From Cytophagaceae bacterium (GTDB lineage Bacteria; Bacteroidota; Bacteroidia; Cytophagales; Cytophagaceae), in NCBI GenBank assembly GCA_025454925.1, contig JALONM010000018.1, forward strand, positions 1 to 51,973: 51,973 nt of DNA, written 5' to 3'. The position numbers and the translations under genes are program-made. Positions 1 to 51,973 of this stretch are shown one piece after another. The number at the start of each line of letters is the position of its first letter. Within the stretch, counting starts at the first letter, position 1. The notes below the pieces were generated by a model. That model was not told the origin of the DNA. It was given only the letters and a program-made list of their open reading frames with translations, and did no database searches.

Positions 1-208
1 CCTCATCAGGCAAAGTGCCAGCTGCCGGACAATTGGGAGCGGTCAGGGTCATCATGACAAAAACGTTATTCACCGGAAAAACGGTAATTTCATAAATCAA
101 TCCCAGCTCATAAATATTTACGGGTATTTCCGGATCGTACACCAACTTGATCTTCTCCAGACACGCTTCCCGAAGGGCTTCTTCCTGCAATTTTCTTTCT
201 TCGTCCAT
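1..208 (-). CDS. DUF59/MIP18-family Fe-S assembly protein (SufT/PaaD-like), 3' end outside window
   Basis: The reverse strand is open from an ATG at 208 to the window edge and gives 69 residues. They start MDEERKLQEEALREAC and contain VYDPEIPVNIYELGLIYEI and TLTAPNCPAAGTLPDE. The D-P-E-I-P-V-x-I-x-x-L-G-L-I-Y signature and the conserved T-x-x-x-C-P Cys are those of the DUF59/MIP18 family, which acts in Fe-S cluster assembly or transfer and often ends suf operons in Bacteroidota. The gene starts 13 nt after the sufE stop, so it is very likely the last or a late gene of the suf operon. The C-terminus is missing only because the window ends. Family assignment is firm; the exact step in cluster delivery is inferred. 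Confidence 0.88.
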   Translation of the reverse strand, partial: MDEERKLQEEALREACLEKIKLVYDPEIPVNIYELGLIYEITVFPVNNVFVMMTLTAPNCPAAGTLPDE

Positions 209-221
209 AGGCTTTATCGGT

Positions 222-653
222 TCAATTTGACAAGGAGTCCAGTTTGGATTTATATGCCAAGGCATGCAATTTCATATTCTTAACCATGGACGACAATCCG
301 TTGGAACGCGTCATGGAAAGATGCTGACGCATCCCTATCTTTTCAATAAAATATGGTTCTACCTGAATGATTTCATCGGGGGTTCTACCTGAGTAGGTCT
401 TCAGCAACAAACTGATTAATCCCTTTACGATGATGGCGTCACTGTCGGCCTCAAAAAATACCTGCCGGCCTTCTAATCTTGATACCATCCAAACTTTGGA
501 TTGACACCCTCTTATCAAATGAGCATCCAACTTAAACTCTTCAGCGAGTCCGGGAATTTTTTTTCCCAGCTCAATGATGTAGGCATATTTATCATCCCAT
601 TCCTCCATCAGAGAAAAGTCATCAATGATTGTATCTTGTATTGAATCGTTCAT
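222..653 (-). CDS. sufE: SufE cysteine desulfurase activator / sulfur acceptor
   Basis: The product is about 143 residues, the usual SufE length. It takes persulfide sulfur from SufS onto an active-site Cys and passes it to the SufBCD scaffold. The motif LIRGCQSKVWM carries that Cys. The ORF is open upstream to a TTG at 686, but the first ATG (653, protein starting MNDSIQDT) fits the family N-terminus better, so 653 is chosen. It lies between sufS (51 nt upstream with this start) and the DUF59 gene (13 nt downstream) in the suf operon. No residue typical of the family appears to be lost. Confidence 0.93.
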   Translation of the reverse strand: MNDSIQDTIIDDFSLMEEWDDKYAYIIELGKKIPGLAEEFKLDAHLIRGCQSKVWMVSRLEGRQVFFEADSDAIIVKGLISLLLKTYSGRTPDEIIQVEPYFIEKIGMRQHLSMTRSNGLSSMVKNMKLHALAYKSKLDSLSN

Positions 654-704
654 GAGTTGTATGAAACCTATTGACTTTGATTGCAATCAAAGTCGGTAGC
701 CCTA

Positions 705-1937
705 TTATTTTAACATTTTAATCGACTTCTTCAAGGCTAATTCCAGCGCATCAATTTCTTCACGGGTATTGTATATTGCAAAGGAAGCCCTGCTGGTACC
801 TTTCAAGCCCATGCGATGCATAAGAGGCATCGTGCAGTGGTGGCCGGTTCGAATGGCAATTCCTGCCTGGTCCAGCAAAATACCAAGGTCCTGGTGATGC
901 ACTCCTTCCACTATAAAAGAGCAAATGCTTACCTTGTTTTTGGCTGTGCCTATCAATTTTATTTCCGGAAATTGAAGAAGTCGTTCAGTGGCATACTGAA
1001 GCAAATCATCTTCGTGTGCACGAATAGATTCTTTTCCGATTTTATTGATAAATCGAATGGACTCTGCCAGCGCAATAGTATCGGCGATGTTAGGAGTACC
1101 GGCTTCAAATTTATAGGGTAGCTCATTGGTGGTAAAACCATCGTAGCGCACCTCTCCTATCATTTCTCCCCCGCCCATATAGGGTGGCATTTCAAGCAGT
1201 AATTCTTTTCTGCCATACATTACCCCAATACCTGTAGGCCCGTATATTTTGTGACCCGAGAAAACAAAGAAATCCAATTTCCATTCTTCTACATTAATAT
1301 CGAGATGTGAGGCCGATTGTGCACCATCTACAACAACGATTGCTCCTACTTGGTGAGCGGCCTCCGTAATATGCTGAATGGGATTGACGGTACCCAAGGC
1401 ATTGGAAGCATGGACCACCGATACGATTTTGGTTTTTTCAGAAAGAAGAGAATGAAATGCCTGAATGTCGAGTTCACCGGCTTCGTTAATAGGAATGATT
1501 TTTAGCGTGGCTTCTTTTTCGGTTGCCAACATTTGCCAGGGAACCATATTAGAATGGTGTTCCATGGCCGACACCAGAATTTCATCCCCTTTGCGCACCC
1601 GTTGTTTGCCAATGGTAGCCGCAATCAGATTAATACCTTCTGTGGTTCCTCGAGTGAAAATTACTTCTTCCCTATGTCTTGCTCCAATAAACTGACGTAC
1701 CTCGTCGCGGGTTGTCTCGAACGCCATGGTAGCGCGCTCTGCAAGCGTATGAATGCCTCTGTGAATATTGGCATTGTCATTTTTATAATATGCCACCAAT
1801 GCTTCGATGACTGAAGCTGGCTTTTGCGTGGTAGCAGCATTATCGAGGTATACGAGAGGCTTTCCATGTACTTGCTGATGCAGTACAGGAAATTGTTCAC
1901 GTATGGCTTTAATATCGATCACTTCCATTTGTTGCAT
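705..1937 (-). CDS. sufS: SufS cysteine desulfurase (class V aminotransferase fold, PLP)
   Basis: A 410-residue, full-length group II cysteine desulfurase. It removes sulfur from L-cysteine to give alanine and an enzyme persulfide. Visible motifs are YLDNAATTQKP near the N-terminus, the PLP-contact stretch AMEHHSNMVPWQ, the PLP Schiff-base Lys in FSGHKIYGPTGIGV, and the catalytic Cys in RTGHHCTMPLM near the C-terminus, where SufS proteins have a short loop. The ORF begins MQQMEVIDIKAIREQFP; either Met1 (1937) or Met4 (1928) could start it. It lies 72 nt downstream of sufD and upstream of sufE, its partner. Confidence 0.97.
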   Translation of the reverse strand: MQQMEVIDIKAIREQFPVLHQQVHGKPLVYLDNAATTQKPASVIEALVAYYKNDNANIHRGIHTLAERATMAFETTRDEVRQFIGARHREEVIFTRGTTEGINLIAATIGKQRVRKGDEILVSAMEHHSNMVPWQMLATEKEATLKIIPINEAGELDIQAFHSLLSEKTKIVSVVHASNALGTVNPIQHITEAAHQVGAIVVVDGAQSASHLDINVEEWKLDFFVFSGHKIYGPTGIGVMYGRKELLLEMPPYMGGGEMIGEVRYDGFTTNELPYKFEAGTPNIADTIALAESIRFINKIGKESIRAHEDDLLQYATERLLQFPEIKLIGTAKNKVSICSFIVEGVHHQDLGILLDQAGIAIRTGHHCTMPLMHRMGLKGTSRASFAIYNTREEIDALELALKKSIKMLK

Positions 1938-2009
1938 AAGCCATCCTTATAGTAAAATAAACAAGTGTTTGGCTATAGATAGTTCCAAAAAGGGAAAAGT
2001 ACAATACTA

Positions 2010-3257
2010 TTATTTCAGCAAGCGCTTTTCAATTGCTTCCAGAAGCAATGCCCGCAAATCATCGAACTCTACTTTTTCCAGAATATCATTGGCAAAGGCT
2101 TGCATAAGCAACGCTTTGGCTTGTTCTTCTCCAATACCACGGGCTCTCATGTAAAATAAGGCCGACTCGTCGAGCTGACCGGTAGTAGCACCGTGAGAAC
2201 ACTTTACATCGTCGGCAAAAATTTCCAACTGTGGTTTGGTGTTAATTTTTGCATCCTGACTTAACAATACATTTTTATTGGACTGAAAAGCATTGGTTTT
2301 TTGAGCGTCCTGACGAACAAAAATTTTACCGTTGAATACCCCCGTAGAAGAGCCATCGAGGATTCCTTTATACAATTCATTGCTGAAACAATGCGGTACC
2401 GCGTGATCGGCAATGGTATGGTTATCTATATGTTGTTCCCCACCCGACATATACAAGCCATACATGTGTCCTTCGGAATGTGGTGCTTTAAATATCAAAT
2501 GAAAATTATTTCGAATTAAAGTCCCTTGTAAGCTAATGGTAACGCTGTGTGAAGTACTTTTACCCAAGTGCACCACTTCTGTCGTTCCCACATGATGGGC
2601 ATCTCCTGTATCTTGTTGTATTTTATAATAGGAAAGATGCGCATCCTGCTCTAATAAAGCCTGGGTAAAGTTATTCGAAAATGAACTCAGCGACCCAAAT
2701 GTGTGAAAACTTTCTATTAGGCTAAGTCTGGCATTTTTTTCTACATGAACCAACAAGCGTGAAGCGGAGAATACCTGTTTCTGAGAGGCATCCAAAAGAT
2801 GTACGAGGTGAACTGGCTTGTCTAAGGATTTTCCGGCAGGCAAACGCAAGACAATGGGATCATCGCTGACAGCCACATTGAGCTGAGTCAAAGGATCTTG
2901 CTGAGCCAGGGAAGGTGCGTTCCAGAAACTATTCTGAATACTTTCTGGGGCTGCCGACAGACGGGATACCTGAATAGTGTCTGGTAGTTGATGACTGCTC
3001 AACTCTCCATTCACTAAAATGATGGTATAGGCATCTACACGATTTAGAATTTCCAATCCCGGAACCTGGATCGTAGTATTTTTTATCACCTGAAAATTCT
3101 GGGAATCCAGATTTTGCAGACTGGTATATTTCCATTCTTCATCTTTCAGTCCGGGCAATCCAGATTTTTCCAGCGCATTCCAAGCGGAGGTACGCTGTTC
3201 TATCCAATTTTGCTGAGCCTGAAAGGCTGGCTTTAAGGCTTGTAAAAGTGTACTCAT
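2010..3257 (-). CDS. sufD: SufD scaffold subunit
   Basis: A 415-residue protein paralogous to SufB. It forms the SufBC2D scaffold on which Fe-S clusters are built. The C-terminal half has the beta-helix pattern of the SufBD core, including IFVRQDAQKTNAFQSNKNVL, the segment KINTKPQLEIFADDVKCSHGAT, and the Gly-Gln-Leu-Asp-Glu element that follows. The N-terminal region (WIEQRTSAWNALEKSGLPG...DEEWKYTSL) is also typical. It starts 7 nt after the sufC stop, so translation is probably coupled. Its position between sufC and sufS is the common Bacteroidota order. Confidence 0.95.
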   Translation of the reverse strand: MSTLLQALKPAFQAQQNWIEQRTSAWNALEKSGLPGLKDEEWKYTSLQNLDSQNFQVIKNTTIQVPGLEILNRVDAYTIILVNGELSSHQLPDTIQVSRLSAAPESIQNSFWNAPSLAQQDPLTQLNVAVSDDPIVLRLPAGKSLDKPVHLVHLLDASQKQVFSASRLLVHVEKNARLSLIESFHTFGSLSSFSNNFTQALLEQDAHLSYYKIQQDTGDAHHVGTTEVVHLGKSTSHSVTISLQGTLIRNNFHLIFKAPHSEGHMYGLYMSGGEQHIDNHTIADHAVPHCFSNELYKGILDGSSTGVFNGKIFVRQDAQKTNAFQSNKNVLLSQDAKINTKPQLEIFADDVKCSHGATTGQLDESALFYMRARGIGEEQAKALLMQAFANDILEKVEFDDLRALLLEAIEKRLLK

Positions 3258-3264
3258 GCTCGTT

Positions 3265-4020
3265 TTAAACGGTTACGTTTTCTGCTTTAATCCAATCGTA
3301 TCCTTTTTCTTCCAGCTCCAATGCCAGTTCCTTAGGACCCGTTTTTACAATGCGACCATTGTACAAAACATGCACAAAATCAGGTACTATATAATCCAGC
3401 AATCGTTGGTAGTGCGTAACCACAATAACAGCGTTTTCGCTGGTCTTTAATTTATTAACCCCATTGGCCACAATTCTCAAGGCATCGATATCCAGGCCGG
3501 AATCGGTTTCGTCGAGCACAGCCAGTTTGGGTTCCAGCATAGCCATTTGAAATATTTCGTTTCTTTTTTTCTCTCCTCCGGAAAAACCTTCATTGAGCGA
3601 ACGTTTCAGTAAGGACTGATCAATTTCTACCAATTCCATTTTTTCCTTCATGAGTCGAAGAAAAGAAGGGGCGTCCAACGGATCTAAGCCTCTGTACTTG
3701 CGTACTTCATTTACCGCGGTTTTCATAAAGTTGATCGTACTTACACCTGGTATTTCTACCGGGTATTGAAAAGCAAGAAAAACACCTTCTCTGGCCCTGT
3801 CTTCCGGGCTTAATTCCAGTAATTCTTTTCCAAGAAAATCTACAGAACCACCTGTAATTTCATAGTCTTCTCTTCCAGCCAGCACCGATGCCAGTGTACT
3901 TTTTCCGGCACCGTTAGGTCCCATGATCGCATGCACTTCGCCTGCTTTCACTTCGAGGTGTAAGCCTTTCAGTATTTGTTTGCCATCTACCGAGGCTTGG
4001 AGGTTATTGATCTTTAACAT
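3265..4020 (-). CDS. sufC: SufC Fe-S assembly ATPase
   Basis: A 251-residue ABC-type ATPase that drives conformational change in the SufBCD scaffold. The Walker A GPNGAGKST lies near residues 34-42. The SufC-type signature FSGGEKKRNEIFQ, Walker B LAVLDETDSGLD (with the D-E-T-D-S-G-L-D form typical of SufC) and a switch His in VVTHYQRLL are all visible. It follows sufB by about 50 nt and precedes sufD by 7 nt. Nothing is unusual for the family. Confidence 0.97.
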   Translation of the reverse strand: MLKINNLQASVDGKQILKGLHLEVKAGEVHAIMGPNGAGKSTLASVLAGREDYEITGGSVDFLGKELLELSPEDRAREGVFLAFQYPVEIPGVSTINFMKTAVNEVRKYRGLDPLDAPSFLRLMKEKMELVEIDQSLLKRSLNEGFSGGEKKRNEIFQMAMLEPKLAVLDETDSGLDIDALRIVANGVNKLKTSENAVIVVTHYQRLLDYIVPDFVHVLYNGRIVKTGPKELALELEEKGYDWIKAENVTV

Positions 4021-4070
4021 ATACTTTATGAAAATGCCTTTTAAATGAGGCGCTCGAAAACTTTAAATTA

Positions 4071-5516
4071 TTATCCTACACTTCCTTCTAAACTTACTGC
4101 TAATAGCTTTTGTGCTTCTACAGCAAATTCCATTGGAAGTTGATTCAGTACTTCTTTACAATAGCCGTTTACAATCATTGCCACAGCTTGCTCAGTATCG
4201 AGTCCGCGTTGGTTGCAATAAAAGATCTGGTCTTCTCCGATTTTAGAAGTAGTAGCTTCGTGCTCCACCGTAGCGGTAGAGTTATCGACTTCTATGTATG
4301 GAAATGTGTGTGCTCCGCACTGATCGCCCATAAGAAGGGAATCGCATTGTGAAAAGTTACGTGCGTTATCAGCACGTTTACTTACTTTTACCAATCCACG
4401 ATACGAGTTTTGGCTTCTCCCAGCAGAAATCCCTTTGGATACGATACGACTGCGTGTATTTTTTCCAAGGTGAATCATTTTGGTACCTGTATCGGCCTGC
4501 TGCATGTTGTTGGTTACAGCCACCGAATAAAATTCTCCTACAGAATGATCTCCTTTAAGAATTACAGAAGGATATTTCCAGGTAATAGCAGACCCTGTTT
4601 CCACTTGTGTCCAGGAAATTTTAGCGTGGGCTCCGGCACAAATACCTCTCTTGGTTACGAAATTGTAGATTCCACCTTTGCCGTCCTTATCACCAGGATA
4701 CCAGTTTTGAACGGTAGAATATTTTATTTCGCTTTTCTCCATCGCTACGAGCTCTACTACAGCGGCATGCAACTGATTTTCATCGCGCTGCGGAGCGGTG
4801 CAACCTTCCAGATAACTTACATAACTGCCTTCATCGGCGACGATAAGTGTACGCTCAAACTGTCCAGTGCCGGCAGCATTGATTCGGAAATACGTGGAAA
4901 GTTCCATCGGACAACGAACCCCTTTCGGGATGTAGCAAAAGGAGCCATCGGAAAATACTGCGGAGTTTAGAGCGGCGAAGTAATTGTCTGTAGCCGGAAC
5001 AACCGTTCCCAGGTATTTCTTCACTAATTCCGGATGCTCATGCACCGCTTCACTCAAGGAACAAAAAATAATTCCCAGCTCAGCTAATTTATCCTTGAAA
5101 GTGGTTTTAATGGAAATAGAGTCGATAACAGCGTCAACAGCAACCCCCGAAAGGCGCTTTTGCTCGTCGAGACTAATGCCTAACTTTTCGAATGTAGCCA
5201 ACAATTCCGGATCTACTTCATCCAAACTATTGAGTTGCTTCTTAGGCTTGGGTGCGGAGTAATAAATAATATCCTGGAAGTTAATTGCCGGATATTGAAC
5301 ATTAGGCCATGCAGGCGCTTCCATTTTTTGCCAAAGGGCAAAGGCTTTCAGCCTCCATTGCAGCAACCAATCTGGTTCGTTCTTTTTATTAGATATAAAG
5401 CGTACTATGTCCTCGTTCAGCCCTTTCGGAGCTGAATCGTTCTCCAGAGGTGTCACAAACCCGTATTTATACTCCGAGGAGGTGACCTCTTCCAGAACCT
5501 TCAAACTATCTCCCAT
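4071..5516 (-). CDS. sufB: SufB scaffold subunit
   Basis: A 481-residue SufB, the first gene of the suf operon. It carries nascent Fe-S clusters in the SufBC2D complex. Diagnostic stretches include [66 protein letters not shown] and the C-terminal [15 protein letters not shown] and [20 protein letters not shown]. The start [11 protein letters not shown] at 5516 is the only ATG near the expected N-terminus. The 96-nt gap upstream holds a possible -7 element and a palindromic candidate operator (listed separately). Confidence 0.97.
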
Positions 5517-5528
5517 ATCAGATTCTAA

Positions 5529-5545
5529 TTTAGACTAAGTCCAAA
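5529..5545. promoter_or_regulatory. Palindromic candidate operator in the suf leader
   Basis: TTTAGACTAAGTCCAAA is an 8+1+8 inverted repeat with one mismatched pair. It lies between a candidate -7 element (5554-5561) and the sufB start at 5516. Its half-sites, TTTAGACT and AGTCCAAA, are almost the same as those of the palindrome upstream of the DtxR-family regulator at 25086 (TTTAGATT and AGTCTAAA); the spacing differs by 1 nt. A repressor site here would lie at or just after the transcription start. Binding is inferred. Confidence 0.45.
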
Positions 5546-5553
5546 TGACTTTA

Positions 5554-5561
5554 CAAAAATA
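5554..5561 (-). promoter_or_regulatory. Candidate -7 element of the suf operon
   Basis: On the minus strand TATTTTTG matches the Bacteroidota -7 consensus TAnnTTTG exactly, 38 nt upstream of the sufB ATG. No TTG is seen at the usual distance upstream, so only half of the promoter is supported. Confidence 0.4.
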
Positions 5562-5612
5562 GAACATTTTCGATAAGGATAGGTTCAGATAACAAAATAT
5601 TTTAACTAAGAA

Positions 5613-8297
5613 TTATTCTTTGTTGCGAATTACTCTTGCTAGCAACTTTTCTATTGGAAGTAAAGCTATCGCAATTAATACCTTGACAATGAAATCAATA
5701 ACTGGAGAAATCTTAATATTGATGACATTTTCAGCTACGGTAGACAAAAACTCTACCGTAACAACGAGGGTCAATAATGTTAATAACTTAGTAAAAATCT
5801 GATTGCCAATTTGTTTTCTAGAAAGTTGAACAGTGAGAAACCAAAGACTTCCAAAAACCAGCACTTCTATGAGATAAAACCACCAAGTTTGCCAATAGGG
5901 TGTCAGAATTCTGAAATCGACAGGTTCTAATTCAGCTTCTTGGCCAAAAATATTCTTCACTTTAACACTCAGTTTGTATTTTCCAGGGTTAAGAAATCTT
6001 AGAAGCACAGAATTTTCTGAAGACCCATTTGACCAATTGTCTTGAAGACCATCTATTCTGTATTGATATTCGATATGATCGGGATTATAGTAGTCTGGAC
6101 TTGAAAAATAAAAATTAAGGTTATTGTTATCGTAATTCAGCCGTATGTTTTGCGTTTCAATGCCAGTGCCATTTTCATCTAAAATAGAGGCAAGCAAAAC
6201 CCTGGGGCGATGTACCATATTATATTCACGACGTACATTTAAACTATAGAGTTCATCTTCCTTGGTGATTATCCAAATTAATCCTTTGGTTTCGTCGTAC
6301 AAAAGATTCCTAATGGCAGGAAACATACTTACATACGGGACGTTCTTGATATCCTTCAGATCTTCTCCTAAAACTTTCCATCGATTATTTTTAGAAAACC
6401 ACACGATATCCGATTGCTTATAGATGATTTGATCGTGCTCCCCGAATTGCTCATCCATGGATGGGTCGGGAATTAATTTACCAGAGGTAGTATCGTAATA
6501 AAAGAATTGACCGGATAAGTAGATGTATACTTTCTTATATAAATGCAAGAGCATTATGTTATCCGAAAATGGGTTTTCAACGGAAAATTCTTCAATGTCA
6601 TCCACGACACTGCCTACCACGCGCACTTTATACAATTTATCCGTTCCTGAAAGCCAAAGATTTCCTGCATCGTCTTCTACAATAGAGGATATAGGTTGCT
6701 TAACAAAATCAAAAAGAGATTGCTTGACCCATTGATTGCCGGATTTAACATAGGCCAACACACTTCCCTCACTGGTGCCGGCGTACATGATTTTATTTTG
6801 TTCCGAGCCGTACAAATGTTTGATGTTGTCGCTCCCGATGTTAATGACTTTATCCCCATTAATCAGAAAGATACCTCGGTTTGTCCCTGCCCACAGCTGA
6901 TTATCGTAGACCATCATTTGCTCACATTTGAGCTCTGGTGTTTCCAGTTTTTTATACTCAAAAGAGGCTAATTGAGATCCTGACTTAATAATGGATTTGT
7001 TCTGCGAGAAAGGAGCAACAGGCGATGCCGGAGCATTAACGTTCTTTTCTTCTTTGGCAGGTTCTGAATTTTTCTTGTCCTGATCTTTGGGGTTTTTCTT
7101 TCGATGAAAAATTTGAAGTAAATTCTTCTTACGTTGCTGTCTTGTTTTTTCAGCGATAGACTCGTTCATAATAGGTGCATCGTCTGAAACCAGTGTGAAC
7201 GATTTCTTTTGGAGCTTATAGGTAGCCACGGTGTTTACTTGATACGATTTGGGTGCGGCCAGAAATATGCCTTCATTCGTGCCAACATACAACTGATTTC
7301 CATGCCACTGAACGTTATTAATATGCCCTTCTAGACCAACGAAATTTGAAAAACAACGATAAGGTAACTCAGAGTCCATTCTGGAAAGTCCATATTCATG
7401 AGCAATCCATGCCCCTCCGCTTTGATCGTTTCCAATGGCATAGATTTCATTGTCAGGCAACCCAGAAAACAAGTGCAACAAGGTGATGGTTTTACCTGTT
7501 GAGGGATGAATCAGAAGACAACCCGCTTTTACAGTGGAAAGTAACATCGCCCCTGAATGAAGAAGTATGCCATCGGTAAGCTGTCCTTGTTTTAAATGCA
7601 TCGAATCTTGTACTGGAAGGACCGATAGCTTTGCATTGTTCCAGGAATAAAGGCGGGAGTTGGCAGTAGCGATGATATCGGTCGCGCCTACTGACAGAGA
7701 AAACAGAACATAATCGCTTAAAACAGGAAGGCTGCTCGTGCGCAGATTTCCTTTATCCCAGCGCCAAATTCCTGCATCTACTTTTTGTATATGCAACACA
7801 TCGCCAACAACGAAGGCTGATGCAAAGGCTTCCTTCCATTGCGACACCATGCTGACTTCTTTGCGATCGATAGTAAGTATGGAATTCTCGCCAATAAAAT
7901 AGACCTGTTTTTCCGTAGCCAGAATTTTGTTGACATTTTTAATTGGATCGTTGGACTTCGAAAGTGCTTTATACTTAAACTTACCTTGCGCATCCTTACT
8001 CAGGCAACCTGCTGAATTCATGCAACCAACGTACATTACGGAGCTTACCGAATCGAAAAATAAACTATATACTGTGCCGGGAGTAGCAATGAGTTGCCAC
8101 TTTTTACCATCGTATTGAATCAGCCCTTGACGGTTTCCAATATAAATTCGATTTTCTTTATCACAAGCCAACGCATAGTTATCGTTATCTATGTTGGGTA
8201 ACTGTGGCTGAATATTTTTTAGAAAAAAATCACCTTGTTGGGCGAATAAAAATTGAAAATGGCAAAGGGCAAAAATGAGTATTACAAAGCGGATCAT
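5613..8297 (-). CDS. Exported beta-propeller / Y_Y_Y-domain membrane sensor-like protein without output domain
   Basis: An 894-residue protein with a Sec signal peptide (MIRFVILIFALCHFQFLFAQ). Repeated blades of the two-component-regulator propeller type follow (for example RIYIGNRQGLIQYDGKKW, QLYVGTNEGIFLA, QLWAGTNRGIFLINGD), interrupted near residues 370-430 by a Lys/Ala/Pro-rich low-complexity insert. Residues of about 715-795 (NLNFYFSSPDYYNPDHIEYQ, then WSNGS and LNPGKYKLSVKVKN) form a Y_Y_Y domain. The last 100 residues hold about three membrane segments and end in a basic tail. The architecture copies the sensor half of hybrid two-component systems, but no histidine kinase, GGDEF or DNA-binding domain follows. 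Its ligand and partner are unknown. It is separated from sufB by 96 nt and is probably a separate unit. Confidence 0.8.
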   Translation of the reverse strand: MIRFVILIFALCHFQFLFAQQGDFFLKNIQPQLPNIDNDNYALACDKENRIYIGNRQGLIQYDGKKWQLIATPGTVYSLFFDSVSSVMYVGCMNSAGCLSKDAQGKFKYKALSKSNDPIKNVNKILATEKQVYFIGENSILTIDRKEVSMVSQWKEAFASAFVVGDVLHIQKVDAGIWRWDKGNLRTSSLPVLSDYVLFSLSVGATDIIATANSRLYSWNNAKLSVLPVQDSMHLKQGQLTDGILLHSGAMLLSTVKAGCLLIHPSTGKTITLLHLFSGLPDNEIYAIGNDQSGGAWIAHEYGLSRMDSELPYRCFSNFVGLEGHINNVQWHGNQLYVGTNEGIFLAAPKSYQVNTVATYKLQKKSFTLVSDDAPIMNESIAEKTRQQRKKNLLQIFHRKKNPKDQDKKNSEPAKEEKNVNAPASPVAPFSQNKSIIKSGSQLASFEYKKLETPELKCEQMMVYDNQLWAGTNRGIFLINGDKVINIGSDNIKHLYGSEQNKIMYAGTSEGSVLAYVKSGNQWVKQSLFDFVKQPISSIVEDDAGNLWLSGTDKLYKVRVVGSVVDDIEEFSVENPFSDNIMLLHLYKKVYIYLSGQFFYYDTTSGKLIPDPSMDEQFGEHDQIIYKQSDIVWFSKNNRWKVLGEDLKDIKNVPYVSMFPAIRNLLYDETKGLIWIITKEDELYSLNVRREYNMVHRPRVLLASILDENGTGIETQNIRLNYDNNNLNFYFSSPDYYNPDHIEYQYRIDGLQDNWSNGSSENSVLLRFLNPGKYKLSVKVKNIFGQEAELEPVDFRILTPYWQTWWFYLIEVLVFGSLWFLTVQLSRKQIGNQIFTKLLTLLTLVVTVEFLSTVAENVINIKISPVIDFIVKVLIAIALLPIEKLLARVIRNKE

Positions 8298-8383
8298 ATT
8301 CTTCCAGGTATGGCGTTTAAAATACTAAGAAGAATTGAATCTTTAAAACGATCAAATTAAAAATCCGAAAGTATACATCCGTT

Positions 8384-8848
8384 TCAGATCAGTTTAATAT
8401 TTCTGTTAATAGTTTCATCCAGGGAAATAATTGTTTCGGTTCTGTCAATCCCCGATACCTTTTGAATTTTATCATGCAGCACTTCCCTAAGATGCTGTGT
8501 GTCTTTACATATAATTTTCACAAACATACTGTAATTTCCAGTGGTATAATGGACACTCACTACCTCCGGAATTTCTGACAATTCTTTGGCCGCCTGATCG
8601 TAAAAAGTAGATTTCTCCAGGTAAATGCCAAGGAATGCTGTGATATCAAAACCTAATTTGGAATAGTTGATTACTAGGGAGGCTCCTTTTACAACGCCCA
8701 GCTCCTCTAGCTTTTTCATCCGCACGTGAACGGTACCTCCTGAAACGTTGATTTTTTTGGCTATTTCGGTGTAGGGCATCGTAGAATCCTCCATTAAGAG
8801 GGATAGGATTCTAAGGTCGGTGTGGTCAATTTCTAAATTTTCTCCCAT
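8384..8848 (-). CDS. Lrp/AsnC-family transcriptional regulator
   Basis: A 154-residue protein of normal Lrp/AsnC length. The N-terminal winged helix-turn-helix is in DHTDLRILSLLMEDSTMPYT, then EIAKKINVSGGTVHVRMKKL. The C-terminal RAM/AsnC effector-binding domain includes VSVHYTTGNYSMFVKIICKD and the tail VSGIDRTETIISLDETINR. Such proteins sense amino acids and regulate amino-acid metabolism or act globally; the effector cannot be read from the sequence. The upstream region is very AT-rich and contains an imperfect inverted repeat (8932-8966) that could be its own site. Confidence 0.92.
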   Translation of the reverse strand: MGENLEIDHTDLRILSLLMEDSTMPYTEIAKKINVSGGTVHVRMKKLEELGVVKGASLVINYSKLGFDITAFLGIYLEKSTFYDQAAKELSEIPEVVSVHYTTGNYSMFVKIICKDTQHLREVLHDKIQKVSGIDRTETIISLDETINRNIKLI

Positions 8849-8931
8849 GGCGCAAAGGCATTTATTTATTCAATGGCCACCCTTATTTTTTATGAAATTA
8901 ATAAAATTTATTGTAAATCGTTCACTACTTT

Positions 8932-8966
8932 TGAATAAATAAAATAGGGATTTTATTTTTTATTCA
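8932..8966. promoter_or_regulatory. AT-rich imperfect inverted repeat upstream of the Lrp/AsnC gene
   Basis: The arms TGAATAAATAAAAT and ATTTTATTTTTTATTCA flank a short AGGG-containing centre; the right arm has three extra T. AT-rich degenerate palindromes upstream of the regulator's own gene are usual for Lrp-family sites, and this one lies in the divergent intergenic region between the regulator and the gene at 9085. Assignment as an operator is a guess from position and symmetry. Confidence 0.25.
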
Positions 8967-9084
8967 TTTCTTAAATGAAATACGGCTGTTTAAAAAGACA
9001 GTGGTGTGATGTTGTACCCAAAGATAGGATCGTTTGGGGAGTAAATAGTATTTTGTCACTTTATTAGAGTATTGGGATGCCGTC

Positions 9085-9375
9085 ATGAACGAGGAAATTG
9101 AATCTATAGTGTTGGCCATGCAGCAAGACCTTGTTCGATTGAACACGGTGGCCTCGGCTTTTTTGGACGCCCCGGAGTATCACCCGGAATTAGATAACTT
9201 TATACGGGGATATTATTTATCGGGAGAAGAATCCATGCAGTTTGTGCTCAATTATGTAGAGGCCAATCCTGACTTTTATGAAAAAACCGGAGACAGCTTC
9301 CGGGAAAATATTCGACTTATGAAAAGTATCCGTGAAAAAATCGGACTTTTGGAGAAAAAATTTCACTTGAGATAA
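9085..9375 (+). CDS. Small conserved-looking hypothetical protein (96 aa)
   Basis: I do not recognise a family. The 96-residue protein is acidic to neutral, has no signal peptide or membrane segment, and looks all-helical. Its end, RENIRLMKSIREKIGLLEKKFHLR, could form an amphipathic helix or short coiled coil. Notable segments are APEYHPELDNFIRGYYLSGE and ESMQFVLNYVEANPDFYEKT. The reading frame uses ordinary codons for the window and is closed by a strong terminator 29 nt downstream, which supports a real single-gene unit. It is transcribed divergently from the Lrp/AsnC gene and may be its target. Confidence 0.7.
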   Translation: MNEEIESIVLAMQQDLVRLNTVASAFLDAPEYHPELDNFIRGYYLSGEESMQFVLNYVEANPDFYEKTGDSFRENIRLMKSIREKIGLLEKKFHLR

Positions 9376-9404
9376 ACCTGAGCAATGCGGCCATTTCTAG
9401 CAAT

Positions 9405-9444
9405 AAAAAAGCGAACCGTCTTCTTGTGATGGGTTCGCTTTTTT
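9405..9444. terminator. Rho-independent terminator
   Basis: Perfect 13-bp arms AAAAAAGCGAACC (9405-9417) and GGTTCGCTTTTTT (9432-9444) surround a 14-nt loop. The A-run and T-run make it usable from both sides. It ends the 96-residue gene on the plus strand. Confidence 0.88.
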
Positions 9445-9472
9445 ATGCCTGGAGTGCCGTTTGTAGTGCTTT

Positions 9473-9628
9473 TTAGAGACTACGACTCGTGTCTTGAGTG
9501 TGTTTGCCGAAGCCACGAAAACCGATCGCTCCGAATTTTTTGGTTTTACTTTTTTTCTCATAGACTTTCTTTTGTTTTAATCTTTTTTCTGCTTCAAGGG
9601 TAACCCAAATTTTATCTTTGGCTAACCA
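9473..9628 (-). other. Lys-rich open frame without a recognisable start (possible gene remnant)
   Basis: The stretch 9445-9811 has no clear gene. Within it the minus strand is open for 51 codons between stops. The frame reads WLAKDKIWVTLEAEKR..., then a Lys-rich run, and ends FGAIGFRGFGKHTQDTSRSL. The C-terminal part looks protein-like, but there is no in-frame ATG, GTG or TTG, and an ATG just upstream is out of frame. It could be a decayed gene, a frameshifted small gene, or chance. The remainder (9630-9811) is AT-rich leader of the next gene. Confidence 0.2.
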
Positions 9629-9811
9629 CTATTCATCCCGCCCTGCATGTATATATTTCGTATACCTAATATAATGCCAAGTTAACGGCCCTTCTTACTT
9701 TTTGAAAAAATTAGGTATCTATGAATAAATTTAAGGTTAAACACCTGTTTGAATTCAAAATTTTATCCCAAAAGTTTTAAAATACATGGTTAAACTCTAT
9801 TTTTAGAGACG

Positions 9812-10753
9812 ATGAATCGTTTCTTCACATGCCAACAGTCCTGGAAAGTCCTGCTTGCTTTAGGTTCCCTTTTAGTGATGGGCTGCAAACATCCACCTGA
9901 CTTTCAAGTGGCGCCAATACCCATAGAAAAGCCCTCCTCTATTGTATACACTCCCAATTCAATTCAAGTAGAAGAAGGAACCACAGCCACATCGTCTGTG
10001 CCAGTTATCGTAGGAGAAAATATTGTGTACCGTTCGGTTCGAAGCACGCCAGTGGTCAGCGCAACAGGTTTCACTATTCAAGCGGATGGTGCTATTAAAG
10101 TGGCAGCCAGTGTTCCTGCGGGCACCTATGTATTGGATGTCATCCTAACAAATGCTGGCGGCACTAGCAATTTCCCTCAGGTGTTTACAGTAACGGTGGT
10201 AAATACCACGGATCCTGTTAGTAATCTTAGTTATTCTGTAAATACCCTGGAAACTGAATTGGGTACAGCCGACAGCTCTGTAGCCCCCTCCTATTCCGGC
10301 AGCACTGCGTCTTCTTTTGAAATTCAAACGTCCCCTAGTGAATCCGAAATCACCATCAATACGCAAGGTAAAATTATGGTGAGTGAGGCGGTTCCTTTGG
10401 GCGAATATACGATTAGCGTAACAGCTATTAACGCGGCTGGTAGTCGCGAGTTTCCTAGCGTGTACACCGTAAAGGTCGTCGATATACCACCATCCGGTTT
10501 GAGTTACAATCCCAATTCTCTCAGCCTAAGCCAGGGATCCGGTGGGGTTTCGGCAATTCCCTCAGTGAATGGTACCAATCTTAGCTTTAGTATAGCTAAT
10601 AATCCGGATCCTGGAATTATCATTAACCCTATCAATGGTCAATTGACAGTATCCACTTCAGTACCTAGTGGATACTATGTGGTGGATATTCTCGTTTCGA
10701 ATTCCAATTCCTCACAAACATTCACTTCTATCATTTCCTTTCAAATCAATTAA
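9812..10753 (+). CDS. Lipoprotein with three Ig/cadherin-like repeats
   Basis: A 313-residue exported lipoprotein. The N-terminus has a signal sequence ending in the lipobox LVMGC (Cys about residue 25). Three repeats of about 90 residues follow, beginning near SSIVYTPNSIQVEEGT, SNLSYSVNTLETELGT and SGLSYNPNSLSLSQGS. Each ends in a turn such as ASVPAGTYVLDVILTNAGG, EAVPLGEYTISVTAINAAG or TSVPSGYYVVDILVSN. The pattern is that of putative Ig/cadherin-like surface domains. It is the first of four genes on the plus strand (10 nt to the next) and may display or anchor part of that system. Function unknown. Confidence 0.75.
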   Translation: MNRFFTCQQSWKVLLALGSLLVMGCKHPPDFQVAPIPIEKPSSIVYTPNSIQVEEGTTATSSVPVIVGENIVYRSVRSTPVVSATGFTIQADGAIKVAASVPAGTYVLDVILTNAGGTSNFPQVFTVTVVNTTDPVSNLSYSVNTLETELGTADSSVAPSYSGSTASSFEIQTSPSESEITINTQGKIMVSEAVPLGEYTISVTAINAAGSREFPSVYTVKVVDIPPSGLSYNPNSLSLSQGSGGVSAIPSVNGTNLSFSIANNPDPGIIINPINGQLTVSTSVPSGYYVVDILVSNSNSSQTFTSIISFQIN

Positions 10754-10763
10754 TTTTTTACTC

Positions 10764-11147
10764 ATGTATAAAAAAATAAGATTACTTTTTTTACTGGCAA
10801 CCTCCGGCCTGTTGCTGAGCGCATGCTATTACAACAACGAAGAAGAATTATACGGCAGCAAAGTATTGTGTGATACTAGCGACTCCTCCTATAGCCAATC
10901 CGTATTGCCAATTTTACAACAGCGATGCCTGTCGTGCCATGGAGCTTCCACGTTTGCCACCATGACCAATGGGACCAATTTGGATGGTTACAACGAAATA
11001 AAAGTACAAGTTGATAATGGCTTACTTTTAAAAGTCATCAATCACCAGGCAGGTGCTACCCCTATGCCATATAACGGGACTAAACTCTCGGACTGTGAAA
11101 TCAAAAAAATTACTAACTGGATAAACGCCGGTGCCAAAAACAACTAA
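10764..11147 (+). CDS. Single-haem cytochrome c-like lipoprotein
   Basis: A 127-residue protein starting MYKKIRLLFLL with lipobox LLSAC. One haem c motif, CLSCH, lies near residue 55, followed by LDGYNEIKVQV and by MPYNG, whose Met could be the sixth iron ligand. The open frame extends upstream to 10668 inside the previous gene, but the ATG at 10764 gives a proper lipoprotein signal and a 10-nt gap. It is 3 nt upstream of the DUF5777 gene. It probably sits in the periplasm or at a membrane as an electron carrier; the partner is not shown. Confidence 0.85.
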   Translation: MYKKIRLLFLLATSGLLLSACYYNNEEELYGSKVLCDTSDSSYSQSVLPILQQRCLSCHGASTFATMTNGTNLDGYNEIKVQVDNGLLLKVINHQAGATPMPYNGTKLSDCEIKKITNWINAGAKNN

Positions 11148-11150
11148 GAC

Positions 11151-12044
11151 ATGAAAACATTTTTTCTTCTCATTACTTTATCTTTCAGTTCTATTTTATG
11201 GGCTCAGGATAATTTGGATTCTTTGCTGAACACCATAGAAACGAAGCCCGGCAAAGAAATTGTAAAAGGCGCATTCAAAGGTACGAGGGTAATTAATTTA
11301 CACTCGTTGGAAAAAGTAGCCCCGGGCGCCCTTCAATTCATCATTCAACACCGCTTTGGAGCCCTTAACGGAGGAGCTTATCAGCTTTTTGGACTGGACC
11401 AAGCGACCATACGGTTTGGATTGGAATATGGATTGAATAAACACATCATGATTGGTGTAGGTCGCAGTAGTTTCCAAAAAACATTTGACGGATTTATTAA
11501 AGCAAGTATTCTGCGGCAACAGAAAGGCGAAAAATCAATACCGGTATCGGTATTGTATTTCGGAAGTACAGCCCTTAATTCCATGAAATGGGAAGATACT
11601 TCGCGCACCGATTTTTTTGCCAACCGACTTGCATACACCCATCAAGTTATCATTGGCTCTAAAATTAACGAACGGATTTCATTTGAAATCGTCCCTGGGG
11701 TAGTGCACAAAAACCTCGTTAGAAGCAAAATGGACAAAAACGACCAATTCTTTGTGGGAGCCGGTGCTCGCGTGAAATTGTCCCGTAGAACTAGTATTAA
11801 TGGTGAATACATTTATCGAATTCCTCCGGCGAATAAACAAGGCACCGATTTTGCAAGGAATTATAATGCCCTATCTATCGGATTTGATATTGAAACCGGT
11901 GGACACGTGTTTCAGTTTCATTTCACCAATGCACTGCCAATGATAGAAAAGGGCTTTATTACCGAAACCGCCGAAAGCTGGTCGGATGGCGGAATTCACC
12001 TTGGATTTAACATTTCCAGGGATTTTGTTTTAAAAAGAAAATAA
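11151..12044 (+). CDS. DUF5777-family outer-membrane beta-barrel protein
   Basis: A 297-residue protein with the signal peptide MKTFFLLITLSFSSILWAQ. It resembles the DUF5777 family of predicted beta-barrels of Bacteroidota: IVKGAFKGTRVINLHSLE, GALQFIIQHRFGALNGGAY, ATIRFGLEYGLNKHIMIGVG and the C-terminal strands GHVFQFHFTNALPMIEKGFI and GGIHLGFNISRDFVL. In this family the gene is commonly next to cytochrome-like and YceI genes, as here. The substrate or electron partner is unknown. Confidence 0.82.
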   Translation: MKTFFLLITLSFSSILWAQDNLDSLLNTIETKPGKEIVKGAFKGTRVINLHSLEKVAPGALQFIIQHRFGALNGGAYQLFGLDQATIRFGLEYGLNKHIMIGVGRSSFQKTFDGFIKASILRQQKGEKSIPVSVLYFGSTALNSMKWEDTSRTDFFANRLAYTHQVIIGSKINERISFEIVPGVVHKNLVRSKMDKNDQFFVGAGARVKLSRRTSINGEYIYRIPPANKQGTDFARNYNALSIGFDIETGGHVFQFHFTNALPMIEKGFITETAESWSDGGIHLGFNISRDFVLKRK

Positions 12045-12063
12045 CTACGTAAACGTTTGTTGT

Positions 12064-12609
12064 ATGATAAGTAAAAAAATGGTTACCTGCCTGCTCCTAT
12101 GCAGCAGCTTGACTTTGCTGGCGCAGGGAAAATATAAAACCGGCAAATCGGAAGTCCGTTTCTTTTCAACCACTCCCATTGAAAATATCGAAGCTAAAAA
12201 TAAAGACACTAAAGGGGTGGTCGACTTCGATGCTAAAAAATTCAGTCTTCAAATTCCCATTAAATCGTTCGACTTCCCATCAGACTTAATGGAAGAACAT
12301 TTCAATGAAAATTACCTGGAAAGTGCTAAGTTTCCTACGGCTACCTACAAAGGGAGTTTTACCGGAACATACGACTTAAGCAAAGATGGCGAATATGCGC
12401 TAAGTTCTTCTGGTGATTTAACCATTCATGGCGTCACCAAACAAGTGAACATACCGGTTACTCTGACCGTAAAAAATGGCCTTGCCTCTATAACAAGTAA
12501 GTTTAATGTAAAACTGGAAGACTATTCCATCAAAGTTCCAACTGTTGTTTTTAACAAAATTGCAGAAGTGGTAGAAGTCACGGTGAATGCACAACTAGAA
12601 AAAATGTAA
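12064..12609 (+). CDS. YceI-family periplasmic lipid-binding-like protein
   Basis: A 181-residue protein with a signal peptide cut after LLAQ. The YceI fold, a lipocalin-like barrel that binds polyisoprenoids in characterised members, is shown by AKKFSLQIPIKSFDFPSDLM, NENYLESAKFPTATYKG, the GDLTIHGVTKQVNIPVTL motif and LEDYSIKVP. It lies 19 nt after the DUF5777 gene and ends at a bidirectional terminator. With the haem lipoprotein and the barrel protein it suggests a small envelope redox or quinone-linked unit, which is an inference. Confidence 0.9.
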   Translation: MISKKMVTCLLLCSSLTLLAQGKYKTGKSEVRFFSTTPIENIEAKNKDTKGVVDFDAKKFSLQIPIKSFDFPSDLMEEHFNENYLESAKFPTATYKGSFTGTYDLSKDGEYALSSSGDLTIHGVTKQVNIPVTLTVKNGLASITSKFNVKLEDYSIKVPTVVFNKIAEVVEVTVNAQLEKM

Positions 12610-12628
12610 GGAATATTGACCTTCTTAT

Positions 12629-12665
12629 TAACGAAAAAACCGGCTGCTTGCCGGTTTTTTCGTTA
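12629..12665. terminator. Bidirectional Rho-independent terminator
   Basis: Perfect arms of 15 nt (TAACGAAAAAACCGG, 12629-12643, and its complement at 12651-12665) with a 7-nt loop. It lies between two convergent genes and can end both. Confidence 0.9.
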
Positions 12666-12726
12666 TCGTAGTATCTTGGAATAAATTAATTTATTCGAAA
12701 GCATTCCTTTTCAACTGGTGTTATAT

Positions 12727-13053
12727 TTATTCTGGTTTTGATTTGGCAATGAGATATTGAAGAATTAAAGCTTCTTCTTCTTCTGAAATTCTGGCCTTAT
12801 CAGCCATGGGCGGAACGATTGATTCCCAGTAATCATCCAACTTGGAAGAAGGGGCATACAAGCGATGGCAACTTCCACAGTTGGCAAGATAAAGGGCCTT
12901 CCCTTTTTGCAATTTATCTAAACTTGCTTCCGGAAATTTTTCCTGTATGCGTTTTACATCGCCTTCTGAAGCATCCGGAAACGAAACCTCCTTGGAACAG
13001 GCCCCTACTGCCAACAACACGCTGACAACCACCATTAGTATTCGTTTATTCAT
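12727..13053 (-). CDS. Single-haem cytochrome c-like lipoprotein
   Basis: A 108-residue lipoprotein: MNKRILMVVVSVLLAVGAC gives the lipobox, CGSCH is a haem c site near residue 60, and VPPMADKA supplies a candidate Met axial ligand. The segment LDKLQKGKALYLANCGSCH and the C-terminal EEEEALILQYLIAKSK are typical of class I cytochrome c. It faces the operon at 9812-12609, which also has a single-haem lipoprotein, so the two may work in the same electron chain. Its 3' end uses the shared terminator at 12629-12665. Confidence 0.85.
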   Translation of the reverse strand: MNKRILMVVVSVLLAVGACSKEVSFPDASEGDVKRIQEKFPEASLDKLQKGKALYLANCGSCHRLYAPSSKLDDYWESIVPPMADKARISEEEEALILQYLIAKSKPE

Positions 13054-13118
13054 GCCTTTAAATTAAACTACTTTTTAATGTCAGTCAATACTTTTTTAGC
13101 TCCTCACCTATTTTTCAA

Positions 13119-16100
13119 TCACCAATCACTGGCCACTTCTACTTTACTGAATCCTGCATATTGCTTTTGTACTTTGATTTTAACCGGAATACGTTCTTTC
13201 AATACCTCCAGGTGGGAGATGATTCCGATGGTTTTATTCTGTTTTGCACGTAGTCTTTCCAATGTCTCCAGGGCCATTTCCAGACTTTCTCCGTCCAGTG
13301 TTCCAAAACCTTCATCAATGTAAAGGCATTCCAAGCTAGAATTAGAAGAGGCCATATCGCTTAATCCTAAGGCCATCGCCAAACTAGCCAGGAAGGTTTC
13401 TCCTCCTGAAAGCGTATTGACGGAGCGAGGAGCATGTGCCAGGTGCTTGTCCAATATGCGCAATTCGTCTCCTTTGCCTTCTCCTGGCATTTCAAATTCA
13501 TACCGATCACTCAATTGTTGTAAATGGTAATTAGCTTGCCATATCAACTGGCGCAAGGTAATTTTCTGTGCAAAATTACGAAAGTGCTTTCCTTCTTTAT
13601 CCCCAATTAAATCTTTGAGTTTTGACCAGGATTGATGTGTTCTTTTCTTTTCTTCACATTGAAGTAGTAAATCCTGCTGACGGGTCCGGTTTTCCGCATC
13701 GCTGCGCAAGGCCTGCTCGATGGCTCCAAACCTCCTGTTGGACTCTTCCATGCTTGCCTTCAATTGTTCGTACTCCTGTTCAATTCGATCGGGATACCAA
13801 TCGGATACTGGCCTTACCGATTTCAGCTGCTGTAGGGTTTGAATACTCTCTTCCTGTGTAGCTTGTTGTCGCTGCCAAAGGGATTGTTGTTCCAGGAGTA
13901 ACGACTCATAAACCGTTTCTTCCATAACATGCTGCAAGGCTTCTTCTATATTTTTTATTCCTATAGAAGAAAGATCCTGCTTTACTTTTTGCTCTTCCTC
14001 CTGCACTTGTTGCTGCGCAACCGGAAGCTTGGCTTTCAAGCGCGCCAATTCAGCACGGATATGTTGTTCCGACTGGCCTAAGGCGCTTTCCTTTTTCAAC
14101 AAAGCATCTACTCGCGTACCAATCGGATCGCCTTGGTACAAAGAATTTAGTTTCTCCTGAAGTGTATCTTTATTCTTTTTAGCGATCTGATAATTTTTCA
14201 ATTCTTGAATGATCGCTTGAATTTCATTCTCCTTTTTTAAACAACCGCTCCATTCTTTCAACTTGTCTAATTGAAGGTTAACCTCTAAAAATGCTGTATT
14301 TAATTTATCTTCGGAAACGTCAGTTAAATGGTTGAGGGAATAATTGGATTTCCGTTGATTAAAAAGTAACGAGCGATCCTGTATTTTTTTTTCAGTATTT
14401 TGGTTTTCTTTTTCAAGATTTTTTATTCGGTCCTGAGTCGTTTTTAATGAAATCTGAAATTCTCGCTCTTGTTGCTTGGCTTGATCTAATTGTACTTCCT
14501 TTTCATTAAGTGAAGTTTGTAGGGTATCAAGTAAATTATTGATTTTTTGAGCATACGGATGTTCGGTAGCTCCGCATAAAGGGCATGGATGCCCTTCTTG
14601 CAGATGTGCCCGATGCTCTTCTAAACTTTTACTTTTCTGTTCATGTTCCAGTCGTTTTCTTTCTTCCGAAACTAAAGATTGTAATATCTCTATTTTTGAA
14701 AAAACTTTAGCATTGTCCAACTTTATTTTCTCACAGGAATTAATATTGGTTTCCAAGTCCCGACTATATTTTGCTAAGTCCGAATGTAATGCAGCCAACT
14801 CCTTCCAATCTTCCTGCATCAGAAGAAGACCGTCCCTTTGCTTTTGAAGTAATTTCTGAGCTTGCTCTGCATCTAACGTATGCGATTGGGGTAATTCAGA
14901 GGATAATGTATTTTTTGCAATTCTCACCTCTTCTAAATGCTTTTGGAAGAGTCCAATGGAAATGTCGATTTTATCGGGAACAATAAACTTTTTATACTCT
15001 TCAGCAACAGGCTTATATACCAGTTCAAGTCCTTTCCTGGCTGAAGCACATTGTTCTACCGACACTTCAACTTCTTGCTGAAGCCTCAACACCTGATCTC
15101 TGAATGCAATTAATGCAGAGGAGGCTTGTTCTTTTTCTTTTACTTCCGGACAAATAGATAGGACCTCTGTAAACCAGGCATTCTTTGCTTCTTCCAATGC
15201 CTGCCATTCTTGCAGTCGAAGTTGTTCATCGTTTAAAAGTTTGTTAAGTTCTTGTTGGTGTTGCTGAAATACTTTCAGAGTAGCTAATATCGGACGGACT
15301 TCCTGGAATCGTTTTAATGCGTTTCCATGCTTAACAGAAAATGTATCCAAGGCTTTAGTGGCAAGGATTTCTGCCTGTTGGCATTGCGCATACTGTTGTT
15401 CTAATCGGCGAACTTCTTTGAGCACATCCAACTCCTTGGATTTGTTATTTAATTGCCATTTCAATTGTACCTGGTTGCGGCTTATCTCCTCCAGCGACTT
15501 CTGTTGACTTTTTAATTCTTCCTCATCAAATACATGGGTGGCCTGCAGAAGTTCCTCCAATCTTTTAATTTCCTGGCGTAAGGTACTTTCTATTTCAAAA
15601 CATTTTTTCCCTAACAAAGAGTAAATTTGAGTGCCTGTAATTTTTTCAAGCAGCTCTCCCCTTACATCATTTTTCGCTTTTATAAACTGCGCAAATTCTC
15701 CCTGCGCCAGCATAATGGCTTGTCGAAATTGCGTAAAATCAAGACCGATAACCTGTTCATTAAATTTCTGAACTTTGGTAAGTTGAGATTCCAATTTTAA
15801 ACCGGAAGGAACTTCCCAGAGTTCCATTTTACATTCCGAGAATCCTCCCTTCTTTTTGGATACTACCGACCAACGCGATCTATAGATGCCTTGTGCGCAC
15901 TGATATTCAGCTTCGGCATAGGCTTCGCTGCAACCGTGTGTAACCACCGCTCCTGTTTCCAGGGTTGTATTATTGACGGTCGCTTGCTGTGGCAAACGAG
16001 ACATTCGTCCATAGATGGCCAAGGTAATGATATCGAGCAAGGTAGATTTCCCGGCTCCTGTTTGACCGGTTATGATAAACAAGCCCGCTCCCTTCAGGGG

Positions 16101-16175
16101 CGACTTTTCCCAATCAATTTCCTGCTGTCCTTGCAGGGAGTGAATATTTTCAAATCTAATTCGAAGTATTTTCAC
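13119..16175 (-). CDS. sbcC: SbcC, SMC-like ATPase of the SbcCD nuclease
   Basis: A 1018-residue SMC/Rad50-like protein that with SbcD cuts hairpins and DNA ends. The N-terminal Walker A is GQTGAGKST (about residues 38-46). Two long coiled coils flank a zinc hook, HPCPLCGATEHPY, near residue 530. The C-terminal half-site has the signature LSGGETFLASLAMALGL and Walker B LYIDEGFGTLDGE. The start codon overlaps the sbcD end by 20 nt, so the two are translated as a pair. Full length; no break seen. Confidence 0.95.
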   Translation of the reverse strand: MKILRIRFENIHSLQGQQEIDWEKSPLKGAGLFIITGQTGAGKSTLLDIITLAIYGRMSRLPQQATVNNTTLETGAVVTHGCSEAYAEAEYQCAQGIYRSRWSVVSKKKGGFSECKMELWEVPSGLKLESQLTKVQKFNEQVIGLDFTQFRQAIMLAQGEFAQFIKAKNDVRGELLEKITGTQIYSLLGKKCFEIESTLRQEIKRLEELLQATHVFDEEELKSQQKSLEEISRNQVQLKWQLNNKSKELDVLKEVRRLEQQYAQCQQAEILATKALDTFSVKHGNALKRFQEVRPILATLKVFQQHQQELNKLLNDEQLRLQEWQALEEAKNAWFTEVLSICPEVKEKEQASSALIAFRDQVLRLQQEVEVSVEQCASARKGLELVYKPVAEEYKKFIVPDKIDISIGLFQKHLEEVRIAKNTLSSELPQSHTLDAEQAQKLLQKQRDGLLLMQEDWKELAALHSDLAKYSRDLETNINSCEKIKLDNAKVFSKIEILQSLVSEERKRLEHEQKSKSLEEHRAHLQEGHPCPLCGATEHPYAQKINNLLDTLQTSLNEKEVQLDQAKQQEREFQISLKTTQDRIKNLEKENQNTEKKIQDRSLLFNQRKSNYSLNHLTDVSEDKLNTAFLEVNLQLDKLKEWSGCLKKENEIQAIIQELKNYQIAKKNKDTLQEKLNSLYQGDPIGTRVDALLKKESALGQSEQHIRAELARLKAKLPVAQQQVQEEEQKVKQDLSSIGIKNIEEALQHVMEETVYESLLLEQQSLWQRQQATQEESIQTLQQLKSVRPVSDWYPDRIEQEYEQLKASMEESNRRFGAIEQALRSDAENRTRQQDLLLQCEEKKRTHQSWSKLKDLIGDKEGKHFRNFAQKITLRQLIWQANYHLQQLSDRYEFEMPGEGKGDELRILDKHLAHAPRSVNTLSGGETFLASLAMALGLSDMASSNSSLECLYIDEGFGTLDGESLEMALETLERLRAKQNKTIGIISHLEVLKERIPVKIKVQKQYAGFSKVEVASDW

Positions 16176-17418
16176 GAAAACGAATTTTTTCTTGCTCTTT
16201 TAATTCCGCTTGCACGATCTGATTCAATTCCAAAAACAAGGCCCGCAAGGATTCTTGCTGGGAAGGGACCTGCTGCTGAAGCAACAACTCAAACACTTGT
16301 TCTGGCGCTATGCTATCTATAGTATGCTCGAGGGCTACTTGCTCCGATATGCTGGCATCTTCGGAAATAATTTTTCGATTCGCCACAAGGTATTCCGGTC
16401 GTTGATGGTCTTTTATAAAAGCGAAAACCTTTTGCTGCAACAACGAAGCAGAACCACTTTCATGAATCTCCAAATCTACCAATGCCGGTAATGCTGATGC
16501 GCTGATCTCTTTTAACTGCTCTGCAATAGCATCCAAGTTACCGTGCAAACGAATCAGCTTTCTAAACTCCGGTACCGGAATGGAAGCTGGAACATAGGTA
16601 TATCGTCCCTGGTATTCGAGTTGCCTGCTGGTATCAATCAATAAAACCTCGCGCGCATAATGAGCTTCTGAAAAACTAAGGGGCACAGGTGCACCACAAT
16701 ACCTGACAAAGTCAAGGCCTCCTACCCATTGGGGTTTGTGTATATGGCCAAGGGCATAATATCGAAAATAATCGGGCAAGTCCAATGCGTCTATGGCTCC
16801 CAGATTTCCAACCTGAATATTTTTTTCAGTATCAGATGTCGTTACTCCTTTGGCGAATAAATGTCCCATGGCAATGGCCGGAACTCCAGGATATTTCGAA
16901 GCACATTCCCCTGCTAAATAGCGATAATGTCCGAGAATTCCATCTACCACTTGCTGCGCCCGTTCTTCTTGGGTATCCTCGGGACCTTCTAAAATTAAAT
17001 CCTGATCCCTTAAAAAGGGTACTGCTGCCACTACCAACTCCAAGTCATGATGGGCGTTATAAACAGGTACCAGCTGCGTTGTGCGATCTTGCTCCAGTCC
17101 ACCAAGTACAGTTATGTCAAGGTGTTGTAGAAGTTCCGAAGGGGCATTAAGGGTATAGGGAGAATCGTGATTTCCGCCTGTAACAATTACTTTGCAGGAA
17201 ACCTTAATCAATTGTGCCAGAAAACGATAATAGGCTTCTAAACTTTCCTGAGAAGGATAGGCCGTATCGAATACATCTCCCGATACAAGCAATACCTCCA
17301 CCTCATAATCAACAATGGTTTGAAGCAACCAATCAAAAAACAACGCATGCTCTTGTCTTAACTCTACTTTGTAAAGTTTTTTTCCCAAATGCCAATCCGA
17401 AGTATGCAAAAGTTTCAT
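16156..17418 (-). CDS. sbcD: SbcD, metallophosphoesterase of the SbcCD nuclease
   Basis: A 420-residue Mre11-like nuclease. The phosphoesterase motifs are in order: SDWHLGKK near the N-terminus, VSGDVFDTAYPS, TGGNHDSP, MGHLFAKG and YALGHIHKPQ. The C-terminal capping domain follows. It lies directly upstream of sbcC, overlapping it by 20 nt, and begins MKLLHTSDWHLG at 17418. With SbcC it processes hairpins and double-strand ends during repair. Confidence 0.95.
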   Translation of the reverse strand: MKLLHTSDWHLGKKLYKVELRQEHALFFDWLLQTIVDYEVEVLLVSGDVFDTAYPSQESLEAYYRFLAQLIKVSCKVIVTGGNHDSPYTLNAPSELLQHLDITVLGGLEQDRTTQLVPVYNAHHDLELVVAAVPFLRDQDLILEGPEDTQEERAQQVVDGILGHYRYLAGECASKYPGVPAIAMGHLFAKGVTTSDTEKNIQVGNLGAIDALDLPDYFRYYALGHIHKPQWVGGLDFVRYCGAPVPLSFSEAHYAREVLLIDTSRQLEYQGRYTYVPASIPVPEFRKLIRLHGNLDAIAEQLKEISASALPALVDLEIHESGSASLLQQKVFAFIKDHQRPEYLVANRKIISEDASISEQVALEHTIDSIAPEQVFELLLQQQVPSQQESLRALFLELNQIVQAELKEQEKIRFRENTSN

Positions 17419-17843
17419 AATAATGGATTTCCACTGAAAATAAGGAGAATTTGGAATTTCCTAGCTTGAAAATACAGCAGGAAAATCCAACCATTCAAAG
17501 GTAAGGAATTGAACAAGCGTAATTTCAAGCAAAGAGGCTTAAAAAGTCTTTTGTGGAAAGATTCACCCATTGGCTTTCCTAAGGTAATTTTTAAATTTTT
17601 TCTCAACCTTCAATACACTGAAATTGAAGACGTTAAAAAAAAATTAAAAAAAAGTTTTTACCTGCGGTTTTAGACTCAACTACCCCTTTTGGCTTATTCT
17701 AATCGGCCATTTTAGGATATAAAAAACTTGCTTCCGCTTTTTCAAATTTAAAAATGAGCTTTTTCAAGAAAAAACTATCTTTTTCACACAAACTAACTCT
17801 TATTTAAAGGACAGTATCGATTTTCATAGGAATTGACAACCAT
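17419..17843. other. AT-rich intergenic stretch
   Basis: No gene is supported. The stretch has A- and T-runs (17634-17660) and one isolated TTTAGACT half-site (17669-17676) without the second half. It forms the leaders of sbcD on one side and of the small membrane peptide on the other. Confidence 0.5.
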
Positions 17844-17851
17844 TAATTTTG
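17844..17851 (+). promoter_or_regulatory. Candidate -7 element of the 33-residue peptide gene
   Basis: TAATTTTG matches the consensus TAnnTTTG and lies 44 nt upstream of the ATG at 17896. No TTG is found at the standard distance, so support is partial. Confidence 0.4.
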
Positions 17852-17895
17852 TTTTCGTAAAAGGAATTGAAACTACAACAAACCAATAGAATATC

Positions 17896-17997
17896 ATGGA
17901 AACAAAAATAGCAATGCCTAAAACCAAAGCCGGTGTTATCACTCTATCGATTATGTTTGCTGCGCTGGTATTGGTAGCGATACTGAAAAACTTCTAA
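17896..17997 (+). CDS. 33-residue single-pass membrane peptide
   Basis: The ATG at 17896 opens a 33-codon frame: METKIAMPKTKAGVITL followed by a hydrophobic stretch (SIMFAALVLVAIL) and KNF. A positively charged N-terminal part before one membrane helix predicts a small inner-membrane protein. A -7-like element lies upstream and a clean terminator 24 nt downstream, so it has the layout of an independent one-gene unit. I know no family for it. It could act as a small regulator of a membrane complex, but nothing in the context names a partner. Confidence 0.6.
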   Translation: METKIAMPKTKAGVITLSIMFAALVLVAILKNF

Positions 17998-18020
17998 AAA
18001 ATATTCGTTTTTAGATCCTC

Positions 18021-18044
18021 AGGCTGGTTCATCCAGCCTTTTTT
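18021..18044 (+). terminator. Rho-independent terminator
   Basis: AGGCTGG (18021-18027) pairs with CCAGCCT (18033-18039) across a 5-nt loop, followed by a run of T. It lies 24 nt after the stop of the small peptide gene. Confidence 0.85.
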
Positions 18045-18397
18045 GTTTTCAGGCTTACAATAGCTCCTTTTTCCCCTGATACTTTCCATGTTCCAATCGA
18101 CACACCAATAACCATTCTACATTTTTTAAAGGTTCGCTTTTCCAACAATAGATTCCAGATATTCTTTTGAATTATTTTTCTTCCTATGAACCATCTACTT
18201 CCTGGACTTGGCAAAGAACCTGCTCTTATATAAGCAAGCAGGTTCCGTTGAATTTTGTGATAGGAAAACATTTGGAGAGAACAAGAAACAAGTTTTTATT
18301 CGAGTTGTTACAACTAAGGAACTGTTGAATATGTGCAACGTTCACGCATTTTGCTGATTGTGCCCCAGGAACCAAGAAGATTAAAACGAAATTAAAT
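18045..18397. other. Intergenic stretch with one hairpin
   Basis: No convincing gene. An inverted repeat GAACCTGCT (18216-18224) / AGCAGGTTC (18237-18245) encloses most of the small palindrome CTTATATAAG (18225-18234). It has no T-run, so it is not an obvious terminator; it may be an RNA structure or a binding site. Confidence 0.35.
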
Positions 18398-18685
18398 ATG
18401 TCAGAAAAACTAAAACTTATTCAGGGTATCTTTTCCTCCTCCGATGCGAGAGAATTGTTATTGACCTTAATTCAGGATAAAATCAATTACCATGAATTTA
18501 AAAATTACAGTCGTCAGGAGCGATTTGGACAGGCTGACCCTCTTAATACCAAGCGGATTGCAGAGTTAAAAGAATTGAAGTCAAAAGTTTTGGAACTTAT
18601 AATGGATGCCCGATCACTGGATATGGAATTGGAAATTGATGCTACCATAGAAATTTCGCTTACCAAAAAGGAAAAAAGTAAATGA
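18398..18685 (+). CDS. Small hypothetical protein (95 aa), probably helical
   Basis: A 95-residue soluble protein with no signal peptide or membrane helix; no family recognised. It starts MSEKLKLIQGIFSSSDARE. The middle, NTKRIAELKELKSKVLELIMDAR, has heptad-like spacing suited to a helix or coiled coil. The end, DATIEISLTKKEKSK, is strongly basic. The start follows an AT-rich leader. It is convergent with the asparagine synthetase gene, 36 nt away. Coding is likely from length, composition and the natural start, but not proven. Confidence 0.65.
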   Translation: MSEKLKLIQGIFSSSDARELLLTLIQDKINYHEFKNYSRQERFGQADPLNTKRIAELKELKSKVLELIMDARSLDMELEIDATIEISLTKKEKSK

Positions 18686-18721
18686 TCTGAGTTGAAAACT
18701 TTCTGTTCCGTTGGTATGAGG

Positions 18722-20485
18722 TTACCATTCCTTGCTCTTTTGATCAAGTACATACAAGGCAAAAAGTTCTTGTCCGAGGTTTATTTGTCCGGCCGCATAT
18801 TGGCGCTTCATTTGATTCCAACGGGGAATATCCAGGTATTGGCTCAGCCAATGCTGTTCGTTCAAGGTTTTAATCCAAGACATTCCCATTTCTGATTTCA
18901 TCCAAGCATTTATGGGAGCTCCAAATCCTGATTTGTCTTGTCGGAGCAGGTAATCAGCTTTGTATTTTTTGATCAACGATTTCAAAACACCCTTGCCTTT
19001 GTTTCGCATTAATTCTGAAGCATTGGTCTCGTGCATTCTTCGCACCAATGGAGGGAACAAAAAGGGCACGCGTACTTCGAGTCCGTGCGCCATAGACATT
19101 TGATCTGTCAAATACAAAATATCCTGAACCAAATAATTTTTCTCATCATCCCACAAAGCTTCCCTCAAATTGGTAACCTTTCGCGGAGGAAGAGATGTTC
19201 CTTTTAACGGAATCCGCATCGAACAGAAATCATTCCAGGTGGTGATGGGATTCTCACTCACATTTCTGAAAAGTTTTTTATACAGCCTGCCTCTTTCCGA
19301 ATCCGGAAGAAAAGAGCTTATCCATTTGCCCGATTTCCATATCATCTTTTTCGAAGCGTAGGAGGAATAAAAATGATAGGCACGGTGCCTGTTATAGCCC
19401 CCAAACAATTCATCAGCCCCAGCCCCACTCCACACCGCTTTTACCTCTCTCGCAGCCAATCGGCTTAGCTCGTATGTTAACCAGGCAGCGCTATCCCCCA
19501 CAGGGATATCCATGCTGCGAAGCCAGTCCGTAGAGTTCCATAAATCATCTTCCATTAAGGATAAGCAACGAAATGGAAATTTGCATTGATCAGCTACTTT
19601 TTCGGCCCAATAGGCATCCTTGCTCCTGTGCCGATCGCCTTTGGCTCGAAATGCAATGGTATAAGAAGGCAATCGATGACCTCCTTGTGAAGCGAGCAGT
19701 GCCAACAGCGAAGAATCAATGCCTCCACTCAAAAATATTCCTACCGGCACATCCCCCAGAAGATGTTTTTGAACCGACTCTTTTAGCAAACCTTCTACAT
19801 CTTCTTGCAGAGTGCGTCCGGATTTTATGATTTCAGGAGTATGTGGGATTGTTTTTTCAGAAGCACCACTTTGGTCAAACTGATATAGGATACCGGGTTT
19901 GCAAGAAGTAGTATTCTTAAAGGGAGTAGATCCTGCAGGAAAGTATTTATACGTAAGATAATGTTGAATAAGTTCTGGAGTAAGAGCAAGTTCATTCCAT
20001 CCGAGGGCTTTCAGTGATTTAAGTTCACTGCTGAGATGAATAATACGATCGTGCTGATGCACGTACAACGGTTTAATACCTTGAAAATCGCGAATGCATT
20101 GGATTCTTTCTTTCTTGCGGTCTACCCAAATGCAGGCAAACATTCCTTGCCAACGGTGCACGCCTGGGCCAATACCTGCGTTTTTCAATTCCTGAAAAAT
20201 CGCTTGTGTATCGGAATTGACAGTTGGCTGGCTCTCCCGGAAATTATAGATTTCTCCATTATACAACAATACATAATCTTCTTGTCCGTAGGGTTGATGG
20301 GAAGCCGGACTAGGATCTTGAATACTAAGCCTGGTGTGTCCAAGCCATACGCATGCCCAGGAAAAGTCTAGGCGCAGCCACTGACGATGATCAGGGCCAC
20401 GGTGTTCCAAGGACAAGGTGGAAAGTCGAATGCTCTCCTCAGAGAGCGAACGCGTTGGGTCAATGATAACTGAAATTCCGCACAC
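18722..20485 (-). CDS. asnB: Asparagine synthetase (glutamine-hydrolysing)
   Basis: A 587-residue class II asparagine synthetase. The start codon is GTG at 20485; it must be this one, because the next codon gives the Cys that becomes the N-terminal nucleophile (M-CGISVIID). The glutaminase domain shows SLEHRGPDH, LGHTRLSIQD and LLYNGEIYNFRE. The synthetase domain has the ATP pyrophosphatase motif FLSGGIDSSLLALLA and WSGAGADELFGGYNRH. It transfers amide nitrogen from glutamine to aspartate or to a related substrate. It starts 21 nt after the metal permease gene and so is probably cotranscribed with the transporter operon, an unusual partner. Amidotransferases of this family also act in antibiotic and surface-polysaccharide pathways. 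Confidence 0.9.
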   Translation of the reverse strand: MCGISVIIDPTRSLSEESIRLSTLSLEHRGPDHRQWLRLDFSWACVWLGHTRLSIQDPSPASHQPYGQEDYVLLYNGEIYNFRESQPTVNSDTQAIFQELKNAGIGPGVHRWQGMFACIWVDRKKERIQCIRDFQGIKPLYVHQHDRIIHLSSELKSLKALGWNELALTPELIQHYLTYKYFPAGSTPFKNTTSCKPGILYQFDQSGASEKTIPHTPEIIKSGRTLQEDVEGLLKESVQKHLLGDVPVGIFLSGGIDSSLLALLASQGGHRLPSYTIAFRAKGDRHRSKDAYWAEKVADQCKFPFRCLSLMEDDLWNSTDWLRSMDIPVGDSAAWLTYELSRLAAREVKAVWSGAGADELFGGYNRHRAYHFYSSYASKKMIWKSGKWISSFLPDSERGRLYKKLFRNVSENPITTWNDFCSMRIPLKGTSLPPRKVTNLREALWDDEKNYLVQDILYLTDQMSMAHGLEVRVPFLFPPLVRRMHETNASELMRNKGKGVLKSLIKKYKADYLLRQDKSGFGAPINAWMKSEMGMSWIKTLNEQHWLSQYLDIPRWNQMKRQYAAGQINLGQELFALYVLDQKSKEW

Positions 20486-20506
20486 AAAGCAAGATACAGG
20501 TTATTT

Positions 20507-21403
20507 TCAGTTTATCCCAATAGCCTTAGTACCGGTATTTTCTTTGGTGAGAGGAATGGTTTTGTTTAATAAGCGTTGAGACAAAAAAGCTACTAAAAAA
20601 AACAGGCCTGCCACACAGGTCATACAACCCGCAATGGAAGCGTCGAGCCAATAGGCAAGGTAATATCCGCCCACAGCACTGAATAAAGCGATCAATGCCG
20701 CCAGAACCAGCATGTGTGATAAACGTTGGGTAAGCAGAAAGGCTGCTGAGGATGGAACAACCAAAAACGCTACTACTAAAATGGCCCCTACCGCTTCAAA
20801 TGAAACAACAGTGGTAAAAGACACCAGCGACATTAAAAGATAGTGCCATACGCTCACCGAGATTCCTAATGAAACAGCAAAGCCAGGATCGAACGTGCAT
20901 ACTTGCAGTCTGCGAAAAGCCAGAACAATGGCCGTCAGGACCAACAGAAGCATAACTACCGCATTGTACATAGCCATGGGGCCGATGGCTTGTTTTCCCC
21001 AATACAAACTTTGCAAAGGCAAATGCACCATTTCGCCGTACAATACGCATTCCTGATCGAGGTCAATATTTTCTGCATACGCAGAAATGATAATAACACC
21101 GATGGAAAAAAAAGCCGTAAAAACCAATCCGATAGAGGCATCCTCCTGAACACGCATTCGCTGATGTACCTGTTCAATCAACAAGGTAGTTAGAATACCA
21201 AATGCGGTAGCGCCAAGCAGCATGACCCAGGAATCGCGACTATTGGAAAGTAAGTAGGCGATGGCAATACCAGGAAGCACGGAGTGTGAAATGGCATCCC
21301 CCATCATGGCCATTTTTCGAAGTACCAAAAAGCATCCCAACAAGGCACATGTAATTGCGATGCAAGATGCGGTAAATACAATGATAAAATCTGAGAAATG
21401 CAT
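20507..21403 (-). CDS. Metal ABC transporter permease (ZnuB/MntB-type)
   Basis: A 298-residue inner-membrane permease of the ABC-3 family. It has about eight hydrophobic segments and the family motif GDAISHSVLPGIAIAYLL near the N-terminus. AVGAILVVAFLVVPSSAAFLL and AYWLDASIAGCMTCVAGLFFL are also typical. It passes Mn, Zn or Fe ions across the membrane with the ATPase and binding protein encoded upstream. It begins 4 nt after the fused permease, forming a two-permease transporter as in TroCD or SitCD systems. The metal cannot be told from the sequence. Confidence 0.93.
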   Translation of the reverse strand: MHFSDFIIVFTASCIAITCALLGCFLVLRKMAMMGDAISHSVLPGIAIAYLLSNSRDSWVMLLGATAFGILTTLLIEQVHQRMRVQEDASIGLVFTAFFSIGVIIISAYAENIDLDQECVLYGEMVHLPLQSLYWGKQAIGPMAMYNAVVMLLLVLTAIVLAFRRLQVCTFDPGFAVSLGISVSVWHYLLMSLVSFTTVVSFEAVGAILVVAFLVVPSSAAFLLTQRLSHMLVLAALIALFSAVGGYYLAYWLDASIAGCMTCVAGLFFLVAFLSQRLLNKTIPLTKENTGTKAIGIN

Positions 21404-21407
21404 AGCC

Positions 21408-22700
21408 TTAGTTTATAGGTGGAATTTCAGATTGATGCGGATCCAGGGAAGGATCTTTCAATTGTTCCAATAGTTTTTTTTCTAGTTCTTCGGTGATTAA
21501 GTGCTCCATACTTTCGGCATCGTCGTGCACATGATCGGGAGCAATGTTTACTACCTGGGTGAGATAGGTTTCCCAAAGCCTGTGCCTCCGTGTTATAAGA
21601 CTTCCTTTCCGAATACCTTCTGCAGTTAATTGAGCTTCCCCCTGTTCCCAAATCACGTAACCCTGGTGGTGCAAGCGTTGCAAGATGCGTGAGGTATAAA
21701 CAGTAGCGTAGGCCCGTCGCGAGAAGATATCTTCAAGGGTGTAGGTTTCCTGAAAGCTATTTTCCTTTTCGCCTAACTGATACATGGCTTTGAGTACATT
21801 TTCTTCCGCAGTTTTCCGTTTCAAAATCCTGGCTTGCCACCATTTCCAAACAATGCCTCGCTGAGGTGCTACCAGAAAGGAAAGTAAGGCCATCCCAGAA
21901 AGCACTACCACGATCCAAGGTCCAGTAGGCATATTGGGCGCCAGAAAGGATATATAGGCCCCAGCCACCGAAGCTATCATAGAGAACACAACAGATAGAA
22001 TTAACATTCTAAAAAGTTGATTCGTCCAAAAACGAGCTATGGCAGCAGGAGTAATCAGCATGGCGGACATTAAAACTACACCAACCGTTTGGATGCCCAT
22101 TACTATTGACATCACCATTAATGCAGTTAGAATATATTCCAAACGTTGAACGGGAAGGCCAATGCTTTGGGCAAATCCCGGATCAAAACTGAAGAGTGTA
22201 AATTCTTTGTAAAAAGCATACACCATGAACAACATGACCACTGCCACGATAGACATTACCCAAACATCTGAGGGCATAAGCACCGCAGCTTTTCCAAACA
22301 AAAAAGCATCCAATCCGCTCTGTGAAGCATTGCCCTGATGTTGAATAAAGGTGAGCAACACTACTCCCAGTCCAAAAAAAACAGACAGCACAATTCCGAT
22401 GGATGCATCCTCTTTTAATTTGGAATGCTTGCTGATGTACTGCACACACCAGAGGCTAAGCAAGCCGCTTACAAAAGCACCTGCCATAAGGGACCAAATT
22501 TCTTTTTGCCCAGAAATTAAAAACGATAGGCACACACCTGGTAATACTGCATGAGAAACGGCATCTCCGGCCAAGGCTTTTTTACGCAGTAAGGAAAACG
22601 TTCCGATCACTGCTGTGCTCACCGAAAGCAATAACATTCCCAACACAACATAGCGTACATTAGGATCCTGCAAGGAAAAAAACCTAACAATAGTTTCCAT
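21408..22700 (-). CDS. Metal ABC transporter permease fused to a C-terminal DtxR-like domain
   Basis: A 430-residue protein from the ATG at 22700, which lies 11 nt after the ATPase stop; the frame is open further upstream but would overlap that gene. Residues of about 1-285 form an ABC-3 permease (KKALAGDAVSHAVLPGVCLS; TVGVVLMSAMLITPAAIARF). Residues of about 305-430 resemble an iron-dependent repressor: a winged-helix segment starting AEENVLKAMYQL, then LTAEGIRKGSLITRRHRLWE and DHVHDDAESMEHL. The positions that bind metal in DtxR/MntR (His and Glu of HRLWE, His of VH, Glu of AE, Glu-His of MEH) are all present. The tail may sense cytoplasmic metal and gate the transporter, or bind DNA from the membrane; both are inference. 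Confidence 0.9.
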   Translation of the reverse strand: METIVRFFSLQDPNVRYVVLGMLLLSVSTAVIGTFSLLRKKALAGDAVSHAVLPGVCLSFLISGQKEIWSLMAGAFVSGLLSLWCVQYISKHSKLKEDASIGIVLSVFFGLGVVLLTFIQHQGNASQSGLDAFLFGKAAVLMPSDVWVMSIVAVVMLFMVYAFYKEFTLFSFDPGFAQSIGLPVQRLEYILTALMVMSIVMGIQTVGVVLMSAMLITPAAIARFWTNQLFRMLILSVVFSMIASVAGAYISFLAPNMPTGPWIVVVLSGMALLSFLVAPQRGIVWKWWQARILKRKTAEENVLKAMYQLGEKENSFQETYTLEDIFSRRAYATVYTSRILQRLHHQGYVIWEQGEAQLTAEGIRKGSLITRRHRLWETYLTQVVNIAPDHVHDDAESMEHLITEELEKKLLEQLKDPSLDPHQSEIPPIN

Positions 22701-22710
22701 ACGAATGTGC

Positions 22711-23499
22711 TTAGGATTCCCGCACTGGGAATTCATTTTTATGAACCAATTCACTCATTTTGCTAAGGAGCGTAAGCTTACCACCAAAGGTGCGCTGCAA
22801 TAATTCTTCCTGAAATACCTCCTCGGTTTTGCCTGAGGCCACCAATCGCATATTCAGCAACAATACCCAGGAAAAATATTCCTTTACCGATTGCAGGTCA
22901 TGATGAACAACGGCCACCGTTTTGCCGCGTGTCACCATGGATTTCAATATGTCCATCAGGATCGCCTCCGTGGATGCATCGACTCCTGCAAACGGTTCAT
23001 CCATAAAATACAAATCCGCATCTTGGGCCAATGCGCGCGCCAGAAAAACACGTTGTTGCTGGCCGCCCGACAATTGGGCAATCTGACGATGTGCAAAATC
23101 TGCCATGCCAACTTTCTCCAAACAATTCATGGCCATTTCTTTGTCTGCCTTACGGGGACGGTTGAATAATCCCAACTTCCCATACCTGCCCATTAACACT
23201 ACGTCGTAGGCGGAAGCAGGGAAATCCCAATCTACCGACTCGCGCTGGGGAACATAACTTACTCGATTTCTAACCTCTGAGAGCTCTTTACCAAATAATT
23301 TACTAAACCCACTGGAATGTGGAATTAAACCCATGATGGTTTTGATCAGGGTAGATTTTCCAGCTCCATTGGGACCTAATATTCCCACCAATGCCCCTTG
23401 CGGCAAGGTGAAATCGACACCCCAGAGTACCGGCTTTTTATGATACGATACGGTGAGATCGTGCACCTCTACCACTGGATTTTCTACGTGAGTAATCAT
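22711..23499 (-). CDS. Metal ABC transporter ATP-binding protein
   Basis: A 262-residue ABC ATPase that powers import. Walker A is GPNGAGKST, the signature LSGGQQQRVFLARALAQ, Walker B DLYFMDEPFAGVD, and the switch His is in VVHHDLQSV. The segment QRESVDWDFPASAYDVVLMG is typical of Mn/Zn transporter ATPases (TroB/MntB/ZnuC group). It starts 5 nt after the binding-protein gene and is followed by both permeases. Confidence 0.95.
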   Translation of the reverse strand: MITHVENPVVEVHDLTVSYHKKPVLWGVDFTLPQGALVGILGPNGAGKSTLIKTIMGLIPHSSGFSKLFGKELSEVRNRVSYVPQRESVDWDFPASAYDVVLMGRYGKLGLFNRPRKADKEMAMNCLEKVGMADFAHRQIAQLSGGQQQRVFLARALAQDADLYFMDEPFAGVDASTEAILMDILKSMVTRGKTVAVVHHDLQSVKEYFSWVLLLNMRLVASGKTEEVFQEELLQRTFGGKLTLLSKMSELVHKNEFPVRES

Positions 23500-23504
23500 G
23501 TTTT

Positions 23505-24416
23505 TTATAATAATGCGTTCACTATCGTTTCTACATTTTTCTTCACCATTCCTGAATACGTTCCTTCTGGAGTACCAGTAGCTCCCATGGCATCGGAATA
23601 TAAGCTTCCTCCTAATTTTACCTGATGGCCCTTGCTATTGCAGCCTTGCAACACAGCCTGTATGGATTTGTCGGATACCGAGGTTTCGGTAAAAATGGCA
23701 TTGATTTTTCTCTCTACTATAAAATCGACCAAGGTAGTTACATCGTTGAGACCATAATCGGAAACGGTGGATAATCCTTGTAAGCCACGCACCTCCATTT
23801 GATAGGCTGCACCAAAATACCCGAACGCGTCGTGGGCAGTAATGAGCACACGTTGAGGAGGAGGAATGGCAGACAAGGACGTTCGGACAAGCGAATCAAG
23901 CGCAAGAAGTTCCCGTTGATACATCTGATGTCGCTGTAGGTAGTCTGCACGGTGCAACGTATCGGCTTGAGATAATTGCTTAGCAAGATGTGCAACGGCT
24001 TTAGACCAAAGCTTTACATCAAACCAAATATGCGGATCAGAAACCTTGGCTCCCAGCATTCTCAGGCTGGACGGATCAATACCGTCGGAAGCGGCAATTA
24101 CAGTTTTATGCGCCGACAAAGCTTCCAGCACCTCGGACATTTTCCCCTCCAGGTGCAGGCCGTTGTAAACAATAATATCCGCATCTTGTAATTTTTGTAA
24201 ATCACCTTGTGTGGCTTTGTATAAATGAGGATCCACGCCAGGCCCCATGAGGGCAATGACTTCAGCATCCGGCCCGGTGATTTGTTGCACCGCGTCCGCC
24301 AGCATGCCAGTGGTGCAAACGACCATCAAGCGTTCTTTTTTCTCCTGCGCCTGGGTGCAGGCACTCATGAACGCCAGCCAGACACTACACCAGATAAATA
24401 TTTTTGGCCACTTCAT
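23505..24416 (-). CDS. Metal-binding lipoprotein of the ABC transporter (TroA/ZnuA family)
   Basis: A 303-residue cluster A-I substrate-binding protein, membrane-anchored through the lipobox MSAC. The four expected metal ligands are visible: His in GPGVDPHLY, His in VSDPHIWFD, Glu in AIFTETSVS, and Asp in GGSLYSDAMG. The long His-rich loop of ZnuA proteins is absent, which favours Mn or Fe over Zn but does not prove it. Its start lies within the last 32 nt of the DtxR-family gene. It hands the metal to the two permeases encoded downstream. Confidence 0.94.
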   Translation of the reverse strand: MKWPKIFIWCSVWLAFMSACTQAQEKKERLMVVCTTGMLADAVQQITGPDAEVIALMGPGVDPHLYKATQGDLQKLQDADIIVYNGLHLEGKMSEVLEALSAHKTVIAASDGIDPSSLRMLGAKVSDPHIWFDVKLWSKAVAHLAKQLSQADTLHRADYLQRHQMYQRELLALDSLVRTSLSAIPPPQRVLITAHDAFGYFGAAYQMEVRGLQGLSTVSDYGLNDVTTLVDFIVERKINAIFTETSVSDKSIQAVLQGCNSKGHQVKLGGSLYSDAMGATGTPEGTYSGMVKKNVETIVNALL

Positions 24417-25041
24417 AACTTATGGTTGTTTTTTTACTTTTTGCAATTTCTATTTCAAAGGAAGAATCAAACTCTACGATGGATACAATCTTAATGGAAG
24501 TACCAATCCCGATACCCAGATGATCAAGGTATCGAAGAAAGGAGCCTGAACTCTCTTTCAAACAACTTACAACACCCTTCACCCCCACCGCTAATTCAGA
24601 GAGCAGTCGTTGCTGACGCTTTGGAAGTTGCCCCTTTTCATTTGGAATGGGATCACCGTGGGGATCGTATTGAGGGAAATCTAAAAAAGCATCCAAGCGC
24701 TCAATCAACAAAGGTGATTGAATATGTTCCAGTTGTTCTGCAATTTCGTGTACCTGATCCCAGGTAAGTTGAAGCTTTTCTACCAGAAATACTTCCCACA
24801 AACGATGCTTTCGAATAATTTGTAAAGCCACCTGTGTTCCAGACTCGGTAAGCGTAACTCCTTTGTATGGTTTATAATGCACCAACTTCTTTACCGAAAG
24901 TTTTTTTAACATATCGGTAACAGAAGCTGCCGAAAGCTGCGCAGATTCTGCCAAATCATTGGTAAACACCTCTTCTTGCAGAGCTGATAAATGATAAATA
25001 GCCTTCAAATAATTTTCTTCAGTATAACTTAAAGGAGTCAT
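24385..25041 (-). CDS. DtxR/MntR-family metal-dependent repressor
   Basis: A 218-residue regulator from the ATG at 25041 (another ATG at 25056 adds five residues). The winged helix is in TEENYLKAIYHL and LSAASVTDMLKKLSVKKLVHY. The metal-binding and dimer domain has IIRKHRLWEVFL and DQVHEIAEQLEHI. His and Glu of HRLWE, His of VH, and Glu-Glu-His of AEQLEH are kept; the DtxR Cys position is Glu, as in MntR. The MntR Asp8 and Glu11 positions appear to be Asn and Lys, so the metal is uncertain. A C-terminal SH3/FeoA-like part follows (GIGIGTSIKIVSIVEFDS). First gene of the transporter operon; a DtxR-box-like palindrome lies 45 nt upstream. Confidence 0.93.
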   Translation of the reverse strand: MTPLSYTEENYLKAIYHLSALQEEVFTNDLAESAQLSAASVTDMLKKLSVKKLVHYKPYKGVTLTESGTQVALQIIRKHRLWEVFLVEKLQLTWDQVHEIAEQLEHIQSPLLIERLDAFLDFPQYDPHGDPIPNEKGQLPKRQQRLLSELAVGVKGVVSCLKESSGSFLRYLDHLGIGIGTSIKIVSIVEFDSSFEIEIAKSKKTTISYEVAKNIYLV

Positions 25042-25085
25042 AAAAATCACTCTCATTTATTTATTAGACAATATATGCATTCTTT

Positions 25086-25105
25086 TTTAGATTAGTCTAA
25101 ACTAT
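25086..25105. promoter_or_regulatory. DtxR-box-like operator upstream of the metal transporter operon
   Basis: TTTAGATTAGTCTAAA (25086-25101) is a near-perfect 16-bp palindrome. Read as the 19-mer TTAGATTAGTCTAAACTAT (25087-25105) it agrees at 15 of 19 positions with the classical DtxR/IdeR consensus TTAGGTTAGCCTAACCTAA. It lies 45-64 nt before the regulator's start and overlaps a near -7 element, so autoregulation of the whole operon is likely. The suf leader has a similar palindrome at 5529. Confidence 0.7.
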
Positions 25106-25396
25106 CAGAAAAAAGAGCAACAATCTTCTACTTCATAATTATAGATTGTTAGGACTTTGAAAGCGTCCTGTGACTGCTTACCAACCTTTGAGTAAATTGA
25201 ATGATGGTTGCGATTTATCTGAATATCAAACATTCAAAAAAGCAGACTATGGATCTATTCTCAATTTTTGTGCTTCCTAAGCGCAACTTGCCACGTTATA
25301 CTACCAATCTTTTGCTAAGGTGTTTCGAAAATCAATGGGAAGATTTTGGGAAATTCATATTCCAAATTGTATTCTACTACAAACTCTTTACTAAAC
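25106..25396. other. Intergenic leader, no gene
   Basis: The divergent stretch between the operator and the YwqK/MORN-like gene holds an inverted repeat AACAATCT (25119-25126) / AGATTGTT (25143-25150) of unknown role and AT-rich leader sequence. A plus frame from 25201 is open but has no supporting features. Confidence 0.4.
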
Positions 25397-26347
25397 ATGA
25401 AAGCCTTTATTGTCGGGATGATTCTTTTTGCTTACCAGGGCTACGCCCAGAAAGGTGTAAGTATGTTTATGAATAAAGATTTCGAATTTTCATTCAGAGA
25501 TTCGGCATTATACTACCGTACAGGCGATATGGAATTAGGATTTCCGAGAGGGCCCATTGAGGATTTTTATCTTTCGGGTAAACTGCTTCGAAAACTAAGT
25601 TATACTCATGAATACCAGCCCGAAGGCGATTATTGGGAGTTTTATGAATCTGGGAAGAAAAAGGAAAAAGGCTATTATGAGAATGGGAACTACTTCCTGC
25701 ATAGCTATTGGGATGAATCAGGACTAAGAACAGTAAAAAAAGGATTTGGTCGAATTACCTATTTTTATGAGAATGGTAAGAAAAAGGCAGAAGGTTATAT
25801 TGAACATGGACGCAAAGCGGGTATGTGGATTTATTACTTCAGAAATGAGCAGAAGTCTGAGATTTGGGAATATAAAGAGGATGAAGAGTTGTTAATTACT
25901 GCCTGGGATAAAAAAGGACGTATGGTGGTGGAAAACGGAAATGGAAATTACAAACGCCACTATGGTAATGGAGTAATTCAATGTGCGGGTTCGTTCCAAC
26001 AGGGCCGAAAACATGGGAAATGGGTTTGGAATTTTTCCAATGGTAAAACCGAGCGCACCGGAGAATTCAGTGAAGGACTCGAGACTGGCACACATATTTA
26101 TTATTTCAACAACGGCACTTCCCGGATGAAAATTAATTATCAGGATGGTAAACTCCATGGGATTCTTATCAAATACCATTTAAATGGACGCATCCAATCT
26201 TCCTGCGAATACAAAGCAGGAGAAATGTCGGAAGCGTTACGAAGATTTGATGAATATGGAAATCGTATTCCACAGGAAGACAATCAGGATGACCACCCAC
26301 ATTGGCAAAACTTTAATTCCAGAATTGTTAAGACTACCTACTTCTAG
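25397..26347 (+). CDS. Exported YwqK/MORN-like repeat protein
   Basis: A 316-residue protein. The ATG at 25397 gives the signal peptide MKAFIVGMILFAYQGYAQ; earlier in-frame codons would hide it. The body has repeats of the MORN/YwqK type, each with a Y/F-x-N/S-G-K-x-x-x-x-G pattern: FYESGKKKEKGYYENGN, FYENGKKKAEGYIEHGRKAG, NFSNGKTERTGEFSEG and YHLNGRIQSSCEYKAGE. Bacillus YwqK is annotated as an antitoxin, but in Bacteroidota such exported proteins are common and need not be antitoxins; no toxin gene is next to it. The stop codon lies inside the terminator hairpin. Confidence 0.8.
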   Translation: MKAFIVGMILFAYQGYAQKGVSMFMNKDFEFSFRDSALYYRTGDMELGFPRGPIEDFYLSGKLLRKLSYTHEYQPEGDYWEFYESGKKKEKGYYENGNYFLHSYWDESGLRTVKKGFGRITYFYENGKKKAEGYIEHGRKAGMWIYYFRNEQKSEIWEYKEDEELLITAWDKKGRMVVENGNGNYKRHYGNGVIQCAGSFQQGRKHGKWVWNFSNGKTERTGEFSEGLETGTHIYYFNNGTSRMKINYQDGKLHGILIKYHLNGRIQSSCEYKAGEMSEALRRFDEYGNRIPQEDNQDDHPHWQNFNSRIVKTTYF

Positions 26348-26359
26348 GTAGTCTTTTTG
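26331..26359 (+). terminator. Rho-independent terminator overlapping the gene's stop codon
   Basis: AGACTACCTA (26331-26340) pairs with TAGGTAGTCT (26345-26354) over a 4-nt loop, followed by T residues. The TAG stop (26345-26347) begins the right arm, so the last codons form the left arm. Confidence 0.85.
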
Positions 26360-26597
26360 ATTTAGATTCGAAAGATTTTACATGAGAGTGATGAAAATTG
26401 CTCTATTTTTTTGTAATCTACTATATATACACTCTCTATAACACATTAAAATATAAGGTTTTATTAAAATAATACTAATACAAAGCTGAATTTAGCTTAA
26501 TATTTATGCTATTGCTGTTTACCTGCGTCATCCCTGTGGGTCTACCATCAGCAAAAGGAAAAAACAAATTAGTAACCATTGTAAAACCCCTGAACCT

Positions 26598-29336
26598 ATG
26601 CACGTTTCATTACGCATCTTTATTGTATTCCTATTTTTCTCAAGTGGGTTAAGTGCCCAGACTTGGAGAAGTGAACTGTATCCAACGAACTGGACACCCA
26701 AAGGAGATTTTTATACCGACAAAATCATTCAGGACTTTTCCTATGCTGGTTATTGGAGAAAGGAAAAAGAAATTCCATTTCGAACAGCAAATATCAAAGA
26801 TGTAACCAAGGCACCTTACCTGGCCGATAAAACCGGAACTAACGATGCCACTGCTGCGATACAAAGTGCCATTAATGATGTTCAATCGGCAGGTGGAGGT
26901 GTAGTATACCTTCCCGCTGGGACCTATAAGATTAGTCCGGGAACGAGAAATTTCTGTTTGCAAATTAATAAGTCGAATGTTGTGTTGAGAGGTGATGGGA
27001 CCGGTAAAACCTTCCTTATGAATTCGAGTTATCAGATGAACTTCAAAAACATACTCTCGATTTCTGGATCGCCAAACTGGTATAACGATAACAATCCTTC
27101 TTCAAAAATAACAAAAGATTTAAAAGGTCCAGTGTTTGTGATTCCAGTGCAATCGGCGAGTTTATTCAAAGTAGGCGACTTGGTTTGTTTGAGAAATAAA
27201 ATCGGCGACGCTTGGATCAACGAACATAAAATTTCTGCATGGATGGGATATGGTGCCAACCTGAGAGGTATTGCATTTTGCCGTGAAGTAATGGCAGTGA
27301 ATCTTACCAACAATACCATTACCATTGACGCTCCCATACGCTACAGTCTATTAATGCGAGATAACAGTGCGGTGTATAAACTTTCGGGGACCATTTCAGA
27401 AGTAGGCATTGAACAACTCAGCATTGGTAATGTTAAAAATCCTTCGACTACCGGTTACGGTGAAGAAGCATACAAAACAGCCGGAACTCCTGCGTTTAAT
27501 TGCCATGGTGCAAGTGCCATTTATATTAACGGTGTTGTAAACTGCTGGATAAATTATGTGAATACGTACAGCCCACCGGCCAATAAAAACACTGCGCACA
27601 TCCTTTCCAATGGCATCGTTTTATCACAAAGTAAAAACGTAAGTATTTTGAATTGCCATTTCCAAAAACCTCAATATGGTGGTGGTGGTGGAAATGGATA
27701 TATGTATCGTATATCCGGAAGTGAAAACTTAGTAGCGAATTGCATTGCGGAATTTAATCGACATGGTTTTGTTTTTACTAGTATGCTCAGTTCGGGAAAT
27801 GTGATTCACCGTTGTACAGATAAAAATACGGGACGCGCCACTGGTGGCGGAGAATCTTACAATACAAGCGGCAGTGGCAGCGATCACCATATGCATTTTA
27901 GTACCTCCAACCTTATAGACCAATGTACTACCGAAAATAGTTTCTTCGCTGCTGGCTACCGCACGTTTGGAAGTAAACCTATTCACGGCATCACAGGTGC
28001 TCACACGGTATACTGGAATTTAAAAGGAACCGGTACACGATTTAACTATGTAGTGCATACACAGCAGGCTCGTTATGGATATGCCATTGGAACATCGGGA
28101 AATGCAAGCGCCGTAAGATCTGGAATTTTCTCCGGCACTAACAGCGACCTCATCACGGCTCCCTTAGACCATGTTGAAAGACCAGGACAAGGTGAAACTC
28201 TAGAACCTCAATCGTTATACCTCGACCAGGTTTCTAAACGCGTAAATTCTTCCAATCCTTGCAGTGGCAACACAGCTCCAAGTATTACCCTTGCGAGTTC
28301 GGTTACATCGGCGTTAGCGCCTGCCAGCTTTGTATTAACGGCCACTGCAGAAGATATCAAAGGAAGTATTTCCAAAGTTGAATTCTATAATGGAACTGCG
28401 CTTGTTAAAACCGTATTGGCGGCTCCCTTTACCTATTCCGCCACCAATGTAGCCACAGGTGCTTATACTTACACTGCTAAGGCCACCGACAATTGCGGCG
28501 TCAGCACTATTTCAGCACCCGTTAAAGTAACGGTAAGTACCAAGGTAAATCTGTCGCCTTCAGTAAGTCTTTTAGCCCCGTTGAATGGTGCCAGCTACAA
28601 AGCACCGGCATCCATTTTACTACAAGCGGACGCGAAAGATGACGATGGTAGTATTTCTAAAGTTGAATTCTACAATGGCACCCAACTGATCAACATAGAT
28701 GCCACCTTGCCCTATGAATATACGTATTCAATTACTACTGCAGGAACCTATACTTTACTTGCTAAAGCGTACGACAATGTGGGGGCAATAAAAAACTCAC
28801 AATCGGTATCCATAACGGTAACCAGTAATTCCACGCTTCCTGGTATTTCAGGCGTCTCTTGTATGAATGCAGGGAGTACTTCTGTATTTACCGTTACTAC
28901 CGAAGCCAATGCCAACAACGCCAGCTGGTGGTGCAACGGTAATGCTACGGTTACTGTTGATCCTGCTAATTTCCGTAAAGCAACCATGAAGTTAAATGGC
29001 GCTTCAGGAAGTATTGTAATTACTTGTGGTGTGAATTATTCAACGTATCCGTATTTTAAAGAATACACCAGAACTATAAAAATAGATGGATGCGGGGCAA
29101 AAGCGACTGATATTGTCATTGCCCCCTATCCGGCTGAAGAAACCAATACAATTAGTTCAGAATCCGGCATTCTGGAAATCATTCTGATGAATACCTCCGG
29201 ACAAGTGATTTCTAAACATCCTTACCAAGGTGAAAAAGAAATTGAGTTTGCACCTGAACTTCCCGCAGGAAACTATTTATTACAAGTAATTACTGACGGA
29301 GGAAGTGTAACCAAACCGTACATTAAAGTGCGCTAA
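26598..29336 (+). CDS. Secreted pectate-lyase-fold (right-handed beta-helix) protein with Ig-like domains and T9SS type A signal
   Basis: A 912-residue protein with a signal peptide ending GLSAQ. The entry segment GTNDATAAIQSAINDVQSAG, then GGVVYLPAGTYKI and VVLRGDGTGKTFL, is the start of a pectate-lyase-3-type beta-helix; later coils include SAIYINGVVNCWINYVNTYS and NRHGFVFTSM. Residues of about 560-730 hold two Ig-like domains with the shared motif SISKVEFYNGT. The last 70 residues (ILMNTSGQVISKHPY; LPAGNYLLQVITDGG) form a type A T9SS sorting domain. It is probably a secreted or surface polysaccharide-active enzyme; the substrate is unknown. The leader (26360-26597) shows no other gene. Confidence 0.85.
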   Translation: MHVSLRIFIVFLFFSSGLSAQTWRSELYPTNWTPKGDFYTDKIIQDFSYAGYWRKEKEIPFRTANIKDVTKAPYLADKTGTNDATAAIQSAINDVQSAGGGVVYLPAGTYKISPGTRNFCLQINKSNVVLRGDGTGKTFLMNSSYQMNFKNILSISGSPNWYNDNNPSSKITKDLKGPVFVIPVQSASLFKVGDLVCLRNKIGDAWINEHKISAWMGYGANLRGIAFCREVMAVNLTNNTITIDAPIRYSLLMRDNSAVYKLSGTISEVGIEQLSIGNVKNPSTTGYGEEAYKTAGTPAFNCHGASAIYINGVVNCWINYVNTYSPPANKNTAHILSNGIVLSQSKNVSILNCHFQKPQYGGGGGNGYMYRISGSENLVANCIAEFNRHGFVFTSMLSSGNVIHRCTDKNTGRATGGGESYNTSGSGSDHHMHFSTSNLIDQCTTENSFFAAGYRTFGSKPIHGITGAHTVYWNLKGTGTRFNYVVHTQQARYGYAIGTSGNASAVRSGIFSGTNSDLITAPLDHVERPGQGETLEPQSLYLDQVSKRVNSSNPCSGNTAPSITLASSVTSALAPASFVLTATAEDIKGSISKVEFYNGTALVKTVLAAPFTYSATNVATGAYTYTAKATDNCGVSTISAPVKVTVSTKVNLSPSVSLLAPLNGASYKAPASILLQADAKDDDGSISKVEFYNGTQLINIDATLPYEYTYSITTAGTYTLLAKAYDNVGAIKNSQSVSITVTSNSTLPGISGVSCMNAGSTSVFTVTTEANANNASWWCNGNATVTVDPANFRKATMKLNGASGSIVITCGVNYSTYPYFKEYTRTIKIDGCGAKATDIVIAPYPAEETNTISSESGILEIILMNTSGQVISKHPYQGEKEIEFAPELPAGNYLLQVITDGGSVTKPYIKVR

Positions 29337-29367
29337 AAATAAAGTATCCCTGAATTTTCTTACAATA

Positions 29368-29412
29368 AAAAGGCTTGCAAAAAAACGATCCATCGTTTGC
29401 TGCAAGCCTTTT
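29368..29412. terminator. Long hairpin terminator between convergent genes
   Basis: AAAAGGCTTGCA (29368-29379) pairs with TGCAAGCCTTTT (29401-29412). Inside, AACGAT and ATCGTT form a second stem, giving a nearly continuous hairpin. It can end both the plus gene before it and the minus gene after it. Confidence 0.85.
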
Positions 29413-29472
29413 ACTTTTGGTATTTTGCTCATGAATTCGACTGAATCAATTCCATGAGTATGAGAACTGTTC

Positions 29473-29739
29473 TCAGCTTGGAGTTTTACCTAGCATGGCA
29501 CCCAGCTTTTCTTCGATCATATCGCAAGGAAGAAACATAGGCTTATCGGTGATTTGAAAGGAGGCCACTTGCCCGTTAATAACGTACGTTCCTGCAACAT
29601 CTCCTAACATGGTAGGAACTGAAAATTTACCATTCAGAGAATCCCCTTGCAAAGAACCACCAGCTTTGGCAATAGCATTGGTTGCATTTTCAACCAGGGT
29701 TTCAACAGAAACCGAAAAAGGGAATGTAAACTGACACAT
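29473..29739 (-). CDS. Small hypothetical protein (88 aa)
   Basis: An 88-residue protein without signal peptide. It reads MCQFTFPFSVSVETLVENAT, contains GGSLQGDSLNGKFSVPTMLGD and VAGTYVINGQVASFQITDKP, and ends in a helix (CDMIEEKLGAMLGKTPS). A helix-sheet-helix layout with GxFxVPTxLGxVxGxY resembles small polyketide-cyclase-like or DUF-type proteins seen in many bacteria, but I cannot name the family. It stands alone, with a terminator 60 nt downstream. Confidence 0.7.
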   Translation of the reverse strand: MCQFTFPFSVSVETLVENATNAIAKAGGSLQGDSLNGKFSVPTMLGDVAGTYVINGQVASFQITDKPMFLPCDMIEEKLGAMLGKTPS

Positions 29740-29915
29740 ATTCGATTTATTTTCACTAAAGTATTTCTATTTTTTTTGATCCCCAAACCTTCTATTTAAT
29801 TTCTCAGGGAAGAAATCTGCGAAAATGTATCGGGTTGTTCGTACGTACCGCATTGATTCTTCAGCATTGTGAATAAATTGAATTACCGTCGAGGTTTTTT
29901 TAATCACAATTCAAG

Positions 29916-29923
29916 TACCTTTG
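29916..29923 (+). promoter_or_regulatory. Candidate -7 element upstream of the membrane protein gene
   Basis: TACCTTTG matches TAnnTTTG, 79 nt before the ATG at 30002. The upstream -33 element is not clear. Confidence 0.35.
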
Positions 29924-30001
29924 GGAATAGAGCTTGTTCCTTGTAGTCGTTTTACAATTGAAATGGGGAGAAATGTTTTGTTAAAACGCAGCCTTTAACG
30001 C

Positions 30002-31159
30002 ATGCTCTTTTTCCCAATGTTAAAGACCAATATCCGCAAACTATCCACGTATAAACTTGAAAACTTCGGCGTTTCCTATTTGAAAATGCTTCAGCAGAAA
30101 AGTTTATCGCTCCCCCTAACAGGCTCCCTAAGCGATCATGAATTAGTTCGGAAATCACGTTGGTACACCTACCGAGGTATTGCATTATCGGTGCTGGCGG
30201 GCTTTGTTTCTGCCTTTCTTTCCGTATATGCAGATTTGCATCTATCCTCTTATTCCCTCACCTATCACTATGGTTGGTGGGGACTAATCACCTTGGTGGT
30301 AACTGTTGTTGAGTTTTACTTTCTGTTTATAATTGCCCTGCGCACGGTGTATGATATAGCCAACCTAAGCCACTCACAATTTGCTAACGAAGTATTTACC
30401 GAAAGCGGACCTTTCAACATAATCAACATCTTGGCCCGCGCAGCCATGGAACTACCCGATCCCCCCATTCGAGTACTGGACATCGATCCGTTTAAAAAAA
30501 TTTCAAGGCCCAAACTTATTATCGCGGGTATTTTATATAAACTTAAAATACTGCTAAGCAATGTAGTGGTGCGCTTGAGTTTGCAGCGGGTAGCCGGAAA
30601 AAGCATCATGAGAATAAGTGTTCCGTATGTGGCTGTACCGATTACAGGGATGTGGAACGCATTTATATTATTTAAAGTGGCGAAAGAAGCCCGTTTAAGA
30701 ATTTTCGGAAACATTCTAGCCGCTAATATTTCTAAAAAATTAGTAGACGACCAATTGATCCATCGTCTCTCCCCCCTGGCCCGTATAGGCTGTTTGCGAG
30801 CCATTGCCAATGCGGTAGTGCTCACACAGAATTACCACCCCAACATGATTATTCTACTACTGCGATTTAAAGAACTATTAGGAATTGAGGAGCCTGACAA
30901 TTATGACGACTGGAATTTATTTCTGGAGGTATTGGATCAAGTAAACGAGGAAGAACGCTATACGATCTTAGATATACTTACTATTGCCGCTGCATTCGAT
31001 GGAAAAATCTCTTCTTTGGAACGCAAGCACCTGAAAGAAGCCTATAAGGAATACTCTGAATTGTACTTTAATCGACTGGAACGTTTAACCTACATGCTCA
31101 CCAAGGGATATTTACACGAGGCTATTGCCCTATGTGAAATCGACGGACAGCCAGGATAA
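30002..31159 (+). CDS. Membrane protein with C-terminal TerB-like segment
   Basis: A 385-residue protein from the ATG at 30002 (30017 is an alternative). Two strong membrane helices lie near residues 60-80 and 90-115 (GIALSVLAGFVSAFLSVYAD; WWGLITLVVTVVEFYFLFII). A further hydrophobic part follows (ISVPYVAVPITGMWNAFILF). The last 90 residues (NEEERYTILDILTIAAAFDG, then KISSLERKHLKEAYKEY) look like TerB-type helices with an acidic D-G-K-I-S motif. It resembles the uncharacterised LBF_2804 family, but I am not certain of this. It ends 4 nt from the convergent T9SS gene. Function unknown. Confidence 0.7.
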   Translation: MLFFPMLKTNIRKLSTYKLENFGVSYLKMLQQKSLSLPLTGSLSDHELVRKSRWYTYRGIALSVLAGFVSAFLSVYADLHLSSYSLTYHYGWWGLITLVVTVVEFYFLFIIALRTVYDIANLSHSQFANEVFTESGPFNIINILARAAMELPDPPIRVLDIDPFKKISRPKLIIAGILYKLKILLSNVVVRLSLQRVAGKSIMRISVPYVAVPITGMWNAFILFKVAKEARLRIFGNILAANISKKLVDDQLIHRLSPLARIGCLRAIANAVVLTQNYHPNMIILLLRFKELLGIEEPDNYDDWNLFLEVLDQVNEEERYTILDILTIAAAFDGKISSLERKHLKEAYKEYSELYFNRLERLTYMLTKGYLHEAIALCEIDGQPG

Positions 31160-31163
31160 AGAC

Positions 31164-32000
31164 CTAGCGTACAATTTTAACAACCTGATTCCGACCTTCC
31201 GGAGTAGCCAGTTTTACCAGGTAGGAACCTGAAGGGACTTCTGAATAATCAAAAACAGGAGACAACTCTGCTGTTTTGATGACACGGCCTGCCATATCCA
31301 TCAATTCAAACGTTGCTTTTACTTCCGAATGTAAAAAGGAAATTGAATTTTCATTGATCACCAAGCCTTCTAGTGAATGGGTATGATGATTCAATGAGGC
31401 TAGCGGAGAATAGCTGAAATTGATATCATCAAGCAACAACTTGGTTCCATCGGTCGTTTGGTTGTTCACCATACGAAAGCTAACACTGATGTTATCTGGA
31501 ACCAACACTACATTGTTGTAAGTAATTGGCACCACCAATCGGGTATATACTGTGGTTGAACTTACAATGGAAGTACTGCCAGTTCCCAGCACTTCATAGA
31601 TACCAGGAGTACCAGAATATTTGGCCACATTTACAGTAACCTGAATGGCATCGGTGCTTGCTTGGGTAAATTTATAATACCCTTCCATATAGTAAGGATT
31701 GCCAGAAAACGCTACATAGTCGTTTTGAATTTGAAGTATATTTACATTCTCAATGTCGTTGTATCGAGGACTTAATTCAATGGCAAAATTTCCCGAGCGT
31801 TTATCGGTGGATTTGGCGCCCGACACCATGTACAAAGAAGATCCAAGATCGGTTAATACACGCCATGGAGCTTGCGGAATTTCTATGGAGGTAGAAGGGT
31901 ACGTTGTCCAATCTTCAAACCCTTGATTGGATAATTGGGTTTGTCCAAAGCCTGAGATACTCAAACAAGACAAAATTAAGTACACAATACGGCGCTTCAT
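31164..32000 (-). CDS. Secreted T9SS type A protein with a carbohydrate-binding-like beta domain
   Basis: A 278-residue protein from the ATG at 32000; 32006 is two codons earlier and possible. Signal peptide MKRRIVYLILSCLSISGFGQ. The central domain (LSNQGFEDW, then NFAIELSPRYNDIENVNILQ, YYMEGYYKFTQAS and LLDDINFSY) has the look of the jelly-roll PCMD/CBM-like modules of Bacteroidota. The tail (ATFELMDMAGRVIKTAEL, SGSYLVKLATPEGRNQVVKI) is a type A T9SS signal. It follows the OmpA gene by only 8 nt and is probably in the same operon, so it may be part of the surface complex with PorP. Confidence 0.82.
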   Translation of the reverse strand: MKRRIVYLILSCLSISGFGQTQLSNQGFEDWTTYPSTSIEIPQAPWRVLTDLGSSLYMVSGAKSTDKRSGNFAIELSPRYNDIENVNILQIQNDYVAFSGNPYYMEGYYKFTQASTDAIQVTVNVAKYSGTPGIYEVLGTGSTSIVSSTTVYTRLVVPITYNNVVLVPDNISVSFRMVNNQTTDGTKLLLDDINFSYSPLASLNHHTHSLEGLVINENSISFLHSEVKATFELMDMAGRVIKTAELSPVFDYSEVPSGSYLVKLATPEGRNQVVKIVR

Positions 32001-32008
32001 ACACATAG

Positions 32009-34174
32009 CTAATTCGGTTTAATAATCAGAAACTCGGTTCTGCGATTAAAACTTCTTCCGATAGGATTATCGCTTCCATCCGGATTTTCATTCGGAGCAA
32101 TGGGCTTGGTCTCCCCCATACCTTTGTGTTCCAGTCGATCTTTGTTAATACCCTTCGACTCCAGATACTGCGCCACCTTGGTAGCTCTGGCCTTGGAAAG
32201 TGTCATATTGTAATTATGTGATCCCTGATTATCTGTGTGCGAAGTAATCAATAACTTATCGGACGGATGTTCATTCAAAAACGGAACCAAAATAGAATCG
32301 ATGGTGGATTTGCCCAGCGGTGTTAACTCAAAGGAATTGAATTCGTATTGTATGTCTTTCAGCACGAATACTTTTCCTTCCACTGGTTTCGTATCAATTT
32401 TCTTTTCAATCTGAATGGGCCTGATTACCAAAGATTTCTTTAAGGTGTCACTGGTTGATTTGTCGCGGGTTTCCACGTGCAGCGTATCCTTTTCATAGCC
32501 TTTCATACTATCCAGTAAAAATGAATATTTATGATTTTTTTCTAAGGTCATTTTAAAATTACACGCGGTCAATCGCACTGTGTCTATGCTGGAAGTACGT
32601 GCGGCTAAATTAACCTTTCTCACGCGTAACAATCTTGACCCGCAGCGGAAAGTATCGGGAGCTGTTACCGTTAAATCGAGTGTACAGGTAAAGGGTTTTT
32701 CCGGCAAAACATCAAAGGCAAAAATATCGTCGCAACAAGTTTCGTGAAAGAAAGGTGTTCCGCCTGGACGATTAGAAACCAGTAAGCCAAATTTATCCTT
32801 TTCTCCTAAGGTAAATCCCAACTCATCTTGAGGAGAATTGATGGGGAAGCCAAGATTTTTAGGGGCAGAATATCTTCTGGTAGAATCACGTTTGGTAAAA
32901 TACACATCCAGTCCGCCTGAAGAAACATGTCCGTTAGAACTAAAGTACAATGTTTGTGTTGGCACATGAAAATAAGGAGTGCATTCAATTTCCGACGTAT
33001 TAATGGCACTGATATTGACTGGATCCGCCCAAATATTTCTAGCTTTATTATAGTACGTATACCAGATGTCCAAGCCACCTTTCCCTCCTGGTCGGTCTGA
33101 TACAAAGTACAAATACTCTGTTTTGGGCCCTTCCACCTTTTTGGGAGTGGGTTGTACTGTATTGCGCGAAGGAGGTCGGCTGTTGTTTCTGCCAGTAGGC
33201 CTGTTTTGTGCAGGAGAGGCAATCGTAGCATTAGCGGTATCAAATACAATGGCCGGTTGTGTGGAGGTATGGCCCGGGATGTTTACCGGGTGTGGAAGTA
33301 AAACCGGATGAGTCCATTTTCCATTTTGTTTTTCCGTAAAATAGATTTTACAAGTAACTGTTGTATGCCCTTCACGTGAGCACTTGGTGAAATAATACCG
33401 GTTGGTATTGGGTGAATACACAAAGTTCCCCATCTGTGCCTCGGGATGATTCAATGTTTCAAAATGACCTTTAGAAGTCCAGCTTGAATCTGGATTCTTT
33501 TTAGCGATATAAATCTGCCGGGTAGGCACAGGTTCAAAATGTTCTTCCCGGGCATCGTAATAGCGAACGCTATCGAGACGCAAACTACCATACAACATGG
33601 TGGTGGAATCAAGTAGTAAAGGTGAAAATTCTGCGTGTGGATTGTTTACCGATTTACCCACGTTGTACAACTGAATATTATCTACAAATTCTTTGTATAC
33701 CATACCACTGTCACAACCTGCTATTTCTCTATTAAGCAAAAGTTTAAAACTTTTATCATCAATGGTTCCTACATCCTTTTTGAATTTAAGATAATTCACT
33801 TTTGCCACTTCGTATTTACCTTGCATTTTCTGCATCGAAGCCATGAAGTATAAGGAGTATGGATATTTTATAGGATCTTTGGCATACACCAGTGCATATG
33901 TTTTTTCTGCCATTTTGTAGTTTCGGCATTGCCGGTACAGCTCTCCCAATTCAAATAAATTGGCGATATCTGAAGTGTCTTTTTCAACAATAACTTCGTA
34001 ATAAAACAAGGCTGAATACATATCACCCGCCTTCATGGCATGGTCGGCGCGAGCCTTCATTTTGCTAATAGACAACTTATGGTCTATTTCTTCCTTATAA
34101 TATTGTCCGTCGAGGGTACCAGCGAATACCAAAGAAGCTAAAAAAAGAAAACGAACGTATACAGATGGTTTCAT
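32009..34174 (-). CDS. OmpA-family outer-membrane protein with TPR and PD40-like repeats
   Basis: A 721-residue protein from the ATG at 34174, 4 nt after the PorP gene; the longer open frame would overlap that gene. After a signal peptide (ending AGTLDGQ) come TPR-like helices (MKAGDMYSALFYYEVIVEKD). A PD40/WD40-like part follows, with YLYFVSDRPGGKGGLDIWYT and TLYFSSNGHVSSGGLDVYFT. The C-terminal OmpA peptidoglycan-binding domain shows VFVLKDIQYEFNSFELTPLG, LLITSHTDNQGSHNYNMTLS and SKARATKVAQYLESKGI. This layout is known for PorE-like partners of PorP/SprF in T9SS. It would anchor the system to peptidoglycan. Confidence 0.9.
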   Translation of the reverse strand: MKPSVYVRFLFLASLVFAGTLDGQYYKEEIDHKLSISKMKARADHAMKAGDMYSALFYYEVIVEKDTSDIANLFELGELYRQCRNYKMAEKTYALVYAKDPIKYPYSLYFMASMQKMQGKYEVAKVNYLKFKKDVGTIDDKSFKLLLNREIAGCDSGMVYKEFVDNIQLYNVGKSVNNPHAEFSPLLLDSTTMLYGSLRLDSVRYYDAREEHFEPVPTRQIYIAKKNPDSSWTSKGHFETLNHPEAQMGNFVYSPNTNRYYFTKCSREGHTTVTCKIYFTEKQNGKWTHPVLLPHPVNIPGHTSTQPAIVFDTANATIASPAQNRPTGRNNSRPPSRNTVQPTPKKVEGPKTEYLYFVSDRPGGKGGLDIWYTYYNKARNIWADPVNISAINTSEIECTPYFHVPTQTLYFSSNGHVSSGGLDVYFTKRDSTRRYSAPKNLGFPINSPQDELGFTLGEKDKFGLLVSNRPGGTPFFHETCCDDIFAFDVLPEKPFTCTLDLTVTAPDTFRCGSRLLRVRKVNLAARTSSIDTVRLTACNFKMTLEKNHKYSFLLDSMKGYEKDTLHVETRDKSTSDTLKKSLVIRPIQIEKKIDTKPVEGKVFVLKDIQYEFNSFELTPLGKSTIDSILVPFLNEHPSDKLLITSHTDNQGSHNYNMTLSKARATKVAQYLESKGINKDRLEHKGMGETKPIAPNENPDGSDNPIGRSFNRRTEFLIIKPN

Positions 34175-34178
34175 AGAT

Positions 34179-35171
34179 TTAATAGCGATCGCAAGGAACA
34201 GTAATTTTTCCAGGTGCCTTAGAAGGTGTGGTGTACGTAATAGCCAATTCCCAGGCAGCTTTATTGTTGGTGCCTTTGCGCAAGTTAGAAACAATAAAAT
34301 CACGACTTAACCCGAAAAAGAAACGATTATAGGTAAGTCCGGCAACCGCCATCACCGCATCGCTGTTTACAGGACTACCTCTGTATGCCGTGCCTCCAGA
34401 AACCACAATATTTTTTTTAAGCTGTTTATTGGCTTTCAATACCAACAACAAATCCGTAGCTCTAACCGATTTCATGTAAAGTAAATGTGGCGATAGCCAT
34501 AAATCGGGACGCAAATTTTTTATGACGCTGACACTGAAAACATGTCGAACAGGCACCTGAATGCTATTCGCTGTAAATTTTTCATTGGGTCTGTTAACAT
34601 GGAATACGGCATAACCACCATCAACCTTCCAACTTAAAAAACGTCGGCTGTATCCAACACCTGCGTTCAAATCGGCATATCCCCAAGAACCTCTGGGATT
34701 GCTTTCTCCAGTAGCAATGGTAGGATCAAAAATACCTGCCTGATAATTCCATTGATCCGGAAGTTGCTGACGATCAAAATCTATATTTCTCAAAACAGGA
34801 CCTCCAGAAATCCCTACCCTGATTTTATTTTTATCAATAACTTTCTGATACGAGATCCCAATGTTTAGTTTATTCGTTTTAAGAAACATAGGCTGAAACA
34901 CATCGTTGATCACCAGCAATCCCACCCCTATTTCATCAAAACGTTTGAGAAACTTTTTCTCTACCGTTAGCATGTTTGTTTTAATGGACTTCAAAAACTC
35001 CGACCATTGTGTTCGGGAGTTCAAGGTAAATTTCATATCTCCGTCAAAATGCCCAGTCATAGCGGGGTTCAGGGAGACATTGGAGGTATAAAATTGAGTC
35101 AAGTGCACATCCTGGGCTTTTAATCCGGTGAGCAATAACAGGCATAAACTGGTAAGATAAAGTAGTCTCAT
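34179..35171 (-). CDS. PorP/SprF-family T9SS outer-membrane protein
   Basis: A 330-residue outer-membrane beta-barrel protein with signal peptide MRLLYLTSLCLLLLTGLKAQ. The PorP/SprF hallmark near the start is DVHLTQFYTSNVSLNPAMTG. Later matches include GVGYSRRFLSWKVDGGYAVF and FFGLSRDFIVSNLRKGTN. SprF-like proteins are needed for secretion and attachment of SprB-type adhesins with type B signals. Such an adhesin is encoded divergently about 1 kb away (36161), a usual pairing. It is followed by the OmpA gene after 4 nt. Confidence 0.94.
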   Translation of the reverse strand: MRLLYLTSLCLLLLTGLKAQDVHLTQFYTSNVSLNPAMTGHFDGDMKFTLNSRTQWSEFLKSIKTNMLTVEKKFLKRFDEIGVGLLVINDVFQPMFLKTNKLNIGISYQKVIDKNKIRVGISGGPVLRNIDFDRQQLPDQWNYQAGIFDPTIATGESNPRGSWGYADLNAGVGYSRRFLSWKVDGGYAVFHVNRPNEKFTANSIQVPVRHVFSVSVIKNLRPDLWLSPHLLYMKSVRATDLLLVLKANKQLKKNIVVSGGTAYRGSPVNSDAVMAVAGLTYNRFFFGLSRDFIVSNLRKGTNNKAAWELAITYTTPSKAPGKITVPCDRY

Positions 35172-35191
35172 GATGCGTCAGAAATTTGGGC

Positions 35192-35989
35192 CTACCACCG
35201 GTCTTTGGAACTTGTGTTAAAGGTGGAAATATAATAGTTGGCCATTTTCAATAATTGACCGTGAGTAAAATGCGGACAATCATTACAACTCACATAATAA
35301 CTCATGATGTTACCAACATCGGGATTATAATAATGTCCATTAGCGTCTCTTCCTGCATAGATAAAATTACAGTTTGCATTCACGTCCACAAAGGTTCCTT
35401 CACCCTGAGATTGTGTGTAGGGATCCGCGGGTGTATCGCATATCCGGTCGCCGGTAGTGCTGCAATTGCTGGCATTGACCAATTCTGCGGTAGTTCCGGC
35501 CTGAGTACCAAAGGTGTGATCTAAGCTAAAATAATGGCCTAATTCATGAGCAACGGTAGTGGGTGAATTGTCAACGATTACAATAAATCCGGTTCCGGCT
35601 ACTGTGTTATAACATTTCCCTCCCACTGGAGCTTTATAGGAATTGAGGTAATAAATATTAATCCTGTTGTTAGCGAAATTTTGATTTACCATTTCCTGTA
35701 CACGAGCATCTACAATGGTATCGTAATACTGGAAATTGTAAATAGATCTGATTTCACATACCCGGAAACTCACACCAATAGGGGCGAAAAAGGAGTTTAC
35801 ATTGTTAAGAACCGCCGTGACCATGAGAGGAGAGGTGGCTTCATTGGAATCTTTATCATAAACAATGTGCGCTATAACCTGGAATTCTTTATTGAGCTGA
35901 GGCAAGGGTGTTGCCACCGTTGGAACCTGCGCAAAAGACATGTAAGATCCAAAGGTAAAAAAGATGGTTGCAAGAAGGAATTTCTTCAT
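35192..35989 (-). CDS. Secreted M43 (pappalysin-type) zinc metalloprotease
   Basis: A 265-residue protein with signal peptide MKKFLLATIFFTFGSYMSFA. The zinc site HELGHYFSLDH (HExxHxxxxxH) and the Met-turn NIMSYYVSCND mark an M43 metzincin. NRINIYYLNSYKAPVG and CDTPADPYTQSQGEG are typical of the family. No T9SS C-terminal domain is present, so after Sec export it may stay in the periplasm. It lies 20 nt upstream of the PorP gene and may process proteins of the T9SS cluster; that role is inferred. Confidence 0.9.
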   Translation of the reverse strand: MKKFLLATIFFTFGSYMSFAQVPTVATPLPQLNKEFQVIAHIVYDKDSNEATSPLMVTAVLNNVNSFFAPIGVSFRVCEIRSIYNFQYYDTIVDARVQEMVNQNFANNRINIYYLNSYKAPVGGKCYNTVAGTGFIVIVDNSPTTVAHELGHYFSLDHTFGTQAGTTAELVNASNCSTTGDRICDTPADPYTQSQGEGTFVDVNANCNFIYAGRDANGHYYNPDVGNIMSYYVSCNDCPHFTHGQLLKMANYYISTFNTSSKDRW

Positions 35990-36160
35990 GTCTTGATTTA
36001 TTTATAGTTAATCGACTTCCCGGTGTTGCAATTTTTTCACCTAAGTATCGACCAATGTTTAATTTATATTTAAAAAAGATGTAAGATTTTAACAAAGAAA
36101 ATAAAAAATGTTTAAATTTACTAACTTTCATCATTGAATATTAAAGTCACTATCGCTGAA

Positions 36161-39100
36161 ATGAAATCTTTCAGAACCTTACTTCAGGGAGTCCTTTTTT
36201 TTACCCTATTCTATAATGTATGGGGTCAAACGGCAAATGTTACGCAAGGCTGTGTACCACTGGTTGTAAATTTTACGCCACCAGGCGCACACCCCAGTTA
36301 CTATTGGGATTTCGAAGGCGCCGGGACCTCGGTGTTATCCAACCCCTCTCCTACGTTTATATTACCTGGCACCTATACTGTATCTTTCAGAGAAACCCCA
36401 GGGGGGCCGGTAATAGGTAACACCATCACTATTACTGTATTTCCTGACCCTACGGTATCCCTTGTTACACAGCCAGGTTGTGCCCCCTACAATGCTTCAA
36501 TTACTGCCCAAATAACAGCAGATCCCGCAATTTCTATCAGCAGTTACACCTGGTTTTACGGAGATGGTACTTTTTCAACCACGAGTGGTACGAGCACCAC
36601 ACACCTTTACTCCACCACTGATCTTTTTGACATATCGGTACAAACAGCCACCAATTTTCCAACTTGTAACAACACTTATAATTTTATTGATAAACAAGAA
36701 GTGGTAGACAAACCTGTTGCTTCGTATACTACCAATCCTACTAGCTTATCCAGTTGCACGAATTCCCTTAGCAATGTTGCATTTACCAACACCTCTACAG
36801 GTTCTAAGACCATGACATACAATTGGACTATGGGCAACGGAAATACCTATACGACAACCAATCCTCCCAATCAAAACTATACTGGACCGGGTACATTTAC
36901 CGCATCTCTTACTACCGACTTTGAAAACTTTTCAGGTTGCGCCGTAACCTTTTCCCGGCAGGTTTCTTTAGGAAAACCGACTGTAGACCTTCAGCAATCG
37001 GCTACAGTGGCGTGTGTGGGAGCTCCCATTTCATTTAATACCACCAATGGAGGATCTTTATCCTGGACATTTGGAGCAGGAGCCAGTGTGGCTAACAGCA
37101 CAGTAGCCAGCAATTCGATATCCTATAGTTCCCCCGGTAAAAAGGATATCGTATTAACGGTGAACCTTGGAGGTTGTTCGTCCACCAAATTAACTTCTAT
37201 TACTGTTGATCAGGTTGTAGCTACTGCCACCAGCAGCCCTGATTATACCTGTAGTTCTCCTACGGTATTTAATTTCAATGCCACCTCCAACCAAAGCAAC
37301 GTAACCTACAACTGGACCATCTCACACGGCCACAAAACCTATACCGGCACAGGCCCTAATTTCAGCAGATCAATCAAAAGCAATCTGGATTCTATTTATT
37401 ACTCAAAAAACTACACCCTACCTTATTTTGGTGAGGCTATATCCACTACCCTGGTAGTTTCCAGTAATGTAAGTTCCTGTAGTGCTACCGTTTTGCTTAC
37501 AGACACCATGTGGTTGCCTAACGCTCGATTTGTCGTAAACCGCTCGCAGGGTTGTGCTCCGCTTACCGTAAACTTCACGGACTCCAGCAATTCTTTTAAA
37601 CCCCCATTAACACAATGGAAGTGGATCTGGGGGGATGGAAATCCAAATACCGTCAACAGTAGCAATGTTTCAACCAACCACACCTACACCGTGCCTGGCA
37701 TCTACTATCCAAGGCTGGAAGTGAGAACCAGCAACGGATGTTTGGATACCTCCTATGCCATCAAGATTGAAGTAGGACAAGATCTTACCTCGCAACTTGA
37801 TTTTACAGCTACTCCTTCTTCCATTTGCGTTGGACAATCGGTAACATTGGCACCTTCCATCAGCCTTGCTACTGCGTCTTTGATTGATGCCTATCATTAC
37901 TACGGCGAAAGCAGCCGGGTTTCACATTGTGGAACGGTTCCGACTGTAAACTGGACCTTCGATGACACAGTAGGGGTATTGCCTGTTACCTTACAAGTGG
38001 ATTATAATGGCTGTATGACTTCAGTAACAAAAAATAATTTGATTACAGTCAATGGAGCCAGCGCCCGCATGAATTACACTTCTGATTGCGCTACTCCTTT
38101 GGTATATAATTTCACCAGTACTTCTGTCGGAGGAAGCGGCGCTACCTTCTCCTGGGATTTTGGAGATGCCACTTCTGCCAGCGGCAGCAGCACCAGCCAT
38201 ACCTATGCACGGGGAGATTACGATGTGGTACTTACCGCTACCAAAGATGGCTGCTCCCACTCTAAAACACGAAGAATCAACGTACGAAATTTACAAGCAG
38301 CTTTTCAAGTACCGAATCCCAAAGAAATTTGCATTAATATTCCTTATCAATTTAATGCCACTGCTTCGCAAGACGTTTACTCCAATTGCTACCAGGGATA
38401 TATGTGGGAGTTCCCTACCATAGGCCGTCGCAGGCCTTCCGACAGACCTACCCCATTGCCTAACTTTAGTTTCGATACCTCAGGGATACACCAGGTAAAG
38501 CTGGTGGTAAAAGATGTGAATGGCTGTGTAGATTCCGTAAAACACGACATTAAAGTGTTTGACATGCAATTGAACGCCACCATTAGCGATGATTTTATAT
38601 GCTTGCCTTCCACTGTAAATTTCAACGATGTTTCGATCGGAGATACGACCTTGGTTACCCGCAACTGGGCCTTTGGAGACGGAGGAACAGGTATCGGTAC
38701 CAACGTCAATCATACCTACACCACTCCTAACCTATTAAATCCGAATGCCTACACGATTACCTTAACTGTAACCGACGAGCTTGGTTGCGTTGAAAACCGA
38801 AACTTCACCATCAATCTCTACAGGCCTGTTACCAGCATTTCTATTCTTAATCCTACCACTCTCATTAAGGATACCATGTTATGTGTCGGAGATAATGCCT
38901 TTATTACCGCCCCGGATTTCACCTTGGGAGGTTACAACTTATCTTATGCCTGGAATTTCAATAATGGCAATACCAGCACCACGCAAAACAATACCCAGCA
39001 ATTTAATTTAGACCAATTCTACACCATCAATTTAACTTTTACGGAAGATAGTACCGGATGCACGGGCAGTACTTCCGCCTCGCTGAATGTTCAGGACTAT

Positions 39101-40627
39101 CCGGTTGCCTACATCACCTCCAATCCACTCGGACCAGAGGTATGCGGTGTGCAGGTGGTACTCATGGATAGTTCTCAAAGCATACATCCGCTTTCGCATA
39201 CCTGGGATTTCGGAAATGGACAAACTTCTACCAATTCCAGTTTCGGTCCTTCGTATGTGGATGGCACCTTTACCATCAAACATTCGGTTTCAACGTCTAA
39301 CGGTTGCAGCGACGATGCTCCCGATAAAACCTTGCGCATCAACAACCCGCTTGGTACCTTCCAGGTGAACAAAACTGTAATATGCAAAGGAGACAGTGTG
39401 CTGTTTGCATTAAATAATGACACTTCGGATGTAGCATCGTTCCAATGGTCGTTTGGAGATGGTACGTTTATCGACAACAAAGATTCCGTATACCACATCT
39501 ACGCCTTCAATCCAAACAACAACGTATTTCCTGCCGCGCTTATTCTGAGAGCATCACAACCACCCGGTTGTACCTTTGAAAAAGTACGCAACATCAATGT
39601 GCACCGTGTGGTGGCTTCTTTCGATCGATTAACAGAGGCCAGCAACAACGATACTACCATGTGTATGAACGAACTTCCTTACACATTTACCAACACCTCA
39701 GAAGGCGTTGCAAGTGGAGCAGATGATTTCCAATGGACCCTGGGAGACGGTCAATTCTCTACTCTTTATTCACCCTCGCATCAATACCAGGTAGCCGATA
39801 CGTTTGCTGTAAAATTATTTACCAGGAATCGTTTTCTGGGCTGCCAGGATAGCATCACCAAGGAAATTATTTTGTTCCAAAACCCTATTGTTCGAGTAAG
39901 GACCGATACCGCCTGCTTAGGGAATGGAGTAAACCTTACTGTTACCAATGTGCACCCTGGCAGCACCTATGCCTGGTCTCCTGGCACCGGATTAAACTTC
40001 AACAATATTCCAAACCCGGTTGCTACGATTACCTCGCCTGCAACCTACACAGTTGTGGAGACAGATGCCAATGGTTGTACTGACGATACCACGGTAAACG
40101 CAATTGTTATTACTCCGCTTGCTCTTGCCGATTATGATACCACCATCATTGTGGGGGATATCGTTACCCTGCCCGCCAGCAAGCCCGACTACTATCATTT
40201 TGCCTGGAACCCAAGCGATGGATTAAGCTGTCAGGATTGCAACAATCCTATAACCCAACCTTTGGAAAACATTGTTTACACACTTACGGTAACGGATGAA
40301 TTAAATTGCTTTACAGACAATTACACGTTCGATATCACGGTGCGTCCGGAAACCTTCATTAAATTCCCGACCTTGTTTACCCCTAATGGAGATGGAGCCA
40401 ACGATGTGATCTATGTGAAAGGTTGGGGCATTAAAGAATTACTGGAATTTAAAATTTTCAATCGCTGGGGACAATTGATTTATGAATCCACCGACCTGGA
40501 AGAAGGATGGGACGGGCGTTTCAAAGGTGAAATCCAAAACACCGATGTCTATGCCTTCAAAGTAAAAGTTTCTACCTGGAGAAATACAGAGATCGTAGAA
40601 GAAGGGTATTTCAATTTGGTTCGATAA
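36161..40627 (+). CDS. Giant PKD-repeat surface adhesin with T9SS type B (gliding-motility-associated) C-terminal domain
   Basis: A 1488-residue protein. The ATG at 36161 starts the signal peptide (MKSFRTLLQGVLFFTLFYNV, then WGQ); the frame is open upstream to a TTG at 36134. About 12-15 PKD-like domains follow, recognised by W-x-F/W-G-D/N-G turns (WDFEGAG, WFYGDGTF, WIWGDGNP, WDFGDATS, WAFGDGGT, WDFGNGQT, WSFGDGTF, WTLGDGQF) and frequent G-C-x-P-L-x-V-N-F-T entries. Many Cys occur through the body. The last 90 residues hold LFTPNGDGANDVIYVKG, FKIFNRWGQLIYES and DVYAFKVKV, a type B CTD. Cell-surface adhesion or gliding is the likely role. It is divergent from the M43-PorP-OmpA operon and has its own terminator. 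Confidence 0.93.
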   Translation: MKSFRTLLQGVLFFTLFYNVWGQTANVTQGCVPLVVNFTPPGAHPSYYWDFEGAGTSVLSNPSPTFILPGTYTVSFRETPGGPVIGNTITITVFPDPTVSLVTQPGCAPYNASITAQITADPAISISSYTWFYGDGTFSTTSGTSTTHLYSTTDLFDISVQTATNFPTCNNTYNFIDKQEVVDKPVASYTTNPTSLSSCTNSLSNVAFTNTSTGSKTMTYNWTMGNGNTYTTTNPPNQNYTGPGTFTASLTTDFENFSGCAVTFSRQVSLGKPTVDLQQSATVACVGAPISFNTTNGGSLSWTFGAGASVANSTVASNSISYSSPGKKDIVLTVNLGGCSSTKLTSITVDQVVATATSSPDYTCSSPTVFNFNATSNQSNVTYNWTISHGHKTYTGTGPNFSRSIKSNLDSIYYSKNYTLPYFGEAISTTLVVSSNVSSCSATVLLTDTMWLPNARFVVNRSQGCAPLTVNFTDSSNSFKPPLTQWKWIWGDGNPNTVNSSNVSTNHTYTVPGIYYPRLEVRTSNGCLDTSYAIKIEVGQDLTSQLDFTATPSSICVGQSVTLAPSISLATASLIDAYHYYGESSRVSHCGTVPTVNWTFDDTVGVLPVTLQVDYNGCMTSVTKNNLITVNGASARMNYTSDCATPLVYNFTSTSVGGSGATFSWDFGDATSASGSSTSHTYARGDYDVVLTATKDGCSHSKTRRINVRNLQAAFQVPNPKEICINIPYQFNATASQDVYSNCYQGYMWEFPTIGRRRPSDRPTPLPNFSFDTSGIHQVKLVVKDVNGCVDSVKHDIKVFDMQLNATISDDFICLPSTVNFNDVSIGDTTLVTRNWAFGDGGTGIGTNVNHTYTTPNLLNPNAYTITLTVTDELGCVENRNFTINLYRPVTSISILNPTTLIKDTMLCVGDNAFITAPDFTLGGYNLSYAWNFNNGNTSTTQNNTQQFNLDQFYTINLTFTEDSTGCTGSTSASLNVQDYPVAYITSNPLGPEVCGVQVVLMDSSQSIHPLSHTWDFGNGQTSTNSSFGPSYVDGTFTIKHSVSTSNGCSDDAPDKTLRINNPLGTFQVNKTVICKGDSVLFALNNDTSDVASFQWSFGDGTFIDNKDSVYHIYAFNPNNNVFPAALILRASQPPGCTFEKVRNINVHRVVASFDRLTEASNNDTTMCMNELPYTFTNTSEGVASGADDFQWTLGDGQFSTLYSPSHQYQVADTFAVKLFTRNRFLGCQDSITKEIILFQNPIVRVRTDTACLGNGVNLTVTNVHPGSTYAWSPGTGLNFNNIPNPVATITSPATYTVVETDANGCTDDTTVNAIVITPLALADYDTTIIVGDIVTLPASKPDYYHFAWNPSDGLSCQDCNNPITQPLENIVYTLTVTDELNCFTDNYTFDITVRPETFIKFPTLFTPNGDGANDVIYVKGWGIKELLEFKIFNRWGQLIYESTDLEEGWDGRFKGEIQNTDVYAFKVKVSTWRNTEIVEEGYFNLVR

Positions 40628-40649
40628 TTGATTTACCAATGTTCTCTTC

Positions 40650-40684
40650 CAAAGAGGCTTTCTGTAATTCAGAAAGCCTCTTTG
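40650..40684 (+). terminator. Rho-independent terminator
   Basis: Perfect 15-bp arms CAAAGAGGCTTTCTG (40650-40664) and CAGAAAGCCTCTTTG (40670-40684) with a 5-nt loop, followed by a T-rich tract. It ends the giant adhesin gene. Confidence 0.9.
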
Positions 40685-40755
40685 ATTTTTAGAGAAAAAG
40701 GTACCTCTTTGGTTACTTATTTACTGTAAGCTGGTCATGTGTAAAACCCAAACAC

Positions 40756-41748
40756 ATGAAGTACTTACTCCTTATATTGTTATGCTGCGCCCTTTGGATG
40801 CATGCGCAGTTTACTCCTGCCTACTATATGTCGGAAACCTATGCCATGGAAGATCTCAGTAAAGCCGATGGTCCTCCCAGCTATGGAAACAATCAAAAAG
40901 GAGTGTACTTTTGGCGGCCCAACGATGAATGGTATTTCACCAGTACCATGTCGCGAGTGCCGGATGCCTCCACAAGCTCAGGCATTGGCTACATCAGCTT
41001 TGTATCGGATCATGAGGCCAAATCGTACCATCCGGTGGGAGTAAGTTTTGGCTCTGATGCCCAAGGGAATCCTTTTTCCATTGACATGTCAGCACCAGGC
41101 GGAGACTCCGTTTTCATAGAAGTAGAAAACGTATCGGATCAGGATTTAACCATTCGTGTTTCCTTGAAAGATGTGAATGAAAATATCATTGATACCAAAC
41201 CAGGCACCAATCCGGCGAAACCATGGGAAGGTGTGTTGCAAATGATAGTCCCCAAACGAAGTGTGGCAATGCATACATTTGTATACCAGGGAGGATTTTA
41301 TGGAATGTACGATGCCAACAAAGTCAATACCTGCAATGTATTTTCAAACCCTGCGAATCCCAGCGTGCCCTGTGGCGTTAAGAAAACAGATTTCACCCAC
41401 ATTGCTGGCGCCAACATTACCATCAACAGCATTGATCCTGAAAAAATCAGAGTTACCAATGCCGAAATTAGAATCCGGAAAATGCAATTCGGAAATCCAC
41501 CTCCTGTAGTTACTAACCTCCACGAAGCAGAAGTAAATACAAGTTATCTGCTTCACAGCCAGCTTGTCCGCCCTTCGGAACTCCTTGCTTGCAAGCAAGC
41601 ATTTGTGTGGATGCGATTGCTTAACACCAATGGGCAACAACTTGCAGAGGCGAGCCATTCTTCCCATTTTCAACTGCCAGCTTTGTTGCCTGGCTTTTAT
41701 TTGATCCAATCGGATCTGGGAACTCAACGCTTAATAGTTGTACCATAA
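40756..41748 (+). CDS. Secreted T9SS-type protein of unknown function
   Basis: A 330-residue exported protein with signal peptide MKYLLLILLCCALWMHA. The main part (GVYFWRPNDEWYFTSTMSR; DSVFIEVENVSDQDLTIRVS; PAKPWEGVLQMIVPKRSVAM) looks like a beta-sandwich carbohydrate-binding or lectin-like domain. The tail (FVWMRLLNTNGQQLAEAS; LPALLPGFYLIQSDLGTQR) is a type A T9SS sorting domain. It follows the adhesin by 128 nt with a terminator between, so it is a separate unit. I do not recognise a family beyond the sorting domain. Confidence 0.75.
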   Translation: MKYLLLILLCCALWMHAQFTPAYYMSETYAMEDLSKADGPPSYGNNQKGVYFWRPNDEWYFTSTMSRVPDASTSSGIGYISFVSDHEAKSYHPVGVSFGSDAQGNPFSIDMSAPGGDSVFIEVENVSDQDLTIRVSLKDVNENIIDTKPGTNPAKPWEGVLQMIVPKRSVAMHTFVYQGGFYGMYDANKVNTCNVFSNPANPSVPCGVKKTDFTHIAGANITINSIDPEKIRVTNAEIRIRKMQFGNPPPVVTNLHEAEVNTSYLLHSQLVRPSELLACKQAFVWMRLLNTNGQQLAEASHSSHFQLPALLPGFYLIQSDLGTQRLIVVP

Positions 41749-41809
41749 ACTCTAACGAACTATTTCCTAATAGAGAAATGTGTGTTTAATCGTTCGATTC
41801 ATGGATAGT

Positions 41810-41952
41810 AATAGCGGGGCGTGCCCCAAGCGTACTAAAGTCCGCTTGGGTCGGGCTATACGCTTGTACTCCTCGTGGTGGCGCCTAAAGCGCCCCACCA
41901 CTGCGGGGTACCGCTGCTATCCCTCACGCAGGGCGGCGCTACGCGCCGCCCA
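41810..41952 (+). repeat. GC-rich REP-like palindromic element, copy 1
   Basis: The 143-nt stretch is far more GC-rich than its surroundings and folds into several hairpins: GGGGC/GCCCC, CCAAGCG/CGCTTGG, GGTGGCGC with its partner, and a perfect 9-bp stem GGGCGGCGC (41931-41939) / GCGCCGCCC (41943-41951). It shares GGTCGGGC, a CGCTTGTA/CGCTGCAA segment and CCCTCACGCA with a second copy in opposite orientation at 42357. REP-like elements of this kind are dispersed in many Bacteroidota genomes. Confidence 0.75.
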
Positions 41953-41980
41953 ATACAAATTCTTCATTAATTCATTTTTA

Positions 41981-42163
41981 TCCCTAATTTTTCAATAGAA
42001 ATTTTTCTATTGAAAAACGACTACTAAAATCAAGGGCTTCAGATGGAATCGAATAAAAGAAATTATTTTCCAAGCCCATGATTTTCTATATCGGGATTAC
42101 CGGCCATGGATCTACGATCCATGAGCTTTCTCCATAGTGCGCTTCGCTTCTATGGAGAAAAGC
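41981..42163 (+). repeat. Dispersed element with three hairpins, copy 1
   Basis: This stretch repeats, at roughly 85% identity by eye, the one at 44564-44740 in the same orientation. Three stem-loops are visible: a perfect 14-bp inverted repeat (41988-42001 / 42004-42017), CATGGATC (42105-42112) / GATCCATG (42116-42123), and TTTCTCCATAG (42127-42137) / CTATGGAGAAA (42150-42160). A 42-nt core (42072-42113) is identical in both copies. It does not encode a conserved protein: the frames differ between copies. Possible natures are a MITE-like element, a structured RNA, or a REP relative. Confidence 0.75.
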
Positions 42164-42356
42164 CTGTTGAAAAAAAACGGCCAACTCATTCCATTACTAA
42201 ATTCATCAACTTCATAAACGATCCTCATCCTTGTAATTCCTTTTGAAGCGATTGATAGGATGAGTCGTTTCTCAATAAAAGCGAAGTACACGATGGAGCA
42301 ATAAGGTTGAAGAATGAATAAAAACCACGGTACAATAGTTATGGAAAGCGTTTTTT

Positions 42357-42478
42357 TGCGTGAGGGACAGAGCGGAAAGCCCGCATTGGTGGTGGCGTGG
42401 CGCTCATCGCGCCACGCCAAGCCAAGAGGACTTGCAGCGATGGCCCGACCTGAGCGCAGCGAGGGACACGCCCAATAG
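42357..42478 (-). repeat. GC-rich REP-like palindromic element, copy 2
   Basis: The minus strand of this stretch aligns with the element at 41810 (shared GGTCGGGC and CCCTCACGCA ends), so the two copies are inverted. It holds a perfect 10-bp stem GGCGTGGCGC (42394-42403) / GCGCCACGCC (42409-42418). The space between the two copies (41953-42356) holds the 180-bp element and about 190 nt with no recognised feature; together they make a compound repeat cluster between two genes. Confidence 0.72.
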
Positions 42479-42515
42479 CCTACTCCATTAACAGCACTAC
42501 GATTGCTATTGATTT

Positions 42516-43673
42516 TTAGGCCTGCGCAGGAATGCTCGACTGTAACAATTTATCGAGTTGAAATTTAATCATAGGCCAGGTGATTTCCTTCATGCAGGTA
42601 TTATCGCCTCCGCAGGGAAGTACCTCCGTATGATGCACGCAGGGCGAACAATTTTTACGCAAGTAAATGCTACGGTGTAATTCAGATTCTTTACTTAGAT
42701 TTTCAGGATTGGTAGGTCCCCACAACGACAATACAGGAATCATAAGCCGATTGGCAATGTGCAAAGGGGCGCTGTCAATAGTAATCATAGCCCTGCATTC
42801 CTGATACAAAAAGTGATAATACTCCTGAAAGCTTAGTGCGCCGGCAATGACACGAAGGCGATGTTTGTAATCTGCAAAATGTTCGTCAATGATTTTCTGT
42901 ACGCCGGAAGCATCGGAAGGAGCGCCGGTAAAAGCGAGAGCATAGGAAGTTTCGCTGAGCAAATGATGAATCAACTGCTTAAATAATTGCTCACTCATTT
43001 TTCGCTCGCGCGACAAATCGCTGCAGGTATTGTTGATGGCCAGGTATTTTTCGGCACCGCTACGCGCTTTGAATGGGAATGCCGGAAACTTGGTGGGCAC
43101 AGGCTTTTCCGCTCCCATAGCCATCACCAGGGCTTCGTAGTTTTTCTCAACGTGGACAAACTGGTTAAAATATACATTGTGTGTATTGATGCTCCGCCGG
43201 AATCTGACCGGATTGAGATGAAAACCAAAACGGTTGCGGGCGCAGGTCCACAAGGAATAAATAGTCGTTAACCGGGAATACACTTCGAGGTCCATTACCC
43301 AACGGTTCGGACGTCGCCAGCATTTCCACAAGGTATGAATGGAACTTTTCAATAAGACCAGGAAAGAATCATCACGGATCTCAAAAATTTCGTCAAACAT
43401 TCCCAGTGGTTCGATACCAGGCTTTACTCCTTTTCCGCAAATGAGTATCAACGTTGCGGAGGGATATTTTTTTCGTAGGGCAGCCATGGAATCTGCGGCG
43501 ATGAGTACACTGCCCAAACCAAGCATTTTTATTACAAAGATATGCGCAGGAGGCGGATCAAGGGAATGATTGCGTCGCATGATCAAACCCAGCAAGCGCG
43601 CTGCTACCAGGTTGATCCCAATCAAAAAGTACCCTGCCAGGTAATCCAGTTGTCGTTTAAATTGTAAGTTCAT
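42516..43673 (-). CDS. Glycosyltransferase family 9 (heptosyltransferase-like)
   Basis: A 385-residue protein like LPS heptosyltransferases, which add heptose to lipid A-core in the cytoplasm or inner membrane. The N-terminal IFVIKMLGLGSVLIAADSM and KYPSATLILICGKG are the GT9 start. The C-terminal part has the sugar-nucleotide site pattern ALAFTGAPSDASGVQKIIDE and MITIDSAPLHIANRLMIPVL, then SLWGPTNPENLS. A Cys-rich end (CSPCVHHTEVLPCGGDNTC) is also usual. It sits between REP-like copy 2 and a DUF1573 gene. The acceptor is unknown. Confidence 0.88.
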   Translation of the reverse strand: MNLQFKRQLDYLAGYFLIGINLVAARLLGLIMRRNHSLDPPPAHIFVIKMLGLGSVLIAADSMAALRKKYPSATLILICGKGVKPGIEPLGMFDEIFEIRDDSFLVLLKSSIHTLWKCWRRPNRWVMDLEVYSRLTTIYSLWTCARNRFGFHLNPVRFRRSINTHNVYFNQFVHVEKNYEALVMAMGAEKPVPTKFPAFPFKARSGAEKYLAINNTCSDLSRERKMSEQLFKQLIHHLLSETSYALAFTGAPSDASGVQKIIDEHFADYKHRLRVIAGALSFQEYYHFLYQECRAMITIDSAPLHIANRLMIPVLSLWGPTNPENLSKESELHRSIYLRKNCSPCVHHTEVLPCGGDNTCMKEITWPMIKFQLDKLLQSSIPAQA

Positions 43674-43709
43674 CGCTCACGCACGTATGTCATCAGCAAA
43701 ATCAGTCGC

Positions 43710-44471
43710 CTATTGATTTAAAATTTCAGCCTGCAGCCTTATGGATGCCCTGCGCCTTAAAGGATCGTTGCTGAAAAGAGTAACAATATCGTATCCTTTT
43801 CCAGTAAAGTTGGGAGTATACTGTAATTCTATAAACCCTTGCTGTCCGGCTGGTATAGCCTTTACCGGAACAGCCACTCCCGCTTTATTTTTCATGGTGA
43901 TAGTATGCTTTACACACTGGCATGCGGCTAGAATTTTATCGATGCGCAGCGAATCCTTGCCTTCGTTCTTGAAGGGAATAATAACAGGCACACTTTTGTT
44001 ACGAGGTATGGCTCCCAACTCGAATCGATCAGTATGGATAACCATTTTTGAGGTTTTACTTTTTTTCTTTTGTTTAGCCAATACTGGTTTAGCGGTATCG
44101 GCTGGAATAACATAAATTTTGAAGAATAACGTTTTGAACGAATTTTTATAGCTAACGCTTACTGATTTGGAATTGGCTCCCGGCCTCCCGGCGGTATTAA
44201 AAAGCGTTGTAATGCTTCCTGTATCTCCAGGTAAAATGGGGGTAGTGGTAAACTTCCCTTTCGTACAGCCGCAACCCGGACGCACGCTCTCATCCGTTAA
44301 TACAATGGTATCTGTTCCGATATTTTTAAAGGTATATGTAAAAACGGCTTGTTTACCTTCTTCGAAAACACCAAAATCGTGATACTCTTCTTCAAATAAA
44401 AACCGCTCCTGCGATTGAGCCAAGGAGCTAAATGCCAGGGCTGTCGCCAACATAGAAAACAGAAATTTCAT
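43710..44471 (-). CDS. Exported DUF1573-family protein
   Basis: A 253-residue protein from the ATG at 44471; the frame is open to 44558 but only the later start gives the signal peptide MKFLFSMLATALAFSSLAQ. Two ASH/DUF1573-like beta domains follow: the first with EYHDFGVFEEGKQAVFTYTF and RPGCGCTKG, the second with DRFELGAIPRNKSVPVIIPF and ACQCVKHTI. Each has the G-C-x-C or C-x-C pair typical of DUF1573. A similar protein is encoded upstream at 44845, so this is a tandem paralog pair. Molecular function unknown. Confidence 0.85.
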   Translation of the reverse strand: MKFLFSMLATALAFSSLAQSQERFLFEEEYHDFGVFEEGKQAVFTYTFKNIGTDTIVLTDESVRPGCGCTKGKFTTTPILPGDTGSITTLFNTAGRPGANSKSVSVSYKNSFKTLFFKIYVIPADTAKPVLAKQKKKSKTSKMVIHTDRFELGAIPRNKSVPVIIPFKNEGKDSLRIDKILAACQCVKHTITMKNKAGVAVPVKAIPAGQQGFIELQYTPNFTGKGYDIVTLFSNDPLRRRASIRLQAEILNQ

Positions 44472-44563
44472 GTGCATAAATTTTAGCCAAAATACGCATA
44501 TCCGCTTGCTATGGCAAATCGAATATCCCATACAATTGTTTTTTTCACCCTTTCCCACGTGAA

Positions 44564-44740
44564 TCCTGATTTTTCAACAGAAATTCTTCTATTGAAAACT
44601 GTCAACTAAAATCAAGGGTTTCAGAAGGAATAAAAGAAATTCTTTTCGAAGCCCATGATTTTCTATATCGGGATTACCGGCCATGGATCTATGATCCATG
44701 GCCATTTTCCATCGCGCACTTCGCTTCTATGGAGAAAAGC
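44564..44740 (+). repeat. Dispersed element with hairpins, copy 2
   Basis: Second copy of the element at 41981, direct orientation, about 2.6 kb away. It keeps the 42-nt invariant core (44649-44690), the palindrome CATGGATC...GATCCATG, and the end CTATGGAGAAAAGC; differences lie mostly in loops and the first stem. It is placed just upstream of the DUF1573 gene at 43710, between the two DUF1573 genes. No open frame is conserved with copy 1. Confidence 0.75.
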
Positions 44741-44791
44741 GATGGAGTTTTGTGAACTATTTAATCCACCCAAAAAGGAATGTGTGAAAAT

Positions 44792-44821
44792 AAAAAAGTC
44801 CCGGACGTGCGGGACTTTTTT
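44792..44821. terminator. Rho-independent terminator
   Basis: AAAAAAGTCCCG (44792-44803) pairs with CGGGACTTTTTT (44810-44821) over a 6-nt loop. On the minus strand the T-run follows the stem, so it ends the DUF1573 gene at 44845. Confidence 0.88.
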
Positions 44822-44844
44822 ATTTTATGAAAGAATTTTAATGA

Positions 44845-45660
44845 TTATTTTCCAAATGGAACGTTTGATTTATCTTCCATTACCGGACTTTTCTCCTGCA
44901 AGCTATTTACTACTTCTGCAGTCATAGACAAAGCTTTTCTGCGCTGTGTTTTATCGTTGGTTTGGAACGTGATGACATCGGTGTTCAATCCATCGCCGGT
45001 TGGGTAATATACAAATTCCAGAAAGGCAGTTTTGCCAGGAGGAACATTTTTTACTTCGTAGGTGGTTTTATCTTTTTTCTCCATCATCAGCTTGTAAGTG
45101 ATGCAGCTGCATGCAGCCTGAGCATTGATGATTTCGAGCGAGTCTTTCCCGTTGTTTTTAACGGTAATGCGAGTAACTACTTTTTGCCCGCGTTCTACTT
45201 TTCCGAAATGATGCGAGGTTTTCTCAGCCCAGAAAATAGGTGATTTTTTCTTTTCAGCTTCTGTCACTTTCGCAGTGTCTGGCTTGATTACAACTCCTTT
45301 GATGGTAAGCATTTTCACCACGCCGCCTTTATAGGATACTGTAACGTTTTTATTGAAAACACCAGGACGCCCTGCTGAATTGAACTGAGCACTAACGCTG
45401 CCCATGCCCCCCGGAGGGATGGCTTCTTTGGTCCAGCTGGGGGTGGTACACCCGCAGGAAGCGCGTACATCGGATTGTTGTAAGGTAATGGTATCGGTAC
45501 CTACATTTTTAAATTTGAATTCCCAAAGCGCATTAATACCTTCTTCTACCATTCCAAAATCGTGTTTATCCTCGATAAATTGGAAACTTTCAGACTGAGC
45601 CAGAGAAGAAAAAGAAAAAATGCTGACTAAAACGGATGAAAGAATAATTTTCTTCAACAT
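44845..45660 (-). CDS. Exported DUF1573-family protein
   Basis: A 271-residue protein from the ATG at 45660 (MLKKIILSSVLVSIFSFSSL, then AQ), preferred over earlier in-frame starts because it gives a signal peptide and lies 21 nt from the promoter. Two DUF1573/ASH domains are visible: DKHDFGMVEEGINALWEFKF with VRASCGCTTPSW, and TSHHFGKVERGQKVVTRITV with AQAACSCITYKL. It resembles the neighbour at 43710. Likely periplasmic or surface; no biochemical role is known. It has its own promoter and terminator. Confidence 0.88.
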   Translation of the reverse strand: MLKKIILSSVLVSIFSFSSLAQSESFQFIEDKHDFGMVEEGINALWEFKFKNVGTDTITLQQSDVRASCGCTTPSWTKEAIPPGGMGSVSAQFNSAGRPGVFNKNVTVSYKGGVVKMLTIKGVVIKPDTAKVTEAEKKKSPIFWAEKTSHHFGKVERGQKVVTRITVKNNGKDSLEIINAQAACSCITYKLMMEKKDKTTYEVKNVPPGKTAFLEFVYYPTGDGLNTDVITFQTNDKTQRRKALSMTAEVVNSLQEKSPVMEDKSNVPFGK

Positions 45661-45680
45661 AGTTGTGTACATTTTAAACC

Positions 45681-45711
45681 CAAAGATACATATTTCAAAG
45701 ATTGTTCCAAA
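45681..45711 (-). promoter_or_regulatory. Bacteroidota-type promoter of the DUF1573 gene
   Basis: On the minus strand TTTG (45708-45711) is followed after exactly 19 nt by TATCTTTG (45681-45688), matching the TTTG-N19-TAnnTTTG consensus. The -7 element ends 20 nt before the ATG at 45660, so the leader is short. Confidence 0.75.
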
Positions 45712-45903
45712 GAAAGCATTAGAACTTACTCTTCTGATTTTCAACAATTAACAACAAGCTCCAGGTAAAAGTTCGGGTGGAGTTGAAAAGTTCATACTGA
45801 AAACGCCTTTTGCTTGCGAAAATTACACATCGCCCATTTGGCTTTTGAGAGGAATTGTGGTAAAGGTAGGCGCCAAAGGCTGGGCATAGAGTTTCCACAA
45901 TGA

Positions 45904-45933
45904 TTGTTTAAGGAAAGCATTTTATTAAATTTG
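45904..45933 (+). promoter_or_regulatory. Bacteroidota-type promoter of the fused E1 gene
   Basis: TTG (45904-45906), 19 nt, then TAAATTTG (45926-45933) matches the consensus exactly. It lies 53 nt before the GTG at 45987. The rest of the 326-nt gap (45661-45986) between the divergent DUF1573 and E1 genes shows no other gene. Confidence 0.72.
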
Positions 45934-45986
45934 AGGTTGGTAATTAGCGAATAATTGCCGGTTTGTAGCCAAAAAAATAAAGTAGG

Positions 45987-48395
45987 GTGTACGAAACATA
46001 TCAGTTAAGTCCTGAGCTGACATTAAGCAAGGAGGAAATATTGAAGGATTATCGCTTGGCTTGCGAGAGCCGGCATGCCAGCACACTTGCCAGAAAGGAA
46101 GTATACAGCGGGAAGGCAAAGTTTGGTGTATTTGGCACCGGTAAAGAGGTAGCGCAAATTGCCATGGCCAAGTTTTTTCAGCCAGGAGATTTTCGTTCGG
46201 GATATTACCGTGACCAGAACTTCATGATGGCGATCGGCGAATTGAGCATTCAGCAATATTTTGCACAGTTGTATGCGCATACCGATGTAGCGCACGATCC
46301 GCATTCCGGAGGGCGCATGATGATTGGCCATTATGCTACCCGAAGCCTGGATCGCGAAGGCCGCTGGAAGAACCTCATGGAAATAAAAAATGCCAGTCCG
46401 GATATTTCTCCAACTGGCGCTCAGATGCCTCGATTGGTGGGTTTGGCATTTGCTTCCAAACTTTACCGCAACAATGCGCAGTTGCATGGTTATACACAAT
46501 TCAGCCATCACGGAAATGAAGTTGCGGTGGGCACCATTGGTAACGGCGCTTGTGCGGAAGGTGTTTTTTTTGAAGCCATCAACGCCGCCGGTGTTTTACA
46601 AATCCCCATGGTTGCCTGCATCTGGGACGATGCCTACGCCATTTCTGTTACACAGGAACTACAAACCACCAAGCTTGATATTTCGAGTATGTTTGAAGGC
46701 TTTAAGCGCCGCCCAGGAGAGCGCGGCATTGAAGTCATAAAAGTAAAAGGCTGGAACTACCAGGAGCTATGCGTGCAGTATTTCCGGGCCATGAAATTGG
46801 CTCGCGAAGAACATGTACCGGTGTTATTCCATGTAGAAGAACTTACTCAACCATTTGGTCATTCTACTTCCGGCTCGCACGAACGGTACAAAACCAAGGA
46901 GAGGCTTGCCTGGGAAGAAGAATACGATTGCAACAAGCAATTCCGTAAATGGATATTGGAATGGAATGTGTGCAGCGAAGATGAGCTATTGGCCATTGAA
47001 GCCGAAGCGGAACGTGTAGCGCGCACCAGCAGGGAAAAAGCCTGGCAGGCTTTTCTGGATTCCATGAAAGATGATCATGATGAGGCGCTTGACTATTTGC
47101 GACAGGCAGCACAGGAATCGGAGGAGCGAGCGGCCTTGACAGAAATTGCAGAGCAATTATCGAAGGCCCTAAATCCGATACGTATGGACGACGTAAAAGC
47201 AATGAAAAAAGCCTTGCGCTTGCTTCGTTACGAAGAATGTCCTGCCAAATACTCCATTCAGGAGTGGATCAAACGCACGACAAAAGAAAACCGTGAGCGT
47301 ATCAACTCCCACGTATATAGCCGGTCTGAAGAGGCTGCCACACAAGTAAAAGTGGTGCCGGCACGCTATTCCGAACAGAGTCCTGTAGTGGATGGCAGGG
47401 AGGTATTGGTAAATAATTTTGACGCTTTGCTTAGCCGCGATCCTCGCATTTTTGCATTGGGAGAAGACGTAGGGCAAATCGGAGATGTGAACCAAGGCTT
47501 TGCTGGTTTGCAACAAAAATTCGGTAAGCTTCGGGTAATGGATACCGGAATCCGGGAAGCTACCATTATAGGACAAGGCATTGGTGCGGCCATGAGAGGA
47601 TTAAGACCGATCGCCGAAATTCAATACCTCGATTATATTTATTTTGCGATACAAACCCTGTCCGATGATTTAGCTAGTCTGCATTACCGCACGGTAGGCG
47701 GACAGAAAGCGCCATTGATTGTTCGCACACGTGGGCATCGGCTGGAAGGGATGTTTCATTCAGGCTCACCGATACAAATGATTTTAGGAGCTATCCGGGG
47801 AATGCATCTATGTGTGCCTCGCAACATGACGCAGGCGGCTGGATTCTACAATACCTTGCTGCAAGGCGATGAACCTGCCATTGTCATAGAGACCTTGAAT
47901 GCCTATAGACTAAAAGAAAAACTTCCGGATAACCTGGGTGAATTTACTGTTCCGTTAGGGGTTCCAGAAACCATACGTCCTGGAGAAGACATTACCATCG
48001 TTACCTACGGTGCGATGTGTCGCATTTGCATGGAAGCTGCCGACCAATTAGAACAGTGTGGGATATCCGTTGAAATTATAGATGTACAAACCTTACTACC
48101 GTTTGATGTTCATCATACGATTGGTGAGTCTATACAAAAAACCAACCGGGTAATTTTTGCGGATGAAGATGTACCTGGAGGAGCTTCGGCTTACATGATG
48201 CAAAAAGTGTTGGAAAACCAACACGTGTTTCAATGGCTGGACTCAGAACCCAGAACCTTGAGCGCCCAGGAGCATCGCCCAGCCTATGGTACCGACGGTG
48301 ATTATTACTCTAAACCAAATGCTGAAGATGTATTTGATTTGGTTTATGAGATGATGCATGAAACCGACCCAGGTAGATTTCCGTCTTTGTACTAA
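45987..48395 (+). CDS. Fused E1 alpha/beta subunits of a 2-oxoacid dehydrogenase
   Basis: An 802-residue protein starting at GTG (45987). Residues of about 1-370 are the E1-alpha (thiamine pyrophosphate) half; residues of about 460-802 are the E1-beta half (FALGEDVGQIGDVNQGFAGL; VMDTGIREATIIGQGIGAAM; IVRTRGHRLEGMFHSGSPIQ). A linker of charged helices joins them. It decarboxylates a 2-oxo acid and passes the acyl group to E2 lipoyl; branched-chain or pyruvate-type substrates are most likely. The TPP motif reads GNG (185-187) and WDD (213-215) instead of the usual GDG and NN, a pattern I recall in other Bacteroidota fused E1 proteins. No E2 or E3 gene is next to it. Confidence 0.9.
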   Translation: MYETYQLSPELTLSKEEILKDYRLACESRHASTLARKEVYSGKAKFGVFGTGKEVAQIAMAKFFQPGDFRSGYYRDQNFMMAIGELSIQQYFAQLYAHTDVAHDPHSGGRMMIGHYATRSLDREGRWKNLMEIKNASPDISPTGAQMPRLVGLAFASKLYRNNAQLHGYTQFSHHGNEVAVGTIGNGACAEGVFFEAINAAGVLQIPMVACIWDDAYAISVTQELQTTKLDISSMFEGFKRRPGERGIEVIKVKGWNYQELCVQYFRAMKLAREEHVPVLFHVEELTQPFGHSTSGSHERYKTKERLAWEEEYDCNKQFRKWILEWNVCSEDELLAIEAEAERVARTSREKAWQAFLDSMKDDHDEALDYLRQAAQESEERAALTEIAEQLSKALNPIRMDDVKAMKKALRLLRYEECPAKYSIQEWIKRTTKENRERINSHVYSRSEEAATQVKVVPARYSEQSPVVDGREVLVNNFDALLSRDPRIFALGEDVGQIGDVNQGFAGLQQKFGKLRVMDTGIREATIIGQGIGAAMRGLRPIAEIQYLDYIYFAIQTLSDDLASLHYRTVGGQKAPLIVRTRGHRLEGMFHSGSPIQMILGAIRGMHLCVPRNMTQAAGFYNTLLQGDEPAIVIETLNAYRLKEKLPDNLGEFTVPLGVPETIRPGEDITIVTYGAMCRICMEAADQLEQCGISVEIIDVQTLLPFDVHHTIGESIQKTNRVIFADEDVPGGASAYMMQKVLENQHVFQWLDSEPRTLSAQEHRPAYGTDGDYYSKPNAEDVFDLVYEMMHETDPGRFPSLY

Positions 48396-48448
48396 GACTA
48401 GCTCCGTTGGTAACATTTCCGATGGATGGCGAATTTAATTGAACCTGT

Positions 48449-49993
48449 ATGACTGAATATGTTTCTCCTTTTTCCATTTTACCGGGATTAAAGCCCGGAG
48501 AAACATTAGATGCCTCACAGTGGATCCTTTTGAAAAAAAAGATACTGGCAGAGTTTCAATTAAACGATGAAAAGCCTATCCAATTGGGGAAACAAATTTA
48601 TTCCAAGGATCAGATATTGAGGCTTATTGATGATCTTAAAAATTCGGAAGACTTTCAACATCATTCCCTTATCTGGAATACCCCCGGCTTGTTGGATTTT
48701 TTGCAATCGAAACAACTGCCTAAGAATCCAACATCATGGAGTACACTGAAGGATAACAACGCCTTTGTACGTTTTATCGCTCCATACTTTTGCGAAGTAT
48801 ATTCCGAATTGCTATATGCCTCTGTAAAAGCACGCGATTCGGCCTCTGTGGCCAGCCTGAATAGTATTCCACTATTGATTGATTCTTCACAAATCGCTCG
48901 CAGTGCAGAAAGAACGGAACAATACCTTTTCATATTGCTAAAAGAACTGCACCTGGTTATTTTACTCATTGAACAACAGGATTACCATGATCCGGAAAGC
49001 AATTTAAAAAAATACTACGAACCCTCTCTCCTATTAACTCTTAATGAATTACCGGCTTCATTTATAGGTTTCAGAAATAAATACGCATTGGAACTAATTA
49101 ATCTTTATGTAATTAGTTTTAATAATCTAAAAAAACCTACGCTAGCCGAAGCCATTATTACGGGAGCTTCCAAGCTTCGGGTAGATCCTCACGAACGTTC
49201 TTTATTGCAAGAGCGAATGGAAGAAATCAAACGATTGATTCCTGCTGAGAAGAATAAAGAAAGCAATGGAGTATGGCGAACCGTAAAGATCGCCTTTGTT
49301 ATTCTTTACGTCTTGATCATGATAATTCGGGCAACTTCCAATTCTAATACGGATAAAAGCGATATTGCAGCACCAACAGAGTCGGAGCATCCATTTAATG
49401 GAATTATTGGATCTTTTCCTGCAAACCATAAAATCGCAAGCGCAGTGGAACTGTATACATCCAGCAATACTTTTTCTAATACGTCCGGAGGTTCCTTCTC
49501 CCGGTCTGAAACAGGATCCTTGCATTACCATTCTGAAAGGAATAACGATTTCCAATACCAGCCTGTAAAACTTGTTTTATTTAGAAACAAAAGTACCAAA
49601 GATGCTATTGTTTTTTGCGGGCATCAACGCTTTTACATTCAAGACCAAGATAGTATTTTAGCTTATTTTCAAAACAATGCTGCCGTTTCTGAGCTTATTC
49701 TTTATTTAGGAAAAGAATTTAACCAGAATAAATGTTTCCGGCTCGTGGACACCGTTGATATCAAAGAGTATTGCGGAATTTTTGAACCTATAGAGGAATC
49801 TACCATTCTAAAAGGCGTTAATTATCGTATTTATCATTCCACTATGCTGACCGAAAAAAACAAGAAGGCTTTTCCTTTAATTACCATAGATTCCAATGGC
49901 ATAGACCAATCCTTTGTTACTATACCCATACCTTTGCACGAGAATCTCGGGCAGGTTAAAAAGGTTACTATAACGCAGGTACAGGAAAATTAA
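48449..49993 (+). CDS. Hypothetical protein with one membrane helix (514 aa)
   Basis: I do not recognise a family. The first 265 residues are soluble and helical (for example DQILRLIDDLKNSEDFQHHS; AERTEQYLFILLKELHLVIL) and would lie in the cytoplasm. One clear membrane helix (TVKIAFVILYVLIMIIRATS) is near residues 275-295. A Ser/Thr/Asn-rich linker follows, then a beta-rich C-terminal domain (YQPVKLVLFRNKSTKDAIVF; NYRIYHSTMLTEKNKKAFPL). It starts 53 nt after the E1 gene and ends about 60 nt before the DUF2142 gene. Confidence 0.75.
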   Translation: MTEYVSPFSILPGLKPGETLDASQWILLKKKILAEFQLNDEKPIQLGKQIYSKDQILRLIDDLKNSEDFQHHSLIWNTPGLLDFLQSKQLPKNPTSWSTLKDNNAFVRFIAPYFCEVYSELLYASVKARDSASVASLNSIPLLIDSSQIARSAERTEQYLFILLKELHLVILLIEQQDYHDPESNLKKYYEPSLLLTLNELPASFIGFRNKYALELINLYVISFNNLKKPTLAEAIITGASKLRVDPHERSLLQERMEEIKRLIPAEKNKESNGVWRTVKIAFVILYVLIMIIRATSNSNTDKSDIAAPTESEHPFNGIIGSFPANHKIASAVELYTSSNTFSNTSGGSFSRSETGSLHYHSERNNDFQYQPVKLVLFRNKSTKDAIVFCGHQRFYIQDQDSILAYFQNNAAVSELILYLGKEFNQNKCFRLVDTVDIKEYCGIFEPIEESTILKGVNYRIYHSTMLTEKNKKAFPLITIDSNGIDQSFVTIPIPLHENLGQVKKVTITQVQEN

Positions 49994-50052
49994 AGTTGCC
50001 CTAGAAAAATAAATAGAGAAGAAGTAACTTGAAAATTTTCAAGACCAAGTGT

Positions 50053-51900
50053 ATGAAGCCTCCCTCCTCACGTATTCCTCTTCTCTTTTTTTGTGTAGCA
50101 ATTTTCTTAGGTATGGGTTACATACTCATTACCCCTCCTTTTCAAGTGAACGATGAGGTGTCGCATTTCTACCGGGCCTATCAGGTATCTCAAGGGGACT
50201 GGATATCTATTCGACAAAATCAACGAGTAGGAGGTTATTTACCCGCTTCCCTTCAAGCTGCCAGTGATCCTTTTTTACATTTACGATGGAATGTTTTTCA
50301 TGTCAGTCAACCCGACACAATACTGTCGCTGTCCCGCATTCCAACCGGAGAAAAAATGATATTCCTGGATTTTCCCAACACAGCCATTTACCCACCATTG
50401 GCCTATGTACCACAAGCCATAGGTATTTCGATTGCGCGCTTGGTAAACATGCCTCCTCTACCCACCTATTATTTCACAAAAGTATTCTGCTTATTCATTT
50501 GGTCATGGCTGGTTTATGGACTATTGAAAACCATCACCTTTCTTCAGGTAGAATTTGCCTTTTTGGCACTTCTTCCCATGAGCATTTATGTAAATGGTTC
50601 GATCAGCGGAGATATGATGTGCACTTGTTTTTGCTGGACCTTTCTGGTGCTGCTACTAAATCATTGGTTGGCCGAAGTGCCCATTCGAGAAACCTCATTG
50701 GCTGCATTTCTGATATTATCGGCTGGAATGGCACTATTGAAATTCATTTATCTGCCGCTGTTGTTACTAATATTCCTAATTCCTAAACGCCTCTTTCGTT
50801 CCCGATTACAAGCGATCGTTTTTTATGCAGGCTGCCCGGCACTAGCCCTTGTAAGCTTGATTGCATGGTCGGTGGTTGTTCAAGATCTTTATATTACGTA
50901 TGAAGATTATCATCCCGATTTTGTATTTCAGGCTACTGTGTTAGAAGGGGCCAACATCCAGCAGCAATTGCAATGGGTATTGCACCATCCGCTGGAGTAT
51001 ACTGGTATTTTCATCCGTTCAATTGGATTAAGTTTTGAACGCTACAGCCAGAGCTACATCGGCACATTTGGTTGGCTCGATACTTTTTTACCCATCCCAT
51101 GGGTGCTTATGGCTTATCTCTTAATTATTGGAAGTGCCTTAACGGCCAAGGTTCCAAGCATAGGATGGCGCCCCCGGGCATGGATGTTGGTGACTTCGTT
51201 TGCCTGCCTGGCGAGTTTGTTTCTCTCCCAATTTCTCATTTGGAATATAGAAGGGGATCAGCACATTGATAATATTCATGGACGTTACCTAAGCCCATTT
51301 TTACCATTACTTTGGTGGGCCCTAGCGGGGCTCATACCTATTCGTTCGCATGCTTTGCGCAACTGGATGTTGTTTGGATTTATTTCCTCCTTAGGCATAT
51401 TTTCTATACTAACTATTTATCAGCGATTTTATGATACCAACACGTACCAATCCGTATGGCATCTTTCTACCCAGAACGATGAGCTGCTTGATCGCAAACA
51501 TTTTAATAGTGGTGTTTCTCAATATCCAATTGAAATTTCAGGCCTATTGGATTCCACTGAAACATTCCATGGAAACTATTCTGTAAAAACAGATTCTATG
51601 TATCGTTTTGCTTACACCGTCCGAATAAGCGAAATACTGTCAGGCGACGTGCTGGAATGTTATATTTGGTGCAAAGGAGACGGTGCGGTATTGGTGGTGG
51701 ATGAAGAAGGTGAAAAATACCATGCAATAAACACTGTTATACGAAGAGAAAAAAACGGTTGGAATCAAATGTACCTTCGGTATAAATTTGAAAAGGATCT
51801 TCACAACAACATCACACCGCTTTACATTTACAATCCCAGCAACGAGGTGGTATACCTGGATAATATGGAAGTATGGTTAAAACGTGTAACAAAGCCTTAA
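50053..51900 (+). CDS. DUF2142-family polytopic membrane protein
   Basis: A 615-residue protein from the ATG at 50053; an in-frame TTG at 50029 would add eight residues. The DUF2142 signature is present: first helix, then ITPPFQVNDEVSHFYRAYQV, and AIYPPLAYVPQAIGISIARL. About ten membrane helices follow. The family resembles GT-C glycosyltransferases (Asp-Glu after helix 1), and IEGDQHIDNIHGRYLSPFLP late in the protein is typical. The last 130 residues form a soluble beta-rich domain (DSTETFHGNYSVKTDSMYRF). A role in transfer of sugars to surface glycans is inferred. Substrate unknown. Confidence 0.85.
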   Translation: MKPPSSRIPLLFFCVAIFLGMGYILITPPFQVNDEVSHFYRAYQVSQGDWISIRQNQRVGGYLPASLQAASDPFLHLRWNVFHVSQPDTILSLSRIPTGEKMIFLDFPNTAIYPPLAYVPQAIGISIARLVNMPPLPTYYFTKVFCLFIWSWLVYGLLKTITFLQVEFAFLALLPMSIYVNGSISGDMMCTCFCWTFLVLLLNHWLAEVPIRETSLAAFLILSAGMALLKFIYLPLLLLIFLIPKRLFRSRLQAIVFYAGCPALALVSLIAWSVVVQDLYITYEDYHPDFVFQATVLEGANIQQQLQWVLHHPLEYTGIFIRSIGLSFERYSQSYIGTFGWLDTFLPIPWVLMAYLLIIGSALTAKVPSIGWRPRAWMLVTSFACLASLFLSQFLIWNIEGDQHIDNIHGRYLSPFLPLLWWALAGLIPIRSHALRNWMLFGFISSLGIFSILTIYQRFYDTNTYQSVWHLSTQNDELLDRKHFNSGVSQYPIEISGLLDSTETFHGNYSVKTDSMYRFAYTVRISEILSGDVLECYIWCKGDGAVLVVDEEGEKYHAINTVIRREKNGWNQMYLRYKFEKDLHNNITPLYIYNPSNEVVYLDNMEVWLKRVTKP

Positions 51901-51973
51901 CCAATGCCAGTGCCTTTAAAGCCTGCCTTTCTAAGTTCGGCACTCTTATCATCCTGCGGAACTAAATGGCTAA
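51897..51973 (-). CDS. Possible C-terminal end of a gene running in from the right edge
   Basis: The minus strand is open from the edge to a TAA at 51897-51899, giving 24 residues (SHLVPQDDKSAELRKAGFKG, then TGIG). The mix of charged residues looks coding. The stop overlaps that of the convergent DUF2142 gene. A plus frame from 51904 is also open (MPVPLKPAFLSSALLSSCGT), so the choice is uncertain. Confidence 0.35.
   Translation of the reverse strand, partial: SHLVPQDDKSAELRKAGFKGTGIG

Follow-up and report, generated by a model that had tools for sequence, protein, structure and literature searches.

In E. coli, the suf operon is repressed by Fur, with IscR and OxyR also acting there, and DtxR, IdeR and MntR proteins recognize operators made of the TTAGG-N4-CCTAA units of the tox box. 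Few tested iron regulons were found for Bacteroidota in the literature searched, and no study of suf regulation by Fur in this phylum was recognised among the open-access papers searched. According to Guo et al. (2017), the Fur box of Riemerella anatipestifer (Bacteroidota) is ATTTAGAATTATTCTAAAT, purified Fur binds four promoters in EMSA, and several of the 11 tabulated boxes, including that of the EMSA-tested sprT, fit the consensus poorly (PMC5609570). When iron is present, loss of fur lowers feoA and feoB (−2.25 and −2.22, respectively), the opposite of what simple repression would give (PMC5609570). A 2024 paper gives ATTTAGAATTATCCTAAAT before rhuB together with EMSA (PMC10986502), and another R. 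anatipestifer paper names an E. coli-type box, GATAATGATAATCATTATC (PMC7976709). For metal importers, the Chlamydia YtgABCD system includes YtgCR, a fusion of permease and repressor (PMC6504234).

The window, i.e. the whole stretch of 51,973 nucleotides analysed here (contig C87 of the genome G000), contains a suf operon, with the gene order sufB, sufC, sufD, sufS, sufE following a palindromic box, and a metal importer operon headed by a regulator gene (table 1). The initial annotation had described palindromes with the same half-sites in the two leaders and had suggested that a single DtxR-family repressor controls metal uptake and Fe–S assembly together. Positions and spacings of both palindromes were borne out: TTTAGACTAAGTCCAAA lies at 5529-5545 in the suf leader and has 17 bp with a central base, and TTTAGATTAGTCTAAA lies at 25086-25101 in the importer leader and has 16 bp with no central base. 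The suf palindrome extends to a 19-bp 9-1-9 repeat at 5528-5546 and is better read as this 19-mer than as the 17-mer.

Table 1. Features of the suf and importer regions (coordinates refer to the window).
Feature	Coordinates	Strand	Evidence
sufE	222..686	-	Pfam SufE
sufS (cysteine desulfurase)	705..1937	-	reading frame; named by eye
sufD	2010..3257	-	reading frame; SufB query also matches, E 8.5e-14; named by eye
sufC (ABC ATPase)	3265..4020	-	reading frame and sequence; named by eye
sufB	4071..5516	-	NCBIfam PRK11814, TIGR01980 above cut-off
Fur-type box (putative), 19 bp, 9-1-9	5528..5546	-	gene-strand sequence ATTTGGACTTAGTCTAAAT; 16/19 vs published R. anatipestifer Fur box
Bacteroidota -7 promoter element (putative), TATTTTTG	5554..5561	-	sequence
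second importer permease	20507..21403	-	Pfam ABC-3
permease fused to C-terminal DtxR/MntR-like domain	21408..22754	-	Pfam ABC-3 (31-295), Fe_dep_repr_C (377-445)
ATPase of metal ABC importer	22711..23499	-	Pfam ABC_tran
metal-binding protein of ABC importer	23505..24416	-	Pfam ZnuA
stand-alone DtxR-family regulator, MntR-like	24385..25056	-	Pfam Fe_dep_repress, Fe_dep_repr_C, FeoA (C-terminal)
DtxR/MntR-type operator (putative), 16 bp, TTTAGA-N4-TCTAAA	25086..25101		sequence, leader comparison, matrix score

With E. coli the suf locus would share the action of Fur on suf, as proposed here, and it differs in the sequence of the box. The importer site shares the spacing and nearly the half-site of the DtxR, IdeR and MntR operators, from which the suf site differs by one extra base between the arms. 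On its gene strand, the suf box agrees with ATTTAGAATTATTCTAAAT at 16 of 19 positions, and it resembles the R. anatipestifer boxes in being a 19-bp 9-1-9 repeat, in lying less than 100 bp from the start codon and in occurring at iron-uptake genes too (PMC5609570). It differs in that suf is absent from the table of 11 R. anatipestifer Fur boxes and responds to iron there also without Fur, since limiting iron raises sufB and sufD both in the wild type and in the fur mutant (1.87/1.85 in the table for sufB and 1.56/1.78 for sufD, which can be taken as ratios or as log2; PMC5609570). Like Chlamydia YtgABCD, the importer operon of the window encodes a permease that carries a DtxR-like domain as a fusion, and it differs in being headed by a separate stand-alone MntR-like gene (PMC6504234). 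The best match to this permease fusion reaches residue 440-446 in 18 of the 19 family genomes, with four of these 18 rows showing one stop within the aligned stretch, and ends at residue 303 in the remaining genome (G010).

Chance expectation was assessed in the window and in the genome to which it belongs (4.52 Mb, 99.84% complete). The classical DtxR box is TWAGGTTAGSCTAACCTWA, and the agreement of the importer site with it at 15 of 19 positions, as initially annotated, was confirmed and is the top score within the window; the suf site agrees at 11 of 19. Genome-wide, the suf site is the sole one-mismatch match to TTTAGACTNAGTCTAAA (the 17-bp form), which has zero exact matches, and the importer site is the sole exact match to TTTAGAYTARTCTAAA (the 16-bp form); in the window, ATTTAGAHTNADTCTAAAT at up to two mismatches has one match where 0.04 are expected. 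At up to three mismatches, neither short form is enriched in this genome over its reversed control (91 versus 140 for the 16-bp form, 24 versus 50 for the 17-bp form), so that a regulon could not be defined from the two short words by themselves; as search patterns they were too loose at this stringency and were replaced by the 19-mer. Both sites are real, beyond chance. The next-best matches in the window are an odd-spaced one at 39006-39024 (14/18) and an even-spaced one at 24670-24685 (one mismatch).

The odd-spaced box, i.e. the TTAGA-N5-TCTAA type, precedes sufB in all 19 family genomes, with 13-17 of 18 positions matching and 6-23 nt from the start; the best even-spaced score in these 19 leaders is 9/12. 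In the window, the box matches 15 of the 18 non-central positions of ATTTAGAATNATTCTAAAT and lies close to the ATG of sufB (11 nt for the 19-mer, 12 nt for the 17-mer), in both respects as expected of a Bacteroidota Fur box. The -7 promoter consensus of Bacteroidota is TAnnTTTG, and visual inspection shows a T-rich -7-like element at the matching place in the family suf leaders. As the suf box starts 7 nt past TATTTTTG, it would cover the transcription start predicted by position.

A wider sample consisted of the nearest named sufB loci (the best 80 of 585), which place the window genome in the Bacteroidota, near the Cytophagales; their titles are mostly Bacteroidota, with a few from elsewhere (Ignavibacteria, Planctomycetota, Akkermansia and others), and one locus (L114) apparently lies on the same contig as one of the family set (L035). 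Among these best 80 of 585, TTAGA-N5-TCTAA with at most one mismatch was found within 250 bp in 31 leaders, against a mean of 1.2 and a maximum of 4 in a Markov control, and the corresponding form with N4 in 0/80; when spacings from 1 to 10 were compared at this stringency, only 5 stood out. The full box at 14/18 or better within 100 bp occurs in 26/80 of the same leaders (control mean 0.6, largest 3; reversed box 6/80). By these counts, more than half of the sampled sufB loci are without the box, and the Aquimarina, Polaribacter and Muricauda suf leaders in the sample show none. In several Cyclobacteriaceae (L143, L144, L153, L156, L161), an exact TTAGA-N5-TCTAA lies approximately 237 bp before sufB and a weaker box also at about −27.

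The same box is found at feoA, in 15 of the 16 loci where FeoA has a reading frame of its own, at 14-16/18; it lies 1-4 nt from the start that was used, right at an element resembling TACCTTTG or TAAATTTG. The feoA gene of the window genome (G000:C37) has it at 14/18. Three genomes (G001, G010, G011), in which the FeoA domain was found solely at the end of a DtxR protein, were left out of this count, the single miss is L253, and for L253 and L255 no ATG was found by the script. Across the 19 family genomes, ATTTAGAHTNADTCTAAAT with at most one mismatch has 88 sites versus 8 for the reversed pattern, and in the window genome 8 versus 0. These eight sites fall at seven loci, suf among them, the others being a gene for a DUF4856 lipoprotein (two sites), hemA, genes for a TonB-receptor plug protein and a response regulator, a multihaem cytochrome gene in an operon resembling alternative complex III, a gene for a succinate-dehydrogenase-like cytochrome b (Pfam match below cut-off), and a gene for an ECF sigma factor with a lipoprotein. 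Neighbours were read at 58 partly overlapping loci, i.e. the listed part of the 88 sites plus those of the window genome, with gene names mostly assigned by eye. Among the matches listed for relatives are imelysin (L219, L222 by Pfam; L235 by eye), DUF4856 (L230 by Pfam, others by eye), a TonB receptor with AraC (L226 by Pfam, others by eye) and hemA (L233, by eye); several listed sites (e.g. L201, L202, L207, L224) have no clear gene within reach. Taken together, this gene set looks like an iron regulon by its sequence neighbourhood, and iron-uptake genes of the window genome itself (feoA and the genes for the TonB-receptor plug protein and DUF4856) carry the box. At the cytochrome gene, the box lies approximately 110-200 bp upstream in six genomes (L250, i.e. 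G000:C16, and L199, L213, L228, L237, L239; alternative-complex-III-like operon, mostly by eye), a greater distance than at suf and feo, and there it might be in an activator position.

Three Fur-family genes are present in the window genome. One of them (C28) scores above the Pfam cut-off for FUR, with NCBIfam Fur models remaining below theirs, and has purA downstream, so a Fur protein is encoded; the second (C99) is PerR-like with a peroxiredoxin gene adjacent downstream, and the third (C123) is short and histidine-rich. The single Fur of Flavobacterium psychrophilum also has purA downstream (PMC9331221). At the Fur loci compared, purA lies on the same strand in 9 of 10, and the tenth holds a peroxiredoxin gene. 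In one family genome (G009, 99% complete), a purA-linked Fur is the sole Fur-family match, yet 13 odd-spaced boxes are present.

On the importer side, the regulator starts at 25056 or 25041, which puts the site 29 or 44 nt upstream, respectively, and its gene overlaps the ZnuA-type gene, the first of the metal ABC importer. NCBIfam MntR models score below their cut-offs for the regulator, and the top NCBIfam model for the ATPase is a Mn importer ATPase, also below its cut-off. The importer site has the arms of a DtxR/MntR operator four apart before a DtxR-family gene and matches at 12/12. In the family, TTTAGR-N4-YCTAAA is found at 11-12/12 in the 120 bp before the start of 22 of 27 stand-alone DtxR-family genes, and the odd-spaced box reaches at most 14/18 in these leaders. 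The 27 come from 30 PF01325 loci, of which L082, L092 and L093 (weak matches, proteins of approximately 160 aa) were dropped; eight further PF01325 rows came without a locus, including the C65 gene of the window genome, which was read separately. Three stand-alone DtxR genes score above the Pfam cut-off in the window genome, and of its six exact even-spaced sites, three precede these three genes (C46, C65, C87). One-mismatch matches at C76 and C99 were set aside, as the nearby genes have, by eye, no link to metals. Over the 19 family genomes, exact even-spaced sites are not enriched (78 versus 85 reversed), so the DtxR/MntR regulon would be small. At the order level, where 21 of 30 MntR loci were counted (for nine no start was found), arms at 11/12 or better stand 4 bp apart in 12/21 leaders and 5 bp apart in 1/21, with 6/21 coming from the family; outside the family, the 4-bp gap is found in 8/15.

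Two matrices, built from 36 odd-spaced (Fur-type) and 23 even-spaced (DtxR-type) sites of other genomes with the window genome excluded, separate the two sites in both directions. As a Fur-type site, the suf site scores 23.4 bits (training median 23.9) and ranks first of 51,955 window positions; as a DtxR-type site it scores 2.9 bits and ranks 65th in the window. Conversely, the importer site scores 22.7 bits as DtxR-type (training median 20.5), rank 1 of 51,958, and 8.8 bits as Fur-type, rank 3 in the window. Among relatives, 15 of 18 suf boxes were scored, the remainder being copies of these, and each scores higher with the odd matrix (8.6-24.5 bits) than with the even one (−2.1 to 7.7 bits), with the proviso that some of the odd training sites had been selected by the pattern itself, which favours it; 12 of the 15 are below the lowest Fur-type training score of 21.0 (8.6-18.9 bits), mostly owing to a weak left arm. 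At suf, the arms TTTAGR / YCTAAA are five bases apart and not four as in a DtxR/MntR operator. The initial annotation had treated the 1-nt difference in spacing as a caveat; each spacing is conserved on its own side. Judged by sequence, the two sites belong to two codes, one with a spacing of 5 bp and the other of 4 bp.

Very probably, therefore, the suf palindrome is a Fur box and the importer operon is under the control of its own MntR-like regulator via the even-spaced site. In iron-replete cells, Fe(II)-Fur would sit on 5528-5546, over the transcription start as judged by position, and keep sufBCDSE repressed. Once iron becomes scarce, Fur would come off its site, and suf would be made along with feoAB, TonB receptors and the products of other genes with the odd-spaced box. 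The importer operon would be controlled by the DtxR-family regulator of 24385-25056 through 25086-25101. We infer the binding protein, the repression and the iron response from the sites, their conservation, the spacing classes, the neighbouring genes and the agreement with the published box. The two sites would look alike because both regulator families use a near-identical half-site (TTTAGA / TTTAGR), differing in spacing.

Of the initial proposal, two parts stand: a metal-regulator-type site does precede suf, as its box is conserved and fits the published Fur box, and a DtxR/MntR-type operator does precede the regulator–importer operon, given the even spacing before 22/27 DtxR-family genes. 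What finds no support is the single DtxR-family repressor for both, because the spacing classes separate, the matrix scores split both ways and the odd-spaced box is of the published Fur type. It would be very improbable that such a protein, be it the MntR of the window or one of the other two stand-alone DtxR proteins, binds both sites by tolerating spacings of 4 and 5 bp: the nearly identical half-sites, the 15/19 agreement of the importer site with the classical DtxR box and the three stand-alone DtxR genes speak for it, but even-spaced scores do not exceed 9/12 in any of the 19 suf leaders, order-level MntR leaders have a gap of 4 in 12/21 and of 5 in 1/21, the suf site has 2.9 bits and rank 65 under the DtxR-type matrix, and exact even-spaced sites are unenriched (78 versus 85 reversed in 19 genomes), with three of the six in the window genome at DtxR genes. 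The second DtxR gene (C46, TTTAGGTTTGCCTAAA) was considered as a link between the two sites and dropped, its site being even-spaced too. These sequences are best read with suf under Fur and the importer under MntR, two switches being likelier than a shared one.

Whether Fur itself or a relative reads the suf box is a separate matter. The PerR box is TTATAATNATTATAA, which differs from TTAGAATNATTCTAA at one base per half, and the genome encodes both the PerR-like (C99) and the histidine-rich (C123) paralogue, either of which could be the reader; this is unlikely, however, as feoA, TonB-receptor and imelysin genes share the box type and look like an iron regulon, and as G009 keeps its suf and feo boxes with only the purA-linked Fur, provided that its assembly is complete for paralogues. 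Rrf2-family proteins often control suf or isc, and one is present in 18/19 family genomes, so that an Rrf2/IscR-like Fe–S sensor might be invoked at suf; we consider this highly improbable, because the Rrf2 protein at C72 scores 77.4 bits, well short of the IscR cut-off of 207.55 bits, TTAGA-N5-TCTAA with one mismatch lies upstream in only one (L106, approximately 190 bp before the match) of ten loci (L104-L113), and the box is common to iron-uptake genes and fits the published Fur box. A chance match could appeal to the abundance of short AT-rich palindromes and to the lack of enrichment of either short pattern at three mismatches, but it has practically no weight given that 19/19 family genomes have an equally spaced box in the corresponding position and that 0.04 matches are expected in the window.

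If Fur reads suf and MntR the importer, a shared half-site does not imply a shared regulator where spacing classes are conserved separately, and a tempting inference is thereby corrected. At the same time, suf and feoAB of a Cytophagales-type family would be placed in one Fur-type regulon, whose box can be scanned for in other Bacteroidota. We tentatively suggest, at somewhat less than even odds, that a single base pair of spacing is what keeps Fur and DtxR/MntR control apart on the near-same half-site TTTAGA. Near-identical half-sites with spacings of 5 and 4 bp offer a simple example in which specificity through spacing can be tested; if this is true, a single indel could transfer a gene between the two metal regulons, and sites of intermediate form could respond to both regulators.

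Some further observations concern the distribution of MntR and of even-spaced sites. The MntR query has no match in four of 79 order-level genomes, three of which (G021, G040, G055) belong to one genus and are 100% complete; elsewhere the query picks up the permease fusion as well. Within 400 kb of sequence from these three genomes, neither a suf or feo orthologue nor a box at up to two mismatches was seen. The sequence TTTAGAATACTCTAAA is identical in five genomes (G000, i.e. L010 at C57:8320-8335, and G005, G006, G007, G008) and lies inside a 270-aa reading frame in G000, so this may be coding conservation. Finally, with ispG leaders read at 13 of 18 loci, that of the window genome not among them, an exact even-spaced DtxR-type site recurs between an SDR gene and ispG in eight genomes (L302-L308, L311) and is TTTAGATTAGTCTAAA in five of them; it lies 94-172 bp upstream of ispG in G002, G003, G004 and G009 (L302, L303, L307, L311) and approximately 740-940 bp away in G005-G008 (L304-L306, L308). 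By its sequence context, ispG, the gene of a 4Fe-4S enzyme, is a possible second DtxR target.
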